A stretch of DNA of 64,000 bases from positions 1 to 64,000 of the forward strand of contig JAUYQP010000057.1 of the NCBI GenBank assembly GCA_030697205.1, read 5' to 3'. The stretch is from Mycobacteriales bacterium (GTDB taxonomy: Bacteria; Actinomycetota; Actinomycetes; Mycobacteriales; SCTD01). Positions 1 to 64,000 of the stretch are shown here, piece by piece (position 1 is the first letter of the stretch; every line of letters starts with the position of its first letter). Made by a program: the position numbers and the translations under genes. The notes beneath the pieces are model-generated. The model saw nothing but the letters and a program-made list of their open reading frames with translations. It was not told the DNA's origin and made no database searches.

Positions 1-21
1 GCGCGGCCGACCCGGCCGCGC
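1..21. terminator. hairpin at the window edge
   Basis: Arms GCGCGGCC (1-8) and GGCCGCGC (14-21) pair perfectly around a 5-base loop. No T-run follows. It lies 23 bases before ettA and may be the terminator of a gene left of the window. Confidence 0.35.
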
Positions 22-44
22 GACGCGCTACTAGGCTCGACGGC

Positions 45-1727
<1,683 letters not shown>

Positions 1728-1731
1728 CGGG

Positions 1732-2064
1732 GTGGACCGCCGCACCGCCGCGCTCGCCGCCGCGGTCCTGCTCTCGCTCTACGTGCTCTTCGCCCCCGAC
1801 CCCGGGGGAGCGCCGCGCTTCACCGGCGCGGACAAGGTCGTCCACGTCGTGCTGTTCGCCCTGCTCGCAGCGACCGCCCGCTGGCGGTGCGGCGGGCGCC
1901 TGCCGGTGTGGCTCGCGGTCGCGGCGTACGCCGTGGTCTCCGAGCTGGTGCAGGGGCTGCTGCTGGTAGGGCGGTCCGGCGACCCCCTCGACGTCGTCGC
2001 CGACCTGCTCGGAGCGGGACTCGGCTGGTGGTCCGTTCGGGTGCCTCGAGGTCCAGAGCACTAG
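1732..2064 (+). CDS. VanZ-family small membrane protein
   Basis: A 110-residue hydrophobic protein with about three to four membrane segments. The VanZ-like core is visible as DKVVHVVLFALLAA, then SELVQGLL and DPLDVVADLLGAGLGWW, where the acidic and histidine residues of the family sit. VanZ proteins are associated with cell-envelope antibiotic tolerance, but the biochemical role is not established. The GTG start at 1732 lies 4 bases after the ettA stop, implying translational coupling. It is the last core gene before the flagellar block. Confidence 0.8.
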   Translation: MDRRTAALAAAVLLSLYVLFAPDPGGAPRFTGADKVVHVVLFALLAATARWRCGGRLPVWLAVAAYAVVSELVQGLLLVGRSGDPLDVVADLLGAGLGWWSVRVPRGPEH

Positions 2065-2299
2065 TCATCTCGGGCCTTGCGCGTCGGAGCGCTCGCCTGC
2101 CCTGCGGCCGGGCGATCCGGGGCGTGACCGCCAAGTCGGGCACATCGGCAGCGGTGGGCGCCGACTGGTCACCCAGACGGGTGAGCCTTTCCGTCGTGCA
2201 CGAGATGGCACCGACGTGCCATGTGGAACGACGGCTGGTCCGACGAGATGTGAGGTGTCGCACCGCCGCCAGGCGCGGCTCTCGAGACCGGAGGACAGG
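2065..2299. other. intergenic region before fliW
   Basis: A 235-base gap without a credible gene. It marks the junction between the core gene pair ettA-vanZ and the flagellar block, so it probably carries the fliW-csrA promoter. I found no match here to the TCAN-N15-NCCGATGG pattern seen before other flagellar operons; GCCGACTG near 2159 is the nearest and lacks a matching -35. Confidence 0.5.
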
Positions 2300-2743
2300 T
2301 TGACTCACGCGACCCAGGCCGCCCCCGCGGGCGCAGCCGCCGTCGACGTCCCCGAGCTCGTCTTCGCGAGCGGGCTCCCGGGGTTCCCCGGCGAGCGGCG
2401 CTTCGCCCTCGTGCGGTGGGGGGCCTTCGAGGGCCCCTACTCGCTGATGGTCGACCTCGATGACCCGCAGGTGCGCTTCCTCGTGATGCCGCCCTACGTC
2501 TTCTTCCCCGACTACGTCGTGGACCTCGACGACGCCATCGCCGCGAAGGTCCACCTCGAGCGGCCGGAGGACTGCCTGCTGCTCGTCATCGTCACCCTCG
2601 GCGCACGACCGGAGGACGCCACGGCGAACCTGCTCGGTCCGATCGTCGTCAACCTGCAGACCCGCGAGGGCGTGCAGGCGGTCCTGGCCGAGTCCGGCCA
2701 CAGCACCCGCGCCCCGCTCGCCGCCAGCACCAGTGCTGCCTGA
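2300..2743 (+). CDS. fliW: flagellar assembly factor FliW
   Basis: FliW is the cytosolic antagonist of CsrA: free FliW binds and inhibits CsrA, and flagellin titrates FliW, so flagellin translation is coupled to secretion (established in Bacillus subtilis). The product is 147 residues. The family core is visible in LVFASGLPGFPGERRFALV near the start, the segment PYSLMVDLDDPQVRFLVMPP, and LLLVIVTLG followed by ATANLLGPIVVN. The TTG at 2300 is chosen because GGAGG lies 5 bases upstream and the family homology begins just after it; longer in-frame extensions lack homology. csrA follows 24 bases downstream, the classical fliW-csrA arrangement. Confidence 0.93.
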   Translation: MTHATQAAPAGAAAVDVPELVFASGLPGFPGERRFALVRWGAFEGPYSLMVDLDDPQVRFLVMPPYVFFPDYVVDLDDAIAAKVHLERPEDCLLLVIVTLGARPEDATANLLGPIVVNLQTREGVQAVLAESGHSTRAPLAASTSAA

Positions 2744-2767
2744 TCCCCCTCCACGGAAGGAACCGTC

Positions 2768-3040
2768 GTGCTCGTCCTCACCCGCCGCAAGAACCAGAGC
2801 ATCGTCATCGGCGACGACATCGTCGTGACCGTGCTGGAGGTCAAGGGCGACCAGATCCGCCTCGGGATCACCGCCCCCCGCGACGTCCAGGTCTACCGCG
2901 AGGAGCTGCTCGCGGCCCTCACCGATGCCAACCGCTCTGCGGTGCTCACCGAGGGCGCGGCCCCCATGGCCCCGCCCGCGCCACCGGCCGCCGGCTCCCC
3001 GTCGGGCCTGTCCTTCGGACGGCGCCGCCGCGCCGCCTGA
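2768..3040 (+). CDS. csrA: carbon storage regulator CsrA
   Basis: Small dimeric RNA-binding translational repressor recognising GGA in hairpin loops. [33 protein letters not shown] and [12 protein letters not shown] are canonical CsrA motifs including the RNA-contacting strands. At 90 residues it is longer than the usual 60-70 because of a C-terminal extension rich in Ala and Pro ending in FGRRRRAA, which adds a basic tail. GTG start at 2768 with AAGGAA 6 bases upstream. A likely target is visible in this window: both flagellin leaders contain paired GGA sites. Confidence 0.96.
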
Positions 3041-3120
3041 CCCGCTCCACCACCCCCTCCTCCCCCCGCCGCGCCCCGCCCCCGCGTGTCTCTGCCATGC
3101 CCTGTTCGTGGAGGTCCACC

Positions 3121-3987
3121 GTGCTCAGTGCCGAAGCCCGTGCTCTCGTCGAGTCCCACCTGCCGCTCGTCCGCCACGTCCTCGCCGGTGTCGCCGCCCA
3201 CTACCCGCGCCACGCGGACCGCGAGGAGCTGGCGCAGGCCGCCACGCTCGGGCTGGTCGAGGCGGCGCACCGCTTCGACGGCTCGCGGGGCGTCCCCTTC
3301 GATCGCTGGGCGTCGCTGCGGATCCGCGGCGCGATCGTCGACGCGGTCCGCGCCCTGGACTTCGCGCCACGCACGCTGCGCAGCGCGGCCCGTGACGTCG
3401 AGGTCGCGCGCACCGACCTCGAGGCCAAGCTCGGCCGCACCCCGACGCTCTCCGAGACCGCCGAGCACGTGGGCGTCTCCGTCGCTGAGCTCTCCCACCT
3501 GCAGGGCCGGGTGCACCGGTCGCTCGTGCTGTCGCTCGACGCGCCCTGCGGGGAGGAGGACGGGGACCCACTGACTCTCGCCTCCGGTCTCGTGGACGAC
3601 ACGATGCTGGAGCCGGTGGCGGTCCTCGAGGAGCGCGAGCGGGCCACCTACGTCCGTGACGCCCTCGCCTGCCTGCCCGACCGGCTGCGTGACGTCGTCG
3701 TCGGCTACTTCCTCGAGGGCGAGACCTCTGCCGACCTCGCCGCCCGGTTGGGCGTCACCGAGTCCCGGGTCTCCCAGATGCGCACGGAGGCCCTCGGGCT
3801 CATGCGCTCCGGCATCGAGGCGCAGTACGCGGAGCAGACGGTCGAGCCGCCGCTCCAGGACGGTCGGGCCGCCTACCGGGCCGCGGCCTACGCGGCCTCG
3901 CTCGCCTCGCGCTCGTCGTACGCGGCTCGGCTGTCACGCGTGCCGGCGCCGCGCCAGGCGGCCGACTCACTGGAGCAGGCCGTCTGA
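3121..3987 (+). CDS. fliA: flagellar-type sigma factor (FliA/WhiG, sigma-28 family)
   Basis: RNA polymerase sigma factor expected to direct late flagellar and chemotaxis transcription. Region 2 is visible around REELAQAATLGLVEAAHRF and PFDRWASLRIRGAIVDAVR, region 3 around GRTPTLSETAEHVGVSVAEL, and region 4 around ACLPDRLRDVVVGYFLEG with the helix-turn-helix ARLGVTESRVSQMRTEAL. GTG at 3121 is preferred over ATG 3097 because GGAGG lies 6 bases upstream; 288 residues result. A tail of roughly 55 residues rich in Ala, Ser and Arg follows region 4 and is not typical of FliA. The probable cognate promoter pattern TCAN-N15-NCCGATGG occurs upstream of several operons here. No flgM anti-sigma gene was recognised. 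Confidence 0.9.
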   Translation: MLSAEARALVESHLPLVRHVLAGVAAHYPRHADREELAQAATLGLVEAAHRFDGSRGVPFDRWASLRIRGAIVDAVRALDFAPRTLRSAARDVEVARTDLEAKLGRTPTLSETAEHVGVSVAELSHLQGRVHRSLVLSLDAPCGEEDGDPLTLASGLVDDTMLEPVAVLEERERATYVRDALACLPDRLRDVVVGYFLEGETSADLAARLGVTESRVSQMRTEALGLMRSGIEAQYAEQTVEPPLQDGRAAYRAAAYAASLASRSSYAARLSRVPAPRQAADSLEQAV

Positions 3988-4066
3988 CGGCGAGGCGGTC
4001 TGGCTCGAAAGGACGGTCTTTACGGGTTCGCGCCCTGCGGATCCGCCCGTCGAGGTAGGAAGCCGT

Positions 4067-6313
4067 GTGGTGTCGAGGTCCGAGCACGAGGACGCGGTCG
4101 CGGTGCTGCTCGACCTCCAGCGCCGCACCCGCGGTGGGGTCGAGCTGCAGCAGGTCTTCGACGCGGTCGTCCAAGCCGTCACGGAGAGCCTGGGGTTCGG
4201 CGCCGCAGTCCTGAGCGTGCGGGAGGTCGACGGCTTCCGCGTGGTCGCGGCCTCCGGACCTCCGGACGTCGAGGCCACCCTGCTCGGCACGCTCAGGACC
4301 GAGGAGGAGTGGGACGCGGTCCTCGCCCAGACCCGCCCGCGCGGACTTCTGCGGATGGTCCATGAGGAGGAGCGCACCGTCCTCGATGAGCTCGCCGACG
4401 TGTGGGTGCCGGTCTTCGAGCCGCTGGACCACCCGGACGCCTGGCGCCCCCTCGACGCGTTGTTCGCGCTGCTCCGCGACAGCCGCGGACGGCTGCTCGG
4501 GGTCCTCTCGGTCGACCTGCCCGCAGACGGGCTGCGCCCTACGTCGGCCCGCTGTGACCTCATCGAGCTCTTCGCCGTGCACACCGCCGCGGCGGTCGAG
4601 CACGCTCGGCTGACCCACCGGCTGACCAGTCGCGAGGCGGCCTTCCGCAGCGTCGTGCGCGACACCCCCGTCGGCATGGCGCTGTTCGACGACGATGCCC
4701 GCTTCTGCGAGGTCAACGCGGCCTTCTGCGACTTCGTCGGGCTGCGGCCGGCCCAGCTGCTCGGCCGCCGCATCGCGCCGCTCATCCACCCCGCCGATGC
4801 CGCCCGCAACGCGGTGCTGTCGGCGCGCGTGCGCGCGGGTGAGCGGGCCGACCGTGTGGAGCTGCGCCACGTCCGGTCCGACGGGGCGACCGTCTGGGGC
4901 CGGGTCAGCCTCGCCAGGCTCACCGAGCCGGACGGCACCCACCGGGTCCTCGCCCATGTGGAGGACGTCACCGAGCGGCGGGCCGCCGAGGAGGCGCTGC
5001 GCTTCCGTGCCGAGCACGACGAGCTCACCGGTCTCCCGGGTCGCGCGGTCCTGCTGCGCGGGCTCGTCGCCGCACTGGAGGGCGCGGGCACGGTGGCGGT
5101 GCTGTTCGCCGACGTGGACCACTTCAAGCTGGTCAACGACTCGCTGGGTCATGCCGCGGGGGACCAGCTGCTCGTGCACGTCGCACGGCAGCTGGTCGAG
5201 ACCGCCGGGGATCAGCACCTCGTCGGTCGTCTCAGCGGAGACGAGTTCGTGCTCGTGCTCCAGGGGCTGTCGGGGATCTGTGACGCCATCGGCATCGCCG
5301 ACCGGCTCCGCTCGGCCGTCAAGGCCCCTGTCGTCGTCCACGGGCGCACCCTGACCCCGTCGGTCTCGATCGGCATCGCCGTGGGCCTGCCCGGCAGCGA
5401 GGCATCGACCCTGCTCGCCCATGCCGACGCCGCTCTCTACCGCGCCAAGGAGCGCGGTCGCGGGGGATGGGCGGTGTACGACGACCAGCTGCGCGCCGAG
5501 GCGAGCGCCCAGCTGGCGCTGCGCTCCGAGCTGTCGGGAGCCCTTGCCCGGCAGGAGTTCCGGCTGCACTACCAGCCCATCGTGGCGCTGGGCACCGGCG
5601 AGGTGCTCGGCCACGAGGCGCTGCTGCGCTGGGAGCACCCGCACCGGGGCGTGCTGTCGCCGGCTGCCTTCCTCGCGGCGCTCGAGGACAGCGATGCCGA
5701 GGACGGTGTCGCGCACTGGGTCCTGGAGCGGGCCTGCGCCGACGCGGCCGGGTGGCACGCGGTCGGTGGGGTGCATCCCTTCGTCTCGCTGAACGTCCCG
5801 GCGAGCCAGCTCAGCCGACCTGACTTCGGGCACCTCATCACCAGTGCACTGCGCCGTCACGGTCTCGACCCCCAGCGGCTGTGGATCGAGATCACCGAGG
5901 ACCGACTCGTCGCCGACGACCACCAGGTCCGCGGCCTGCAGCTGCTGAGGGCGGAGGGCGTGCACGTCGGGATCGACGACTTCGGCACGGGCTACGCCGG
6001 GCTGGCCTACCTGCAGCGGCTGCCCGCCGACGTCGTGAAGATCGACAAGGTCTTCGTCCAGAGCATCACCGACGACCTGGTCACGGCCACGATCGTGCGC
6101 AGCGTCGTGGAGCTGTCCAGGGTGCTCGGTCTCACCGTCGTGGGCGAGGGCATCGAGACCGCCGAGCAGGCACGGGCTCTGGCCGATCTCGGTGTGCACC
6201 TCGGTCAGGGCTTCCTGTTCGGTCGCGCCCGCTCGCTCTCGGCCGCTCCCGACGCGGTGCCGCAACCGCGCTCGGAGGTCGCGGCCGGCGCGCTCGACCT
6301 GCGGCCGGCCTAG
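4067..6313 (+). CDS. GAF-PAS-GGDEF-EAL cyclic-di-GMP turnover protein
   Basis: A 748-residue cytosolic protein predicted to make and/or degrade c-di-GMP, the sessile/motile switch messenger. An N-terminal GAF-like domain (about 20-150) precedes a PAS domain (about 185-305; VNAAFCDFVGL), a GGDEF domain (about 315-475; HDELTGLPGR, signature SGDEF) and an EAL domain (about 490-735; HEALLRWEHP, DDFGTGYAGL, KIDKVF, VGEGIET). The signature glycine change to SGDEF is compatible with cyclase activity, and the EAL metal residues look complete. GTG at 4067 follows AGGTAGGA by 6 bases; no other start near the GAF domain is as good. No membrane segment. Position beside csrA and the flagellar sigma gene suggests motility control. 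Confidence 0.9.
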   Translation: MVSRSEHEDAVAVLLDLQRRTRGGVELQQVFDAVVQAVTESLGFGAAVLSVREVDGFRVVAASGPPDVEATLLGTLRTEEEWDAVLAQTRPRGLLRMVHEEERTVLDELADVWVPVFEPLDHPDAWRPLDALFALLRDSRGRLLGVLSVDLPADGLRPTSARCDLIELFAVHTAAAVEHARLTHRLTSREAAFRSVVRDTPVGMALFDDDARFCEVNAAFCDFVGLRPAQLLGRRIAPLIHPADAARNAVLSARVRAGERADRVELRHVRSDGATVWGRVSLARLTEPDGTHRVLAHVEDVTERRAAEEALRFRAEHDELTGLPGRAVLLRGLVAALEGAGTVAVLFADVDHFKLVNDSLGHAAGDQLLVHVARQLVETAGDQHLVGRLSGDEFVLVLQGLSGICDAIGIADRLRSAVKAPVVVHGRTLTPSVSIGIAVGLPGSEASTLLAHADAALYRAKERGRGGWAVYDDQLRAEASAQLALRSELSGALARQEFRLHYQPIVALGTGEVLGHEALLRWEHPHRGVLSPAAFLAALEDSDAEDGVAHWVLERACADAAGWHAVGGVHPFVSLNVPASQLSRPDFGHLITSALRRHGLDPQRLWIEITEDRLVADDHQVRGLQLLRAEGVHVGIDDFGTGYAGLAYLQRLPADVVKIDKVFVQSITDDLVTATIVRSVVELSRVLGLTVVGEGIETAEQARALADLGVHLGQGFLFGRARSLSAAPDAVPQPRSEVAAGALDLRPA

Positions 6314-6316
6314 TAG

Positions 6317-6529
6317 CTAGGGGTCGGTGCGGCGCTGGCCGACGAGCAGCGCCGCCAGCGGCAGCACCAGCCGCTCGACGGCCACCAGGGCGAGCACGGC
6401 AGCCCCGAGCCGCAGCGCGGCGTCACCGACACCCAGCGTCCCGCGGACCAGGCCCAGCGACACCACGACGACGGCCAGCAGGCCGAGCGCGGCGAGCCAG
6501 GGCGAGCGCAGTCGCAGCGGCCCGATCAC
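6317..6529 (-). CDS. small hydrophobic protein at the end of the flagellar operon
   Basis: A 70-residue protein with two predicted membrane segments (LAALGLLAVVVVSLGLV and LGAAVLALVAVERLVLPLAAL). GTG start overlaps the stop of the upstream FlhF-like gene in a GTGA junction, so it is translated with the export operon. I do not recognise a family; the conserved coupling suggests a real last cistron of the fliM-to-flhA unit. Confidence 0.6.
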   Translation of the reverse strand: MIGPLRLRSPWLAALGLLAVVVVSLGLVRGTLGVGDAALRLGAAVLALVAVERLVLPLAALLVGQRRTDP

Positions 6530-7383
6530 GACAGCACCGCCGCGCGGATGGCCAGTGCCAGCTCCAGCGCGGTGGCCGCGACCGTGCGGCCGCCGTGGGT
6601 CAGGCTGCCGGGTGTGGTGCCGCGCACGCCTGCGTCAAGCAGGGCGAGGGCACCTGCGGTCCCGTGGCCGTCCATCACCGCGGGATGCTCGGCATCGGCG
6701 CTCGCGGGCTCCGGCACCGTCGCGGAGACAGCCGTGGTGACGGCCACGAGCCAGCCCAGGTCGTCGGTGGGGTCGACGGCTGGCAGGGCGTCCACGACGG
6801 CGGCGGGGACACCGACCGTCAGCAGGCGGCGGCGGGACCAGCCGCCCGTGACCGGCGGTGGCTCCGCGCCGGTCTGGTGCCCGAGGGCGGGTGCGCTGTG
6901 CTCGGCGACGGCGGGTGCGCGGTGCTCGGCGACAGCGGGTTCGGGGTGCGGCGCGCGCTCGGCGAGATCGGGCTCCCGCCGGGGTGCGGCAACAGGGGTC
7001 GAGCGGCGCAGGGCGGGTGCGGGGGCTGGGGTCGGAACGGGGGCCGGGACGGTGGCTGGAGCTGGGGGGAGCGGTGCGCCCCCGGCCTCCTCGCTCTCCG
7101 CCCGCTCGAGCAGCCCCTCGAGGGCTGCGGTCACCGCTTCGGCCGAAGGGCGCCCGCCCCCGGCAGGCACGGCGAGCACCTCGTAGCGGTCCTTGCCCAT
7201 GAGGCCGCGGACCCCGGAGCGGACCTTGCGGGCCCGGCGTACCTGCAAGTCGGGTCCGAGCGCTGCCACCGCGGTGGCCATGGCCTCCTCGAGTGACTCG
7301 CCGGTGAAGACCTCGACGACCTCCCCGAGCTCGCCCTCGACCACGGGCGTGACCGGGTCGCCGGTCACCGGTCCATCGGTCAC
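6526..7383 (-). CDS. FlhF-like protein lacking the GTPase domain
   Basis: A 285-residue protein directly after flhA, where flhF normally sits. The N-terminal 70 residues resemble the FlhF B domain (VEVFTGESLEEAMATAVAAL, then a basic stretch and YEVLAV). A low-complexity Ala/Pro/His linker follows, then about 110 residues that could correspond to an FlhF N-domain (LLTVGVPAAVVDAL). No P-loop or other GTPase motif is present, so SRP-type GTP hydrolysis is not expected. GTG at 7383, one base after the flhA stop, implies coupling; an upstream in-frame start would overlap flhA. Function in flagellar placement or number is inferred from position only. Confidence 0.6.
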   Translation of the reverse strand: MTDGPVTGDPVTPVVEGELGEVVEVFTGESLEEAMATAVAALGPDLQVRRARKVRSGVRGLMGKDRYEVLAVPAGGGRPSAEAVTAALEGLLERAESEEAGGAPLPPAPATVPAPVPTPAPAPALRRSTPVAAPRREPDLAERAPHPEPAVAEHRAPAVAEHSAPALGHQTGAEPPPVTGGWSRRRLLTVGVPAAVVDALPAVDPTDDLGWLVAVTTAVSATVPEPASADAEHPAVMDGHGTAGALALLDAGVRGTTPGSLTHGGRTVAATALELALAIRAAVLS

Positions 7384-7384
7384 A

Positions 7385-9439
7385 TCAGGCTGCGGCACGC
7401 TGGGCAAGGTGGATCACCCCCACGGGGTCGACGGTGAGCGAGCGGGACAGCTCGCTGTAGGCGAGCACGGGAAGGTCAGGACGTCCAGCGGCGACCATCC
7501 GGCGTACGGCGGGGCGCAGCTGCGCGGCGCACACCACAGCCGGTCGGTGCCCCGACGCCTCCGCGGTGCTGACGGCGTCACCGATGCCCTGGACGAGCTG
7601 CTCCATGCGGATCGGGTCGAGGGCGAGCCAGCTGCCGCTGTCGCCTCCCCGGGCCGACTCGAGCAGTGACTGCTCGAGCAGCGGGTCGAGGGTCAGCGCG
7701 GCGAGCCTGCCGCCGACCGACGCCCCTGCGGAGATCGTCGGACCGAGCACGCCACGAGCCGCCTCCACGAGGGCCTCGGGGCTGCGGGTCTCGCGGGAGC
7801 GGGCCGTGACGGCCTCGAGGATGCGGGTCAGGTCGCGGACCGGGACACCCTCGGCGAGCAGCTCGCGCAGGACCCGCTGCACCTCGGCCAGCGACAGCGA
7901 CTCGGTGCCGACCTCGGCCGCGACGACCGGCGAGATCGTCTTCACCGCGTCGACGAGGACCTGCACGTCCTGCCGGGTCAGCAGGTCGGCGGCGCAGCTG
8001 CGGACCACCTCCGACAGGTGCGTGACGATGACCGAGGCGCGGTCGATGACCGTGGCCCCCTCGGCGGCCAGCACCTGGGCCAGCTCGTCCTGCACCCACG
8101 TCGCGGGCAGGCCGAACACCGGGTCGACGGTGGCGCGTCCCGGCAGGCCCCGGGCGTCGTCGCCCAGCACCATGGAGTGCCCGGGCGGCGCCTCGCCGCG
8201 GGCGGTCTCGACGCCGTGCACCTTGACGACGTAGGTGGAGGCGGGCAGCCCCATGGCGTCGCGGGTGCGGACCGGCGGCACGACCAGGCCGAGGTCGGTC
8301 GCGATCCGCTTGCGCAGGGCCCGCACCCGGTCCATCAGGCTGCCGCCGCGGCTCGGGTCGAGCAGGTCGAGCAGGTCGGGGGCCAGCTCGAGCTCGAGCG
8401 GCTCGACCCGGACCTGCTCGAGCACCACCTCGGTCTGCTCGCTCTCCGCCGCCGGCTCGGCGACCGCAGGGTCCTCGGTGGGAGAGGGGTTGCGTGCGGC
8501 GAGCAGGAGGAGCAGCCCGGCCAGGGCGAGGAAGGGCAGCTTGGGCATCTGGGGCATCAGGCCGAGGGCTGCGACCGCGACCGCACCGACGCGCAGCGCC
8601 AGCGACGACCGCAGCAGCTGCGTGACGAGGTCGGAGCCGAGGCCCCCATCGTGGTCGCTCTGCACCCGGGTGACGACGATGCCGCTGGCCACCGAGATGA
8701 GCAGTGCGGGCACCTGCGAGACGAGTCCGTCGCCGACCGAGAGCAGGGCGTAGGTGCCGATCGCCTCGGACAGCGTCATCCCGTGCTGCAGCACCCCGAT
8801 CGCGAAGCCGCCGAGCAGGTTGACCGTCACGATGACGATCGCCGCGATCGCGTCGCCCTTCACGAACTTCGAGGCACCGTCCATCGAGCCGTAGAAGTCG
8901 GCCTCGCGGGAGACGTCGAGGCGCCGTTGCCGGGCCTGCGCGTCGTCGATGAGCCCGGAGTTGAGGTCGGCGTCGATGGCCATCTGCTTGCCGGGCATCG
9001 CGTCGAGGGTGAAGCGGGCGGCCACCTCGGCGACGCGACCGGCGCCGTTGGTGATGACGACGAACTGGATGATGACGAGGATCAGGAAGATCACGAGACC
9101 GACCACGAGGCTGCCGCCGACGACGACGGAGCCGAAGGCGTGCACGACCTTGCCCGCCTCGCCCTCGGTGAGGATGAGCCTCGTCGTCGAGATGTTGAGC
9201 GCGAGCCGCATCAGCGTCGTGACGAGCAGCAGGGCGGGGAAGACGCTGAAGTCCAGCGCGCGCTCGGCGGTGATGGCGGTGAGCAGGATGACGACGGCGA
9301 CCGCGAGGTTGGTGGCCAGCAGCATGTCGAGCAGCAGCGGCGGCAGCGGCACCACCATCATGATGACGACGCTCACCACGATCAGGGGTACGCCGACGGC
9401 CGCTCCCCGACCGCCTCGTGCCTTCGTCGGGCTGGTCAT
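7385..9439 (-). CDS. flhA: flagellar export gate protein FlhA
   Basis: Major export-gate component of the flagellar type III secretion system, forming the cytoplasmic nonameric ring that docks chaperone-substrate complexes. At 684 residues it is family length, with eight N-terminal membrane segments (first LIVVSVVIMMVVPLPPLLLD), the conserved FHIPEP-type cytosolic loop around RFTLDAMPGKQMAIDADL, and the large C-terminal domain. The ATG overlaps the flhB stop in an ATGA junction. Confidence 0.97.
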   Translation of the reverse strand: MTSPTKARGGRGAAVGVPLIVVSVVIMMVVPLPPLLLDMLLATNLAVAVVILLTAITAERALDFSVFPALLLVTTLMRLALNISTTRLILTEGEAGKVVHAFGSVVVGGSLVVGLVIFLILVIIQFVVITNGAGRVAEVAARFTLDAMPGKQMAIDADLNSGLIDDAQARQRRLDVSREADFYGSMDGASKFVKGDAIAAIVIVTVNLLGGFAIGVLQHGMTLSEAIGTYALLSVGDGLVSQVPALLISVASGIVVTRVQSDHDGGLGSDLVTQLLRSSLALRVGAVAVAALGLMPQMPKLPFLALAGLLLLLAARNPSPTEDPAVAEPAAESEQTEVVLEQVRVEPLELELAPDLLDLLDPSRGGSLMDRVRALRKRIATDLGLVVPPVRTRDAMGLPASTYVVKVHGVETARGEAPPGHSMVLGDDARGLPGRATVDPVFGLPATWVQDELAQVLAAEGATVIDRASVIVTHLSEVVRSCAADLLTRQDVQVLVDAVKTISPVVAAEVGTESLSLAEVQRVLRELLAEGVPVRDLTRILEAVTARSRETRSPEALVEAARGVLGPTISAGASVGGRLAALTLDPLLEQSLLESARGGDSGSWLALDPIRMEQLVQGIGDAVSTAEASGHRPAVVCAAQLRPAVRRMVAAGRPDLPVLAYSELSRSLTVDPVGVIHLAQRAAA

Positions 9440-10518
9440 GCGGCCACCTCCGTGCGGGTCGGGTGCCAGGTCGGTCGGGTGCCGCGGCGGCGCGCGGCGT
9501 AGACGACGGCGAGGACCTCCGCCACCGCCCGGAACAGCTCGATGGGGATGGTGTCGCCGACCTCCGTGGCCCGGTAGAGCGCGCGGGCCAGCGGCTTGTC
9601 GGCCAGCACGGGGACGCCGTGCTCGACGGCGATCGCCTTGATGCGGTCGGCGACCACGCCGGCACCCCGGGCGACGACGACGGGGGCCGCCGAGCCAGGG
9701 ACGTACTGCAGCGCCACCACGAGGTGGGTCGGGTTGGCCAGCACGACGTCGGCGCGGGGGACGGCCTGCACCATCCGGCTGCGCGCCATCGCCAGCTGGC
9801 GGGAGCGCATCGCGCCCTTGGCCTGCGGGTTGCCCTCCTGCTGCTTGTGCTCGTCCTGGATGTCCTGGTGGCTCATGCGGGACTGCTTGTTGAAGCTGTG
9901 GCGCTGCCAGGCCGCGTCGGCGAGGCCGACGACGACGGCGAGCAGCGCCATCCGCCAGAGCATCCCGGTCGTCGCGTCGCCGACGATGCTGCGCAGCGAC
10001 TCCAGGCCGCCGCCCGAGGCGATCAGCTTCGCGTAGCCGTCCTGCCAGGCGCCGTAGGTGACCAGTGCGAGCAGCGCGAGCTTGACGGTGTTGCGCAGCA
10101 GCTCGACCAGGGAGTGCTGCGACACCATCCGCTTGGCGGTCTTGGCCGGCGACATGCGGTCCCAGCTCGGCTTGAGCGCGTGCGGGTTGGGTGCTGAGCG
10201 GGTGACGAGCGAACCCGAGGCGAGGGCGGCCGCGCCGACCAGTGCGACCGGCAGCGCGATCGCCTTGACGCTGTCGACCAGCAGACCCGCGGTGAGCTCG
10301 CGCGCCTGGGCGAGGCTCTCCACGTCGGCGCGACCCAGCAGCAGCGCCATGTGCTCCTCGACGACGCCGGTGAGCGACCCGACGAGCATCGGCATCACGA
10401 GCACGAGGGCGACGAGCGAGACACCGGAGGGCAGGTCGACCGAGCGGGCCGCGGAGCCCTTCTTGCGCAGGTCCTGCTTCTTCTTGGGGGTGGCCTTCTC
10501 GGTCTTCTCACCGCTCAC
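9436..10518 (-). CDS. flhB: flagellar export switch protein FlhB
   Basis: Export-gate subunit that switches secretion from rod/hook to filament substrates after autocleavage. 360 residues: basic N-terminus (EKTEKATPKKKQDLRKKG), four membrane segments, then a cytosolic domain with the autocleavage site NPTH in ADVVLANPTHLVVALQY. Cleavage between Asn and Pro is established for the family. GTG start overlaps the fliR stop (GTGA); flhA follows with another overlap. Confidence 0.97.
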   Translation of the reverse strand: MSGEKTEKATPKKKQDLRKKGSAARSVDLPSGVSLVALVLVMPMLVGSLTGVVEEHMALLLGRADVESLAQARELTAGLLVDSVKAIALPVALVGAAALASGSLVTRSAPNPHALKPSWDRMSPAKTAKRMVSQHSLVELLRNTVKLALLALVTYGAWQDGYAKLIASGGGLESLRSIVGDATTGMLWRMALLAVVVGLADAAWQRHSFNKQSRMSHQDIQDEHKQQEGNPQAKGAMRSRQLAMARSRMVQAVPRADVVLANPTHLVVALQYVPGSAAPVVVARGAGVVADRIKAIAVEHGVPVLADKPLARALYRATEVGDTIPIELFRAVAEVLAVVYAARRRGTRPTWHPTRTEVAA

Positions 10519-11294
10519 ACCAGCACCTCGGAGGGCAGCCGCAGCGCGGGCTCGATGAGCGCCGCCGCGTGACCGGGCAGGAGGGCGAGGGTGGCGCCGC
10601 CCGCGGTGAGGGCGATGAGGGTCTTGACGGGCAGGGCGACCGACAGCGTGTTGGCCTGTGGCACGAAGCGCGCAGCGAGCGCCAGGGCGACGTCGGTGAG
10701 GAAGAGCACGCCGAGCAGGGGGGCGGCCACCATCAGCGCGGCCCCCACGACCGTGGTCGCGGCGTGCCCCACCACCCCGGCGCTCGCCTCCGACAGCGCC
10801 GGCAGCTCGTCGAGGGGCATCACCCGGAACGACGCGACGAAGCCGCCGATGATGACGCGGTAGCCCTCGGTGGCGAACAGCACGGCACCGAAGCAGAGCG
10901 AGAACAGCCGGGAGAACGCCGCCGCGGGCTGGCCGGTCAGGGGGTCGACGAGCGAGGAGAACGAGAAGCCACCGGCGAGGTCGATCAGGGTGCCGGCGAC
11001 CTCGAAGGCGCTGAAGAGCAGCCCGGTGAGGAAGCCGAGCAGCAGGCCGATCCCGGCCTGGGCGAGGACCAGGGTGGCGAAGCCGGGGAGGTCGGTCGGG
11101 ATCGTGCCGACGGGGACGAGCGGGGTGAGGAACAGCGCCAGCGCGACACCGACTGCCAGCCGACCCGGTGAGGCGACGCCGCGCGCCGAGATGACAGGGG
11201 CGGTGACGACCCAGGCGGTGGTCCTGGTCAGGACGAGCAGGAACGCCGACAGCGTGGCCGTGCCCGGCAGCAGGGCGCTGAGCTCCTCGGGCAC
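10515..11294 (-). CDS. fliR: flagellar export protein FliR
   Basis: Integral membrane subunit of the FliPQR export channel core. 259 residues with about six hydrophobic segments (LSAFLLVLTRTTAWVVTAPV, LAVGVALALFLTPLVPVG). The GTG at 11294 shares its first base with the fliQ stop TAG, so tight coupling fixes the start; the longer frame reaching back into fliQ adds no homology. Confidence 0.93.
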   Translation of the reverse strand: MPEELSALLPGTATLSAFLLVLTRTTAWVVTAPVISARGVASPGRLAVGVALALFLTPLVPVGTIPTDLPGFATLVLAQAGIGLLLGFLTGLLFSAFEVAGTLIDLAGGFSFSSLVDPLTGQPAAAFSRLFSLCFGAVLFATEGYRVIIGGFVASFRVMPLDELPALSEASAGVVGHAATTVVGAALMVAAPLLGVLFLTDVALALAARFVPQANTLSVALPVKTLIALTAGGATLALLPGHAAALIEPALRLPSEVLV

Positions 11295-11563
11295 TAGCCC
11301 ACCAGCTCCGGGATCCGTGACCACAGCTCGGCGGTGAAGTCGACCGTGATGCGCAGCATCCAGCCGCCGGTCACGGCAAGCACCGCGCCACCGATGGCGA
11401 GCTTGGGCACCATCGACAGCGTCTGGTCCTGCACCTGGAAGACCGCCTGCAGGAGGCTCACCACGACGCCGATGACGAGGGCCACGATGAGCAGCGGGCC
11501 GGAGAGCTTGGCGGCCAGCAGCAGCGCCTGGCCGGCGATGTTGACGATGTCGGACTCGGTCAT
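11294..11563 (-). CDS. fliQ: flagellar export protein FliQ
   Basis: Small export-gate membrane protein of 89 residues with two membrane segments, normal for FliQ. The signature VVSLLQAVFQVQDQTLSMVP is the conserved loop between the helices. ATG overlaps the fliP stop (ATGA), and the stop overlaps the fliR GTG. Confidence 0.95.
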   Translation of the reverse strand: MTESDIVNIAGQALLLAAKLSGPLLIVALVIGVVVSLLQAVFQVQDQTLSMVPKLAIGGAVLAVTGGWMLRITVDFTAELWSRIPELVG

Positions 11564-12447
11564 CCGAAGCTCCTGACCAGCGACGAGGTGATGAGGTACC
11601 AGCCGTCGACCGCCACGAACAGCAGCAGCTTGAAGGGCAGCGAGATGAGCGACGGCGGCAGCATCGCCATGCCCATCGCCGACAGCGCGGCGCTGATGAC
11701 GAGGTCGAGCACGATGAACGGCACGAAGATGACGAAGCCGATGAGGAACGCCGCCCGCAGCTCGCCGATGACGTACGCCGGGATGAGCGTCGTCGTGGCG
11801 ACGTCCTCGGGGGTCGCGGGCCGCTCCGCGCGGGACAGCTCGACGAACATCTCGAGGTCCTTCTCGCGGACCTGCTCCAGCATGAACTCGCGGAACGGCT
11901 CCATGCCGCGCTCGAACGCCACCGACTGCGAGATCGTCCCGTCGAGGTAGGGCTGCAGCGCGTTGTCGTTGGCCTCCGACAGCACCGGCCCCATCACGAA
12001 AAAGGTGAGGAACAGCGCCAGCCCGATGAGCACCTGGTTGGGCGGGACGCCCTGGGTGCCGAGGGCGGAGCGGGTGAAGCCCAGCACGATGACGATGCGG
12101 GTGAACGCCGTGATCATGATCAGCAGGCCGGGTAGCAGGGACAGCGAGCCGAGCAGCAGGACGAGGGTGACCGGGTTGGTCGTCCCGCCGTCGCCCACAT
12201 CGCGCAGGTCCGGCACACCGGGGGTGCCCGTCGTACCCGGCCTGGGGGTCGCCGTGGCACCGGGGACGGCGGGGGCGACGGGCGCCACGGGCGCCACGGT
12301 CGCGACCGGGCGGACCGGCTCGATGGACACGGCCGACGCGGCGGTCGCACCCGTGACGAGCAGCCCGGCGACGAGCGCGACCAGGGTCAGCGCACGGCGG
12401 ACGCCCTCTCCGCAGCGCGGAAGGCGGGCGCGCACGCGCGTGACCAC
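11560..12447 (-). CDS. fliP: flagellar export protein FliP
   Basis: Core subunit of the FliP5Q4R1 export pore. 295 residues. An N-terminal signal peptide (LTLVALVAGLLVTGATAASA) is followed by an unusual 40-residue linker rich in Pro, Ala and Val, then the FliP body with LLIMITAFTRIVIVLGFTR, GVPPNQVLIGLALFLTFF and a C-terminal membrane pair. GTG at 12447 is chosen because GAGGAG lies 5 bases upstream; it overlaps the 3' end of fliO by 61 bases in another frame, which is longer than other junctions in the operon. Confidence 0.93.
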   Translation of the reverse strand: MVTRVRARLPRCGEGVRRALTLVALVAGLLVTGATAASAVSIEPVRPVATVAPVAPVAPAVPGATATPRPGTTGTPGVPDLRDVGDGGTTNPVTLVLLLGSLSLLPGLLIMITAFTRIVIVLGFTRSALGTQGVPPNQVLIGLALFLTFFVMGPVLSEANDNALQPYLDGTISQSVAFERGMEPFREFMLEQVREKDLEMFVELSRAERPATPEDVATTTLIPAYVIGELRAAFLIGFVIFVPFIVLDLVISAALSAMGMAMLPPSLISLPFKLLLFVAVDGWYLITSSLVRSFG

Positions 12448-13025
12448 GGGTGCTCCTCGTCGAGCAGGGCGTCCGTGCGCGCGGTGCGGGGCCGCGGGAG
12501 GTCGGGCGTCGCGGTTCCGTCCGCGACGGGGACGGCGGGGGCCGTCCGGGGGGGCACTGCCAGGGGTACGACGGGGGTGGGTCGGCCGGTCGCATGGGCG
12601 AGCGCGGCCGTGACGGCCGCCTTCGACAGCTCGGTGGCGTCGAGGACCCGGCCACCGCGCGAGGCCCAGAGGTTCTTGAGGAAGGCCGGCAGCGTCGGTG
12701 GTGCCGGTGGCGTGGCTGGGGAGGCGGGGGTCGCACCGGTGGCGGGCGCTGTGGCTGCGACGGGGAGCGTCACCGGCTCGACCCGCTCGCCGGTCTGGTC
12801 CTGCAGCAGGGTGACCGTGTGCTCGGTGACTCCGAGGACGTACTCGCGTCCGTCCAGTCGCACGACGGTGAGAGCGGCGCCCTTGGCCAGCCGGGCCGAG
12901 GCCACGACCTGCATCGCGCCGGCCCGCTTCGCCCCCACGCCCCCGGTGCGCTTGAGCACGACCAGGACGACGGCGAGCAGCCCGAAGACGAGCAGCACAC
13001 GCGCGAGCGCACCGACGACGTCCAC
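12387..13025 (-). CDS. fliO: flagellar biosynthesis protein FliO
   Basis: FliO is a bitopic membrane protein that helps assemble the FliP ring. One N-terminal membrane segment (ARVLLVFGLLAVVLVVLKR) is followed by the conserved cytosolic fold around VVASARLAKGAALTVVRLDGREYVLGVTEH, seen in two parts, and a long variable Pro/Ala-rich tail. At 212 residues it is longer than enterobacterial FliO. GTG start is 3 bases after the fliN stop. Confidence 0.85.
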   Translation of the reverse strand: MDVVGALARVLLVFGLLAVVLVVLKRTGGVGAKRAGAMQVVASARLAKGAALTVVRLDGREYVLGVTEHTVTLLQDQTGERVEPVTLPVAATAPATGATPASPATPPAPPTLPAFLKNLWASRGGRVLDATELSKAAVTAALAHATGRPTPVVPLAVPPRTAPAVPVADGTATPDLPRPRTARTDALLDEEHPWSRACAPAFRAAERASAVR

Positions 13026-13028
13026 CGG

Positions 13029-13529
13029 CTAGCGCTCCACGACGGCGGTGACGCGGACACCGAACTGGCCGTCGATGACGACCACCTCGCCGCGGGCGAC
13101 GAGGCAGCCGTTGACGAGGACGTCGACGGGAGCGTCGGCCGCGCGGTCGAGCTCGAGCACGGCACCCGGTCCGAGTGAGAGCAGGTCGCGCAGCGGCAGC
13201 TTCACGCGGCCCAGCTCGACGGCGAGCTCGACCTGCACCTCGGCCAGCAGGCGGAGGTCACGGGCGTCACCGGTGGAGGGCAGGCCTTCCCCGAGGTCGG
13301 GGAGGTCGGGTCGCTCGAGGTCGGGCAGGTCCGTCGCGGTCGGCCCCATGACCGGGCCGCTGCGCGGTGCCGGGATGCCCGCGACCACGGCGGTGGTCGC
13401 CGTGACGGGGTCGCTCGCGGTCGTGACGTCGGTGACGGGCTCGTCGAGCGTGGCCGTCACGGTCGCAGCCTGCGGCAGCGACTCGGGGACGCCGGCGAAG
13501 GCGTCGGCGAAGTCGTCGGGCAGCGACAT
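13029..13529 (-). CDS. fliN: flagellar motor switch protein FliN
   Basis: C-ring protein of the rotor switch. The C-terminal SpoA domain (about residues 85-166) is clear: EVQVELAVELGRVKLPLRDLL, LDRAADAPVDVLVNG and RGEVVVIDGQFGVRV. The N-terminal 80 residues are an acidic, Ala/Thr/Val-rich extension beginning MSLPDDFADAF; because FliM lacks a recognisable CheY-binding peptide, this amphipathic start is a candidate alternative docking site (inference). ATG at 13529 lies one base after the fliM stop. Confidence 0.92.
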   Translation of the reverse strand: MSLPDDFADAFAGVPESLPQAATVTATLDEPVTDVTTASDPVTATTAVVAGIPAPRSGPVMGPTATDLPDLERPDLPDLGEGLPSTGDARDLRLLAEVQVELAVELGRVKLPLRDLLSLGPGAVLELDRAADAPVDVLVNGCLVARGEVVVIDGQFGVRVTAVVER

Positions 13530-13530
13530 G

Positions 13531-14379
13531 TCAGCGTCCTCCGGAGGTGTGGGTGGTGGCGGTGAGGACCGAGCCGACCTGGACGGCCCGGCGGCGGCCA
13601 CGCCGGCCGAGGGCCGCGGTGAGGACGGTGAGGTCACCGGCGCTGCAGGCGAGCACGCCGACCAGTGCCCCCTCGGCGCCGGGCTCGAGCCGAAGGACGT
13701 CGCCGGGCACGAGGTCCTCGACCTGGTCGGCGGAGACGCGCGTGGTCGGCAGGCGCAGGCTGACGTCGACGGGGACGTCGGCGAGGGCGGCGTGCGCTAC
13801 GGGGGTCGGTGCGGCGGGGTGCGGTGCCGCGTCGCTCGGCAGCAGCGACTTTGCCGGCAGGCAGACCGTGACGACCAGCGCGGCACCGGTCGGGAGCACG
13901 ACGTCGAGGGGCAGGGCAAGCACCTCGCCGGTGCCGGGCGGCAGCTCCTCGTCGGAGACCGCACCGGCTTCGAAGGTCGTCACGCCACGGTCGGCGAGGG
14001 CCTCGGCCAGCGGGCGGAGGGCGGGCACGAGGTGCTGCAGCAGCAGCGCCTGCTCCAGCGCCGTCGTGGCTCGGGACTCCGGCTCGCCGGGACCACCCAT
14101 GAGCAGGTCGGCGAGGGCCACGGCCGCCTCGACCGGGACGAGCAGCAGACCCGGGTCGGGCAGGCCGCAGAGCAGGGGCGCCCAGACCGCGCCGGGGCTC
14201 GCGACCTCCACGAGAGCCGCCCGACGGGGTGCCGTGCAGGTGATGACGACCGAGCGGCCGGTGGCGAGCCCGAGGACCAGGCCCACCCGCGGCGCGGCGT
14301 CCGCGATCGCCGCGACGAGGCGGTGCGCGCCCGACGGCATCGGGAGCGGGTCCCGGAAGTCGAACAGTGAGGCGGCCAC
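13531..14379 (-). CDS. fliM: flagellar motor switch protein FliM (divergent)
   Basis: Middle C-ring protein linking CheY-P to rotor switching. The product of 282 residues has the FliM middle-domain start FDFRDP near its N-terminus, a middle region with ALLLQHLVPALRPLAEAL, and a C-terminal SpoA-like segment (LADVPVDVSLRLPTTRV, DLVPGDVLRLEPG). Homology is distant and the protein is short. The N-terminal CheY-binding peptide of the EIDALL type is absent, also in the possible extension from ATG 14454. GTG 14379 is preferred because homology starts there, but no good ribosome site precedes it, so the start is uncertain. No fliL lies between motB and fliM. Confidence 0.82.
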   Translation of the reverse strand: MAASLFDFRDPLPMPSGAHRLVAAIADAAPRVGLVLGLATGRSVVITCTAPRRAALVEVASPGAVWAPLLCGLPDPGLLLVPVEAAVALADLLMGGPGEPESRATTALEQALLLQHLVPALRPLAEALADRGVTTFEAGAVSDEELPPGTGEVLALPLDVVLPTGAALVVTVCLPAKSLLPSDAAPHPAAPTPVAHAALADVPVDVSLRLPTTRVSADQVEDLVPGDVLRLEPGAEGALVGVLACSAGDLTVLTAALGRRGRRRAVQVGSVLTATTHTSGGR

Positions 14380-14435
14380 GCTGATCCATCGTCGTCCCAG
14401 GGCCGATCCCCAGGGCCCGATAGGACCATCTGCAC

Positions 14436-14454
14436 GACCACCCGCACGGGCCAT
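14436..14454. repeat. 19-base element upstream of fliM (copy 1)
   Basis: GACCACCCGNACGGGCCAT occurs here and at 26550-26568 with one mismatch. The core CCCGNACGGG is palindromic. Both copies sit upstream of flagellar operons (fliM and flgB), suggesting a regulator binding site. Confidence 0.5.
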
Positions 14455-14506
14455 GCGCTCGTGGTCCCTGCGTGCGCTCCCGCGCGGGCCGCTGTCGGCA
14501 TACGGC

Positions 14507-15403
14507 TCAGTGGCCTCCGTCCCCCTCCTCGCCGGGTTCAGGGGTCGGGGCAGGGGTGGGTGACGCGGATGAGGTCGCGGACGTCGGGGACGTTGCCGCC
14601 TTCACGGCCTTCGGTGTCGTGGTCGGGGCCGCGACGACGATCTCCACGCGTCGGTTCGCCGACCAGGCCGCCTCGGTCGCGCCCTTGCGGCGCGGCCGCG
14701 TGTCGGCGTAGCCCGCGGCGGACAGTCGGTTGCTGGGGACCTTCTGGGCGTCGTGCAGGAAGCGCAGGACGATGGTGGCGCGGGCGGTCGAGAGCTCCCA
14801 GTTGGAGGGGAACTGCGCGCTGCTGATGGGCCGGCTGTCGGTGTGGCCCTCGACGACGAGGTTGTTGCCGATCCCTCGGAAGACCTTGCCCAGCTGCCCG
14901 AGCAGCTGGTCGCCCTTCGGGTTGAGCTGCGCCTCGCCGCTCTCGAAGAGCACCCCGCTGGTGACGTACAGGACGAGTCCGCGCGGATCAGCGGCGACGT
15001 CGACCTTGTCGGCGAGACCCACGGCCGTGACCCGCTCGTTGATCTGCTTGCGGAGCTCGTCGAACTTCTCCCGGTCGATGACGGGAGGTGGCTCCTCGGG
15101 GCCACCAGGGTTCGGCACCCAGGCCGACGCCTCCGGGATCGGGTCGCCGTCCTCGGGAGCGAGCGGCTCGTCGGAGACGTCGCCCTCGGTCGGCACGCCC
15201 TCGCCGGGGAGCTGGGGCAGCACCGTCCCGGTGCCCTGCGCGAAGGCCTCCTTGAAGGTCTGGAACTTCTTCAGGTCCAGGCTCGAGATCGCGAACATCA
15301 TCAGGAACGTGACCATGAGCAGCGTCATCATGTCGGCCAGGGCGATGAGCCAGGCCTCGCTCGGGTGCTCCTCGTGGTCCTCGTGCCGATGGGGGCGCCT
15401 CAC
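14507..15403 (-). CDS. motB: flagellar stator protein MotB
   Basis: Peptidoglycan-anchored stator subunit. 298 residues: a His/Glu-rich cytosolic N-terminus, one membrane segment (WLIALADMMTLLMVTFLMMF) with the ion-binding Asp at residue 24, a linker, and a C-terminal OmpA-like domain (YVTSGVLFESGEAQLNPKG; NLVVEGHTDSRPIS; RLSAAGYADTRP). The tail after the OmpA domain is low complexity. GTG start is one base after the motA stop. Proton versus sodium use cannot be told from this. Confidence 0.95.
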   Translation of the reverse strand: MRRPHRHEDHEEHPSEAWLIALADMMTLLMVTFLMMFAISSLDLKKFQTFKEAFAQGTGTVLPQLPGEGVPTEGDVSDEPLAPEDGDPIPEASAWVPNPGGPEEPPPVIDREKFDELRKQINERVTAVGLADKVDVAADPRGLVLYVTSGVLFESGEAQLNPKGDQLLGQLGKVFRGIGNNLVVEGHTDSRPISSAQFPSNWELSTARATIVLRFLHDAQKVPSNRLSAAGYADTRPRRKGATEAAWSANRRVEIVVAAPTTTPKAVKAATSPTSATSSASPTPAPTPEPGEEGDGGH

Positions 15404-15404
15404 C

Positions 15405-16190
15405 TCAGGCCGCCTTCTTCTCTTCCATTCCGGCCCGGACCTTCGGGGCGAGGTGGCTCTTCAGCTTCTCGCCGACCGCACGCGGGCTGACGCCGGCCTG
15501 GATGGCGAGGATGCCCTCGACGAGCATGTAGCGGTGCGCGACCTCGATGCTCGAGGCCCGCTTCATCTTGTTGGCGATCGGCATGAAGAAGCAGTTGGCG
15601 ATGCCGATGCCCCACAGCGTCGCGATGAAGGCGGCGGCGATGGCGTGCCCCATCTTCCCCGGGTCCTCCATGTGGCTCAGTGCCAGCGTGAGACCGAGGA
15701 CGCAGCCGACGATGCCGATCGCGGGTGCGTAGGTGCCGCAGTCCATGTGGAACTTCGCGGCGACCTTGTGGCGCTCCTTCATCGCGGCGATGTCGGCCTC
15801 GAGGACAGCGGCGACCTCGTCGGAGTCGGTTCCGTCGATGACCAGCTCCAGCCCCCGCTTCATGAAGGGGTCTTCCACCTGCTTGGCCTTCTCCTCGAGT
15901 GCGAGCAGGCCGTCGCGACGGGCGATGTCGGCGAACTCCATCATCTCGGTGACCGCGGCCGCGGAGTCGACCTTCTTGCCCGGCAGCAGCATCTTCAGGG
16001 TGGCCTTGGTGCCGGGCCCGATGTCGCTCATCCGGTTGCTCGCGATGCCGACGCCGACGGTGCCGCCGATGATGATGATGATGGCCGCAGGGTTGCTGAA
16101 GGCGACCATCGGGCTGCCGCCCTCGAGGATGAAGGCGGCACCGATCGCGATGACGGCGAACAGGATGCCGGCAGGGGTCGCGACCTCCAT
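15405..16190 (-). CDS. motA: flagellar stator protein MotA
   Basis: Stator subunit that surrounds MotB and contacts FliG. 261 residues with four membrane segments, a long cytosolic loop after the second (GLLALEEKAKQVEDPFMKRG) and the conserved Pro/Gly-rich third and fourth helices (GTYAPAIGIVGCVLGLTLAL; MGHAIAAAFIATLWGIGIAN). ATG at 16190 is 2 bases beyond the flbD stop, so flbD-motA-motB form one unit. Confidence 0.95.
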   Translation of the reverse strand: MEVATPAGILFAVIAIGAAFILEGGSPMVAFSNPAAIIIIIGGTVGVGIASNRMSDIGPGTKATLKMLLPGKKVDSAAAVTEMMEFADIARRDGLLALEEKAKQVEDPFMKRGLELVIDGTDSDEVAAVLEADIAAMKERHKVAAKFHMDCGTYAPAIGIVGCVLGLTLALSHMEDPGKMGHAIAAAFIATLWGIGIANCFFMPIANKMKRASSIEVAHRYMLVEGILAIQAGVSPRAVGEKLKSHLAPKVRAGMEEKKAA

Positions 16191-16192
16191 CG

Positions 16193-16495
16193 CTACCGCC
16201 CCCCGACGGAGTCGATGCCCTCGGGGCGCAGCACCAGCAGCTGCGCGACGCCGTCCGACGTCGCGCTGGGGCTGTGGTCGGGGTCGTGGTGCTCCGCGAC
16301 GAGCTGCTCGGCGACGGCGAGCACCGAGGCGCGGTAGGTCGTCACGGCGTTCACGACGTCCTCGGCCCGCTCCGCGACCACGTAGGTCTTGCCGTCGACG
16401 AGGGTGACGACTGTGTCGTGGTGCGACTCGACCGTCGCCACGAGATCGGCGTTGAGGTACATCTCGCTGCCGTTGAGGCGCGTCAGCCTGATCAT
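16193..16495 (-). CDS. flbD: FlbD/SwrD-family flagellar protein
   Basis: Small cytosolic protein of 100 residues starting MIRLTRLNGSEMYLNADLV, diagnostic of the FlbD/SwrD family; in Bacillus SwrD increases stator-driven torque, matching its place before motA. A C-terminal extension of about 35 residues is specific to this protein. ATG at 16495 is preceded by GGAGGAGGG; a sigma-28-like promoter lies about 70 bases upstream. Confidence 0.9.
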   Translation of the reverse strand: MIRLTRLNGSEMYLNADLVATVESHHDTVVTLVDGKTYVVAERAEDVVNAVTTYRASVLAVAEQLVAEHHDPDHSPSATSDGVAQLLVLRPEGIDSVGGR

Positions 16496-16566
16496 GGCGC
16501 GGCCCTCCTCCTGAGGGGAGAGCGGACCCGGGGGCCCGCGCGCCGGCGTCCTGCCCGCGCCCCTGC

Positions 16567-16593
16567 CCATCGGCGGCGGGGGGGCGGTGTTGA
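16567..16593 (-). promoter_or_regulatory. sigma-28-like promoter of flbD-motA-motB
   Basis: Minus strand: -35 TCAA (16593-16590), exactly 15 bases, then -10 GCCGATGG (16574-16567). This matches the FliA/WhiG form TAAA-N15-GCCGATAA and the pattern at flgB, cheX and cheA in this window. Predicted leader is about 65 bases. Confidence 0.7.
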
Positions 16594-16600
16594 GGAGGGG

Positions 16601-17458
16601 CTACCGCTTGAGGTTCACCAGCTCCTGTAGCAGCTCGTCGCTGGCGCTGATGATCCGGCTGTTCGCCTGGAAGCCGCGCTGGGCGATCATGAGGTTGGTG
16701 AACTCCTGTGCCAGGTCGACGTTGCTCATCTCGAGGGCACCCGTGGCGAGCGAGCCGCGGTCACCGCTGCCGGCGGCCCCGACCTGCGCCGGCCCGGCGG
16801 CGGGGCCGAGCAGTAGATGACCGTCGCCGTTCTTGGTGAGACCGGCCGGGTTGCTGAACGACGCCAGGGCGATCTGGCCCACCGAGCGGGGCGTGCCGTC
16901 GGAGTAGACCGCCGTGAGGACGCCGTCGGAACCGATCGCGAACGACCGCAGGTCGTAGGTGCCGGTCGCGTCGGTGAAGGAGTCCGGCACCGACAGCCCG
17001 ACTGGCGCGGCTGTCGTGTCGCCGAGCGTGCCGTCGGGGTTGGCCAGCCAGCCCTGCAGCACCGCACCCGAGGGGTCGACGACGCGACCGGTGTCGTCGA
17101 GACCGAAGGAGCCCGCGCGGCTGTACGCGGTCTGCCCCTCCACCGAGACGACGAAGTAGCCGGGCCCCTGGATGGCCAGGTCGGTGGGGCGACCGGTGTT
17201 CTGGATGGCGCCCTGGGTGACGACGGTGTCCACCGCGTTGACCTTCACGCCGAGTCCGACCTGCGAGGGGTTGGTCGAGCCGGTGGCGGCGGTGCCCGCC
17301 GCGCCGTCGCGCATCATCTGCGACAGCGTGTCCTGGAAGACGACGCGGCTCGACTTGTAGCCGCTCGTGTTGACGTTGGCGATGTTGTCGCCGATGACGT
17401 CCATCATCATCTGGTGGGAGCGCATGCCGGAGACTCCGGCGAACATCGAGCGCATCAT
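16601..17458 (-). CDS. flgE: flagellar hook protein FlgE
   Basis: Secreted axial protein forming the hook. 285 residues: N-terminal rod/hook signature MFAGVSGMRSHQMMMDVIGDN continuing NIANVNTSGYKSSRV, a middle domain (GPGYFVVSVEGQTAYSRAG), and the C-terminal coiled domain LAQEFTNLMIAQRGFQANSR. It is short for FlgE, near FlgG size, but its place after fliK-flgD indicates the hook protein. It is the only FlgE/F/G-type protein in the window. ATG at 17458 has AGGAGG upstream. Confidence 0.9.
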   Translation of the reverse strand: MMRSMFAGVSGMRSHQMMMDVIGDNIANVNTSGYKSSRVVFQDTLSQMMRDGAAGTAATGSTNPSQVGLGVKVNAVDTVVTQGAIQNTGRPTDLAIQGPGYFVVSVEGQTAYSRAGSFGLDDTGRVVDPSGAVLQGWLANPDGTLGDTTAAPVGLSVPDSFTDATGTYDLRSFAIGSDGVLTAVYSDGTPRSVGQIALASFSNPAGLTKNGDGHLLLGPAAGPAQVGAAGSGDRGSLATGALEMSNVDLAQEFTNLMIAQRGFQANSRIISASDELLQELVNLKR

Positions 17459-17558
17459 GGGACGGTCCTCCTGGTGGGGGTGGGAGGCCGTCCTGGCCGG
17501 GAGCGCTCCCCGTCCTGGGGAGGCGGTGCTGCAGGGACTTTCGTGGTCGTGCGCGGGT

Positions 17559-17969
17559 CTAGGCCTGGGTGACCCGGGTGACGGAGTCGGGGTCGACCTC
17601 GGTGCCGTCGGCGAGCACGAGGTGGCTGCCGGTGGTGTCGTGGACGACGCTGCGGACGACGCCGGTCACGCTGCCGGCGGTGTCGTCGAGACCGGTGACG
17701 GTGCGCCCGACGAGGCCCTCGGCGGCGATCCGGTGCTGCCACGCGGACTGCTCCTGCTGGGCGGTGACGAGCTGCTCGAGCTTCTCGACCTGGGCGAAGA
17801 CGGCCATCTGGCTCATGTACTGCTGGCCGTCGGCAGGAGCCATGGGGTTCTGGTACTTCAGCTGCGCAACGAGCAGCTTCATGAACGCGTCCTTGTCGAG
17901 CGCGTCGGACGCGCTGCCGGTCTCGCGGGGGCCGGTGGTGGCACCGACGGCGCTGATGGGTGTGGTCAC
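17559..17969 (-). CDS. flgD: flagellar hook capping protein FlgD
   Basis: Hook-assembly scaffold that caps the growing hook. 136 residues: the conserved N-terminal segment DKDAFMKLLVAQLKYQNPMA and MSQMAVFAQVEKLEQL are canonical; the C-terminal part is a short beta domain only, without the larger Tudor/FnIII region of enteric FlgD. GTG at 17969 has AGGAG 6 bases upstream. It sits between fliK and flgE. Confidence 0.93.
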   Translation of the reverse strand: MTTPISAVGATTGPRETGSASDALDKDAFMKLLVAQLKYQNPMAPADGQQYMSQMAVFAQVEKLEQLVTAQQEQSAWQHRIAAEGLVGRTVTGLDDTAGSVTGVVRSVVHDTTGSHLVLADGTEVDPDSVTRVTQA

Positions 17970-17979
17970 GTGAGGACTC

Positions 17980-19539
17980 CTAGAGCCAGGTCCCGGGACG
18001 GGACGGCGCGTCGTCCGTGACTCGCACGGCCCCATCGGCAGTGGTGATCCGGCCGGGAGTCGCCCGATCGGGTGCCGGTCGCGTCTCGTCCCGCTGCTCG
18101 CCGCCGTTGCTGTGGCCGTTGCTGTGTCCCTGGCCGGGTTGCGCGTCGCCGTGCGTCACGTCGAAGGCAGCGAGCTCCAGGCCCTGGCCGGAGAGCAGAG
18201 CGCGTACGTCGTGAGCGGCGGCCGTGAGCGCGCCGACCGCAGCGGCGTCGGCGGTCCGCAGGCTGACGTCGACGTGACCGCCGGCCCGGCCAGGTCGCAC
18301 GGTGAGCCGCACCAGCACGGCAGCGCCGTCGACCCCGTCGAGACGCACGACGAGGCTGGCCCGACCACCGCCCTGCAGCTGCAGGCCGCGGGCGAGCTCG
18401 GCCATCGCCGGGCGCACCGACCCGAGGTCGGGCGACGGTAGGGCTGGCTGGGCGGGCGTGGCCGCGACGGTGGGGCCGGCCAGCGGCGGGGGGACGGCCG
18501 GCGTTGACGGCGTGGCCGGGGTAGCCGGGGCGGCGGACTCCGCGGGCGTCGCGGGGGTCGCGGGGGTCGCTGGGGTCGCTGGGGTCGCGGGGGTCGCGGG
18601 GGTGCTGTCCGCGGACCCGGTGGGCCGGAACGGGTCGGTGGACAGCGCCGGGTCGGACCGGCTCGCCCCGAGTGCTGGCTCGACCGCGCTGTCCACCGTG
18701 CCTCGGGCTGGCGATCCCCCGGGGCTGGTCGTAGCCGGTGTTGCGTTGGCCGGCGCCGTGGTCGCCGGTGCTGCGTCGGCGGGCGCGGGTGCGTGGGTGA
18801 CCGTCGTGGCGAGCGCGACTGTGGGGGCAGTAGTGGGGAGGGCGACGGCGATCGGGGCGGCAGGAGCCGGGAGGGTCGGGGCTGGCGTACCCGCGGCGGG
18901 GACGGGTGCCTGCTGGGGGTCGGCCGCGTCTGCAGCCGGGTTCGCGGCAGGGATCGCGGGAGGGATCGCGGCCGGGATCGCCGGGGACGGTGCGGCCGCG
19001 GCCGCCGCATCAGTGCTCGGGATCGGGGCGCTGCTCGTGGGGACCGTGGCAGCAGTGGGGGCGACAGTGGGAGCGACGGTGGGAGCGACGGTGTTGCCGG
19101 ACGGGTCCTCGACGGGGGTCGGCGTGAGTGCGACGACCGGCGTCGGTGCTGTCCCCAGAGCGATGTCGTCGAGCGCGATGTCGTCGAGCGCGGTGTCGCC
19201 CATGGCGGCGCCCTCCGGCGCGGGGTCGTCCGGTGTGTCCGCGGCGGTGACAAGGTCGGTGCCCACGGGGGAGGTCGGATCCTCACCGGTCGGGACGCGC
19301 TGGCCGGGTGGAACGGCGTCCTCGGTCGGTGGGGTGTGGCGGGCGTGCCCGGTGCGGCGACCGTGCTGGAGGCCCTGCGTGGAGGGGCCGGCGGGTGCGG
19401 GGTCGGCGCCGGGAGGTGCGAACGGCGCGGTCGCCTCGTCGAGCAGGTGCCCGAACCCGTTCGGTGACGGGCTGGGACGGCCCGCCCGCCCGGCGGCGCC
19501 GGTCGTGCCCGGGGCGGGGGGTGTGGCGGTGACGGTCAT
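17980..19539 (-). CDS. fliK: flagellar hook-length control protein FliK
   Basis: Secreted molecular ruler that triggers the FlhB substrate switch. 519 residues, mostly disordered Pro/Ala/Thr/Val sequence, with a folded C-terminal FliK domain (ELARGLQLQGGGRASLVVRL; LTVRPGRAGGHVDVSLRT; LLSGQGLELAAFDVTHGD). A tandem Ala-Thr-Pro array lies near residues 314-331. ATG at 19539 overlaps the stop of the upstream hydrolase gene (ATGA). The family is identified from the C-domain and position; the N-terminal part is too simple to align. Confidence 0.85.
   Translation of the reverse strand: MTVTATPPAPGTTGAAGRAGRPSPSPNGFGHLLDEATAPFAPPGADPAPAGPSTQGLQHGRRTGHARHTPPTEDAVPPGQRVPTGEDPTSPVGTDLVTAADTPDDPAPEGAAMGDTALDDIALDDIALGTAPTPVVALTPTPVEDPSGNTVAPTVAPTVAPTAATVPTSSAPIPSTDAAAAAAPSPAIPAAIPPAIPAANPAADAADPQQAPVPAAGTPAPTLPAPAAPIAVALPTTAPTVALATTVTHAPAPADAAPATTAPANATPATTSPGGSPARGTVDSAVEPALGASRSDPALSTDPFRPTGSADSTPATPATPATPATPATPATPAESAAPATPATPSTPAVPPPLAGPTVAATPAQPALPSPDLGSVRPAMAELARGLQLQGGGRASLVVRLDGVDGAAVLVRLTVRPGRAGGHVDVSLRTADAAAVGALTAAAHDVRALLSGQGLELAAFDVTHGDAQPGQGHSNGHSNGGEQRDETRPAPDRATPGRITTADGAVRVTDDAPSRPGTWL
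18546..18599. repeat. 9-base tandem array inside fliK
   Basis: Six consecutive 9-base units of the form GGGTCGCGG/GGGTCGCTG encode repeated Ala-Thr-Pro on the minus strand. Unit number could vary by slippage in frame and alter ruler length. Confidence 0.7.
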
Positions 19540-20612
19540 GCGGCGCCTCCGAGGGAGCGGTAGCGGTCGAGCACGGTCGTGACGTAGCGGCGGGTCTCGT
19601 CGTACGGCGGGATCCCACCGTGCTTGCGGACCGCGGTCGGGCCGGCGTTGTAGGCCGCGAGCGCGAGCTCGACCGAGCCGCCGAACGCGGACAGCTGCTG
19701 GGCGAGGTAGCGGCCGCCGCCACGCAGCGCCTGCGCGGGGTCGAGGGGGTCGACGCCGAGTCCCTGGGCGGTGCGGGGCATGAGCTGCATGAGGCCCTGC
19801 GCACCCGCGGAGGAGCGGGCCGAGGGGTTGAAGCCGGACTCCGACCAGGCGACAGCCGACAGCAGCCGCGGGTCGACGCCGGTCTCGGTGGCGGCGGTCG
19901 CGATGTCGTCGGCGAAGCGGCGGCCGCTCGCGGGCAGCCCTGCGGCCCACGAGGCGCCTGCGGTCGGGGAGCCGGCGCGGGAGGCTGCCGGCACGGCTGC
20001 GTCGTCGGGCAGGACCCGGCGGATCGTCGTCGCCTTGGACAGGTCGACGGGCGCGACCTTGACGACGTCCCCGGTCTTCGGCGCGACGATCCAGGTGCCG
20101 GCCCCGGCATAGATGCCGATGTGGTCGACCTTGCCGCGCTCGAAGAAGACCAGGTCGCCCGGCCGGGCCTCGGCAGCGCTGACCTCGCGCCCGGCGCGGG
20201 CCTGGTCGTTGGACACCCGGGGGAGGTCGACACCGAGCTGGGCGTAGGTCCACTGCACGAGCCCGGAGCAGTCGAAGCCGCCGGGGGACTCGCCACCCCA
20301 GACGTAGGGCGTGCCGAGGTGCTGCGAGGCGAGCGCGACGGCTCGTTCGCCGGTCGCCGCGGCGCTCGCCCGCGGGTGGGACCAGCGCGTCGTCGGTCCG
20401 GCCGCACCGGACGGACCGGTGGGCGTGGCGGTCGGCGTGGCGGTCGGCGTGGCGGACCGCAGCTCGCTCGCGAAGGACGGGGCGGATCCGGTCGTCGTCG
20501 TACCCGTGATCGCGGTGCCGAGGGTCCCGCCTGCCTGGGTCGGAGCGCCCGCGAGGGAGCGCAGTCGCGCCTCGATCGCCTGGGTGCGGGCCTGCACCTC
20601 GGACAGGCTCAT
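19536..20612 (-). CDS. NlpC/P60 and lytic transglycosylase fusion, flagellar peptidoglycan hydrolase
   Basis: A 358-residue two-enzyme protein expected to open peptidoglycan for the rod, the job of FlgJ in other bacteria. Residues about 105-215 form an NlpC/P60 cysteine peptidase (GGFDCSGLVQWTY with catalytic Cys, DHIGIY with His); residues about 250-350 form a soluble lytic transglycosylase domain (catalytic Glu in WSESGFNPSARSSAGAQGLM). No clear signal peptide, consistent with export through the flagellar system. ATG at 20612 overlaps the fliJ stop, and its stop overlaps fliK. Confidence 0.88.
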   Translation of the reverse strand: MSLSEVQARTQAIEARLRSLAGAPTQAGGTLGTAITGTTTTGSAPSFASELRSATPTATPTATPTGPSGAAGPTTRWSHPRASAAATGERAVALASQHLGTPYVWGGESPGGFDCSGLVQWTYAQLGVDLPRVSNDQARAGREVSAAEARPGDLVFFERGKVDHIGIYAGAGTWIVAPKTGDVVKVAPVDLSKATTIRRVLPDDAAVPAASRAGSPTAGASWAAGLPASGRRFADDIATAATETGVDPRLLSAVAWSESGFNPSARSSAGAQGLMQLMPRTAQGLGVDPLDPAQALRGGGRYLAQQLSAFGGSVELALAAYNAGPTAVRKHGGIPPYDETRRYVTTVLDRYRSLGGAA

Positions 20613-21013
20613 GGTCGCCGCCCCGCGGACATGTCGTCGGCGAGCCGCTGGGCGGCGCGCTCGCGGGCCGCGTCGTCCTCCGCGCGCTGGCGGGCGTGCA
20701 GCTCCTCGAGCAGCCGCTGGCGGCGGCGCAGCTCGGTCCACCGGGCGAGGGCTTCGTCGCGGGCGGCCGCGGCGTCGGTCACCGCGCGGTCGGTGGCGAG
20801 CACGGATGCGGCGCGGGCGGCGACGACCGTCCCGCTCGCGAGCAGGTCGGCGACGGACCCACCGGTCAGCGTCGTGGCCTCGAGCCGGGCGCGCGCGTCG
20901 GTGTGCTCCCGCTCGGCCTCCCGCACCGCTGCCTGTGCGGCTCCGACCGCCCCGCGGGCCACGGTCTGCTGCAGCGCCGCGACGCGCAGGACGGTGGTGA
21001 GGCGGCGGCTCAC
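20609..21013 (-). CDS. fliJ: flagellar export chaperone-like protein FliJ
   Basis: A 134-residue, almost entirely helical protein rich in Ala, Arg and Glu (AQAAVREAEREHTDARARLE; RWTELRRRQRLLEELHARQ), matching the coiled-coil FliJ stalk that sits in the FliI hexamer. Identification rests on coiled-coil character and its place after fliI. GTG at 21013 overlaps the fliI stop (GTGA). Confidence 0.8.
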   Translation of the reverse strand: MSRRLTTVLRVAALQQTVARGAVGAAQAAVREAEREHTDARARLEATTLTGGSVADLLASGTVVAARAASVLATDRAVTDAAAARDEALARWTELRRRQRLLEELHARQRAEDDAARERAAQRLADDMSAGRRP

Positions 21014-22296
21014 GACAGCACCTGCGAGAGTTGCTCCCAGGAGCGCTCCGAGTCGGCGACCTCGTCCACCGGCTGGCGCAGGAACGACGTGAGCAGCTCC
21101 TTGCGGGCCAGGGCCTCGTCGACCAGCGGGTCGCTGCCATGGGCGTAGGCGCCGATCTCCACGAGGTCCTTGGCCGACGCCGCGGCGGCGAGCAGTCGGC
21201 GCATCCGGGCGGCGAGCTCGAGTCGTGGCTTGGGGGTCACCTTGGAGGCGAGCCGGGAGACCGACTCGAGGACGTCGACGGTGGGGAAGTGGCCCTCGGC
21301 GGCGAGCCGCCGGGACAGCACGACGTGGCCGTCGAGGATGGAGCGGGCGTGGTCGGCGACGGGGTCGTTCATGTCGTCGCCCTCGACGAGCACGGTGTAG
21401 AGAGCAGTGATGGTGCCGCGCTCGGCGGGACCGGCGCGCTCGAGCAGCTTCGGCAGCTCGGCGAAGACCGAGGGCGGGTAGCCGCGGGTCGCGGGCGGCT
21501 CGCCGGCGGCCAGGCCGATCTCGCGCCGGGCCATCGCGAAGCGGGTCAGGGAGTCGACGAGCAGCAGCACATCGGCGCCCTCGTCGCGGTAGTGCTCGGC
21601 GATCCGCGTCGCGGTGTAGGCGGCGCGCAGCCGCATGAGAGGCGGCTCGTCGGACGTTGCGACGACGCAGGTGACCCGGTCGCGGCCGTGCGCCCCGAGG
21701 TCGTCCTCGAGGAACTCGCGGACCTCGCGGCCACGCTCCCCGACCAGGCCGACGACCACGACGTCGGCCTTCGTGCCGCGCGCCATCATCCCGAGCAGCG
21801 TGGACTTGCCGACGCCCGAGCCGGCGAAGATGCCGACCCGCTGGCCGCGGCCGCAGGGGGTCATCGTGTCGAGGCACCGGACCCCGAGGGGGAGCGGCTC
21901 GGTGATGCGCTGGCGCTTGAGCGGGTGGGGCACGGCACCGTCGAGCCCGGTGAGCCGGCCGGTGAGGGCAGGCCCGCCGTCGATGGGTCGGCCGAGGGCG
22001 TCGAGCACCCGGCCGGCGAGGTCGGGACCGACCCGCATCCGCAGCCCCGCGCCGGTCGGCTCGACGGGGGCGCCGGGGGAGACGCCCTCCAGGTCGCCGT
22101 AGGGGGCAAGCAGCAGCGCGTCCTCGCGGACCGCGACGACCTGGGCGGGCACGCGGCGCTCCCCGACCGAGATCGCGACGACGTCGCCGAGGGCACCGCG
22201 CAGCCCGCGGCACTCGGCCTCCAGCCCGACGACGCGCGAGACCCGGCCGGTGGGGCGAAGCGGCAGCACGTGGGACAGCTGGTCGGTGATGCTCAC
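21010..22296 (-). CDS. fliI: flagellar export ATPase FliI
   Basis: Hexameric ATPase of the flagellar secretion apparatus. 428 residues, with Walker A GIFAGSGVGKSTLLGMMARG, Walker B LLLVDSLTRFAMARREIG and the family segment PPSVFAELPKLLERAG. GTG start overlaps the fliH stop; the end overlaps fliJ. Confidence 0.96.
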   Translation of the reverse strand: MSITDQLSHVLPLRPTGRVSRVVGLEAECRGLRGALGDVVAISVGERRVPAQVVAVREDALLLAPYGDLEGVSPGAPVEPTGAGLRMRVGPDLAGRVLDALGRPIDGGPALTGRLTGLDGAVPHPLKRQRITEPLPLGVRCLDTMTPCGRGQRVGIFAGSGVGKSTLLGMMARGTKADVVVVGLVGERGREVREFLEDDLGAHGRDRVTCVVATSDEPPLMRLRAAYTATRIAEHYRDEGADVLLLVDSLTRFAMARREIGLAAGEPPATRGYPPSVFAELPKLLERAGPAERGTITALYTVLVEGDDMNDPVADHARSILDGHVVLSRRLAAEGHFPTVDVLESVSRLASKVTPKPRLELAARMRRLLAAAASAKDLVEIGAYAHGSDPLVDEALARKELLTSFLRQPVDEVADSERSWEQLSQVLS

Positions 22297-22880
22297 TGGA
22301 CCCCCCGGGCCGGGTCGACCCCAAGGGTCTCGGCCGCGATGCGCAGGGCAGCGGCCACGGACACGTCGACGCTGCCGGCCTCGGTGTCGAACGACGCGTC
22401 ACCGGGTGCGAGCGCGTCGTCGACGACGACCTCGACGCCGGCCCGGCCGGCGGCCCAGCCGCGGACCGCCTGAGCGTCGGCGCGCGAGACCAGGATCCGG
22501 GTGGTGGGGCTGGGCAGCAGCGCCTGCGAGGCCTCTCCGAGCCGGGCAAGAAGGCTGCGGCTCGAGCCGGGCAGCTCGTGGCGCAGCACCCACTCGGTGA
22601 GATCGAGGGCGGAGGCGAGCACGGCGCGGCTGGAGGCGTCGACCTCCTCGGCGTGCAGTCGGGAGGCCTGCGTGGCGAGCAGCTCCAGCGCCGCGGCGGC
22701 ACGCAGCGTGGCGCCGGCGCCCTCCTCGAGCGCCGCAGCGCGGCCGGCGTCGAAGCCGGTGGCGAACGCCGATGCCAGCGCGTCCTGCCGCAGCTGCTCG
22801 GCGGCGAGCGCGGCGGCGCGCAGCTGGTCGCCCGAGGTGCGCTCGGCCACGACGTCGCGGGCCTTCAGGAACTGCGTCAC
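22293..22880 (-). CDS. fliH: flagellar assembly protein FliH
   Basis: Peripheral stator-like regulator of FliI. 195 residues: helical N-terminal half rich in Ala and Glu (RAAALAAEQLRQDALASAF, GFDAGRAAALEEG) and a globular C-terminal half with LDLTEWVLRHELPG. GTG start in a 4-base overlap with the fliG stop; same overlap style with fliI. Confidence 0.88.
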   Translation of the reverse strand: MTQFLKARDVVAERTSGDQLRAAALAAEQLRQDALASAFATGFDAGRAAALEEGAGATLRAAAALELLATQASRLHAEEVDASSRAVLASALDLTEWVLRHELPGSSRSLLARLGEASQALLPSPTTRILVSRADAQAVRGWAAGRAGVEVVVDDALAPGDASFDTEAGSVDVSVAAALRIAAETLGVDPARGVQ

Positions 22881-23875
22881 TCGTCGTCCCCCGGGCGCAC
22901 GAGCACGATGGCGCCCTCCTCCTCGAGGCGGCGCGCGGTCGCGACGATCGCGCCGCGGGCCTCGGTGACCTCGGAGGAGCGCACCCCGCGCAGCAGCTCC
23001 ATCTCCTCGACGAGCGTCTCTCGCGCGCGCTCGGACAGGTTGGCGAGCACCCGGCCGCGGGTGTGCTCGGGCGACGTGGAGAGCGCGACGGCGAGCTCGC
23101 GGGTGTCGACGCCGCGCAGCAGGACCTGCATGGCGCGCGCCTCGAGCGCGCAGACGTCGTCGAAGGTGAACAGCGCCTCGCGGGTGCGCTCGGCCAGCTC
23201 GGGGGAGGCCTCGGACAGCGCCTGCAGGAGGTCACGCGAGGCGTCTCGACCGGCCTTCGCGAGCACGCCCGCGAGCAGCTCGGGGCCCTCCAGCCGCCTG
23301 ACGTCGGAGCGCAGCACGTCGGCGACCCGGGCGCGCAGCCCCGCCTCGACCTGCCGGACGCTGTCGGGGTGGACCGCGCCGAGAGCAGCGATCCGCGCGG
23401 CCACCCGGGGGCGCGCGTCGTCGGGGAGCCGGACCAGCAGCTGGGCGGCTGTCCGCGGGTCGAGGTGGGCGAGCGCGAGGGCGACCGCACCGGCCGGCTC
23501 CGTCGACAGCGCCGTGGCGGCCGCGTCGGGGTCGGCCTCGGACAGCCAGGCGAAGGGCGCCGGCACGTCGAGCTCGGCCGCGGCCAGCGCACCGCGCTCG
23601 GGGCCCAGAGCCCGCACGAGCAGGTCCTGCGCGAAGCGCTTGCCGGGGGCGGGCAGGAGGTCGATGCCGTCGAGCCCGCGGACCAGCTCGGACAGCGTGC
23701 TGCGGACCTCGTCCGGGCTGACCGGTCCGAGCCGGGCGACCTCGGCGGCCAGCAGCTTGACCTCGTCCTCGTCGAGGCCGCGCAGGACCGCCGCGCCCCG
23801 CTCGGGCCCGAGGGCGACGAGCGCGACGGCCGCCTTGCGGCGCCCCGTGGGGGTGCCGGTCTGCAGTGCCGTCAC
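22877..23875 (-). CDS. fliG: flagellar motor switch protein FliG
   Basis: Rotor protein that receives torque from MotA and binds FliF. 332 residues, three-domain FliG: GRRKAAVALVALGPERGAAV at the N-terminus, a middle domain with armadillo-like helices, and a C-terminal domain (FTFDDVCALEARAMQVLLRG, then charged helix LSERARETLVEEMELLRGVR). Start GTG overlaps the fliF stop. Confidence 0.95.
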   Translation of the reverse strand: MTALQTGTPTGRRKAAVALVALGPERGAAVLRGLDEDEVKLLAAEVARLGPVSPDEVRSTLSELVRGLDGIDLLPAPGKRFAQDLLVRALGPERGALAAAELDVPAPFAWLSEADPDAAATALSTEPAGAVALALAHLDPRTAAQLLVRLPDDARPRVAARIAALGAVHPDSVRQVEAGLRARVADVLRSDVRRLEGPELLAGVLAKAGRDASRDLLQALSEASPELAERTREALFTFDDVCALEARAMQVLLRGVDTRELAVALSTSPEHTRGRVLANLSERARETLVEEMELLRGVRSSEVTEARGAIVATARRLEEEGAIVLVRPGDDE

Positions 23876-25419
23876 CGCTCACCCGTCCCCGCGTTGGCCA
23901 GCCACCCGCGCAGCAGGCCGGTCACCTCGTCGGTGCTGTCGTCGAGCCGGGTCATGAGGTCGCCGTCCGACCTCGGTGCCGGCACCGCGCCGATCGGAAG
24001 CGCCGCGGGCGTCCCGGCGGGCAGGCCGCGGGCTCCGCTGCGTGCTCCCTCGATGGCCGCGGTGAGCTGGTCGGCGGGGACCTCGCTGGTGGCAGCCCGC
24101 TTGACGGTGCGGAGCAGTCCGCCCGCGACGAGCAGCAGGAGCAGCGCACCGAGCGCCGGTCCGGCGTACGCCTGGGCCTGGTCGGTGATCGAGGCGCCCG
24201 CAGCGGCGGCCTCTGTCGTCGCCTCCTCGGGGAGCAGGAACGACGGCGTCGTGACGGCGATGGTGTCGCCCCGGGACGGGTCGAGGCCGACGGCGGCCGA
24301 CACCAGCGACGTGATCTCTGCGACGGACGGGGCGTTCTTGGCGTTGCGGTCGACGGCGACCGCGACGCTGAGCCGCTTCACACCGCCTGGGGCCACGAGC
24401 TCGTGGGTGACGGTGCGCGAGACGCCGTTGACGGTCGACGTCTGCGACTTGGCGTAGCCGCTGTCGCCGCTCGCCGAGGGTGACGGCGTGGGCTGGCCCA
24501 CCGCACCGGCGGCGATCGCTCCCGGCGCGGTCGTGTAGGTCTCGGAGGTGGTGTCGGACGAGAGCACGGCCGTGCCGTCCTTGTCGAAGGTCTCGCGGTC
24601 GATCGTGGTGTCGGAGCGGTCGATGTCGGCGCTGACGCGGACGACCGCGCGGCCCGGACCGACGAGCGTGGCGAACATCGAGTCGACCCGCGCGGCGAGG
24701 GCGTCCTCGTAGGCCTGCCGCTCCTGGAGGGCGCGGTCGCCACCGCTGCCGCCGTCGGCCGTGAGCAGTGAGCCGGTCGAGTCGGTGACGCTGACGTCAC
24801 CGGGGGCGAGACCCGGGACCGCGGAGGCGACCAGGTGGGTGATGGCGTCGACGGTGTCCTCGGGCAGCGTCGAGCCGCTGTCGACGAGGACTGACGCACG
24901 GGCCGCCTCGGCGTCCTCGGTGAACAGCCGCTTCTCCGGCAGGGCGAGGTGGACCTGGGCGCTGCGCACGCCGTCGATCTCGGTGAGCGACGACGCCAGT
25001 GTCGCCTCGAGGCCGCGCTGGTAGGCGACCTGCTGCTGGAACGACGACGACGTGAGGCCCTTCTCGTCGAAGGCTGCCCAGCCGCCCTGGGTCTTGCCGG
25101 CGGGCAGGCCCGCGGCCGCCACATCGAGGCGCTGCTGCTGCACGGCGTCCTTCGGGACCAGCACGGTGCTCCCGCCGCCGGTCAGCTGGTAGGGCACCCC
25201 GGCCGCCTCGAGGTGGTCGGTGACCGCCGCGGCGTCCTCGGCCTCGAGGCCGGCGAGGAGCACGGAGTACGTCGGGGCGCTGGCCCACCGCACGAAGGCG
25301 CTCCCACCCACGACGGCGACCACACCGAGCAGCCCGATGATGACGAGCTGCGAGGGCGAGAAGCCCTTGAGGACACCGAGGGCTCGGGTGCGCAGGGCGT
25401 TGACGTCGACAGCGGGCAT
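23872..25419 (-). CDS. fliF: flagellar MS-ring protein FliF
   Basis: Membrane ring that nucleates the basal body. 515 residues: an N-terminal membrane segment (LVIIGLLGVVAVVGGSAFVR), the ring-building motifs (LLAGLEAEDAAAVTDHLEAA; SARVHLALPE-type sequence SAQVHLALPEKRLF), a C-terminal membrane segment (ALGALLLLLVAGGLL) and a FliG-binding tail. The ATG shares a base with the fliE stop (TGATG). Confidence 0.95.
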   Translation of the reverse strand: MPAVDVNALRTRALGVLKGFSPSQLVIIGLLGVVAVVGGSAFVRWASAPTYSVLLAGLEAEDAAAVTDHLEAAGVPYQLTGGGSTVLVPKDAVQQQRLDVAAAGLPAGKTQGGWAAFDEKGLTSSSFQQQVAYQRGLEATLASSLTEIDGVRSAQVHLALPEKRLFTEDAEAARASVLVDSGSTLPEDTVDAITHLVASAVPGLAPGDVSVTDSTGSLLTADGGSGGDRALQERQAYEDALAARVDSMFATLVGPGRAVVRVSADIDRSDTTIDRETFDKDGTAVLSSDTTSETYTTAPGAIAAGAVGQPTPSPSASGDSGYAKSQTSTVNGVSRTVTHELVAPGGVKRLSVAVAVDRNAKNAPSVAEITSLVSAAVGLDPSRGDTIAVTTPSFLLPEEATTEAAAAGASITDQAQAYAGPALGALLLLLVAGGLLRTVKRAATSEVPADQLTAAIEGARSGARGLPAGTPAALPIGAVPAPRSDGDLMTRLDDSTDEVTGLLRGWLANAGTGER

Positions 25420-25700
25420 CAGACCTGCATCCTCATGATCTCCTGGTAGGCCTCGACGGCGCGGTTGCGCAGCGCGACGGTGAGCTCGACGCCGAGCTGG
25501 GCCTTGGCGGCGGCGGCGGTGAACTGGTGGACGTCCTGCAGCTCGCCGGTGGCGACGCCGGCGGCCAGGCCGTCGGCCTTGTTGGTGAGCTTGCTGACCG
25601 ACTGCAGGCTCTCGGCGAAGCCGCCGCCGGTCGCGGCGGCAGGCCCACTGCTGATCGTCGGCGGGACGAAGGGGGTTGCGCCGACCGGCCCGATGCTCAC
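25419..25700 (-). CDS. fliE: flagellar hook-basal body protein FliE
   Basis: Rod adaptor connecting MS ring and proximal rod. 93 residues; the conserved C-terminal half is visible (GELQDVHQFTAAAAKAQLG and VELTVALRNRAVEAYQEIMR). GTG start overlaps the flgC stop. Confidence 0.93.
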   Translation of the reverse strand: MSIGPVGATPFVPPTISSGPAAATGGGFAESLQSVSKLTNKADGLAAGVATGELQDVHQFTAAAAKAQLGVELTVALRNRAVEAYQEIMRMQV

Positions 25701-26095
25701 GACTGCGTCCCGATGCGCAGGGCGGTGCGGTAGGCGTCGCGCGCCTGGGTCATCACCGAGAGGTTCGCCTGGTAGAGCCGGCTCGCCATGAGCAGGTGCG
25801 TCATCTCCTGCGACAGGTCGACCTTGGGGCGGGTCACGTAGCCCTCCGCGTCGGCGAGCGGGTTGTCGGGGTCGAAGACGACGTCGGGTGCGCCACCGGC
25901 GACCTCGATGCCAGTGACGTCGACGCCGGCCTGGCCGGTGCGCGCCTGCGCGACGACGAGGCGCGCACGGAACGGCTCCTCGCCCGCGGGGCGCACCGTG
26001 TCGACGTTGGCGACGTTGTCGGAGACCGCCTCCATCCAGGTGCGGCCGAGGGTGACCCCGCTGGCCGCGGCGTCGAGGGCGCCGAACATGCTCAT
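25697..26095 (-). CDS. flgC: flagellar basal-body rod protein FlgC
   Basis: Proximal rod protein of 132 residues. N-terminal MFGALDAAASGVTLGRTWM, NVANVDTV in the rod signature region, and the C-terminal MTHLLMASRLYQANLSVMTQ are diagnostic. ATG overlaps the flgB stop. Confidence 0.95.
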   Translation of the reverse strand: MSMFGALDAAASGVTLGRTWMEAVSDNVANVDTVRPAGEEPFRARLVVAQARTGQAGVDVTGIEVAGGAPDVVFDPDNPLADAEGYVTRPKVDLSQEMTHLLMASRLYQANLSVMTQARDAYRTALRIGTQS

Positions 26096-26430
26096 CGGAT
26101 CGCCGCCCGCAGGATGGCGTGGCGGTAGTTGGCGGCCTGCACGAGCGCCTCGTACTGCAGCCCGGAGCGCATCAGCGACGTCGCCTCGGACTCGAGCTCG
26201 ACGGTGTTGCCGTCCTCGCGGGCCTGGCCTCCGCCGTCGACGACCTCGAAGGAGGCCTCACGCGGACGGCCTGCCGCGAGCGCCGCGGACAGGCTGCTCT
26301 CGAACTCGACGCGCTGGGCGCGGTAGCCGGGAGTCATCGCGTTGGCGATGTTCTGCGACGTCACGCGCTGGCGCAGCGCGACGCCGTCGAGGGCGCGCTC
26401 GAGCGCTCCCGAGACTCTGTCGTCGAACAT
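26092..26430 (-). CDS. flgB: flagellar basal-body rod protein FlgB
   Basis: First rod protein, 112 residues. Signature QRVTSQNIANAMTPGYRAQ near residue 24 and C-terminal MRSGLQYEALVQAANYRHAI. ATG at 26430 has GAGGTGA upstream. First gene of the long flgB-to-flgE operon, with a sigma-28-like promoter and a 19-base palindromic element in its upstream region. Confidence 0.95.
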   Translation of the reverse strand: MFDDRVSGALERALDGVALRQRVTSQNIANAMTPGYRAQRVEFESSLSAALAAGRPREASFEVVDGGGQAREDGNTVELESEATSLMRSGLQYEALVQAANYRHAILRAAIR

Positions 26431-26498
26431 GCGGCTCACCTCGCATGAGGTGCGCAGGGTCCCTGCCGTGGGTGCGCGGTGCCGTCCGTGTTGCTCGA

Positions 26499-26525
26499 CC
26501 ATCGGTCCCTGTGACCGTGTGATGA
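26499..26525 (-). promoter_or_regulatory. sigma-28-like promoter of the flgB operon
   Basis: Minus strand: -35 TCAT (26525-26522), 15-base spacer, -10 ACCGATGG (26506-26499). Predicted leader about 60 bases. Confidence 0.65.
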
Positions 26526-26549
26526 CGGACCGTCAGGGTCATCTCCCGA

Positions 26550-26568
26550 GACCACCCGTACGGGCCAT
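26550..26568. repeat. 19-base element upstream of flgB (copy 2)
   Basis: Second copy of GACCACCCGNACGGGCCAT with the perfect palindrome CCCGTACGGG, 25 bases upstream of the predicted flgB -35. See 14436-14454. Confidence 0.5.
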
Positions 26569-26601
26569 CACGACATGGCCCGCCCCGTCCCCGTCGAGGA
26601 G

Positions 26602-26841
26602 TCAGGCGGAGTAGGCGCGCTCGCGCTCGAGCTGGGTTCGCTGGGCGGCGACGGCGCGCTCCGCCTCGTCCATGCGGGCCACGACGGCGAGGGCGCGCAG
26701 TCGCAGCCGAGGGGGTACGCCGCCCTCCGGTCCGCCGGTCGGGACGGGGAGGGTGGAGGCGCCCGTGCGCGCGCCGGCGACGACTGCGGCGGCCCAGGCG
26801 TCGAGGGCGTCGAGGTGATCGTCCCAGCCGTCGCCGTGCAT
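26602..26841 (-). CDS. small protein after fliS, possible FliT-like chaperone
   Basis: A 79-residue protein with a helical N-terminus (WDDHLDALDAWAAAVVAGAR) and a helical C-terminus (RMDEAERAVAAQRTQLERER). Its ATG shares a base with the fliS stop (TGATG). fliT usually follows fliS and has a similar size and helical content, but sequence similarity is not visible, so the assignment is positional only. Confidence 0.6.
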   Translation of the reverse strand: MHGDGWDDHLDALDAWAAAVVAGARTGASTLPVPTGGPEGGVPPRLRLRALAVVARMDEAERAVAAQRTQLERERAYSA

Positions 26842-27230
26842 CAGGACGCCCGCGCGGTGAGGGTGCAGCAGGACGCCCGCCACGCCTCCTGCAGCGGGGC
26901 CAGGACCTCCAGCGCGTCGGCGATGCCGGTGCCGCCCCGCGCCGTCGAGGCATCGAGCAGCCGGGTCCAGCACCAGGTGTAGAGCGCGTCGAGGTGGCTC
27001 GCGAGGTCGCCCGCGTCGTGGTTGAGGGTGCTGCGCAGCTCCAGCACGATGTCCTGGGCCTTCTGGATGCGGGGGAGCGCGGCGAGGTGCTGCTGCTCGC
27101 CCTGCAGTCGCTGGGCGGAGCGCAGCGCACCGACGGCAGCGTCGTACAGCATGGCGGTGAGCTCCGCGGGGCTCGCGGTCATGACGCGGTCGACCAGGTA
27201 GCGCTCGGAGGCTGCTGCGGCGATGTCCAT
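26841..27230 (-). CDS. fliS: flagellin export chaperone FliS
   Basis: Cytosolic chaperone that binds the flagellin C-terminus and prevents polymerisation. 129 residues; diagnostic features are the YLVDRVMTASPAELTAMLYD start and helical bundle with HLDALYTWCWTRLLDAS. ATG 27230 is preceded by GAGGAAGGA. It lies about 80 bases after fliD. Confidence 0.92.
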   Translation of the reverse strand: MDIAAAASERYLVDRVMTASPAELTAMLYDAAVGALRSAQRLQGEQQHLAALPRIQKAQDIVLELRSTLNHDAGDLASHLDALYTWCWTRLLDASTARGGTGIADALEVLAPLQEAWRASCCTLTARAS

Positions 27231-27275
27231 GGAGGGTCCTTCCTCGGCGGCGAACCGTCCGTGGTCCGCAGGTGC

Positions 27276-27283
27276 CCATCGGC
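27276..27283 (-). promoter_or_regulatory. possible -10 element upstream of fliS
   Basis: Minus strand GCCGATGG, identical to the flbD and flgN -10 boxes. At 15-base spacing the -35 would read ACGA, a poor match, so this promoter is weaker evidence than the others. Confidence 0.4.
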
Positions 27284-27310
27284 GGGGTGCCGACGGGGTC
27301 GTTCGCCCGA

Positions 27311-29128
27311 TCAGGCGAGACCGCCGATCTGCGCGTTGAGCCGGGCCGACTGGCTGCGCAGGGCGTTCATCATCACGTCGAGCTGGGAGAACTGGCGGCG
27401 GTAGCGGGCCTCCGTGGTCCGGAGGCGCGAGTCCATCGCGTCCATCTGCTTCTGGCGGCTGCCGGCCTCGGTGCCCGCGGCGTTGCGGGCCGTCACGACG
27501 AACCCTTCGCCCGTCCCGTCCCGCTTCGCGGCGTCGGCAACCGACTTCGCAAAGCCCGAGAGCAGGGCGGCGACACCGTCGGGGTCGTCGGCGACCGCCT
27601 TGGACAGCACCGTGTCGTCGAGGGTGAAGGTGCCCTGGCGGGTGACCGTGATGCCGATCTGGCTGAGTGCCTTCTTGTCCGTGGCCGAAGTCGCGGTCGA
27701 GGCCAGCACGAACAGCCCCGACGTCAGGCTCCGCGCGCTCGAGTCGCTCGCGAGCGGCCCGCCCTTCGCGCCGCCGGTGCCCTGCTTGGTCTGGGTGCTG
27801 ACGCCGTTGATGAGGGAGTTGGCTGCGTCGACGAGCGCCTTCGTGCGGCTCACCAGACCGGGGACGTCGCGGGTCACCGCGACAGTGGTCTCGGCGGTGC
27901 CCCCGACGGGCGCCGCCTTGACGAGGTTGAGGGTCACACCGGGGACGAGGTCGGTGACGGTGTTGCTGCTGCGACGGACCGTGAGCCCACCCATCTCGAG
28001 CACCGCGTCCGATGCCGCACGGACCGTGGACAGGCCGCTCTCGAGCGCGGCGATGCCGCTGCTGGTGATGGTGAGCGCACCTGCACTGCCGGTCGCCGCC
28101 GCCGTGAGGACGAGCCGCGACGGGGCGGCGCTGCCGTCGCGCAGGTCCACCACGCTCGCCGACACCGGCGACCCGGCGACGGCGAGCTCGGCGGCGAGCT
28201 GCTGCGCGGTGGTCGTGGCGTCGGTGCGCACGACCACGGCGGTGGCCGTACCGGCGCGCAGCGAGGTCCCGAGCGAGAGGGTGAGGCCGCCGGTCGAGTA
28301 GGAGCCGCTGCCGTCGAGCGCGGTCAGCACCTGCTCGGTGCCACCGTCCACGGTCAGCTTGCCGTCGGTCCCCGTGGCCGTCGCTCCGTCGAGGCCGAGG
28401 GCGGCGGCCGCAGACCCGCTGACCGCGAGCGTCACGGCGGAGCCCTCGGCGCGGGTAGATACCGCGAGCCGCCCGGACACGACCGCCACGGTGACGTCCG
28501 GACCGAGCGCGGCACCGAGGTCGGTGGCGAGCGCGTCGACGCTGGCGTAGGACGCCTGCAGCGTCGCCGAGCGGGTGGAGCCGTCGGCCAACGTGATCAT
28601 CAGCTCGCCACCGGAGTCCAGCGGGGGAGCGGTCGTGCCGGTGGCGGTCGCGGCCGCGGAGGACTGGGTCACGACCACGGCGTGGCGCCCGGTCGTCGCG
28701 GTCCCGTCGGCGGTCAGGCCGGTGAGACCGATCCCCGACGTCCCCGCGCTCACCAGGGCGCTACCGGCACCGACGAGGCTGGTGGCTCCTGGCAGGGCGG
28801 AGGAGGAGAGCTGCTGAGCGGCCGCGAGCGAGCGCACGATGAGCCCGACGCTGCCGAGCTGCGCGCCCGCTGCCGCGGTCGCGGTGATGCTGGTGCTGTC
28901 GCTCGAGGACGCGACGGAGCCGGCCACCTTGGTCGGCGTCGACAGCGCGTCGGCGGCGGTGCGCAGTGAGGAGAGCCGGCCGGCGAGGTCGGCCCAGGCG
29001 GTCTGGCGCGACAGCGCCGACAGGCGCAGCGTGTTGTAGCGGCTCTGGTTGGAGCGCTCGGCCGACATGAGCTGGTTGACGATCGACTCGGTGTCGAGGC
29101 CCGAGCCCAGCCCTCCGATGGACGCCAC
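27311..29128 (-). CDS. fliD: flagellar filament cap protein FliD
   Basis: Secreted cap that folds flagellin at the filament tip. 605 residues: N-terminal SIGGLGSGLDTESIVNQLM, a long Ala/Gly/Ser/Thr-rich middle domain, and a C-terminal helical segment (RFRRQFSQLD-type YRRQFSQLDVMMNALRSQSA). No signal peptide, as expected for flagellar export. GTG start at 29128 has AGGTGAGG upstream. A hairpin separates it from fliC1. Confidence 0.95.
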   Translation of the reverse strand: MASIGGLGSGLDTESIVNQLMSAERSNQSRYNTLRLSALSRQTAWADLAGRLSSLRTAADALSTPTKVAGSVASSSDSTSITATAAAGAQLGSVGLIVRSLAAAQQLSSSALPGATSLVGAGSALVSAGTSGIGLTGLTADGTATTGRHAVVVTQSSAAATATGTTAPPLDSGGELMITLADGSTRSATLQASYASVDALATDLGAALGPDVTVAVVSGRLAVSTRAEGSAVTLAVSGSAAAALGLDGATATGTDGKLTVDGGTEQVLTALDGSGSYSTGGLTLSLGTSLRAGTATAVVVRTDATTTAQQLAAELAVAGSPVSASVVDLRDGSAAPSRLVLTAAATGSAGALTITSSGIAALESGLSTVRAASDAVLEMGGLTVRRSSNTVTDLVPGVTLNLVKAAPVGGTAETTVAVTRDVPGLVSRTKALVDAANSLINGVSTQTKQGTGGAKGGPLASDSSARSLTSGLFVLASTATSATDKKALSQIGITVTRQGTFTLDDTVLSKAVADDPDGVAALLSGFAKSVADAAKRDGTGEGFVVTARNAAGTEAGSRQKQMDAMDSRLRTTEARYRRQFSQLDVMMNALRSQSARLNAQIGGLA

Positions 29129-29166
29129 CGGTCCTCACCTCCCCTGCTGTCGGTGCTGCTGCCCGC

Positions 29167-29208
29167 CTGCCGCGGCGGCGACCGGGGTCCGGATCGCCGC
29201 CGCGGCAG
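29167..29208 (-). terminator. hairpin terminator after fliC1
   Basis: A perfect 15-base inverted repeat, arms 29167-29181 and 29194-29208, loop 12 bases, about 33 bases after the fliC1 stop. No T-run, which is common in actinobacteria. Confidence 0.7.
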
Positions 29209-29240
29209 GAGTGGGCGGTGGTGCTGTCTGGTGCTGGCTA

Positions 29241-30050
29241 CTAGCCGCGCAGGAGGCTGAGGACGCCCTGCGAGGACTGGTTGGCCTGGGCGAGCATCGC
29301 GGTACCGGCCTGGCTGAGGATCTGGTTGCGGGAGAAGGTGGTCATCTCCTGCGCCACGTCGGTGTCGCGCACGCGGCTCTCCGACGCCGAGAGGTTCTCG
29401 ATCGTCACGCCGAGGTTGGCGATGGTGTGCTCCAGGCGGTTCTGGGTCGCACCGATCTTGCCTCGGGCCGCGCTCACCGCGTCGATCTGCGTGTCGACGT
29501 CGGCGATGTTCGTGATGCCCGTGGTGCCGGCACCGAGAGCCGTGGCGACGGCCCCCAGGTCGAGGGTGATCGCGAGGCTGACGGTGTCGCTGTCGTCGGC
29601 ACCGACCTGGAACGCGCCGCTGTAGGAGCCGTCGAGCAGGGTCAGCCCGTTGAACTTGGTGCTGGTCCCCACCCGGGTGATCTCCGAGGCGAGCTCCTTG
29701 TACTCGTCGTCCAGAGCGGTTCCCGAGGCGGTGCTGTTGCCACCGCTGTTGGCCTTCTGGACGGCGAGGTCGCGCATGCGCTGCAGGACGGCGTGGACCT
29801 CGTTGAGGGCGCCTTCTGCGGTCTGCGCGACCGAGACGCCGTCCTGGGAGTTGCGGACGGCGACCTTGTGACCGTTGACCTGCGAGCGCAGCTTCTCGCT
29901 GTTGACGAGACCGGCCGCGTCGTCGGCTGCCCGGTTGATGCGGTACCCGGAGGACAGCTTCTCCAGGCTCTTGCCCATCTGCCCCTCGGTGACGCTGAGG
30001 TTGCGGTAGGCGTTCATCGCCGCGATGTTGGTGTTCACGCGAAGCGACAT
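29241..30050 (-). CDS. fliC: flagellin FliC, copy 1
   Basis: Filament subunit, 269 residues. Conserved D0/D1 domains make up nearly the whole protein: SLRVNTNIAAMNAYRNLSVT, then GYRINRAADDAAGLVNSEKL, and C-terminal TMFSRNQ-type TTFSRNQILSQAGTAMLAQA. The variable D2/D3 region is reduced to about 40 residues, giving a minimal smooth flagellin. It is a close tandem paralogue of the next gene. The leader carries two CsrA-type sites and a conserved -10. Confidence 0.97.
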   Translation of the reverse strand: MSLRVNTNIAAMNAYRNLSVTEGQMGKSLEKLSSGYRINRAADDAAGLVNSEKLRSQVNGHKVAVRNSQDGVSVAQTAEGALNEVHAVLQRMRDLAVQKANSGGNSTASGTALDDEYKELASEITRVGTSTKFNGLTLLDGSYSGAFQVGADDSDTVSLAITLDLGAVATALGAGTTGITNIADVDTQIDAVSAARGKIGATQNRLEHTIANLGVTIENLSASESRVRDTDVAQEMTTFSRNQILSQAGTAMLAQANQSSQGVLSLLRG

Positions 30051-30061
30051 GGTGGTGCTCC

Positions 30062-30097
30062 CATCCGTAGAGGTGTCTGACCGCCCCGCATCCGTGC
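30062..30097 (-). promoter_or_regulatory. paired CsrA-type sites in the fliC1 leader
   Basis: Minus strand: GCACGGATG (30097-30089) matches the CsrA consensus ACANGGANG at 8 of 9 positions, with short flanking complementarity placing GGA in a loop. CTACGGATG (30070-30062) matches at 7 of 9 and overlaps the GGGAG Shine-Dalgarno 12 bases before ATG. Confidence 0.6.
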
Positions 30098-30109
30098 CGG
30101 GCACGGTCC

Positions 30110-30117
30110 CTATCGGG
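30110..30117 (-). promoter_or_regulatory. probable -10 of fliC1
   Basis: Minus strand CCCGATAG, close to the sigma-28 -10 GCCGATAA, placed so that the transcript would begin a few bases before the upstream CsrA-type site. No TCAN or TAAA box at 15 bases was found. Confidence 0.45.
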
Positions 30118-30156
30118 GGTCCTCGCGGGAGTGGAGTCACCTGACCGGGTGACGCG

Positions 30157-30191
30157 CGAACGGCCGGCCCGCTCAGGGGACCGGCCGTTCG
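30157..30191 (-). terminator. hairpin terminator after fliC2
   Basis: Inverted repeat CGAACGGCCGG (30157-30167) and CCGGCCGTTCG (30181-30191), 11 base pairs, starting 11 bases after the fliC2 stop. Each flagellin thus has its own promoter and terminator. Confidence 0.7.
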
Positions 30192-30201
30192 TCGTACGCG
30201 G

Positions 30202-30999
30202 CTAGCGCAGGAGCGACAGGACGCCCTGCGACGAGCTGTTGGCCTGGGCCAGCATGGCGGTGCCCGCCTGGGACAGGATCTGGCTGCGGCTGAACGCCGT
30301 CATCTCCTGCGCGACGTCGGTGTCGCGCACCCGGCTCTCCGACGCCGAGAGGTTCTCGACGGCGACGCCCAGGTTGGCGATGGTGTGCTCGATGCGGTTC
30401 TGGGTCGCACCGATCTTCCCGCGGGCGGCGGAGACGGCGTCGATCTGGGTGTCGACGGTGGCGATGGTGCCGGCCGTGGTGCCCAGGGCGGTCTCCACCG
30501 CGCCGAGGTCGAGCGTGACGGCGAGGCTGATCGTGTCGCTGTCGTCGGCCCCGACCTGGAAGGTGCCGGAGTAGGCGCCGTCCAGCAGGGTCTGGCCGTT
30601 GAACTTCGTGCTGGTGCCGATCCGGCCGACCTCCGCGGCGAGCTCGGCGTACTCGTCGTCGAGAGCGGTGTTGGCCGCCGTCGAGTTGCCGCCCGCGTTG
30701 GACTTCTGGACGGCCAGGTCGCGCATGCGCTGCAGGACCGAGTGGACCTCGTTGAGCGCGCCCTCAGCCGTCTGCGCGACCGAGACGCCGTCCTGGGCGT
30801 TGCGGCTCGCGACCTTCAGGCCGTTGACCTGCGAGCGCAGCTTCTCGCTGTTGACGAGGCCGGCGGCGTCGTCTGCTGCGCGGTTGATGCGGAACCCCGA
30901 GGACAGCTTCTCGAGGCTCTTGCCCATCTGCCCCTCGGTGACCGTGAGGTTCCGATAGGCGTTCATCGCTGCGGTGTTGGTGTTCACCCTCAGAGACAT
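30202..30999 (-). CDS. fliC: flagellin FliC, copy 2
   Basis: Filament subunit of 265 residues, nearly identical to copy 1 in D0/D1 (SLRVNTNTAAMNAYRNLTVT; GFRINRAADDAAGLVNSEKL; AFSRSQILSQAGTAMLAQA) and differing mostly in the short central segment. Lacks D2/D3. ATG at 30999 with GGGAGA upstream. The two genes are separated by a terminator and a separate leader, so they can be expressed independently. Confidence 0.97.
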   Translation of the reverse strand: MSLRVNTNTAAMNAYRNLTVTEGQMGKSLEKLSSGFRINRAADDAAGLVNSEKLRSQVNGLKVASRNAQDGVSVAQTAEGALNEVHSVLQRMRDLAVQKSNAGGNSTAANTALDDEYAELAAEVGRIGTSTKFNGQTLLDGAYSGTFQVGADDSDTISLAVTLDLGAVETALGTTAGTIATVDTQIDAVSAARGKIGATQNRIEHTIANLGVAVENLSASESRVRDTDVAQEMTAFSRSQILSQAGTAMLAQANSSSQGVLSLLR

Positions 31000-31010
31000 G
31001 GTGCTTCTCC

Positions 31011-31045
31011 CGTCCGTGTTGGTCGTGCCGCCGTGGCATCCGTGC
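31011..31045 (-). promoter_or_regulatory. paired CsrA-type sites in the fliC2 leader
   Basis: Minus strand: GCACGGATG (31045-31037) lies in the hairpin GGC-ACGGAT-GCC with GGA in the loop, 8 of 9 matches. ACACGGACG (31019-31011) is a 9 of 9 match to ACANGGANG and overlaps the GGGAGA Shine-Dalgarno 12 bases before ATG. Confidence 0.7.
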
Positions 31046-31059
31046 CGCGGCTACAACAC

Positions 31060-31067
31060 TCATCGGG
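31060..31067 (-). promoter_or_regulatory. probable -10 of fliC2
   Basis: Minus strand CCCGATGA, the same octamer as the cheA -10. It overlaps the stop codon of the upstream glycosyltransferase gene. A TAAG lies 19 bases upstream instead of the expected 15, so the -35 is unclear. Confidence 0.45.
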
Positions 31068-32607
31068 TCGGGAGTGGCTCGTCCCCCTTACCCGACAGGG
31101 TGGTCCCCAGGGCCTGGGCGAGGTCGCGGTCCAGCTCGTCGACGTCAGCGACACGGGCGAGGTGTCGTCGCGCTGCCTCGAGGCGGCCGAGCGCCGCGAG
31201 GCAGCGCGCCCGGCCGCGGGCGCCGTCGTCGCCGTCGACGGTCCGCCAGACGGCCAGTGCCCGTCGCGGCGCGCTCGTCTCCAGGTCCCCGGCCAGCTGC
31301 ACGACGACGTCGCGGGGCCTCGAGGCGGCCAGCAGCGCGATCTCGCAGTCGGCCCGTACCGCGTCGGCGGACGCGCTGCCTTCCTGGCTCGGCAGCCCCT
31401 GCGGCAGACGGTCCGGCAGCGGCGCGTCGAGCACCTCGAGCGCGCCGTCGTGGTCACCACCGGCGTGCAGGGCTGCAGCCAGCGCGGTCCGGCTGGGGCT
31501 GTCGCCGGGCGCGAGCGCCAGGGCCAGCCGGGCGTGCCGCTCCGCCGTCTCCGCGTCGTCGGCGTGCACGGCCACCTGGGCGAGCGCCCGGTGGCACAGC
31601 GTGCGCACCACCCGCTCGGCGTCGGGCAGCTGGGCCAGGCAGGAGAGGTACGCCGCGACCGCGTCCGTGCGCCTGGCCTGCCCGTGCAGCGCCCGCGCCA
31701 GCTCGAAGGCGCTGCGCCAGCCCGGCTCGTCGCGGGCCTGCAGCTGCGCGAGCCTGGCGTTGCGCGCCGCGGTCCCCTTGGCGCGCAGGACCTCCGGCAG
31801 GTGACCGCTGTGCTCCAGGAGCAGCCCCGGCAGCGCCCGCAGGTCTGCAGGGGGGCCCACCGGCTCCAGGTGCTCGTGGACCCGGCCGACCCAGCGCAGC
31901 CGACTGCGCCGGAACACCGTGGTGCGGCGCTGGACGGTCCGGCCGTCGGCACCGAGGTGGTGGACCTGCGAGACCAGGCCGTCACCGGTGCCGAGGGCAG
32001 ACCGCAGGGCGGGGACGTCCACCGCGGCGACCACCTCGTCGGCGTCGATGTGGAGCACCCAGTCGCTGCGCGCGTGCTCGAGCGCTGCGTTGCGGGCGGC
32101 CGCGAAGTCGTCGGTCCAGGGGATGTGCACGACCCGGGCGCCCATCGCGACCGCGATGGCGACCGTGCCGTCGAGCGAGCCGGTGTCGGCGACGACGACC
32201 TCGTCGACGACGTCGCGCAGGGACGCCAGGCACAGAGGAAGCCGCTCCTGCTCGTCGCGCACGATGAGGACGGCGCTGAGCTCGGGCGCGGCGACGGGGA
32301 GCGGCGGCGCGGTCGCCAGTGCACGCCACGCGGCGGCGGTGGTGGCCAGCAGGAGCGCGTCGGCCCTGGCCGCGCGGGTCGCCGCGTCGACGGGTTGCAG
32401 GTCGACGGGTCGCTCGTCGTCCGCGACGACCGCGACCGCCGTGTCCGGGCCGACTGCCGCCGCCACCGCCGGTCCGACAGCGCCGGCCGAGACGGTCACC
32501 AGTTCTGCGTCGGCGTCCGCGGGCCAGGTCGTCTGCAGGTGCTCGACCGCGGCCGCGACCTGGTCGGGCCGGGTGACGACGAGGACGACCGTCGCCGGTG
32601 GCGTCAC
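31060..32607 (-). CDS. glycosyltransferase (GT2) with TPR-like tail, likely flagellin glycosylation
   Basis: A 515-residue cytosolic protein. After an N-terminal region of about 105 residues, a GT2 (GT-A) domain begins at LSAVLIVRDEQERLPLCLAS, with DTGSLDGTVAIA and the metal/sugar motif WVLHIDADEVV (DAD). The C-terminal 250 residues are helical repeats with TPR character (AVAAYLSCLAQLPDAERVV; AERHARLALALAPGDSPSR). GTG start overlaps the flgL stop and fliC2 follows. The position between flgL and flagellin, and known GT2-TPR proteins in flagellar glycosylation loci, make flagellin the likely acceptor; donor sugar unknown. Confidence 0.85.
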   Translation of the reverse strand: MTPPATVVLVVTRPDQVAAAVEHLQTTWPADADAELVTVSAGAVGPAVAAAVGPDTAVAVVADDERPVDLQPVDAATRAARADALLLATTAAAWRALATAPPLPVAAPELSAVLIVRDEQERLPLCLASLRDVVDEVVVADTGSLDGTVAIAVAMGARVVHIPWTDDFAAARNAALEHARSDWVLHIDADEVVAAVDVPALRSALGTGDGLVSQVHHLGADGRTVQRRTTVFRRSRLRWVGRVHEHLEPVGPPADLRALPGLLLEHSGHLPEVLRAKGTAARNARLAQLQARDEPGWRSAFELARALHGQARRTDAVAAYLSCLAQLPDAERVVRTLCHRALAQVAVHADDAETAERHARLALALAPGDSPSRTALAAALHAGGDHDGALEVLDAPLPDRLPQGLPSQEGSASADAVRADCEIALLAASRPRDVVVQLAGDLETSAPRRALAVWRTVDGDDGARGRARCLAALGRLEAARRHLARVADVDELDRDLAQALGTTLSGKGDEPLPTR

Positions 32608-33491
32608 CTCAGGAACGACGCGAGTGACGGCAGGTTGGCCCGGCTCGCTGCGCCGAGCGCGGCCTCGTAGCCCGACTGCGCGGAGTTGAGCGTCAGCACG
32701 GCGGCGGCCAGGTCGACGTCCTCGAGCTCGCTGCGGCGGGCGGCGAGGTCCTCACCGGCGACCGCCCCGGCGCTGTCGGCAGCCGAGACCCGGTTGGCCG
32801 TCGCGCCCACCTGCGCAAGTGCCCGCAGCACCCGGTCCTGACCGCGGTCCACCGCGACCGAGCTCGCCCTGGTCGCCGTGGCGTCCCCGGCCCGCACCGC
32901 GGCCGACAGCGACGTCAGCGTCGCGAAGGCGTCCTCGCCGGCGCTGAAGCCGAGCAGGTCCGCTCCGTCGACGTTGATCTGGAGGGTGATGGTCGGGCTG
33001 ACCTGGCGCTGCACGACCCCGCCGTCGCCGGCGTAGCTGACGGTCCCGTCGGGCGCGGTGGCGAGCGCGGCCTGGCCGAAACCCGCGAACAGCGGTCGGC
33101 CCAGGTGACGGGTCGACGCGAGGTCCTTGAGCTCGCTGCGCAGCTGGTCGATCTCGGCGGCGATCGCCTCGCGGCCGTCGGCGGAGAGCCCGCCGTTGAC
33201 CGCGGAGGTCGCCAGCGAGCGGACCCTGGTCATGAGGGTCGACATCGACTGCAGGGCTCCGTCGGCGGTGTCGAGCCAGCCCCGCGCGTCGGTCGCGACC
33301 CGGCGGAAGGACTGCCAGTCGGCCTCCTGCGCGCGGTAGCGCCCGGCAGCCGTCGCCGACGGCGCGTCTTCGGACCAGCTGTTGATGCGCTTGCCTGAGG
33401 ACAGCTGTCGGGACACGTCCTGGACGCGGCCGAGCGCGCCGCCGAGGCCCTGGACCGTCTGCAGGTAGGCGCTGCTAGAGCTGACGCGCAC
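32604..33491 (-). CDS. flgL: hook-filament junction protein FlgL
   Basis: Second hook-filament junction protein. 295 residues with flagellin-like ends: N-terminal SSSAYLQTVQGLGGALGRVQ, GKRINSWSEDAPSATAAG, and C-terminal DLAAAVLTLNSAQSGYEAAL. GTG start lies 3 bases after the flgK stop TAA; its stop overlaps the glycosyltransferase start. Confidence 0.93.
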   Translation of the reverse strand: MRVSSSSAYLQTVQGLGGALGRVQDVSRQLSSGKRINSWSEDAPSATAAGRYRAQEADWQSFRRVATDARGWLDTADGALQSMSTLMTRVRSLATSAVNGGLSADGREAIAAEIDQLRSELKDLASTRHLGRPLFAGFGQAALATAPDGTVSYAGDGGVVQRQVSPTITLQINVDGADLLGFSAGEDAFATLTSLSAAVRAGDATATRASSVAVDRGQDRVLRALAQVGATANRVSAADSAGAVAGEDLAARRSELEDVDLAAAVLTLNSAQSGYEAALGAASRANLPSLASFLR

Positions 33492-33494
33492 GGG

Positions 33495-34841
33495 TTACCT
33501 CCCCATCCGGTTGATGAGCGTGTCGAGCATCTCGTCGACGATCGCGATGACCTTCGCCGCGGCCTCGTAGCTGTGCTGGTACCGGACGAGGTCGACCATC
33601 TCCTCGTCGACGTTGACGCCGTTGAGGCTGGCGCGGGTCTGCGCCGCGCTGCCGAGCCCGAGCTCGGCGGCCCGTGCGGATCGGGCGGCGTCGCTGGCGG
33701 CCTGGCCGACGCGGCCGGCGAAGGCCCGCGCCGCGTCGCCCACGGTCGCACCCCCCACGGCTGCGGTGGTGCGCAGCCGCGCCATCGCGATCGCGCCGTT
33801 GCCGTCCGCCGCTGCTCCCGTGGCCGACGCGGCGACCTCGTCTCCCGTCAGCCCGGCCCGCAGGTCGAGGTCGCCCGCGCTCGTCGCGCTGAAGAAGTCG
33901 CCGCCGGCGGCACCGTTGCGGTCGAAGCCCTGCTGGTGGATGGCGTTGACCGCGTCACGCAGGCCGAGTGCCAGGGCGTCGAGCTGGCTCCGGTACGACG
34001 GGAGGTCCACCTTGACGACGCTCAGGTAGCCGCCGACCTCACCGCGCGGCGACAGCGGTGCGCCGGTCGCGGTCGTGAGGGTCGGTCCGGCGCCCATCGC
34101 CAGCCCCTCGCTGGTGCCGCGCGACACCAGACGGGTGTCACCGAGCCAGACCTCGACGGTCTGGTCGTCGCCCGGCACGACGCGTGTCCCGAGCAGCTGG
34201 CTCAACCGGTCGAGGGCGTTGTCGCGCTGGTCGTAGAGGTCGTTGGGGTTCTGGCCCGAGCTGGTCGCGTCGGCGATCGTCTGGTTGAGGGTCGCGACCA
34301 GGCCGAGCAGCCCGTCGGCCTCCTGGGTCTGGTCGTCGATGCGCTGGGTGACCTCGCCGACGACGGCGTCTAGCTCCTCCGCGCTGCTGCGGAGGCCCGC
34401 GGCGAGGTCGGCGCCCGCCGCGAGCACGCTGGCGCGGGTGGCCGGGTCCTGCGGCGTCAGAGACAGCTGGTCCCACGCGGCGAAGAAGCGCGACAGCGCC
34501 TCCGGGGTGCCCTCGGCGTAGGGCCCCAGCACGCTCTCTGCGCGGTCCAGGGCACTGCTCCGTGCGGTCGCCGCGCCCGTGATGGAGGCCTCGCTGCGGA
34601 AGGCCACGTCGGCGAGCCGGTCGCGCAGCCGCTCCACCGACAAGACGGTGACGCCGGTGCCGCGCTGACCGTCACCGCGCATTCCCGCCGTACCCGGTGT
34701 GGGGGTCGACGTGCTGACCTCCAGCCGCTGCCGGGTGAAGCCGGCGGTGCCGCTGTTGGCGACGTTGTGCGCGGCGACCTCGACGGCGCGCTGCGCCGCC
34801 TGAAGCGCCGACGCGCCGATGCCCAGGCTCGAGAACGACAT
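33495..34841 (-). CDS. flgK: hook-filament junction protein FlgK
   Basis: First junction protein. 448 residues: SFSSLGIGASALQAAQRAVE and NVANSGTAGFTRQRLEV at the N-terminus, central domain with ATLNQTIADATSSGQNPNDL, and the C-terminal rod signature GVNVDEEMVDLVRYQHSYEA. ATG is one base from the flgN stop region. Confidence 0.95.
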   Translation of the reverse strand: MSFSSLGIGASALQAAQRAVEVAAHNVANSGTAGFTRQRLEVSTSTPTPGTAGMRGDGQRGTGVTVLSVERLRDRLADVAFRSEASITGAATARSSALDRAESVLGPYAEGTPEALSRFFAAWDQLSLTPQDPATRASVLAAGADLAAGLRSSAEELDAVVGEVTQRIDDQTQEADGLLGLVATLNQTIADATSSGQNPNDLYDQRDNALDRLSQLLGTRVVPGDDQTVEVWLGDTRLVSRGTSEGLAMGAGPTLTTATGAPLSPRGEVGGYLSVVKVDLPSYRSQLDALALGLRDAVNAIHQQGFDRNGAAGGDFFSATSAGDLDLRAGLTGDEVAASATGAAADGNGAIAMARLRTTAAVGGATVGDAARAFAGRVGQAASDAARSARAAELGLGSAAQTRASLNGVNVDEEMVDLVRYQHSYEAAAKVIAIVDEMLDTLINRMGR

Positions 34842-35345
34842 CTAGAGGCTCTGCTCCACGCGCGGGGCCGGGTCGCCGGTCGACCAGCCCCGGCCGTAGG
34901 CGGTCGGGACCGCCTCCTGCTCGCTGTCGCCCCGGCCGTCGAGGCGCTGGAGCGTGTCGGCGAGGCTGCGCGAGCCGGCCTCGGCGAGGCGTCGGGTCGC
35001 GATGAGCAGCTCGGTGATCTCCTCGGCGCCGCGGCGCAGCCCGGTCTGGGCATCGGCCAGCACGGTGCGCCACGGCTCGGGGGCGTCGGCGACGAGGTCT
35101 GACAGCGACGGCTCCGCGCCGTGATCGGCGCTCAGACCGCGGGCCGCAGCGACCGACTGCACCGCGACGGCCCGTTCGACCTCGAGGACCCGCACCGCGC
35201 GCACGGCGCGCTCGACCTCCTCGCTGGCCCAGGGGAGGAAGCGCGTCTCCCCGGCGAGCAGCAGCTGGCGCAGCTCGACCAGCTTGAACACGACCAGCTC
35301 CACGAGCAGCCGCTCACGGGTCAGCAATGCCGCCAGCGCGTCCAT
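34842..35345 (-). CDS. flgN: FlgK/FlgL export chaperone FlgN
   Basis: Cytosolic helical chaperone, 167 residues, beginning MDALAALLTRERLLVELVVF with KLVELRQLLLAGETRFLPWA, typical of actinobacterial FlgN. ATG at 35345 has GAGGAGG upstream. First gene of the flgN-flgK-flgL-glycosyltransferase unit, downstream of a GCCGATGG -10 element. Confidence 0.88.
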   Translation of the reverse strand: MDALAALLTRERLLVELVVFKLVELRQLLLAGETRFLPWASEEVERAVRAVRVLEVERAVAVQSVAAARGLSADHGAEPSLSDLVADAPEPWRTVLADAQTGLRRGAEEITELLIATRRLAEAGSRSLADTLQRLDGRGDSEQEAVPTAYGRGWSTGDPAPRVEQSL

Positions 35346-35365
35346 GGGCCACCTCCTCGGGACAC

Positions 35366-35391
35366 CCATCGGCGGACGCCGCCGGATGTGA
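35366..35391 (-). promoter_or_regulatory. sigma-28-like promoter of the flgN operon
   Basis: Minus strand: TCAC (35391-35388), 14 bases, GCCGATGG (35373-35366). Spacing is one shorter than the other copies. Predicted leader is very short, with the GAGGAGG site just inside it. The rest of the 293-base gap to cheX holds the opposing promoter at 35491-35517 and small GC hairpins. Confidence 0.5.
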
Positions 35392-35490
35392 GCCGTGCAG
35401 TGCAGAGTCGCCCGTCCGGGCGCTTCAGGTGGCCCGCTACCCGGTCGGGGCGGTCCTTCCGGGCCATGCCCGGCTGGCCCGGTCGGGCGC

Positions 35491-35517
35491 TCAGCGCACC
35501 GCGTCCGCGTCCGATGG
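35491..35517 (+). promoter_or_regulatory. sigma-28-like promoter of cheX-cheY
   Basis: Plus strand: TCAG (35491-35494), exactly 15 bases, TCCGATGG (35510-35517), about 120 bases before cheX. The only copy found on the plus strand, pointing at the only plus-strand gene group at this end. Confidence 0.65.
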
Positions 35518-35638
35518 GCACCGCGACGCCGGGACCGTGCCGAGACCACCTTGACCATCGACGCCGCGTGAGAGCGCGTCGTGCTCGACCGCGCCACGGC
35601 CTACCGGCCGCGGTGAGACAGACAGAGAGGCACCCGTC

Positions 35639-36103
35639 ATGACCGTCACAGCAGACGACACCCCGGTCGTCACCGCGGAGCAGATGACCGATATCGCGCA
35701 GGACGTGTGGGGATCCTTCCTCGACATGCAGCTCGAGCCGGCGGCCGACCAGTGGCCCTTCTCCGGCCGCACTCTCAGCGGGTGCGTCACGGTCTCGGGC
35801 GAGTGGCAGGGCTCGGTCTTCCTCGAGTGCCCTGCCGACCACGCCCAGGCAGCGGCGGAAGCGATGTTCGCCGCCGATGCAGGGTCGCTGTCGGACGACG
35901 AGATCGGCGATGCGCTCGGTGAGCTCACCAACATGGTGGGCGGCAACGTCAAGAGCCTCCTGCCGGCGCCGTCGAAGCTCTCGATCCCGAGCGTCGCCGC
36001 CGGCGAGTCCATCAGGCTCCGCGTGCCCGGCGCCGTCCTCGTCGACCGGGTCGTGCTCGTCTGCTCCGCCGGACCCGTCTCCATCAGCGTCTGGAAGGTG
36101 TGA
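35639..36103 (+). CDS. cheX: CheX/CheC-type CheY-P phosphatase
   Basis: Predicted phosphatase that resets CheY-P. 154 residues; the catalytic ExxN motif is visible in LGELTNMVGGNVKSLL, and the fold segments SGCVTVSGEWQGSVFLEC and SIRLRVPGAVLVDRVVLVC fit CheX/CheC. One active-site helix is seen, as in CheX. ATG 35639 follows GAGAGG. The stop overlaps the cheY start (GTGA). Confidence 0.85.
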   Translation: MTVTADDTPVVTAEQMTDIAQDVWGSFLDMQLEPAADQWPFSGRTLSGCVTVSGEWQGSVFLECPADHAQAAAEAMFAADAGSLSDDEIGDALGELTNMVGGNVKSLLPAPSKLSIPSVAAGESIRLRVPGAVLVDRVVLVCSAGPVSISVWKV

Positions 36104-36471
36104 CCGTGAAGATCCTCATCGTCGACGACAGCAAGGCCATGCGGATGATCGTGACCCGCACCCTGCGGCAGGCCGGCTTCGGCGAGCACGACTACGTCGA
36201 GGCCTGCGACGGGGCCGAGGGGCTCGCCGCAGTGGCGAGCGAAGCGCCGGACCTTGTCCTGTCGGACTGGAACATGCCGGAGGTGTCGGGCATCGAGTTC
36301 CTCCAGCGGCTGCGCGCCGCAGGCAGCGACGTGCGCTTCGGCTTCGTCACCTCGGAGTCGACCGACGCGATGCGCGAGCTCGCCGTGGCGTCCGGGGCGC
36401 TGTTCCTCATCGCCAAGCCGTTCACGGCCGACACCTTCGCCGACGCCCTCGGTGCGGTCCTCGCGGCATGA
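36100..36471 (+). CDS. cheY: CheY-type response regulator
   Basis: Single receiver domain, 123 residues. Acidic pocket in ILIVDDSKAMRMIV, phospho-accepting Asp in LVLSDWNMPEVSGIEF, Thr in FVTSES and Lys in LIAKPFTA are all present. No output domain, so it should act at the motor. GTG 36100 overlaps the cheX stop; GTG 36106 is an alternative start. Confidence 0.92.
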   Translation: MTVKILIVDDSKAMRMIVTRTLRQAGFGEHDYVEACDGAEGLAAVASEAPDLVLSDWNMPEVSGIEFLQRLRAAGSDVRFGFVTSESTDAMRELAVASGALFLIAKPFTADTFADALGAVLAA

Positions 36472-36959
36472 GCACGGGCGCGCCCGTCGCCGTCCTCCCG
36501 ACCGACGCAGACGTGCGCGGACTGCTGGCCGGTCTGCTCGACAAGGCGGTCGTCGTCACGACCGCGCCGGGTCCGCTGCTGCGCGGCAGGGACGTCCGCG
36601 TCGTCGGCTCCTACGTCGCGGACGACGGGGCGCTGCGGGCGGTCGCCCTGTGCGACCTCTCGCTCGGTGCCTGCCTCGGCGCGGCGCTCGCGCTGGTGCC
36701 CGTGCCCCGCTGCGAGGAGGCCATCGCCTCCGGTGACGTCCCACCCGACCTGGGGGAGAACACCCGCGAGGTGCTCAACGTCGCCGCGTCGCTGTTCAAC
36801 ACCGGCGAGGCCCACCTCAAGCTGGGGCAGACCTGGGTGGCGCCGGAGCCGGTGGGGGACGACGTCGTCGCGCTGCTGCGCACCTCCCTGCACCGCGTGG
36901 ACCTCACGGTCACGGTGCCGGGGTACGGCGAGGGCGTGCTGGCGCTGCTGCTGTCCTGA
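36468..36959 (+). CDS. CheX/CheC-like protein of unknown function
   Basis: A 163-residue protein whose ATG overlaps the cheY stop (ATGA). The segment ENTREVLNVAASLFNTGEAH resembles the ExxN helix region of CheC/CheX proteins, and the flanking strands (VVGSYVADDGALRAVALCDL; RVDLTVTVPGYGEGVLALLL) would fit that fold. I cannot confirm catalytic residues. Likely accessory to the neighbouring CheX and CheY. Confidence 0.65.
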   Translation: MSTGAPVAVLPTDADVRGLLAGLLDKAVVVTTAPGPLLRGRDVRVVGSYVADDGALRAVALCDLSLGACLGAALALVPVPRCEEAIASGDVPPDLGENTREVLNVAASLFNTGEAHLKLGQTWVAPEPVGDDVVALLRTSLHRVDLTVTVPGYGEGVLALLLS

Positions 36960-36964
36960 CCGCG

Positions 36965-37354
36965 CTAGGGCGCCAGGTCCTGGGGCGCATTGAGCAGCGA
37001 GTGCGCGGCCCGCTCGAGGTGCTGCCAGACGGCCTCGTGGGCCTGTGGCTCGAGGCCCTCGGCGTCGACGGCTGCGCGCATGTGGGTCAGCCAGTGGTCG
37101 CGCTCGCGCTCGCCGATGACCCACGTGGCGTGGCGCATCCGGAGCCTCGGGTGGCCTCGCTGCTCGGAGTAGGTCCCCGGACCGCCCCAGTACTGCACGA
37201 GGAACATCCGCAGCCGGTCGCGCGCCGGCCCCAGGTCCTGCTCGGGGTAGAGCGGCCGCAGGACGGGGTCGAGAGCGACGGCGTCGTAGAAGCGGTCGAC
37301 GACGCGGCGGAAGACCGGCTCCCCGCCGACCCTGTCGAAAAGGCTCTCGCTCAC
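36965..37354 (-). CDS. glbO: group II truncated haemoglobin (GlbO)
   Basis: Small haem protein, 129 residues, related to Mycobacterium GlbO, which binds oxygen and protects respiration. Visible: SLFDRVGGEPVFRRVVDRFY (B10 Tyr), LRMFLVQYWGGPGTYSEQRG, RMRHATWVIGERERDHWLTH with F8 His in the RMRH motif and G8 Trp. GTG 37354 overlaps the stop of the upstream SDR gene (GTGA). In mycobacteria glbO lies in the same core neighbourhood as pepN and ettA, so it is backbone rather than part of the flagellar block. Confidence 0.93.
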   Translation of the reverse strand: MSESLFDRVGGEPVFRRVVDRFYDAVALDPVLRPLYPEQDLGPARDRLRMFLVQYWGGPGTYSEQRGHPRLRMRHATWVIGERERDHWLTHMRAAVDAEGLEPQAHEAVWQHLERAAHSLLNAPQDLAP

Positions 37355-38859
37355 GCCGCCAGTCTTGCAGCCGCGCCGCGCTCCGCGGCACGCCGGACGT
37401 TGCGGACCATCCCTCCGAAGACGACGCCGTGGAACGGCGCGACCGACCACCAGTAGGCGTGACCGGCCAGTCCGCGCGGTGCGAACAGCGCCCGCTGGGA
37501 GTAGCGGGTGCGACCGTCGGGGTCGACGTCGACGCGCAGCTCGAGCCAGGCCCGGCCCGGCAGCCGCATCTCGGCGCGCAGTCGCAGCAGCCGACCGTCG
37601 GTGACCTCCTCGACCCGCCAGAAGTCGATGGTCTCGCCGACCCGGACGTCGTGCGGGTCGCGGCGACCGCGCCGCAGACCGACGCCGCCGACCAGCCGGT
37701 CGAGTAGCCCGCGGGCCGCCCAGGCGGCCGACCAGGAGTACCACCCGTTGTCGCCCCCGATGCCCTCGACGACCCGCCACAGGTCACCGGGGGTGGCGTC
37801 GACGGCGGTGTCGCGGTTGTCCTCGTAGAGCGAGGCGCCGGACCAGTCGGGGTCGGTCGGCAGCGGGTCCGACGGAGCCCCGGGCCACACTGCGGCGGAC
37901 CACCGGGTCTCCACGGCGGCGTCGCGGACCCGCTGCAGGGCGAGGCGGACCGCCTCGTCGAAGCCCACCAGGCCCTCGGGCGGGTCCGGGACCCAGCGGG
38001 CGATGTCGTGCTCCTGGCAGACGACCTCGTTGACCAGCGACCGCACGAGCGGCTTGGCGAGGGCGGCCGGTACGGGGGTGACGACGTTGACCCAGTGCGC
38101 CGACAACGACGGGCTCAGCAGGGGGACCGGCACGATGACGCGGCGGTGCAGCCCGGCGGCAGCGGCGTAGCGCTGCATCATCTCGACGTAGGTCAGCACG
38201 TCGGGGCCGCCGATGTCGAAGCGCCGCGAGACCTCCGGCGGCAGCGTCGCGCAGCGGACCAGGTAGCGCAGCACGTCGCGCACCGCGATCGGCTGGATCC
38301 GGTTGCGCACCCAGCGCGGTGTGATCATCGCCGGCAGTCGCTCCGTGAGGTGGCGCAGCATCTCGAACGACGCCGACCCGCTGCCGATGATGACCGCTGC
38401 CTGCAGCACCGCGGTGGGCACGCCGGAGGCGAGCAGCACCTCGCCGACCTCGTGGCGCGAGGCCAGGTGGGGCGAGAGCTCCTCGTCGGCGGGCGCGGGG
38501 CCGCCGAGGTAGACGATGCGTCCCACCCCGGCCTCGCGGGCGGCGGTCGCGAAGGCCTGCGCGGCGAGGCGGTCGCGCTCCTCGAAGTCGGGACCGGTGT
38601 CGATCGAGTGCACGAGGTAGTAGGCGACGTCGACACCGGCGAGGGCCGGCCCGAGGGACACCGGGTCGAGGGCGTCGGCCTGCACGAGCGACACCCGGTC
38701 GGCCCACGGCACGTCACGCAGCCGCCCGGTGTCGCGGCTCATGGCCCGCACGAGGTGGCCCTCGGCGAGCAGCCGTGGGACGAGGCGCCCGCCGATGTAG
38801 CCGGTCGCGCCGGTGACGAGCACGGTCAGGGGCTCGGTGACGGGCACGGTGAGGGGCAC
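37351..38859 (-). CDS. SDR-family NAD(P)-binding protein with DUF2867 domain
   Basis: About 502 residues. N-terminal atypical SDR Rossmann domain: VLVTGATGYIGGRLVPRLLA (TGATGYIG), ADALDPVSLGPALAGVDVAY and IVYLGGPAP, resembling NmrA/NDUFA9-like proteins. The C-terminal 150 residues form a DUF2867-like domain (GDNGWYSWSAAWAARGLLDR; GETIDFWRVEE). Substrate unknown. GTG at 38859 gives an N-terminus close to the first strand; another GTG four codons on is possible. Confidence 0.85.
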   Translation of the reverse strand: MPLTVPVTEPLTVLVTGATGYIGGRLVPRLLAEGHLVRAMSRDTGRLRDVPWADRVSLVQADALDPVSLGPALAGVDVAYYLVHSIDTGPDFEERDRLAAQAFATAAREAGVGRIVYLGGPAPADEELSPHLASRHEVGEVLLASGVPTAVLQAAVIIGSGSASFEMLRHLTERLPAMITPRWVRNRIQPIAVRDVLRYLVRCATLPPEVSRRFDIGGPDVLTYVEMMQRYAAAAGLHRRVIVPVPLLSPSLSAHWVNVVTPVPAALAKPLVRSLVNEVVCQEHDIARWVPDPPEGLVGFDEAVRLALQRVRDAAVETRWSAAVWPGAPSDPLPTDPDWSGASLYEDNRDTAVDATPGDLWRVVEGIGGDNGWYSWSAAWAARGLLDRLVGGVGLRRGRRDPHDVRVGETIDFWRVEEVTDGRLLRLRAEMRLPGRAWLELRVDVDPDGRTRYSQRALFAPRGLAGHAYWWSVAPFHGVVFGGMVRNVRRAAERGAAARLAA

Positions 38860-38863
38860 GCCC

Positions 38864-39775
38864 TCAGTCTGCAGCGGGCCGCCTGCGGGCGCGCTTCGGG
38901 GCGGTGGGCTCGACCGTGCGCACGGCACGGGTCGGCACGCCGATGTCGATGCCGGCCTGCTCGAAGGCGGCCTTGATGCGTTGCCGGAGCTCGCGCGCGA
39001 CGTCCCAGTTCTCCAGCGGTGGCGTCTTGACGACCAGCCGGATGACGAGGCCGTCGGAGCCCATCGACTCCACCCCCCAGACCTCGGGCTCCTCCAGCAC
39101 CTTGGCCGACCAGTCGTCGTCCTGCCACAGGTCGTCGGCGACCGCCTTGATGACCTCGCGGACCTGCGCGACGTCGCTCGCCCACGTCACCGGGATGTCG
39201 AGCAGCGCGCGCGACCAGCCCTGGCTCATGTTGCCGACCCGCAGGACCTCGCCGTTGCGGACGTGCCACACGGTGCCGTCGACCGAGCGCAGTCGCGTCG
39301 TGCGGAGCGACACCGCCTCGACCGTGCCGCTGGCCGGGCCGACGTCGATGACGTCGCCGACGCCGTACTGGTCCTCGAGGATCATGAACATCCCGTTGAG
39401 CCAGTCCTTGATGACGTTCTGCGCGCCGAAGCCGACGGCCACGCCGACGATCCCCGCCGAGGCGAGCACCGGTCCGAGGTCGACGCCGAGCTCGGACAGG
39501 ATCGTGGTCGTGGCGATCGCGAAGACCACGATCGAGGACACGCTGCGCAGCGCGGAGCCGATGGTCCCGGCCCGCTGCGCCCGACGTTCCGACAGGAGCG
39601 GGGAGGCCTGCCGCAGCACGCCCGGCACCTGCTGCTCGGTGGCCTGGCGCACCAGCCGGCTGATGGCCCGGTGCACCACGGCGCGCAGGACGAGGGCGAG
39701 CACGACCACGAGCAGGATGCGGCCCGCGGTCGCGAGCGCCTCCGAGCCGTCGATGCTGATGTCGACCGCGCGCAC
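38864..39775 (-). CDS. small-conductance mechanosensitive channel, MscS family
   Basis: Inner-membrane tension-gated channel, 303 residues. About three membrane segments, the pore helix region VLASAGIVGVAVGFGAQNVI, and the MscS beta domain DQYGVGDVIDVGPASGTVEA with RTTRLRSVDGTVWHVRNGEV. Single base between its ATG end and the neighbouring oligopeptidase stop, so both are probably co-transcribed. Confidence 0.93.
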   Translation of the reverse strand: MRAVDISIDGSEALATAGRILLVVVLALVLRAVVHRAISRLVRQATEQQVPGVLRQASPLLSERRAQRAGTIGSALRSVSSIVVFAIATTTILSELGVDLGPVLASAGIVGVAVGFGAQNVIKDWLNGMFMILEDQYGVGDVIDVGPASGTVEAVSLRTTRLRSVDGTVWHVRNGEVLRVGNMSQGWSRALLDIPVTWASDVAQVREVIKAVADDLWQDDDWSAKVLEEPEVWGVESMGSDGLVIRLVVKTPPLENWDVARELRQRIKAAFEQAGIDIGVPTRAVRTVEPTAPKRARRRPAAD

Positions 39776-39776
39776 G

Positions 39777-41792
39777 TCAGAGCTCCATTCCGGTGTGATG
39801 GGCGAGGAAAGCGAGCACGTCGACCGACAGGCCGATCGTGCGCGAGACCGAGCGGGCGCCGTGACCGACGTCGCCCTCGGTGCGGATCAGCACCGGTGCG
39901 TCGGAGGTGGTCGCGTGCTGCAGCGCCGCGCACAGCTTGCGCCCGTGCAGCGGGTCGACCCGGCTGTCGCCGTCGAAGACGGAGAGCAGCACCGCGGGGT
40001 AGCGGGTGCCCTCGACCACGCGGTGGTAGGGCGAGTAGGACAGCAGCCAGCCGAGCTCGACGGGGTCGTCGGCGGTGCCGTACTCGTCGTTCCAGGTGCG
40101 CCCGAGGCCGAAGCGCTCGTAGCGCACCATGTCGAGCAGCGGCGCGGAGCAGACCACGGCCGTCACCGACGCGGGCCGCTGCGTGAGGTGGGCCCCGACG
40201 AGCAGGCCGCCGTTGGAGCCGCCGTAGACCGCGAGTTGCCCGGGCGTCGTGAAGCCCTCCGCCACCAGGTGCTCCGCGGTCGCGGCGAAGTCGTCGAAGA
40301 CGTTCTGCTTGCGGTCGCGCATCCCGTCGCGGTGCCACTGCTCGCCCTCCTCCGAGCCGCCGCGCAGGTTGGCCTCGACCCAGGTGCCGCCCGCGGCCAC
40401 CCAGGCGAGCGGCGACGCCGTGCAGCCGGGCGTCAGCGAGACGCCGAAGCCGCCGTAGCCGTAGAGGACCGTCGGGCGCGGCACCCGCGGGCCCGCCGGT
40501 GAGAGCACCCGCGCCCGCACGGTCGTCCCGTCGTACGACGTGAGGGCGATCTGCTCGACGACGACCCCGTCGGCGTCGACGCTGCCGGGAGCGTCCTCCC
40601 AGAGGGTGAGCGCGCCGGCGCGCGCGTCGAGGCGGTGGACCCGCGGTGGGGTCGTGTCGTCGGTCCATCCGAGCCATACCTCGTGGCCGCCCTCGGGGTG
40701 GCCGGACAGGCCGCCGACGCTGCCGAGGCCCGGCAGCGGCAGCGGGGTCCCGTCGACCTCGACCTCCGACAGGGCATGGCGGGTGCGCAGGACGACGAGC
40801 CGGCCGTCGTCGAGCAGCTCGACGTCCTCGAGCACCGCCTCGGCGTCCTCCGCGACCAGCGTCGTCCACGCGGTCGGGTCCGTCGGGTCGGCGACGCAGA
40901 GCCGGCCGCGCGGGGCGTCGCGGTCGGTGAGCAGGTAGAGCCGGCCGTCGCGGCCGACCCACGGCGAGCAGTGCGCGTCGACGTCGACCTGCACCTCGGC
41001 GGGCGGGCCGCCCGCGAGCAGGTCGAACAGCCACACGTCGTCGCGGGGCGCGGTGCCGGCGCTGGCCGTGACGAGCAGCCAGCGGCCGTCCTGCGACACC
41101 GAGCAGCCGTAGTAGTTCGTCAGGTCGAGGCCGTCGCCCCAGACCAGCTCGTCGTCGGCGGTGTCGGTGCCGACGACGTGGCGCCAGACCCGCCGGTGGA
41201 ACTGCTCCTCGCCGGCGGGCACCTCGCCCGGCGGCAGCCGGCGTACGTAGTAGAAGGCGTCGCCGCCCGGCACCCAGGCGACGGGGGAGTAGCGGCAGCG
41301 GCTGATCGGGCCGTCGACGACCTCGCCGGTGTCGACGTCGAGCACCCGCAGCAGCGACTCCTCGTCACCGCCGGTGGAGAGCTGGTAGGCGAGCAGCCGG
41401 CCCTCCTTCGACGGGGCCCACGCGTCGAGCGTCGTCGCGCCGGTCGGGTCGACCGCCATCGGGTCGAGCAGCGTGCGGGTCACGCCCTCGCCGTCGCGCC
41501 AGCGCAGGACCGCGTGCTCCTGGCCCGGGTCGCGCCGGGTCGAGAAGGCCCGTTCGCGACGCCACGCGGGCACGCCGACCGAGCCGGTCGCGAGCAGCGC
41601 GGTCAGGCTGTCGCGCAGCCGCTCGCGCCCGGGCAGCGCGTCGAGGTGCTCCCGGACCAGCGCCGCCTGCGCCCCGGCCCAGGCCGTGGTCCGCGGGTCG
41701 CGCTCGTCCTCCAACCAGCGGTACGGGTCGGCGACGGCGTGGCCGTGCAGGTCCTCGAGCAGGTCGAGCCGCTCGGCGTCGGGGTAGCGCAC
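39777..41792 (-). CDS. prolyl oligopeptidase family serine peptidase (S9A)
   Basis: Cytosolic peptidase of 671 residues. N-terminal seven-bladed propeller region and C-terminal alpha/beta hydrolase with catalytic Ser in VYGGSNGGLLVGA, Asp in VFDGDSRVDPLHGRKL and His in EGDVGHGARS. N-terminal motif LHGHAVADPYRWLEDERDPR is typical of the family. ATG 41792. Confidence 0.93.
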   Translation of the reverse strand: MRYPDAERLDLLEDLHGHAVADPYRWLEDERDPRTTAWAGAQAALVREHLDALPGRERLRDSLTALLATGSVGVPAWRRERAFSTRRDPGQEHAVLRWRDGEGVTRTLLDPMAVDPTGATTLDAWAPSKEGRLLAYQLSTGGDEESLLRVLDVDTGEVVDGPISRCRYSPVAWVPGGDAFYYVRRLPPGEVPAGEEQFHRRVWRHVVGTDTADDELVWGDGLDLTNYYGCSVSQDGRWLLVTASAGTAPRDDVWLFDLLAGGPPAEVQVDVDAHCSPWVGRDGRLYLLTDRDAPRGRLCVADPTDPTAWTTLVAEDAEAVLEDVELLDDGRLVVLRTRHALSEVEVDGTPLPLPGLGSVGGLSGHPEGGHEVWLGWTDDTTPPRVHRLDARAGALTLWEDAPGSVDADGVVVEQIALTSYDGTTVRARVLSPAGPRVPRPTVLYGYGGFGVSLTPGCTASPLAWVAAGGTWVEANLRGGSEEGEQWHRDGMRDRKQNVFDDFAATAEHLVAEGFTTPGQLAVYGGSNGGLLVGAHLTQRPASVTAVVCSAPLLDMVRYERFGLGRTWNDEYGTADDPVELGWLLSYSPYHRVVEGTRYPAVLLSVFDGDSRVDPLHGRKLCAALQHATTSDAPVLIRTEGDVGHGARSVSRTIGLSVDVLAFLAHHTGMEL

Positions 41793-41796
41793 CCGG

Positions 41797-42219
41797 TCAC
41801 CCTAGGTGCGCCGCTCCCGCCAGCACCCCGCCGGTCCAGAGCAGGGCCCGCAGCCGGTTCGACGACAGCAGCGAGGCGAGCGCCTGCTCGTCGTACCCCT
41901 GGCTGAGGACCGCGTGGCAGGGCAGCGACCAGGTGACCGTGACGACGACGGGGGCGAGGCCGAGGACGGCCGCGAGCAGCACGAGCGGGCCGGGCGCGGT
42001 GAGCAGCAGCGCGGCCAGCGCCAGGCCCTGCAGGGCCCACGGGAGGGCGATCACGAGGGTCAGCGCGCGGCTGTGGGCGCTGTGGTGGTCGGGCCACGCC
42101 GACGTCGGACCGATGGTCGCGAAAGCCGGGTAGAGCGCGAGCTGCACCAGCCAGCCGACCCCGCAGAGGTACGCCGTCGCCGCGAGGTGGGCGATACCGG
42201 CGGCGGTCTCGACGGTCAC
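41797..42219 (-). CDS. uncharacterised four-helix membrane protein
   Basis: 140 residues with four hydrophobic segments (AATAYLCGVGWLVQLALYPA; LTLVIALPWALQGLALAALL; PLVLLAAVLGLAPVVVTVTW). Conserved-looking polar residues WPDHHSAHSR lie between segments 1 and 2 and CHAVLSQGYDEQALASL near the C-terminus. I do not recognise the family by name. GTG 42219 gives a start just before the first helix; ATG 42255 would add 12 residues. Confidence 0.6.
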   Translation of the reverse strand: MTVETAAGIAHLAATAYLCGVGWLVQLALYPAFATIGPTSAWPDHHSAHSRALTLVIALPWALQGLALAALLLTAPGPLVLLAAVLGLAPVVVTVTWSLPCHAVLSQGYDEQALASLLSSNRLRALLWTGGVLAGAAHLG

Positions 42220-42297
42220 GTCGGACAGCCTGCGCCCTGCAAGCCAGTGGCGCATCCGGGCGCGTTCGGGGACAGTGGGCGGCAGGGAGGACGTCCG

Positions 42298-42816
42298 ATG
42301 GCCGAGGCGCTGGTGCTCAACGCGACCTACGAGCCGCTGTGCGTGGTGCCCGCCAGGCGCGCCGTCGTGCTCGTCCTCACCGCCAAGGCGGTGTCGGTGT
42401 CGGACCGGGACGAGGTGATGCACAGCGCCCGCACCCGGCTCGAGGTGCCGGCTGTCGTGCGGCTCACCCGCTTCGTCAAGGTGCCCTACCGCGCGACCGT
42501 GCCGCTCACCCGCAAGGCGGTCTTCGCCCGCGACGGCGGGCGCTGCGTCTACTGCGGGGCGGCCGCGACGTCGCTGGACCACGTCGTGCCGCGCAGCCGT
42601 GGTGGTGCGCACGCGTGGGACAACGTCGTCTCGGCCTGCGGTCGGTGCAACCACGTCAAGGCCGATCGCGGCATCGCCGAGCTGGGCTGGCACCTGCGCC
42701 GCCTGCCGACCGTCCCGTCGGGGGTCGCGTGGCGCATCGTCGGCGCCCGCTCTGTGGACCCGAGCTGGGCGCCCTACCTGGGTCTCGAGGACGAGGTGCT
42801 GGAAGAGCCCGCCTGA
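42298..42816 (+). CDS. HNH endonuclease domain protein
   Basis: 172 residues. The zinc-supported HNH core is CVYCGAAATSLDHVVPRSRG followed by ACGRCNHVKADR (two Cys pairs, HVVP His). The N-terminal domain (ALVLNATYEPLCVVPARRAV) is characteristic of the widespread actinobacterial core HNH protein (Rv2469c-like), of unknown biological role. ATG 42298 has GGAGGAC upstream. Confidence 0.92.
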   Translation: MAEALVLNATYEPLCVVPARRAVVLVLTAKAVSVSDRDEVMHSARTRLEVPAVVRLTRFVKVPYRATVPLTRKAVFARDGGRCVYCGAAATSLDHVVPRSRGGAHAWDNVVSACGRCNHVKADRGIAELGWHLRRLPTVPSGVAWRIVGARSVDPSWAPYLGLEDEVLEEPA

Positions 42817-42833
42817 CGGGTACGGTCCGCCGG

Positions 42834-44834
42834 GTGACCCTGCACGAGCTCGCCGCCGCCCACGGGGTGGCCACCTCCTACGACGACTGGCAGGGCCGGC
42901 CGGTCACCGTCTCCGACCACGCGATCGGGGCGGCGCTCGCGGCTCTCGGGGTGGACTGCACCGACCCGGCTGTGGCGCTGCAGGCCGCGCGGGACCGTCC
43001 GTGGGCCCGGCTGCTGCCGCCCTTTGTGCTGTCGGTCGAGGGCCGCGGTGTCGCCGACTTGCGGGCCCGCGGCCGGGTCGCGCTCGAGGTGGTCACCGAG
43101 GACGGCCGGGTGCTGGCGCTGCCGGTGCCGCCTCCCGTCGAGGAGCGCGACGGGGTGACGCGCCACGAGGTCCGCCTCGCAGGGCTGCCGCTGGGCTGGC
43201 ACGTCCTGCGGGCCCGCGACACCGGCCGGGTCGCCGAGGCGGTGCTGCTCGTCGCGCCGGAGCGGATCCCCACGCCCGAGGGTCGGCACTGGGGCTGGCA
43301 GGTGCAGCTCTACGCGCTGCGCAGCGCCGGGTCGTGGGCCGTCGGCGACTACCGCGACCTGCGCACCGTCGTCGCGCGCTCCGCCGCCGACGGGGCCGGC
43401 GCCCTGCTAGCGAACCCGCTGCACCTCGAGGGCCCACTCGTCCCGGTCACGCCCTCGCCGTACTCCCCGTCGTCGCGCCGCTTCCGCTCGGCGGTCGCGC
43501 TGCGCATCGAGGACACCGAGGAGTACGCCGCTGCCGCTGCCGACGTGCGCGCGGCCGTCGACGCCCTGCGGCCGGCGACCGACCCGGAGCGGGTCGACCG
43601 CGACGCCGCCTGGTCGGCCAAGCTCGTGGCGCTCGAGCTGCTCTGGCCGACGCACCGGGCCGACGCGCTCGCTGACTTCCGGGCGACGATGGGCCCGCCG
43701 CTGGAGGACGTCGCGGTCTTCGCCGCGCTGGCCGAGGTGCACGGGCTGCCCTGGCAGTCCTGGCCTGCCGCGCTGCACCGGCCCGCGGCCGTCGACCGCG
43801 AGCCGCTCGCCGAGCGGATCGCCTTCTGGTGCTGGGTGCAGCTGCTCGTCGACGAGCAGGTCGCGGCGGTGGCGGTCGCGTCCGCACCGATGGCGGTCGG
43901 CGTCCTGCACGACCTCGCGGTCGGCGTCGACGGCGGCGGCGCCGACGGGTGGGCGCTGCAGGACGTCCTCGCCCTCGGGACCTCGGTGGGCGCACCCCCG
44001 GACATGCTGGCCCGGCAGGGGCAGGACTGGGGGCTGCCCCCGTGGCGGCCCGACCGGCTCGAGGAAGCGGGCTACCTGCCGTATCGCGACGTCGTACGCG
44101 CTTGCCTGCGCCACGCCGGGGGGCTGCGCATCGACCACGTCATGGGGTTGTCACGGCTGTGGTGGGTGCCGGCGGGGTCGCCCGCGACCGACGGGACCTA
44201 CGTGCGCTACGACGTCGACGCGATGCTGGCCGTGCTCGCGCTGGAGGCGACCCGGGCCGGTGCGGTCGTCGTGGGGGAGGACCTCGGCACGGTCGAGGCC
44301 TCCGTGCGCGCGGCCCTCGACCGGACGGGCGTGCTGGGCAGTGCGGTGCTGTGGTTCGAGGGCGACGCGGACCCGGCCGACTGGCGCTCGCAGGTGCTCG
44401 CCACCGTGACCACCCACGACCTGCCGACCGCGGCCGGCTTCCTGTCGCTGGACCAGGTGCGGCTGCGCGAGGCCGCCGGGGTGCTGACCCGACCGGTCTC
44501 CGACGAGCTCGCGGAGGCGGTCGCGGAGCGCGACCGGCTGCTCGCGCTGCTGTCGCGGACCGGCCTGCTCGAGGCCGCCGACGGCGACCCGGTGGTCGCG
44601 ATGCACCTCGCGCTGGTCCGCTCGCCGGCGCGGCTCGTGCTCGCTGCGCTCGGCGACGCGGTGGGCGACCTGCGGCCGCCCAACCTGCCCGGCACCATCG
44701 ACGAGCACCCCAACTGGCGGCTCCCCGTGGCCGACGCGACCGGTCGCGCGCTCGGGCTCGAGGAGCTGCTCGACCACCCCGGTGTGCGGCGGCTCACGGC
44801 CCTGCTCGCGGACGGCATGGGACGGGTTCGGTAG
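42834..44834 (+). CDS. malQ: 4-alpha-glucanotransferase MalQ
   Basis: Disproportionating enzyme transferring alpha-1,4-glucan segments in glycogen/maltodextrin metabolism; GH77. 666 residues. Visible: VTPSPYSPSSRRF substrate region, nucleophile motif LRIDHVMGLSRLWWVP, acid/base segment VVVGEDLGTVEASV, and TTHDLPTAAGF with LPGTIDEHPNWRLP. GTG 42834 gives an N-terminal domain of about 140 residues typical of actinobacterial MalQ. Confidence 0.95.
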   Translation: MTLHELAAAHGVATSYDDWQGRPVTVSDHAIGAALAALGVDCTDPAVALQAARDRPWARLLPPFVLSVEGRGVADLRARGRVALEVVTEDGRVLALPVPPPVEERDGVTRHEVRLAGLPLGWHVLRARDTGRVAEAVLLVAPERIPTPEGRHWGWQVQLYALRSAGSWAVGDYRDLRTVVARSAADGAGALLANPLHLEGPLVPVTPSPYSPSSRRFRSAVALRIEDTEEYAAAAADVRAAVDALRPATDPERVDRDAAWSAKLVALELLWPTHRADALADFRATMGPPLEDVAVFAALAEVHGLPWQSWPAALHRPAAVDREPLAERIAFWCWVQLLVDEQVAAVAVASAPMAVGVLHDLAVGVDGGGADGWALQDVLALGTSVGAPPDMLARQGQDWGLPPWRPDRLEEAGYLPYRDVVRACLRHAGGLRIDHVMGLSRLWWVPAGSPATDGTYVRYDVDAMLAVLALEATRAGAVVVGEDLGTVEASVRAALDRTGVLGSAVLWFEGDADPADWRSQVLATVTTHDLPTAAGFLSLDQVRLREAAGVLTRPVSDELAEAVAERDRLLALLSRTGLLEAADGDPVVAMHLALVRSPARLVLAALGDAVGDLRPPNLPGTIDEHPNWRLPVADATGRALGLEELLDHPGVRRLTALLADGMGRVR

Positions 44835-44861
44835 CGTGTCGCCCGACCGAGAGGAGGGCCC

Positions 44862-45200
44862 GTGAGCCGCACCGCCCGCACGTCCGCGCTGTCGGGTCTC
44901 GCGCTGTCCGTGCTGCTCGCCGGCCCCGCGCTGGCCACGGACTCCGAGATCGTGACGCCCGTCCCCGAGGTCGGCATCAAGGGCGCCCTCGTGCTCTACG
45001 TCGTCGTGCCGCTGGTGATCCTGCTGGCCATCTCGGCGGTCGTCTGGCTGCCCAACGTCGTGCGGAGCACGCGCTACCGCCCGAACCGCGGCTGGTCCGC
45101 GGCGCCGCTGTGGTTCCACGGCCCGGCCGACCCGGACGCCGCTGTCGCATCCGCCCAGCCGGGCGACGTCGTGAGGGGTGGGGCTCGTGGCAGCTGGTAG
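44862..45200 (+). CDS. ctaJ: CtaJ-like small cytochrome aa3 oxidase subunit
   Basis: 112 residues: an N-terminal hydrophobic segment resembling a signal peptide (ALSGLALSVLLAGPALA), a central membrane helix (ALVLYVVVPLVILLAISAVV) and the tail motif RYRPNRGWSAAPLWFHGP. This pattern matches the small actinobacterial oxidase subunit named CtaJ; assignment is from memory of the motif. GTG 44862 follows GAGAGGAGG. The DUF5130 gene overlaps its end. Confidence 0.7.
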   Translation: MSRTARTSALSGLALSVLLAGPALATDSEIVTPVPEVGIKGALVLYVVVPLVILLAISAVVWLPNVVRSTRYRPNRGWSAAPLWFHGPADPDAAVASAQPGDVVRGGARGSW

Positions 45201-45669
45201 CGCAGGGCAGTCGGGTCTCAGCCCCAAGGAGCAGGAGCGCATCGAGCGCGCGGTGCTGACGTGCCGGGACCAGCACGGCCTCGACGTGTCCGTCCTCGTC
45301 GGTGACCTGCGCGTCGAGCAGGGCGCCGCGGCGTTCCGCGCCGGTGCCGAGCAGGCTCACGCGGCCCTCGGTGACCGCGCGGCGGGTGCCGTGCTGCTCG
45401 TGGTCGCGCCCGGTCAGCGCCGGGTCGAGGTCGTCACCGGCCCGCAGGCCCGCCGCCGCGTTCCGGACCGGGTTGCCGCGCTGGCCGTCATGTCGATGAC
45501 GAGCGCCTTCGCAGGCGGTGACCTCGCCGGCGGCATCGTCGACGGGATCCGCCAGATGGCCGACGCTGCCGGTCGCCGCGAGGCGCTGACGGCCGTGGGC
45601 GACACCCGTGACCCGCTCGGTCGCCGTGAGCTCACCGCCAGCGGCTCGGACCGCCCCGCGCTGCACTGA
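45187..45669 (+). CDS. DUF5130 (TPM-like) protein
   Basis: 160 residues, no membrane segment. The TPM-like fold is suggested by GLDVSVLVGDLRVEQGAAAF, VLLVVAPGQRRVEVVTGPQA, and GGDLAGGIVDGIRQMADAAG. Function unknown; it regularly accompanies the CtaJ-like gene. GTG 45187 is chosen (GTG 45178 is an alternative) and overlaps the end of ctaJ in another frame. Confidence 0.8.
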   Translation: MAAGSAGQSGLSPKEQERIERAVLTCRDQHGLDVSVLVGDLRVEQGAAAFRAGAEQAHAALGDRAAGAVLLVVAPGQRRVEVVTGPQARRRVPDRVAALAVMSMTSAFAGGDLAGGIVDGIRQMADAAGRREALTAVGDTRDPLGRRELTASGSDRPALH

Positions 45670-45670
45670 C

Positions 45671-45746
45671 GAGATGATCACCATCGCTTCGATGGTGATC
45701 GTGTCGCGTCTCGTCCCGGCGTGTCGTGCCGCGACGATCAGACACC
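45671..45746. repeat. left imperfect inverted repeat flanking the AbiEi-like gene
   Basis: Begins GAGATGATCACCATCG one base after the DUF5130 stop. The same 16 bases occur inverted at 46913-46898. Further inward, GGCGTGTCGT and a GACGATCA block recur in both copies. Confidence 0.65.
45676..45700. terminator. hairpin between convergent genes
   Basis: GATCACCATCG (45676-45686), loop CTT, CGATGGTGATC (45690-45700): 11 perfect pairs just after the DUF5130 stop and facing the convergent AbiEi-like gene. Possible bidirectional terminator without T-run. Confidence 0.55.
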
Positions 45747-46766
45747 TCACGCCGCGCGGCGCGTCCCACGCGGCCTGAGCTCGACGCCCGCCGCTAGCCG
45801 CCTGGAAGCGGCAGTCGCGGCCTTGGCCCGCCACCGGGCGTAGAGCTCCCCGGGGCGCGACCACGACTCGTCCCAGTCGTAGCGCAGCACCGCCAGCCCG
45901 CACTGCTCGAAGTCCTCCTGGCGCCGCTTCTCCGTGAGCAGCGGTCGCGGCGCCCAGGGGCGTTCGTACTTGACCGCGCCGTCGGCCTCTGCAACGAGGA
46001 GCAGGCCGCGCCAGGCCATGTCGGCGACGCCCAGGAGCTGGCCCCACCGCAGGACCTCCACCTGCAGCTCCGGCTCCGGTGCCTCGCGCTCGACCAGCGC
46101 CCTGCGGCCGATCGACTCGAGTGCGCTCTGGGCCCCCTCGCGCGCCAGGACTACCGCCGCACGGCCGGTGGCGCCGCCGGGCCAGTGCCAGCAATGCCTC
46201 GCGACAGCATCCAGCTCCTCCGGCGACGCGCCCGCCCACAGCGCCGCGTCGGCCGCCACGACACCAGCGAGCAGGCCGTCGCGGCGTGCGAGGTCGACCG
46301 CGGTACGTGCGGGTGTGGTGGCACCCACGCCCGCGACGGTGGTCCGGTGCGGCTCCGGCAGTTGTACGACGTACAAGCCCTTGCGCTCCGAGCGCTCGTC
46401 GTCGCGATGCCTCTGCCGGCTGATGACCGGTCTCGGCGAGAGGCTGCCGAGGTGGTGCATGCGGTGCAGGCGCGCCGCCCATTCGTGACTGACGACCGGG
46501 TCGAATCCGAGCGCGAGCACCTCGGCCGCGCAGCGGAGGTGGTGCATGGCCCAGTCGTCACCGGCTCGCTCCCACACCTCCTCGGCGAAGGCGTAGACGC
46601 CACGCCTCAGGCGGTACCAGTCGCCTCGCCGGAGGGTCGTGGCAGCGACGCCGAGGGGGATGCCGAGGGCGAGGGCCTGCCCCCAGGTGAAGACGCCCTG
46701 CTGCCGGGCGGCGAGCAGGCGGAGAGCGGCGACGGCGTCACCAATGTTGTCCGAGGCGGTGTCCAT
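45747..46766 (-). CDS. AbiEi-antitoxin-like / DUF559 family protein
   Basis: 339 residues. The N-terminal 60 residues form a winged-helix AbiEi-type domain (RLLAARQQGVFTWGQALALG; LRRGDWYRLRRGVYAF). The C-terminal 90 residues resemble a Vsr/DUF559 endonuclease-like fold (LLVAEADGAVKYERPW; KRRQEDFEQCGLAVLRYDWD). No AbiEii toxin partner is adjacent, so this is a solitary member. ATG 46766 is preferred over the frame's earlier start because homology begins there. The gene sits alone between convergent DUF5130 and pepN and is bounded by inverted repeats, suggesting recent acquisition. Confidence 0.8.
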   Translation of the reverse strand: MDTASDNIGDAVAALRLLAARQQGVFTWGQALALGIPLGVAATTLRRGDWYRLRRGVYAFAEEVWERAGDDWAMHHLRCAAEVLALGFDPVVSHEWAARLHRMHHLGSLSPRPVISRQRHRDDERSERKGLYVVQLPEPHRTTVAGVGATTPARTAVDLARRDGLLAGVVAADAALWAGASPEELDAVARHCWHWPGGATGRAAVVLAREGAQSALESIGRRALVEREAPEPELQVEVLRWGQLLGVADMAWRGLLLVAEADGAVKYERPWAPRPLLTEKRRQEDFEQCGLAVLRYDWDESWSRPGELYARWRAKAATAASRRLAAGVELRPRGTRRAA

Positions 46767-46830
46767 GCCGAGATCCTGGGCGCCGTCAGACCTCGTGCGG
46801 CCGTTGTCCACAGGCCGAAACGGCAAGGGT

Positions 46831-46913
46831 GGTCAGTGATCGTCTCGCGACGACACGCCGTGGCGTCTCGCGCGACGACCCCCTGAGCCCGAGGCTTCGA
46901 TGGTGATCATCTC
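46831..46913. repeat. right imperfect inverted repeat flanking the AbiEi-like gene
   Basis: On the minus strand it starts GAGATGATCACCATCG at the pepN stop codon (46913) and continues to 46831. It also contains two similar blocks CGTCTCGCG(CG)ACGAC at 46841-46854 and 46863-46878. GCTTCGATGGTGATC (46894-46908) additionally repeats 45686-45700 directly. Confidence 0.65.
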
Positions 46914-49465
46914 TACGCCCTGTCGCGGGCCCTCGCGCGCAGCGCCCGCACCACGCCGTCGCGGCCCTCGAGCAGCAGTCGGCGCAGCGCCGGCTGCGGG
47001 TCCTCGGCCTGCAGGTAGGCGTCGGTGCGCTCGACGACCGACGGCGACACCAGCAGCGTCGGGTAGAGGCCGTTGACGATGCTCTGCGCCATCTCGGCGG
47101 TGCGGGTCGCCCAGACCTCGGAGAGTGCGGCGAAGTAGCGGTCGACCCACGGCTCGAGCAGCGACAGGTCCTCGACCTGGTTGAAGCCGCCGATGAGGGC
47201 GGCCTGCACGGCGTTGGGCACCGAGGGGTCCTCGACCGCGAGCTGCCACGCCTCGGCCTTGGCCTCCGGGGTCGGGCGCGCGGCACGGGCCGCGGCGGCG
47301 TGGCGCTGTCCGGCGGCGGTGGGGTCGCGCTCGACCTCGGCCTCGATCTCGGACAGCCCCGCTTCGCCGAGGACGACCAGGCGGACCAGCAGGTGCCAGC
47401 GCAGCTCGGCGTCGACGGCCAGGCCGTCGACGGAGGCGGCACCCGAGAGCAGGTCGCGCAGCAGCGCCACCTGCGACGGGGTGCGGGCCAGCGAGCCGAG
47501 GGCGCGGGTCCAGGCCAGCTGCAGGTCGGAGCCGGGGGCGGCAGCGAGCAGCGCCGCATGGGCGCGCTCGGCGAGCAGGGCCTTGCCGGTCGGCGCCCAG
47601 GCCGGGTCGGCGAACAGCGCGAGAGCCGACTGGGCCTGGCGCAGCAGCGACTGGACCACGCCGATGTCGGTCTCGCGGTCGATGCCGGCGAGCACGAGCG
47701 CGAGGTAGTCGCGCGCGGGCATCTCGGCGTCGCGGGTCATGTCCCATGCCGCGGCCCAGCACAGCGCGCGCGGCAGCGAGTCGGTGAAGGCGCCGACGTG
47801 GCCGACGACGGTCGCGAGCGAGCGCTCGTCGAGCCGGATCTTGGCGAAGGTGAGGTCGTCGTCGTTGACCAGCACGAGGTCGGGCTGCGGGCGCCCGACC
47901 AGCGCGGGCACCTCGGTCTTGGCGCCCACGACATCGAGCTCCTCGCGGTGGACCCGCACGAGCGCGCCGTCGACGAGGTCGTAGAACCCGACGGCGACGC
48001 GGTGCGAGCGCAGTGTCGGGTGCTCGGCCGGCGCCTCCTGCAGGACGGAGAACGACGTGAATGCCCCGTCCCCGCCGACCTCGAAGGCGGCCCGCAGGGT
48101 GTTGACGCCGGCGGTCTCGAGCCAGTCCGAGGAGAACGACGACAGGTCGCGACCGGAGGACTCCTCCAGGGCGGTGAGCAGGTCCGCGAGCACCGTGTTG
48201 CCGTACTCGTGACGCGGGAAGTAGGCGCGCAGCCCGGCGAGGAAGGCGTCCTGGCCGACCCAGGCGACGAGCTGCTTGAGGACCGACGCCCCCTTGGCGT
48301 AGGTGATCCCGTCGAAGTTGACCTTCACGGCCTCGATGTCGCGGATGTCCGCGGCGACCGGGTGCGTGGAGGGCAGCTGGTCCTGCCGGTAGGCCCAGGT
48401 CTTCTCGGTGTTGGCGAAGGTCGTCCACGCGTTGGTCCAGCGGGTCGCCTCGGCCTGGCAGAGCACCGACGCGTAGGTCGCGAAGGACTCATTGAGCCAC
48501 AGGTCGTCCCACCAGCGCATCGTCACGAGGTCGCCGAACCACATGTGGGCCATCTCGTGCAGGACGGTCTCGGCGCGCCGCTCGTAGGCCGCGTCGGTGA
48601 CCTTCGACCGGAAGACGTAGTCTTCGAGGAAGGTGACGGCGCCGGCGTTCTCCATCGCGCCCGCGTTGAACTCCGGCACGAACAGCTGGTCGTACTTGCC
48701 GAAGGGGTAGCGGTAGTCGAAGACGCGGTGGAAGAAGTCGAAGCCCTGCTTGGTGACCGCGAAGAGCTCGTCGGCGTCGAGGTGCTGGGCGAGCGAGGCG
48801 CGGCAGTAGATGCCGAGCGGGATGCCGTCGTGGGAGTCCTCGACGCAGAAGTAGGGGCCGGCGACGAGCGCCGTGATGTAGGTCGACATCGGCGGCGTCT
48901 CGGCGAACTCCCACCGGCCGTGCTCGCCCTCCGCCGGACGCGACGTCACGGCGCCGTTGGACACGACGACCCAGTCGCGGGGGGCGTCGACGACGAAGCG
49001 GAAGACGGCCTTGAGGTCGGGCTGGTCGAAGCAGGCATACATCCGGTGCGCGTCGTAGGTCTCGAACTGCGAGTAGAGGTAGACCGAGCCGTCGACGGGG
49101 TCGACGAAGCGGTGCAGGCCCTCGCCGCTGCGGGTGTAGGCGCAGTCGGCGTCCACGACGAGCTCGTGGTCACCGGCGCTCACGTCGAGGGCCAGCCGGT
49201 CGCCGTCGAAGGCCGACGCGTCCAGGGCGACCCCGTCGAGGGAGGCCGACCGCACGGCAGGCGCCGTCAGCTCGACGAAGGTCGACAGCGCCGACGACGC
49301 CGAGAAGCGGATCGTCGACGTCGAGCGGAAGCGCTCCTCGCCCGGCTTCTCGCCAGAGCCCCCACTCGACCGGTCGGTCAGGTCGAGGAGGACGTCGTAC
49401 GACGTGACAGCGATCGCCGAGGCGCGCGTCCTCGCCTCGTCGCGGTGCAGGTTGTTGCCGGTCAC
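46913..49465 (-). CDS. pepN: aminopeptidase N (M1 zinc metallopeptidase)
   Basis: Cytosolic aminopeptidase of 850 residues. GAMENAG exopeptidase motif, zinc site HEMAHMWFGD followed by NESFATY (third ligand Glu), and the C-terminal ERAP1-like helical domain are present. GTG 49465 is selected because it gives the N-terminus TGNNLHRDEARTRA, which parallels mycobacterial PepN, and GGAGGG lies 9 bases upstream. Divergent from the Rv2466c-like remnant, preserving the ancestral arrangement; its stop lies in the right inverted repeat. Confidence 0.95.
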   Translation of the reverse strand: MTGNNLHRDEARTRASAIAVTSYDVLLDLTDRSSGGSGEKPGEERFRSTSTIRFSASSALSTFVELTAPAVRSASLDGVALDASAFDGDRLALDVSAGDHELVVDADCAYTRSGEGLHRFVDPVDGSVYLYSQFETYDAHRMYACFDQPDLKAVFRFVVDAPRDWVVVSNGAVTSRPAEGEHGRWEFAETPPMSTYITALVAGPYFCVEDSHDGIPLGIYCRASLAQHLDADELFAVTKQGFDFFHRVFDYRYPFGKYDQLFVPEFNAGAMENAGAVTFLEDYVFRSKVTDAAYERRAETVLHEMAHMWFGDLVTMRWWDDLWLNESFATYASVLCQAEATRWTNAWTTFANTEKTWAYRQDQLPSTHPVAADIRDIEAVKVNFDGITYAKGASVLKQLVAWVGQDAFLAGLRAYFPRHEYGNTVLADLLTALEESSGRDLSSFSSDWLETAGVNTLRAAFEVGGDGAFTSFSVLQEAPAEHPTLRSHRVAVGFYDLVDGALVRVHREELDVVGAKTEVPALVGRPQPDLVLVNDDDLTFAKIRLDERSLATVVGHVGAFTDSLPRALCWAAAWDMTRDAEMPARDYLALVLAGIDRETDIGVVQSLLRQAQSALALFADPAWAPTGKALLAERAHAALLAAAPGSDLQLAWTRALGSLARTPSQVALLRDLLSGAASVDGLAVDAELRWHLLVRLVVLGEAGLSEIEAEVERDPTAAGQRHAAAARAARPTPEAKAEAWQLAVEDPSVPNAVQAALIGGFNQVEDLSLLEPWVDRYFAALSEVWATRTAEMAQSIVNGLYPTLLVSPSVVERTDAYLQAEDPQPALRRLLLEGRDGVVRALRARARDRA

Positions 49466-49541
49466 AGAGCCGAGCCCTCCGTCGATCTTCCCCCGCGTAC
49501 CCATGGTGCGCGAGCGATCCTACGGGTGGAGGACTCTTCAC

Positions 49542-49750
49542 ATGACGGCGAGCGCACGCACGACGGTGGACGTCTGGTTCGACCCGCTCTGCCCCTGGGC
49601 GTGGATGACCAGCCGGCGGGTGCGGCCGAGGTCGGCGACGAGAACGGCCCTTTCCACCTCGGCCTCGCGCACGGACGTGGTGGGCCGCTCGACCTCCTCG
49701 CTCGCCCAGAACAGCCCGCATCGGCGTTCCCGGCAGGGTCGCGAGTCCCT
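49542..49750 (+). pseudogene. 5' remnant of an Rv2466c-like (DsbA-family) gene
   Basis: Starts with ATG and encodes [20 protein letters not shown], matching the complete gene at 59325 ([19 protein letters not shown]) including the CPWA active site. The upstream 16 bases AGCGATCCTACGGGTG (49513-49528) are also identical to 59296-59311. Similarity ends near 49622, after about 27 codons; the remaining roughly 130 bases read as unrelated Arg/Ser/Thr sequence up to the cheB end. It lacks the rest of the 200-residue fold, so it is not functional. It marks the left edge of the chemotaxis island, in the position the intact gene would occupy beside pepN. Confidence 0.85.
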
Positions 49751-50803
49751 CTATCGGCAGACGAGCCCGGCCCCCGTGCGCCGGGTGATCTCTGCCGCGA
49801 TGTGTTCCAGGGACAGGACTGCGTCCGCCAGACCGGCCTCGACGACGAAGCGGGGCATGCCGTAGACGACGCACGACTCGGCGTCCTGGGCGATGACCTG
49901 ACCACCGGCCGCGACGACCGCCTGCGTCCCCTTGTGGCCGTCGGAGCCCATGCCGGTCATCACCACCGACAGCACGCGCGCGCCGTACGCAGCGACCACG
50001 CTGCGGAACAGAGGGTCGGCGGCGGGGCGGCAACTGTTCTCCGGGGGTTCTTCGTTAATGGCCGTGACCACGTGGGCGCCGACCTTCTTGACGACGAGGT
50101 GCTTGCCGCCTGGTGCCACCCAGACCTGCCCGGGAGCCAGCACCTCACCGCCCTGGGCCTCGGCGACGGTGAGCGGGCACAGGCTGTCCAGGCGCTTGGC
50201 GAGCATCCCGGTGAACGCGGGTGGCATGTGCTGCACGATCAGCACGGGTACAGGGAGGTCGGCAGGCAGGCCGGGCAGCATGTCCGCCAGCGCGTTGGGG
50301 CCGCCGGTCGAGACGCCGATCACGACCACGTCGACCGGTCCCAGGGCGGTTCTACGGGCCCGCGGGGTGGCGACCGGCGCTCGCGGACCTGCGAGTGCCT
50401 TGGCGCCCAGGGCTCGGAGCTTGGGCAGTAGCTCGGCACGCAGCAGCTGCAGGCTCTCCTCGCGGCTGGCCGCAGAGGGCTTCTGCACGTAGTCGCTGGC
50501 CCCCCGGGTGAGCGCCTCGATGGTGGCGCTGGCTCCCCGGGAGGTGAGGGTGCTGAACATGACGACCGGGATCTTGCTCCGCCGCTTGCGGAGCTCCAGC
50601 AACGTCGTCAGGCCGTCCATCACGGGCATCTCGACGTCAAGGACTATCAGGTCGGGTGCGATCTCGGTCAGCTTGTCCAGGGCCACTTGCCCGTTCTGGG
50701 CAAACCCCGCGAGCTCGAAGTCCTTCTCGCCACGAAGTGCCTCCGCGACCATGAGGCGCACGACGACGGAGTCGTCGACGGTCATCACCCGCAGCGGCCT
50801 CAC
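49751..50803 (-). CDS. cheB: chemotaxis methylesterase/deamidase CheB
   Basis: Removes receptor methyl groups for adaptation. 350 residues: receiver domain (VMTVDDSVVVRLMV; phospho-Asp in LIVLDVEMPVMDGL; Lys in VQKPSA), linker, and CheB catalytic domain with Ser in VIGVSTGGPNAL, His in LIVQHMPPAF and Asp in VMTGMGSDGHKG. GTG overlaps the stop of the HemA paralogue (GTGA), so the two are translationally coupled. Last gene of the cheA operon. Confidence 0.96.
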   Translation of the reverse strand: MRPLRVMTVDDSVVVRLMVAEALRGEKDFELAGFAQNGQVALDKLTEIAPDLIVLDVEMPVMDGLTTLLELRKRRSKIPVVMFSTLTSRGASATIEALTRGASDYVQKPSAASREESLQLLRAELLPKLRALGAKALAGPRAPVATPRARRTALGPVDVVVIGVSTGGPNALADMLPGLPADLPVPVLIVQHMPPAFTGMLAKRLDSLCPLTVAEAQGGEVLAPGQVWVAPGGKHLVVKKVGAHVVTAINEEPPENSCRPAADPLFRSVVAAYGARVLSVVMTGMGSDGHKGTQAVVAAGGQVIAQDAESCVVYGMPRFVVEAGLADAVLSLEHIAAEITRRTGAGLVCR

Positions 50804-51981
50804 GAGGTCTCCGCCCCGCTGCGCGGCTGAAGGGCGCGCAGCTGCTCGACGTGCGGGTGGAGCAGTGCCTTCATCGACCGGGCGAGCAGGCGCTCGACGT
50901 CGGAGACGTCCAGCGGGGCGCCGTGCAGGGTCGCCGCGGCGTCGGCTGCCCAGGCACCGACCCGCGCGTGCAGCGCCTTGATGGCGGACTCCAGTGGCGC
51001 CCGCTCCTGGTCCATCAGCCAGGCATCGACCTGACCTGCGACGAGCTCCTCCACCTCCGGTACGGCGGCCAGCCGCCGCTGGGTGGCGGCGTCCGCCGCG
51101 GAAGTGAGGGCCTCCAGTGACACGACGGTGGCGCCGGAGGCAGCAACGTCGGGACCGACCTGCGGCGGGAACCCCGCGTCGACGACCAGGACGGGCGTGG
51201 CGCGGTCGGGGAGCGCGGTGACGACGGCCTGTGGTGCGCCGGTGGCGACGACCACCGCGTCAGCGGTCGCGAGCGCCGAGGTGACGTCCGCCCAGGGCGT
51301 CCAGGCCACCTGCAGGTCGCCGGCCACCTCACGGCAGGTGGCGTCGGTGCGGTTGGCCAGCGACAGTCGGCTGTAGCCCGCCTTGCGCAGCGCGCGGACG
51401 GCGAGCCGGCCCGCGCCCCCGGATCCCAGCACCAGGACAGTGCCACCGCGGGGGACACCGCAGCTGCTGATGGCCTCAGCCACGGCGGGCCCGATCCCGG
51501 GGGTGCCGACCGCGATGCTCGTCGTCGCTCGTGCCTGCCGACCGGTGCGCAGGGCCAGCGCCGTTGCCTGGCCCAGAGTCCTCCCGAGCGTGCCAGTGCG
51601 CTCCGAGGCTGTCACCGACGCGCGCAACTGGCCGAGCACCTGGGTGTCGCCCAGGAGCAAGGAGTCCAGACCGCACGCGACCCGGAGCAGATGCCTGAGC
51701 GCCTCGGCATCCTCGTGGTGGTACCAACCGTCGGCGTGCATCCAGGTCGGCGCCACCGGGCAGGTGGAGGCGACCACGGCGGTCCACCGGGCGACGGCGT
51801 CCTCGCCGGCAAGGTAGAACTCCGTCCGGTTGCAGGTGGCCAGCGCGAGCACCTCGAGGTCGGGTGCCTGCCGCGCTGCCGCCGCCAGGAGCTCCCCGAC
51901 CTGCTGGGGAGTCACGGTGGCGGCAGCGCGGGCCTGGGCGCTGGCCGTGCGGTGGCTGATGCCGAGCACGTGCAGGGACAT
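50800..51981 (-). CDS. hemA: glutamyl-tRNA reductase (HemA) paralogue in the chemotaxis operon
   Basis: Full-length GluTR-family protein, 393 residues; the family makes glutamate-1-semialdehyde from glutamyl-tRNA, the first committed step to 5-aminolevulinate and haem. Catalytic Cys50 sits in LATCNRTEFY with Arg52; His97 lies in EALRHLLRVACGLDSLLLGD, where the usual GE is GD. The NADPH domain has VLVLGSGGAGRLAVRALRKA and ANRT, and the C-terminal dimerisation helix is present. ATG 51981 is 3 bases after the receptor stop and the end overlaps cheB. Its place next to a globin-containing receptor suggests local haem-precursor supply; a non-catalytic sensing role is the alternative. A housekeeping hemA is expected elsewhere but cannot be seen here. 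Confidence 0.92.
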   Translation of the reverse strand: MSLHVLGISHRTASAQARAAATVTPQQVGELLAAAARQAPDLEVLALATCNRTEFYLAGEDAVARWTAVVASTCPVAPTWMHADGWYHHEDAEALRHLLRVACGLDSLLLGDTQVLGQLRASVTASERTGTLGRTLGQATALALRTGRQARATTSIAVGTPGIGPAVAEAISSCGVPRGGTVLVLGSGGAGRLAVRALRKAGYSRLSLANRTDATCREVAGDLQVAWTPWADVTSALATADAVVVATGAPQAVVTALPDRATPVLVVDAGFPPQVGPDVAASGATVVSLEALTSAADAATQRRLAAVPEVEELVAGQVDAWLMDQERAPLESAIKALHARVGAWAADAAATLHGAPLDVSDVERLLARSMKALLHPHVEQLRALQPRSGAETS

Positions 51982-51984
51982 GGG

Positions 51985-54975
51985 CTAGACCGTGAACCTG
52001 TCCACGAGGTGCTGCAGGTCCGCAGCCATCTGGCTGAGCTCGCCTGCCGCGCGCTGCGTCTCCTCTGCGCCCTTGGCCGTGCCCTGCGCGGCCGTGGCCA
52101 CGCCGGTGATGTTCGCGGCGATCTCGCTGGACCCATGCGCCGCCTCGCTGACGTTGCGGGCGATCTCGTTGGTCGTGGCGGTCTGCTCCTCGACGGCGCT
52201 GGCGATCGACGACTGGATATCGTTGATCTGGCCGATGATGCTGGAGATCTGCTCGATCGCCTCGACGGCTCCACGGGTGTCGCCCTGGATCGCCTCGATC
52301 TTCTGCGAGATGTCCTCGGTCGCCTTGGCGGTCTCCTTGGCCAGCTCCTTGACCTCGTTGGCAACGACGGCGAAGCCCTTGCCCGCCTCACCGGCACGGG
52401 CGGCCTCGATGGTCGCGTTGAGCGCCAGCAGGTTGGTCTGCTGCGCGATGCTCGTGATGACCTTGATGACCTTGCCGATCTCGGCCGAGCTCTCGCCGAG
52501 CTTGGCAACCGTGGTGTTGGCCGTGCCGGCGACGTCGACGGCCTGACCGGCCACGCGGGCGGCGTCGGCAGCGTTCTTGGCGATCTCGGAGATCGACGCG
52601 GACATCTCCTCCGAGCCACCGGCGACGGTCTGCACGTTGACGTTGACCTGCTCGGCGGCCGCGGACACGACCCCCGCCTGGGTGGCGGTCTCCTCCGCGG
52701 CGCCGCCCATCTGCTGGCTCACGCCGTTGAGCTGCTCCGACGCCGAGGACAGCGACTGGGCGTTGAGGCCGATCGCGCTGATCGATCCGCGCAGCTCGGT
52801 GAAGAAGGTCTGCAGCGCGGTGCCCATCTGGCCGATCGCATCGGTGCCCGACACCGTGACGTCCTGGGTCAGGTCGCCGCCGGCCGCGGCGGTCACGACT
52901 GCGAGGATCGAGTCGACCTTGGCCTGCAGCACTGCTTGCGCGTCCTTCTCCGCGTCGGACTTGTGGATCCGCTCGAGGGCGGACGAGACCATCTGGCCGA
53001 TGTTGCGCAGCGCGTCGAGACGTCCTGTGCTCGGCTCGAGGGTCTCGGTGGCGAAGAAGTCCATGGTGCCGACGACCTCGCCCTGCAGCAGGATCGGGAA
53101 GCACACTCCCGACTTCACGCCGACGCGCTGGGCGACAGGAGCGCGCACGCAGTCAGTCATCTCGCCGATGTCCTTGGTGAAGAACAGGTCGCGCGACTTC
53201 CAGGCGCGTCCTGACAGGCCGACGCCCTCCTTGAAGGTGGCGGCGAGCGTGACCGCGTGGAACTCCGGGCCCGCGTCGCCCGACTCGTTCTGGAACTTCA
53301 GGGCCTGGTCGGCCTGGTCTACTGCCCAGTAGGAGCCGTAGGCCCAGCCGAACGCCGCCCGGACCGTGTCGAGCGCGACCTTGGTCGCCCCCTCGAAGGT
53401 GGTGGCGGTGGCGAGCGCCGCCAGTACCTGGCTGAGGGCGGCGCTGTCGGCAGCCGCCTCCTCGGCGGCCTTTGCCGTGCGGAGCTGCTCGGTGATGACC
53501 TCCCAGGTGGCCATCGCGCCGATGTAGTTGCCGTCCTTGTCGGTGATCGGCGAGACGAGTAGGTCAAGGGTCTCCGGGCCCACCTCGATGTTCGCGCGAC
53601 GGGGCAGGTTCTTGTCGTCGGCGAGGATCCCGCGCTGGTAGGCGGGGCTCTTGTGGAAGATGTCGAGGCTGCTGCCGACGATCGCGTCGGCGTCGATCGG
53701 CAGGTGGCCCTGGAGGGTCTTGAGGGTCTTGAGCGAGGCCGGGTTCATGTAGCGGATGACGAAGTCGCGGTCCGCAAACATCATGTTGGTAGGGCTGTTC
53801 TCCATCATCGAGGAGACGCGGGCCATCTCGTTCTCGAGGTGAAGCTTCTGGGTGATGACCTCCCAGGTGGCCATCGCGCCGATGTAGTTGCCGTCCTTGT
53901 CGCTGATCGGCGAGACCAGCAGGTCGAGGACTTCAGGGCCGACCTGGATGTTGGCGCGGCGCGGCAGGTTCTTGTCGTCGCTCAGGATGCCGCGCTGGTA
54001 GGCGGGGGTCTTGTGGAAGATGTCGAGGCTGCTGCCGACGATCTCGTCGACCGGGACCGGCAGGTGCTCCTGCAGGGTGCGGAGGGTCTCGAGCGAGGTC
54101 GGGTTCATGTAGCGGATCACGAAGTCGCGGTCCGCGAACATCATGTTGGTGGGGCTGTTCTCCATCATCGAGGAGACGCGGGCCATCTCGCTCTCGAGGC
54201 GGAGCTTGTCGGTGATGACCTCCCAGGTGGCCATCGCGCCGATGTGGTTGCCGACCTTGTCGTAGATCGGGGAGACGAGCAGGTCCAGGATCTCGGGGCC
54301 GACCTGGATGTTCGCGCGGCGCGGGAGCTTCTTGTCGTGCGACAGCAGGTCGCGCTGGTACGACGGGGTCTTGTGGAAGATGTCCAGGCTGCTGCCGACG
54401 ATCTCGTCGACCGCAACGGGCAGGTGCTCCTGCAGAGTGCGCAGGGTCTCGAGCGACGCCGGGTTCATGTAGCGGATGACGAAGTCGCGGTCGGCGAACA
54501 TGACGTTCGTCGGGGCGTTCTCGAGCATGGACTCGTAGCGCGCGGCGTCGCCGGCCTCGAACAAGGAGCCGTTGATCTCGTCGATGGTGGTCACGGTTCC
54601 TCCGGTGCTGCTGACGATGGACGGGGCGAGGGGGGCGACAACGGCGACGACGGCGCCGATGGTCGGCTCGTCGATCCCCAGCTCCTGGAGCGTGTCGACG
54701 AGGTGACCGGCGGTCCGGTCGAAGTGGTCCTGTGTGATGGATAGGTCGGCGTGCACCGCGGACATGGAGCGCCCGCGGTAGGGCTTCGGGCCGCCGAGGG
54801 CAGCGGCCAGGAACGTGACCTGCCTCTCCTGCAATCGGCCGAGGTCGACTCCTGTGAAGTACGGCGCAAGCTCGGGGTCGGCCAGCACCTTCTCGTAGAA
54901 GCGCTCCACGGCCAGGATGAGGGCGTCGTCGCCGCCGAGCAGGTCGAAGAGCGTGGTGGTGGTGCTGGTGGTCAT
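51985..54975 (-). CDS. soluble chemoreceptor: truncated haemoglobin-PAS3-GAF-HAMP-MA fusion
   Basis: 996 residues, no membrane segment. Residues 9-125 are a group I truncated haemoglobin: Tyr27 (B10) in [10 protein letters not shown], Leu48 and Gln52 (E7, E11) in [16 protein letters not shown], proximal His75 (F8) in [11 protein letters not shown], as in mycobacterial GlbN. Three 120-residue PAS repeats (about 150-509) share [13 protein letters not shown] and IFHK. A GAF domain (about 520-650), a HAMP-like linker ([19 protein letters not shown]) and a methyl-accepting domain with tip [20 protein letters not shown] follow. ATG 54975 is chosen for AGGAG 6 bases upstream and the globin start. 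No C-terminal CheR-docking pentapeptide. Likely an O2, NO or CO taxis receptor; ligand unproven. Confidence 0.93.
53449..54528 (-). repeat. three tandem 360-base PAS-coding repeats
   Basis: Units 54528-54169, 54168-53809 and 53808-53449 encode near-identical 120-residue PAS domains. Nucleotide identity is high (for example the block TGACCTCCCAGGTGGCCATC recurs every 360 bases), implying recent duplication or gene conversion. Confidence 0.85.
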
Positions 54976-55055
54976 GAGCTGCTCCTGGCTGGTGCGGGCA
55001 GGGGGGATGAGAAGGGGGAGGGGTGGCTGCTCCTCCGACGGGACCGGTCCACGGG

Positions 55056-55505
55056 TCACGTGTCTGCGCGGCGTGGTGAGGGCACGTCGATGGTCTTGGC
55101 GGGGTCAAGCACCAGCAGCAAGTGGCCCTCGAGCTTGTAGACCCCCTCGATGAGGTCCCGAGCCGGGCCGCCGAGGTTCTCCGGGGCGTTCTCGAAGGTC
55201 CGGTCGTCCACCTCGACGACGTCGCCGATCTGGTCCACGAGCAGGCTCACCGCGCCGTCGTCGGTGCGGACGACGACGTTCATCGGGTCGACGCCGTCCT
55301 CGCGGTCGGGCAGGTCCAGCCGCCGGCGCAGGTCGATCGCGGTCACGATCTGACCCCGCAGGTTGATCAGGCCACGGATGACGGGGGAGGCCAGCGGGAC
55401 ACGGACCATGTCCTGGTAGAGCAACACCTCCTGGACCTCGCGGACCCAGATGCCGAAGTACAGATCACCGGCGTAGAAGGTGCAGTACTGCCGCTCGTCG
55501 CTCAT
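55056..55505 (-). CDS. cheW: chemotaxis coupling protein CheW
   Basis: Couples receptor to CheA. 149 residues, single CheW SH3-like domain: [55 protein letters not shown] and [17 protein letters not shown] 55505 is one base after the cheA stop; the receptor start lies 80 bases on. Confidence 0.96.
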
Positions 55506-55506
55506 C

Positions 55507-57849
55507 TCAGGCTCCGATCGCGAGGGGAGCGGGGACGGCGTCGCCGACCACGGCGGCCACGTCGAGCAGGTCGGTCACCCGGCCCTGGAGGATGGCGGAG
55601 CCGAGCATCCCGCGACGGGAGCCGACCCGTTCGATGACCAGGTGCTCCTCGACGATGTCGACGATCTCGTCCACGACCAGCCCGACGTTGCGACCGTCGA
55701 CGCTGTGGACGACCACCTGCAGGACTTCGTGCTCCTCGACGCTCCGCGGCACGCCCAAGGCGTCGCAGACGTGCACGAGCGGCATGATCTGGCCCCGGTA
55801 CTGGACGACGTCACGTCCGCCGCTCCGCTCGACCGAGCTCGCGGGGACCTCCTCGAGGCGGGCGACCAGGGAGAGGGGCACAGCGACCCGGGTGTCGAGC
55901 CCGAGCCGCAGCACCACCAGAGCCTGGGCGGCCTCGTCGCCGGCGGCAGCCGACGCAGCGCTGCTGAGCGCGGCGCGCTCGCGGTTCTCGGAGACGACCT
56001 TCGCCTGCTGGGCAAGGCCGAGGACGTCCAGGATGAGGGCCAGCCGGCCGTCGCCCATGATGGTTGCGCCGGCGAAGGTCGCGATGCCCTTGAGCTGGCG
56101 ACCGAGCGGCTTGACGACGATCTCCTCGGTGTCGCTGACGCCCTCGACCACGAGCCCGAACTGCCGGTCGTCCGCCTGAAGCACGACGATGTTCATCACG
56201 TCACCGGCCTCCTCGCGGTCGCCGAGCCCCAGCTCGTGGCGGAGGTCGACGAGCGGCAGCAGGTTGCCGCGCAGCCGGTAGACGGGCGTGTCGTGGATCA
56301 TCTCCACAGCGGTGCGCGCCTGCTCACCCTCGAGGCGGACCAGCTCCAGCAGGTTGACCTGCGGGATCGCGTAGCGGTCGCCGCCGGTCACGACGATCAG
56401 CGCCGGGATGATCGCGAGGGTCAGGGGGATGCGGATGCGGAGCGTGGTGCCCTGCCCCGGCCGAGGCTGCAGGTCGACGGTTCCACCGATCTTCTCGATG
56501 CTGGTCTTGACCACGTCCATGCCCACACCGCGGCCGGACACGTTGGTGACTGCGGCGGCCGTGCTGAAGCCGGGCAGGAAGATCAGGTTGGCGATCTCGC
56601 GGTCGCTCATGCGGGCGGCCTGGTCGACGCTCAGCAGGTTGCGCTCGACGGCACGGCTGCGCACGCGCTCGAGGTTGATGCCCGCGCCGTCGTCGGTGAT
56701 CTCGATGTTGACCTGGCCACCCTCGTGGAAGGCCCGCAGCAGCAGTGTCCCCTCGGCTGGCTTGCCGGCGGCGACGCGCGCCTCGGGGGACTCGATGCCG
56801 TGGTCCACCGAGTTGCGCACGATGTGAGTGAGCGGGTCCTTGATCGCTTCGATGATGGTCTTGTCGAGCTCGGTCTCCTCGCCCTCCATCTCGATGCGGA
56901 CCTGCTTGCCCAGCTGGTGGGACAGGTCGCGGACGACGCGGGGGAACTTGCTCCACACGGTGCCGACCGGCTGCATGCGCGTCTTCATGACGCCCTCCTG
57001 CAGCTCGCTGGTGACCAGGTTCAGCCGCTGTGAGGTGGTGATGAAGTCCGGCTCGCTGTCGGCCCGAGTGAACTGCAGGACGCGGTTGCGGGCCAGGACG
57101 AGCTCTCCGACGAGGTTCATCAGCTTGTCGAGCAGGGCGACGTCGACGCGGATCGACTGGTCCGAGACGTGGGAGCGGGCCTCGGCCTGCGCGTGCAGAG
57201 CGTCGGCGAGGTCGCGAGGCTGCAGCGTGCCCTCCTCGATGAGGAGCTGCCCCAGCGGCCGCAGGTCCCCGTCCTCCTGCGCCTGGACGGCGCGAGCGAT
57301 GTCGTCGGGCTCAACCTCGTGCCGCGCGAGCAGGATGTCGCCCAGGCGGGCGGTCTCGTCGTCCGTTCCCGTGGCGGCCGGAGCCATGTCGACCGGTGCG
57401 TCGACCGGTGCGCCGGCCGGTGCGCCAGCCGGCGCCGCCACGACCGCGAGCCGTGCCTCAGGGGGGGAGCAGAGCCGGCCGAGCTCGGCGACGAGCGCGC
57501 TGTAGTCGCCGTCGCCCTCCTCGGCGGTCGTCTCGATGGAGGCGAGGATGCCGCGCACCGCGTCGACCATCTGCAGGAGACCGCTGGTGATGTCGGCATC
57601 GAAGGTCAGCTCGTGGTCGCGCAGTTTGCTCAGCAGGTTCTCGCCGACGTGCGCGACCGCCTCGAGCTTGCTGAAGCCCAGGAAGCCGCAGGTGCCCTTG
57701 ATGGTGTGGATCGTGCGGAAGATGCTGGAGAGCGTCGCGGTGTCGTCGGGGGTGCGCTCGAGGGCGACCAGGTCCTGGTCGAGGCGGTCGAGGTTCTCGT
57801 AGGACTCGACCAGGAACTCCTGGACGACCTCGTCGTTGCTCTCGTTCAC
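55507..57849 (-). CDS. cheA: chemotaxis histidine kinase CheA with MshEN-like insertion and two CheW domains
   Basis: 780 residues. HPt domain with phospho-His48 in FRTIHTIKGTCGFLGF. Where a P2 domain is usual, residues about 168-222 carry two tandem 24-residue motifs (RLGDILLARHEVEPDDIARA and PLGQLLIEEGTLQPRDLADA) of the MshEN/GspE-N type, which bind c-di-GMP in some ATPases. P3 dimerisation and P4 kinase follow: N box HIVRNSVDHGIE, G1 DDGAG, G2 SGRGVGMDVV. Two CheW-like domains end the protein (ALIVVTGGDRYAIPQVNLL; VVLRLGLDTRVAVPLSLVAR). GTG 57849 has AAGGTG 5 bases upstream. First gene of cheA-cheW-receptor-hemA-cheB, behind a sigma-28-like promoter. Confidence 0.96.
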   Translation of the reverse strand: MNESNDEVVQEFLVESYENLDRLDQDLVALERTPDDTATLSSIFRTIHTIKGTCGFLGFSKLEAVAHVGENLLSKLRDHELTFDADITSGLLQMVDAVRGILASIETTAEEGDGDYSALVAELGRLCSPPEARLAVVAAPAGAPAGAPVDAPVDMAPAATGTDDETARLGDILLARHEVEPDDIARAVQAQEDGDLRPLGQLLIEEGTLQPRDLADALHAQAEARSHVSDQSIRVDVALLDKLMNLVGELVLARNRVLQFTRADSEPDFITTSQRLNLVTSELQEGVMKTRMQPVGTVWSKFPRVVRDLSHQLGKQVRIEMEGEETELDKTIIEAIKDPLTHIVRNSVDHGIESPEARVAAGKPAEGTLLLRAFHEGGQVNIEITDDGAGINLERVRSRAVERNLLSVDQAARMSDREIANLIFLPGFSTAAAVTNVSGRGVGMDVVKTSIEKIGGTVDLQPRPGQGTTLRIRIPLTLAIIPALIVVTGGDRYAIPQVNLLELVRLEGEQARTAVEMIHDTPVYRLRGNLLPLVDLRHELGLGDREEAGDVMNIVVLQADDRQFGLVVEGVSDTEEIVVKPLGRQLKGIATFAGATIMGDGRLALILDVLGLAQQAKVVSENRERAALSSAASAAAGDEAAQALVVLRLGLDTRVAVPLSLVARLEEVPASSVERSGGRDVVQYRGQIMPLVHVCDALGVPRSVEEHEVLQVVVHSVDGRNVGLVVDEIVDIVEEHLVIERVGSRRGMLGSAILQGRVTDLLDVAAVVGDAVPAPLAIGA

Positions 57850-57900
57850 AGGGCACCTTCGACCAGCGGCAGGCCCCAGCACGTCAGCGTCATGCGCTGC

Positions 57901-57927
57901 TCATCGGGCAGCCGGACGCGTCTGTGA
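57901..57927 (-). promoter_or_regulatory. sigma-28-like promoter of the cheA operon
   Basis: Minus strand: TCAC (57927-57924), 15 bases, CCCGATGA (57908-57901); predicted leader about 45 bases. It would place cheA, cheW, the globin receptor, the HemA paralogue and cheB under flagellar sigma control. The rest of the 179-base gap to cheY shows no second clear match for the opposite strand. Confidence 0.6.
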
Positions 57928-58028
57928 CGCATCAGGCAGAAGATGGGTCACCGGGAGGGGGCGCGTGGCCCACTGGGACTACCCGCGTTTGGTCGGTGCC
58001 GCTCCTCACACGCCCTCGGAGGGGACCG

Positions 58029-58442
58029 ATGTGGTGGGAGCCCGTTCCCGACGAGAGGTTCACCGACGTGCGTGCCTTGGTGCTCGACGACTCCCGCGCC
58101 ATGCGCATGGTGCTCGCCCGCCTGCTCGAGGAGCGCGGCTGGGAGGTCGTCCAGGCAGGCGACGGTGAGGAGGGCCTGCGCGTCCTGGCTGAGGGTCCGA
58201 TGCCGCAGCTGGCGCTGGTCGACTGGAACATGCCTGTGATGAACGGCCTGGACTTCGTCCGCGCCTGTCGCAAGGACGCCGCCTGCGCGGACCTCACGCT
58301 GGTCATGGTGACCACCGAGAGCGAGCACTCGCAGGTCGTGCGGGCCCTGGCGGCCGGGGCGCACGAGTACGTGTTCAAGCCCTTCACCCCCGAGGCGCTC
58401 CTGGGCAAGCTCAGCATGCTCGGCCTTTCCGTGGGGGCGTAG
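58029..58442 (+). CDS. cheY: CheY-type response regulator of the chemotaxis island
   Basis: Receiver-only protein, 137 residues: ALVLDDSRAMRMVLARLLEE, phospho-Asp in LALVDWNMPVMNGLDF, Thr in MVTTES, Lys in VFKPFTPE. ATG 58029 has GGAGGGG 4 bases upstream; GTG 58068 would give a more typical short N-terminus. Divergent from cheA and 2 bases before cheR. A second CheY gene lies at 36100. Confidence 0.93.
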   Translation: MWWEPVPDERFTDVRALVLDDSRAMRMVLARLLEERGWEVVQAGDGEEGLRVLAEGPMPQLALVDWNMPVMNGLDFVRACRKDAACADLTLVMVTTESEHSQVVRALAAGAHEYVFKPFTPEALLGKLSMLGLSVGA

Positions 58443-58444
58443 CC

Positions 58445-59263
58445 GTGCCTCTCGCCCAGAGCGACTTCACCTACATCAGCCAGCTGGTGCGGCAGCGCGC
58501 CGCCATCGTGCTCGAGGTCGGGAAGGAGTACCTCGTGGAGTCGCGGCTCACGCCACTGGCGACGAGCGAGTCGCTCGACGGCATCTCGGGTCTGGTCGCC
58601 GGCCTGCAGGCGGACCGCACCGGCCGCCTCGCGTCGAAGGTCGTCGACGCCATGACGACCAACGAGACCCTGTTCTTCCGCGACGGGCACCCGTTCGACA
58701 CGTTGCGCACCATCGTGTTGCCGGAGCTCATGAAGGCCAGGTCCGCGGCTCGACGGCTCTCCATCTGGTGCGGGGCCTCCTCCAGCGGCCAGGAGCCCTA
58801 CACCCTCGCGATGGTTCTGAAGGAGACGCTGCCGCCCGGGTTCGGCTGCGACCTGCTGGCCACGGACGTGAACGAGGAGATGCTCGAGCGCACCCGCAAG
58901 GGCACGTACAGCCAGCTCGAGGTCAACCGCGGACTGCCGATCACCTCGCTGGTGAAGCACTTCGACAAGGAGGGCACGTCCTGGCAGGTCAAGCCGGAGC
59001 TCCGGTCCATGATCCAGACCAAGAACGTCAACCTCGCTACGTGCTTCCCCTCGATGGGGCCTTTCGACCTGGTGTTCCTGCGCAACGTGCTCATCTACTT
59101 CGACCTGGGTACCAAGCGTGAGGTGCTCCAGCAGGTCCGCAGGGTCCTCCGACCGGACGGCTACCTGTTCCTGGGCGGGGCCGAGACGACGATCAACGTC
59201 GACGACAGCTGGCAGCGGGTCACCCTCGGCCAGTCCACCGCTTACCGCCCCAAGGATCCCTGA
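58445..59263 (+). CDS. cheR: chemotaxis methyltransferase CheR
   Basis: Methylates receptor glutamates from S-adenosylmethionine. 272 residues: helical N-domain with VVDAMTTNETLFFRDGHPFD, SAM domain with LSIWCGASSSGQEPYTLAM, LLATDVNEEMLERTRKG and DLVFLRNVLIYFD. No TPR extension. GTG start two bases after cheY. Confidence 0.96.
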   Translation: MPLAQSDFTYISQLVRQRAAIVLEVGKEYLVESRLTPLATSESLDGISGLVAGLQADRTGRLASKVVDAMTTNETLFFRDGHPFDTLRTIVLPELMKARSAARRLSIWCGASSSGQEPYTLAMVLKETLPPGFGCDLLATDVNEEMLERTRKGTYSQLEVNRGLPITSLVKHFDKEGTSWQVKPELRSMIQTKNVNLATCFPSMGPFDLVFLRNVLIYFDLGTKREVLQQVRRVLRPDGYLFLGGAETTINVDDSWQRVTLGQSTAYRPKDP

Positions 59264-59324
59264 CGGGGGAGACCAGCACGGGCTGCGTACGTGACAGCGA
59301 TCCTACGGGTGCGAGGATCGGTGG

Positions 59325-59936
59325 ATGACGACGAACGCGCTCACTCACGTGGACTTCTGGTTCGACCCGCTCTGCCCCTGGGCCTGGATCACCAGCCGCT
59401 GGGTGCTCGAGGTGGAGAAGGTGCGCGAGCTCAGCGTCACCTGGAACGTCATGAGCCTCGCGGTGCTCAACGACGGGCGTGAGCTCCCCGAGCAGTACCT
59501 CGAGATGATGAAGAAGGCCTACGGCCCGGTGCGTGTCTGCATCGCCGCACGCGAGCACACCGACGACCTGCTGCCGCTCTACACCGCGATCGGCACCCGC
59601 ATCCACCACGACAAGGTCGAGCTCGACGATCCGCAGCTGCTGGTAGGGGCGCTCAAGGAGGTCGGGCTCCCGACCGAGCTGGCGTCCGCCGCGACCGACG
59701 CCTCGCTCGACGAGGCGTTGCGCGCCGAGCACCACCGCGGCATGGACCCGGTAGGCATGGACGTCGGCACCCCCGTCCTGCACGTCGACGGGACCGCCTT
59801 CTTCGGCCCGGTCCTCTCGCGGATCCCGCGCGGCGAGGACGCCGGCAGGGTCTGGGACGGCGCGGTGCTGCTCGCCGGCTACCCGCACTTCTACGAGCTC
59901 AAGCGCACCCGCACCGAGGGGCCGGACTTCTCGTGA
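59325..59936 (+). CDS. Rv2466c-like mycothiol-dependent DsbA-family oxidoreductase
   Basis: 203 residues, thioredoxin fold with helical insertion. Active site CPWA in [16 protein letters not shown], then [10 protein letters not shown] and the cis-Pro segment [20 protein letters not shown]. Rv2466c is a mycothiol-dependent reductase implicated in nitro-prodrug activation and redox defence. ATG 59325. Its GTGA junction with the aldehyde dehydrogenase gene suggests co-transcription. A 5' fragment of the same gene lies at 49542 beside pepN, on the other side of the chemotaxis island. Confidence 0.94.
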
Positions 59937-61351
59937 GCGACCGCACCGACTTCTACGTCGGGGGCCAGTGGGTCCCCGCGACCGGCCGCGCACCGATCCC
60001 GGTGATCGACCCGGCGACCGAGCAGCCGATGGGCTCGGTGCCGGCAGGGGACGCCTCCGACGTCGACGCCGCGGTGGCCGCGGCCCGCGCCGCCTTCCCG
60101 GCATGGGCCGAGACCCCTGTGCTCGACCGCGCCGCGCTGCTCACCGCGCTGGCCGACGGGATCGAGGCCCGCACCGAGGAGATCGCGCTGACGATCTCCA
60201 CCGAGATGGGCACGCCGCTCGCCTTCAGTCGCGCGGTGCAGGTGGGCAACCCGGTGCGGGTGCTGCGCTCCTATGCCGAGCTGCTGCAGACCTACGGCTT
60301 CGAGGAGCAGGTCGGCAACTCCCTCGTCGTGCGCGAGTCGATCGGTGTCGTCGCGGCGATCACCCCCTGGAACTACCCGCTGCACCAGGTCGTCGCGAAG
60401 GTCGCGGCTGCCCTCGCCGCCGGCTGCACCGTGGTGCTCAAGCCGTCGGAGGTCGCCCCGCTGTCGGCCTTCGCCCTCGCCGAAGTCGCTGAGCAGGTCG
60501 GCCTGCCCGCCGGTGTCCTCAACGTCGTCACCGGCGTCGGGACCGTTGTCGGCGAGGCGCTGGCCGCGCACGTCGACGTCGACATCGTGTCGTTCACCGG
60601 CTCGACCGCGGCGGGCAAGCGCGTCATGGCGGTGGCCGCCGGCACCGTGAAGAAGGTGTCGCTCGAGCTCGGCGGCAAGAGCGCCTTCGTGGTGCTCGAC
60701 GACGCCGACCTGCCCAAGGCCGTGAAGATCGGCCTGGCCAACTGCTTCATCAACGGCGGCCAGACCTGCACGGCGTGGACGCGCATGCTGGTGCCCGCGG
60801 ACCGCCACGACGAGGTGGTCGAGCTGGTCACCGCAGCGGCTGCGTCGTACGCCGTGGGTGCCCCCACCGCCGAGGGCACCCGGATCGGGCCGCTCGCCAA
60901 CGCCGACCAGTGGAAGCGCGTCCAGGGCCATATCGAGCAGGCCCTCGCCGAGGGCGCCACCGCCGTCGTCGGCGGGACCGGTCGTCCCGACGGGCTCGAG
61001 ACCGGCTACTACGTCCGGCCGACCGTGCTGACCGGCGTCGTGCCGGGGTCGCGGATCGAGCAGGAGGAGGTCTTCGGGCCGGTCCTCGCCGTCATCCCCT
61101 ACGCCACCGAGGACGAGGCGGTCGAGATCGCCAACGGCACTCCCTACGGCCTGTCCGGCGGGGTCTTCTCCGGCGACCAGGAGCGTGCGGTGCGGGTGGC
61201 CCGCCGGCTCCGCACCGGGATGGTCGACGTCAACGGCGGCCGCTTCAACCCGCTCGCGCCCTTCGGCGGCTACAAGCAGAGCGGCATCGGGCGCGAGCTC
61301 GGCGAGCACGGGCTCGAGGAGTTCCTCGAGGTCAAGTCGCTCCAGCTCTAG
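59933..61351 (+). CDS. NAD(P)-dependent aldehyde dehydrogenase
   Basis: 472 residues, ALDH superfamily. [31 protein letters not shown], catalytic Glu in [16 protein letters not shown] and Cys in [25 protein letters not shown]. Substrate cannot be told. GTG overlaps the preceding stop. Confidence 0.95.
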
Positions 61352-61372
61352 GTCGTACGACGGGAAGGCCCG

Positions 61373-62035
61373 TCACACCACGATCCGCACCGGACGACCG
61401 TCCGGGTCCGTCCCGTGGCCCAGCACGTCAGCCTCGCCGCGCAGCCAGCGTTGGGCCGTCCACGCGCAGGCCAGCGCATCGAGGCAGTCGTCGGGTGCAG
61501 CCCGGCCGGGCCGGGGCACGGGGAGGGCGACCGACGGGAGCCAGGTCCGCAGCGCGGCCAGCCGGGCATCACGCCCGACGACCAGCTTCTTGCGCGGTAG
61601 CACCGCACCGGTGAGTGCCCGGAACGACAGCTCCGGGTGCGCCTCGACGACGCGGGGGTCGGTCGCCAGCGCACCCACCTCGCGGACCTTGTCCGTGATG
61701 TGCCAGGTCTGCAGCGACAGGCCCGCCCCGCCCGCGGCCCGCGAGAGCGCGCAGGCCTCGGCGTGGGTCCGGGCGGGCAGGGCTTCGCGGGGCGGGGCGA
61801 AGAAGACCGAGGACCGCTGCGCGCCGAGCCGCTCGCGGGCCGCGACGTCGCAGCCGCGCCGCTCCGCTCCGGAGGGCAGTCCGATCGGGATGTCGACGGC
61901 CACGACCGCGGCGGGCAGGGCGAGCAGGTCGGCGAACGTCCCGGCGTACCAGGTGATGTCCTGACCCCGCACGAGGGCGCCGACCCAACCCCCCGGGCAA
62001 CCGTCGACACCGAGGACGGCATCATCACTGCTCAT
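61373..62035 (-). CDS. DUF429 (predicted nuclease-like) protein
   Basis: 220 residues. RNase H-like DUF429 pattern: AVLGVDGCPGGWVGALV at the N-terminus, VVAVDIPIGLP, VFFAPPREALP, VVEAHPELSF and DDCLDALACAWTAQ. Function unknown. ATG 62035 overlaps the rpiB ATG on the other strand in the tetramer CATG, so the two genes start back to back with no intergenic DNA. Confidence 0.85.
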   Translation of the reverse strand: MSSDDAVLGVDGCPGGWVGALVRGQDITWYAGTFADLLALPAAVVAVDIPIGLPSGAERRGCDVAARERLGAQRSSVFFAPPREALPARTHAEACALSRAAGGAGLSLQTWHITDKVREVGALATDPRVVEAHPELSFRALTGAVLPRKKLVVGRDARLAALRTWLPSVALPVPRPGRAAPDDCLDALACAWTAQRWLRGEADVLGHGTDPDGRPVRIVV

Positions 62036-62507
62036 GCGCGTCCACCTCGGGTCTGACCACGCCGGCTTCGAGCTCAAGGAGCGCCTCGTCGCGCACCTGC
62101 GGGAGGCGGGTCACGAGGTCGTCGACCACGGGCCGGCGACCTACGTCGCGACCGACGACTACCCGCCGTTCTGCCTGCGGGCGGGCGAGGGCGTCGCGGC
62201 CGACCCGGGCAGCCTCGGCATCGTGCTGGGCGGCAGCGGCAACGGCGAGCAGATGGCCGCCAACAAGGTCCTCGGGATCCGGGCGGCGCTGGCCTGGAGC
62301 CCGGAGCTGGCGCGGCTCGCCCGCGAGCACAACGACGCCAACGTCGTGAGCCTCGGCGCCCGGATGCACGACGAGGCGACCGCGCTCGCGATCGTCGACG
62401 CGTTCCTCGCGACGCCCTACTCGGGCGACGAGCGGCACAGCCGGCGGATCGCCATGCTCGGTGACTACGAGACCTCCCGGGTGCTGCCGCCGCTCGACGG
62501 GCAGTAG
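62034..62507 (+). CDS. rpiB: ribose-5-phosphate isomerase B
   Basis: Pentose phosphate pathway isomerase, 157 residues. LGSDHAGFELKERLVAHLRE, GIVLGGSGNGEQMAANKVLG and HNDANVVSLGARMH are diagnostic; the GSGNGEQ form is the actinobacterial RpiB type. Followed 3 bases later by the DNA glycosylase gene, as in mycobacteria. Confidence 0.96.
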   Translation: MRVHLGSDHAGFELKERLVAHLREAGHEVVDHGPATYVATDDYPPFCLRAGEGVAADPGSLGIVLGGSGNGEQMAANKVLGIRAALAWSPELARLAREHNDANVVSLGARMHDEATALAIVDAFLATPYSGDERHSRRIAMLGDYETSRVLPPLDGQ

Positions 62508-62510
62508 CCG

Positions 62511-63308
62511 GTGCCCGAGGGGCACACGATCCACCGGCTCGCCCGCGACCACAAGTCGCTGCTGGTCGGGGCCCGGCCGCGGGTGACGAGCCCGCAGGGG
62601 CGCTTCGCCGCGGGCGCCGCGGTGCTCGACGGTCGAGAGGTGACGCGGATCGAGCCCTACGGCAAGCACCTCTGGTACCACCTCGAGGGGCGCCGGCTGC
62701 TGCACGTGCACCTCGGGCTCTACGGGAAGTGGACGACCGGTCGGCTGCCGGCCCCGGAGCCGCGCGGTGCGCTGCGGGTGCGGCTCACCACTGACGATCA
62801 CTGGCTCGACCTGCGCGGGCCGACGGCCTGCGAGCTGCACACGCCGGCAGAGCGGCAGGCGGTGCTCGCGCGGCTCGGGCCCGACCCGCTGCGCACCGAT
62901 GCCGACCCCGGGCCGGCGTGGGAGCGGATCGCGCGGACGGGGCGGACCGTCGGTGAGCTGCTCATGGACCAGTCGGTGCTCGCCGGCATCGGCAACGTCT
63001 ACCGCGCCGAGGTGCTGTTCCGGGCGTCGCTGTCGCCGTTTCGTGCCGGACGCGAGCTGCGCGAGGACACCTGGCTCGGGATCTGGGAGGACACCCGGGT
63101 GCTCATGCGGGCCGGGGTGCGGGCGGGGCGGATCGTGACGACCCGACCCGAGGACCGGTCGCGGCGTCGGGGCGCGGTCCTGCGGGAGGACGCCCACTAC
63201 GTCTACCGGCGGGCGGGGCAGCCGTGCCGGCACTGCGGGACCGACGTGCGGACGCAGGTGATGGCCGGGCGCAACCTGTTCTGGTGCCCGAGCTGCCAAC
63301 CGGGCTGA
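62511..63308 (+). CDS. nei: Fpg/Nei-family DNA glycosylase
   Basis: Base-excision repair bifunctional glycosylase/AP lyase, 265 residues. Catalytic Pro2-Glu3 in PEGHTIHRLARDH after start removal, helix-two-turn-helix region LMDQSVLAGIGNVYRAEVLF, and C-terminal zinc finger CRHCGTDVRTQVMAGRNLFW with CPSC. The PEGHT N-terminus indicates the Nei subgroup. GTG start. Confidence 0.95.
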   Translation: MPEGHTIHRLARDHKSLLVGARPRVTSPQGRFAAGAAVLDGREVTRIEPYGKHLWYHLEGRRLLHVHLGLYGKWTTGRLPAPEPRGALRVRLTTDDHWLDLRGPTACELHTPAERQAVLARLGPDPLRTDADPGPAWERIARTGRTVGELLMDQSVLAGIGNVYRAEVLFRASLSPFRAGRELREDTWLGIWEDTRVLMRAGVRAGRIVTTRPEDRSRRRGAVLREDAHYVYRRAGQPCRHCGTDVRTQVMAGRNLFWCPSCQPG

Positions 63309-63312
63309 GCGC

Positions 63313-63696
63313 TCACGCCTCGAGGTCGAACCACACCGCCTTGCCCGGTGGCTGCGGCTCGACTCCCCAGGCACGGGAGCACGCGTCGACGAGCGCGAGT
63401 CCCCGGCCCGTCGTGGCCGTGTTGGTGGCGCGGCGGAGGTAGGGCACGCCGTCGGCCGAGTCGGCGACCTCGACGCGCACCCGGTCGTCGAGGGCACGCA
63501 CCGCGACGGTCACCTCGGAGCGGGCGTGGAGGATGGCGTTGGTGACGAGCTCACTGACGAGCAGCGCGGCGGTGTCGGTCAGCTCTTCGAGGTCCCACTC
63601 GCGCAGCGTCGCGACGACGAAGCGGCGGGCCGTGCCGGCGCTGGCCGGGACGGGGCTGAGGGCGACACGGACCTCGGTCGGGGCGGCCCCCGCCAT
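63313..63696 (-). CDS. RsbW-like ATP-binding protein (anti-sigma-factor kinase family)
   Basis: About 127 residues, GHKL fold. N box LLVSELVTNAILHA, G1 VADSADGVPY and G2 GRGLALVDACSRAWGV fit stand-alone HATPase proteins common in actinobacteria that regulate sigma factors or act in partner switching. ATG 63696 is chosen because homology begins there, though the ribosome site is weak. No adjacent sigma or anti-anti-sigma gene is seen. Confidence 0.8.
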   Translation of the reverse strand: MAGAAPTEVRVALSPVPASAGTARRFVVATLREWDLEELTDTAALLVSELVTNAILHARSEVTVAVRALDDRVRVEVADSADGVPYLRRATNTATTGRGLALVDACSRAWGVEPQPPGKAVWFDLEA

Positions 63697-63857
63697 CCCT
63701 GTATCGCACGCCGTGCCCAACACCTGTCCCCGTTCGCGAGTCGTGCGCACCGGGTGGGGCGCAGCCGAGTGACGAGTGCTTACCCGTCCGTCCACGGCTC
63801 AATCCTCTGGTCGGGCACGGCCTGCGGGCCACAATGCGACGGTAGGTTGCTCGAACC

Positions 63858-64000
63858 ATGACCGACCCTGTCCGGCTGCGCGAGCGCCCTCCGAGGTCGC
63901 GCTCGATCCTGGGTGCCGTCCCGCGGGCCCTCACCGGGCTGCGCCGCGACCCGCCGCCGGTCTGGGTGGTCGCCGGGACCTGCAGCCTGCTCGCCGTCGG
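63858..64000 (+). CDS. partial gene at the right edge
   Basis: ATG 63858 opens a frame running off the window (47 codons): a basic N-terminus (RLRERPPRSRSILG, ALTGLRRDPPP) leading into a hydrophobic segment VWVVAGTCSLLAV. It looks like the beginning of a membrane protein; family not recognisable from this part. The 161-base gap before it shows no other gene. Confidence 0.55.
   Translation, partial: MTDPVRLRERPPRSRSILGAVPRALTGLRRDPPPVWVVAGTCSLLAV

Follow-up and report, generated by a model that had tools for sequence, protein, structure and literature searches.

The pairing of a putative haem-based chemoreceptor with a HemA (glutamyl-tRNA reductase, GluTR) paralogue in chemotaxis operons has been retained in no fewer than three bacterial phyla, and it is a real and, it seems, undescribed link of haem metabolism with oxygen-guided swimming. 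We analyzed the pair in a stretch of 64,000 nucleotides from a Mycobacteriales bacterium (contig JAUYQP010000057.1), called here the window, and in related loci from other genomes. Judged from their sequences, the HemA proteins of these operons are a distinct, long-maintained GluTR subfamily residing in O2-sensing chemotaxis operons.

On the minus strand of the window the genes follow in the order cheA, cheW, receptor, HemA paralogue and cheB (Table 1). The HemA paralogue has 393 codons and starts with an ATG at position 51981, separated by 3 nt from the receptor stop at 51985, and its TGA overlaps the GTG of cheB in the tetranucleotide GTGA (50800-50803). The reading frame and the junction coordinates agree with the original prediction of a full-length GluTR-family gene lodged within the chemotaxis operon, and this membership is supported by the gene order, the short gap and the overlap. 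The codon composition (GC3 0.90, GC2 0.57) is similar to that of the neighboring genes. Since a flagellar cluster (FlhA, FliP, MotB, FliI, FliG, FliF, FlgK) lies on the same contig, the che operon belongs to a motility system. Other hem genes, hemL above all, are absent from the operon.

Table 1. Genes of the chemotaxis operon in the window and ABC1/UbiB-type kinase genes of related loci.
Feature	Locus	Coordinates	Strand	Evidence
Predicted chemotaxis-operon HemA paralogue, 393 aa; GlutR_N, NADPH domain, spinal and C-terminal helices	window	50800..51981	-	Pfam, AlphaFold2 model, fold match, clade membership
Cytoplasmic-type chemoreceptor: HbN-type truncated globin, three Aer2-type haem-PAS, GAF, HAMP, MCP signalling domain	window	51985..55059	-	Pfam; structure matches
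cheB, 4-nt GTGA overlap with HemA paralogue	window	49751..50803	-	Pfam, sequence
cheW	window	55056..55505	-	Pfam
cheA	window	55507..57882	-	Pfam
cheY-like response regulator, divergent	window	57924..58442	+	Pfam
cheR, divergent	window	58445..59263	+	Pfam
ABC1/UbiB-type kinase gene	L030	11154-12782		
ABC1/UbiB-type kinase gene	L031	11241-12776		
ABC1/UbiB-type kinase gene	L032	11133-12761		
ABC1/UbiB-type kinase gene	L214	7943-9481		
ABC1/UbiB-type kinase gene	L220	1282-2913		
ABC1/UbiB-type kinase gene	L221	910-2445		
ABC1/UbiB-type kinase gene	L245	2198-3757		

The encoded protein is a full-length glutamyl-tRNA reductase homologue. Pfam detected GlutR_N (PF05201) at residues 6-154 (7e-33; 113.9 bits against a gathering threshold of 27) over model positions 1-151 of 151, and a Shikimate_DH-type NADPH domain (7e-14). 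The dimerisation domain PF00745 (GlutR_dimer) was below Pfam detection in the window copy and in the related loci L030 and L032, and was detected in L031, L033 and L089. The AlphaFold2 model (pLDDT 93.8, pTM 0.87) contains a long spinal helix (residues 289-351) plus a C-terminal helix; among solved folds its best match is the M. kandleri GluTR (1gpj). Catalytic Cys50, Arg52 and His97, at positions with 98-100% conservation across 162 canonical-type sequences, are all in place together with T49, N51 and E54, and the NADPH glycine motif reads GSGGAG with both invariant glycines; the residues singled out in the original prediction are thus kept. The catalytic triplet, the NADPH fold, the long spinal helix and, going by the predicted helices, a probable three-part architecture are common to the window protein and to known GluTRs (TIGR01035, PF05201; 1gpj, 4n7r).

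The receptor upstream combines a Bac_globin domain (PF01152) with three PAS domains, GAF, HAMP and MCPsignal. Its globin matches truncated haemoglobin HbN (1idr, E 8e-29), and its PAS domains align, including the FHK motif, with the Aer2 structures 3vol, 4hi4 and 6ceq (P. aeruginosa, V. cholerae). The haem-ligand histidine of Aer2, given as H234 for P. aeruginosa (PMC13401364), and the following distal Trp are both aligned. The receptor is a multi-haem O2-sensor candidate that presumably binds haem at these domains. Its three haem-PAS domains, like the minus-strand location of the HemA paralogue, add to what the original prediction had stated. Within it, three near-identical haem-PAS domains recur at an exact spacing of 120 residues (53440-54546), and this near-identity and regularity look like the result of a recent tandem duplication. 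The receptor scored 351.7 bits against a whole-protein Aer2 cut-off of 1200 (NF041847), with a match confined to the PAS region 172-538. The PAS domains, with the FHK histidine and the Trp, are shared with Aer2-type receptors of P. aeruginosa, V. cholerae and V. vulnificus, and tandem PAS domains are common to the window receptor and Vibrio Aer2. The window, however, adds an N-terminal HbN-type globin and a following GluTR gene, neither of which the consulted passages of the review mention for Aer2. With the HemAT globin-coupled aerotaxis transducers (a name unrelated to the enzyme HemA) the receptor shares a globin and an MCP signalling domain, but its globin is of the truncated HbN/PF01152 type, not the HemAT sensor globin, and it has haem-PAS domains in addition.

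The window's genome encodes a second, canonical hemA (C1:6129-7304), flanked by rex immediately before it and by hemC, hemD and hemB behind. The product of this canonical hemA scores 395 bits with TIGR01035 and is 31% identical to the che-linked HemA. This canonical locus (G000:C1) supplies the second hemA on which the original prediction hinged, and because of it the window's gene is not the housekeeping copy; that it might be the sole hemA is ruled out. At least one other hemA was present in 5 of 5 directly searched genomes with a che-linked HemA, and a second copy was seen incidentally in four more. Among relatives in the window's family, three genomes (G008, G013 and G007) also have a second hemA, unlinked to che (L025, L026 and L027, respectively); as clade candidates these copies were rejected, since the tree placed them with canonical HemAs.

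The pairing is not an isolated oddity: thirteen more loci, in Acidobacteriota and Verrucomicrobiota, carry a che-linked HemA of the same clade. Both checks by which the original prediction could have fallen, a sole hemA in the genome and no co-occurrence of receptor and HemA in relatives, thus left it standing. Scanning of genome contigs gave, among its hits, a HemA homologue behind an Aer2-type receptor in Opitutus (L030), Pedosphaera (L031), an Opitutaceae bacterium (L032), Sulfotelmatobacter (L033) and L089, while profile surveys added G688 and G709 (Opitutales), G1093, G1021 and G899 (class of Sulfotelmatobacter), and G1282, G1213 and G1334 (class of L089). The record of L089 (CALQBJ020000127.1) is titled as a Bifidobacterium breve MAG; this title is evidently wrong, because the genome belongs with L034/G1225 to the Vicinamibacteria (Acidobacteriota). 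The locus flanks define a conserved slot, cheA-cheW-receptor-hemA-[ABC1]-cheY-cheB-cheR, and all 14 clade members lie in a che operon, at its edge or adjoining its ABC1 gene (L220 is a short contig with HemA and ABC1 only, and the contig of L221 begins inside HemA). The receptor-HemA gap is -1 to 65 nt in eight junctions besides the 3 nt of the window; it is larger in L030 and L031, and in L032 two genes, one of them for a globin, separate HemA from the receptor. This operon position speaks for a need of the product at the place and time of O2-receptor synthesis. In a profile search of 396 Actinomycetota genomes, the window's included, no second sequence stood out as a clade member, canonical copies reaching at most 272 bits against 528 for the window; the window is the sole outlier, and the clade is thus not ubiquitous in this phylum.

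In a quick IQ-TREE search, all 14 che-linked HemAs were monophyletic (SH-aLRT 100) with respect to 75 canonical-type HemAs. Eleven positions distinguish the clade: its members have 7-11 of them (the window 10), and 162 other sequences 0-4. The clade-specific residues include Glu to Asp112, G164, K200, W321, E331 and, in the C-terminal motif, Pro to His377. The top-scoring non-members, L034 and L189, proved to be canonical-type, the hemA of L034 lying between ferrochelatase and a hemL-like gene; a third hemA of G027 (L115) also groups with canonical-type HemAs. Compared with known GluTRs, the clade differs by its 11 specific residues, by a weakened dimer-domain score and by its place after a haem receptor gene within a che operon, with a second hemA always present where checked. 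Residues T49, C50, N51, R52, E54, H97, S107 and G111 are kept in 12/12 members with a complete N-terminus, and the NADPH glycines, D268, P272 and R303 in all members. The 5 other members tested all passed the TIGR01035 cut-off of 209.55, with 214-255 bits. Identity between clade members (31-54%) is no lower than that between canonical HemAs of the same genomes (26-41%), which points to comparable constraint. Mirror-tree comparisons of HemA with CheA, CheB and the receptor gave weak and inconsistent correlations (r 0.01 to 0.63) and are given no weight here; part of them is also affected by wrong CheB fragments in L030 and L031. For the clade as a whole, an enzyme is favoured by a catalytic centre that has stayed complete across phylum-level distances, with the active site retained in 12/12 members. 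A spare hemA trapped once in a che operon could also have spread with it with no functional link: a single origin suffices for the tree, and the genes of the operon keep their order as one block. We consider this very unlikely, as the active site stayed intact across phyla while other such operons do without HemA, and as HemA is tied to haem receptors and not to che operons generally. In the window's own family CheA occurs in 4 of 24 genomes; apart from the window's, one complete che operon was seen in this family, that of G022, in which the receptor is of the 4HB transmembrane type and HemA is missing.

Within the clade, the window copy has diverged furthest, and it may be impaired. It has the longest branch in the quick tree, carries R273 to P and S162 to G (S162 is also altered in L032), and scores 180.6 bits with TIGR01035, below the equivalog cut-off. 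It is conceivable, though unlikely, that the clade is enzymatic while this actinobacterial copy, in a receptor-HemA arrangement of the type known from Acidobacteriota and Verrucomicrobiota, is decaying or has shifted in function, no longer fully constrained; its score below the GlutR_dimer cut-off, the lack of an outstanding member in the 395 other sampled Actinomycetota genomes and the family relatives having che without HemA would fit. On the other side, the ORF is intact with a coding-like composition, the catalytic Cys, Arg and His are preserved, and the protein is modeled with high pLDDT.

The link with haem receptors is frequent but optional. At least one Aer2-type PAS with the FHK motif was found in 11 of 11 HemA-linked receptors with a visible sensor region, and a globin in 9 of these 11 loci, fused or, in L032, as a separate gene (none in L214 and L215). 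Among 193 Vicinamibacteria genomes, 8 have a globin/haem-PAS-type receptor; the clade HemA is present in 4 of these 8 and in none of the 185 others (hypergeometric p about 1e-6, with a receptor profile built partly from HemA-linked receptors, those four included). Locus flanks of L245, L246 and L247 show related operons with globin/haem-PAS receptors and no HemA, which rules out that HemA is obligatory for such receptors and indicates that haem loading can generally proceed without it. The genomes G1251 (L245), G1262 (L246) and G1273 have the receptor without HemA, and an ABC1 gene in 2 of the 3; G1332 is truncated by the contig end.

Several further genes accompany these operons. In many of them the gene next after HemA encodes an ABC1/UbiB-type atypical kinase, and in G1251 (L245) and G1262 (L246) this kinase gene lies in the che operon or adjoins the receptor in the absence of HemA. 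A gene for a small membrane protein immediately precedes that of the globin-PAS receptor in loci from two phyla (L031:7284-7652, L245:8759-9220); the L031 copy weakly resembles DUF420, below the cut-off (E 0.0029), and the L245 copy gave no match. The verrucomicrobial operons have in common a protein of 635-769 aa (L030:3-2312, L031:1655-3913, L032:15136-17043), for which no Pfam family was found in the L030 and L031 copies. In Opitutus, a BLUF blue-light sensor gene (L030:13283-13720) lies downstream of the HemA-ABC1 pair.

We give a probability of about 50% to the reading that the paralogue is a GluTR isozyme with intact catalytic ability that is translated along with the O2 receptor and raises the flux of haem precursors. 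It would be made together with a receptor bearing up to four haem sites per subunit and would reduce glutamyl-tRNA to glutamate-1-semialdehyde with NADPH, HemL and all later steps being provided by the housekeeping pathway. Entry into haem synthesis would then increase during assembly of the chemosensory array, outside the controls that act on the housekeeping HemA, and the receptor would be loaded with haem from the extra flux. The formation of ALA through HemA is regarded as rate-limiting, and accumulating haem leads to destabilisation and degradation of canonical HemA (PMC6399207); an isozyme outside this control could therefore be a simple way to top up haem. Arguing against the isozyme are the lack of hemL in the operon, the related operons that do without HemA, the clade-specific changes, which could mean an altered substrate or partner, and the window copy itself, with its lost R273 and S162, its score under the equivalog cut-off and its long branch.

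The main alternative, held more tentatively, is that the GluTR fold has been repurposed for signalling: the protein would bind haem and/or NADPH (or glutamyl-tRNA) and serve the array as a haem-loading chaperone, an adaptor or a metabolic sensor instead of supplying ALA in bulk. Canonical HemA is able to bind haem (PMC6399207), the gene sits directly behind the receptor in most loci (3 nt, -1, -1, 50-65 nt), and the co-occurrence of the ABC1 kinase hints at a wider redox/respiratory sensing set. A signalling or chaperone role stands because of the residues specific to the clade at 11 positions, the absence of hemL and of any other hem gene from the operon, and the similar receptors that lack the gene. 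Such a role, however, does not readily explain why the catalytic Cys, Arg and His and the substrate-side residues are kept in 12/12 members. In its evolutionary form, which we hold equally tentatively, a GluTR branch would have been recruited before the spread over three phyla, coupling tRNA-Glu, NADPH or haem status to the receptor as a signalling or haem-loading subunit. The original prediction had offered haem-precursor supply or repurposing for signalling; the operon membership and catalytic residues behind it stood, and sequence alone does not choose between the two.

No description of a GluTR or hemA paired with chemotaxis, a chemoreceptor, a globin or Aer2 was found in open-access full texts, in line with the suggestion that the pairing is undescribed; this is provisional, since most subscription papers and all preprints were outside the search. 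A hemA branch fixed in O2-sensing che operons over phyla constitutes a defined genetic system, in which an entry enzyme is expressed with its presumed consumer. Such a system lets one test how haem-based sensors get their haem and whether the synthesis of haem is matched to that of the sensors. If the paralogue is instead a true signalling protein, it would represent a GluTR fold with a new function.
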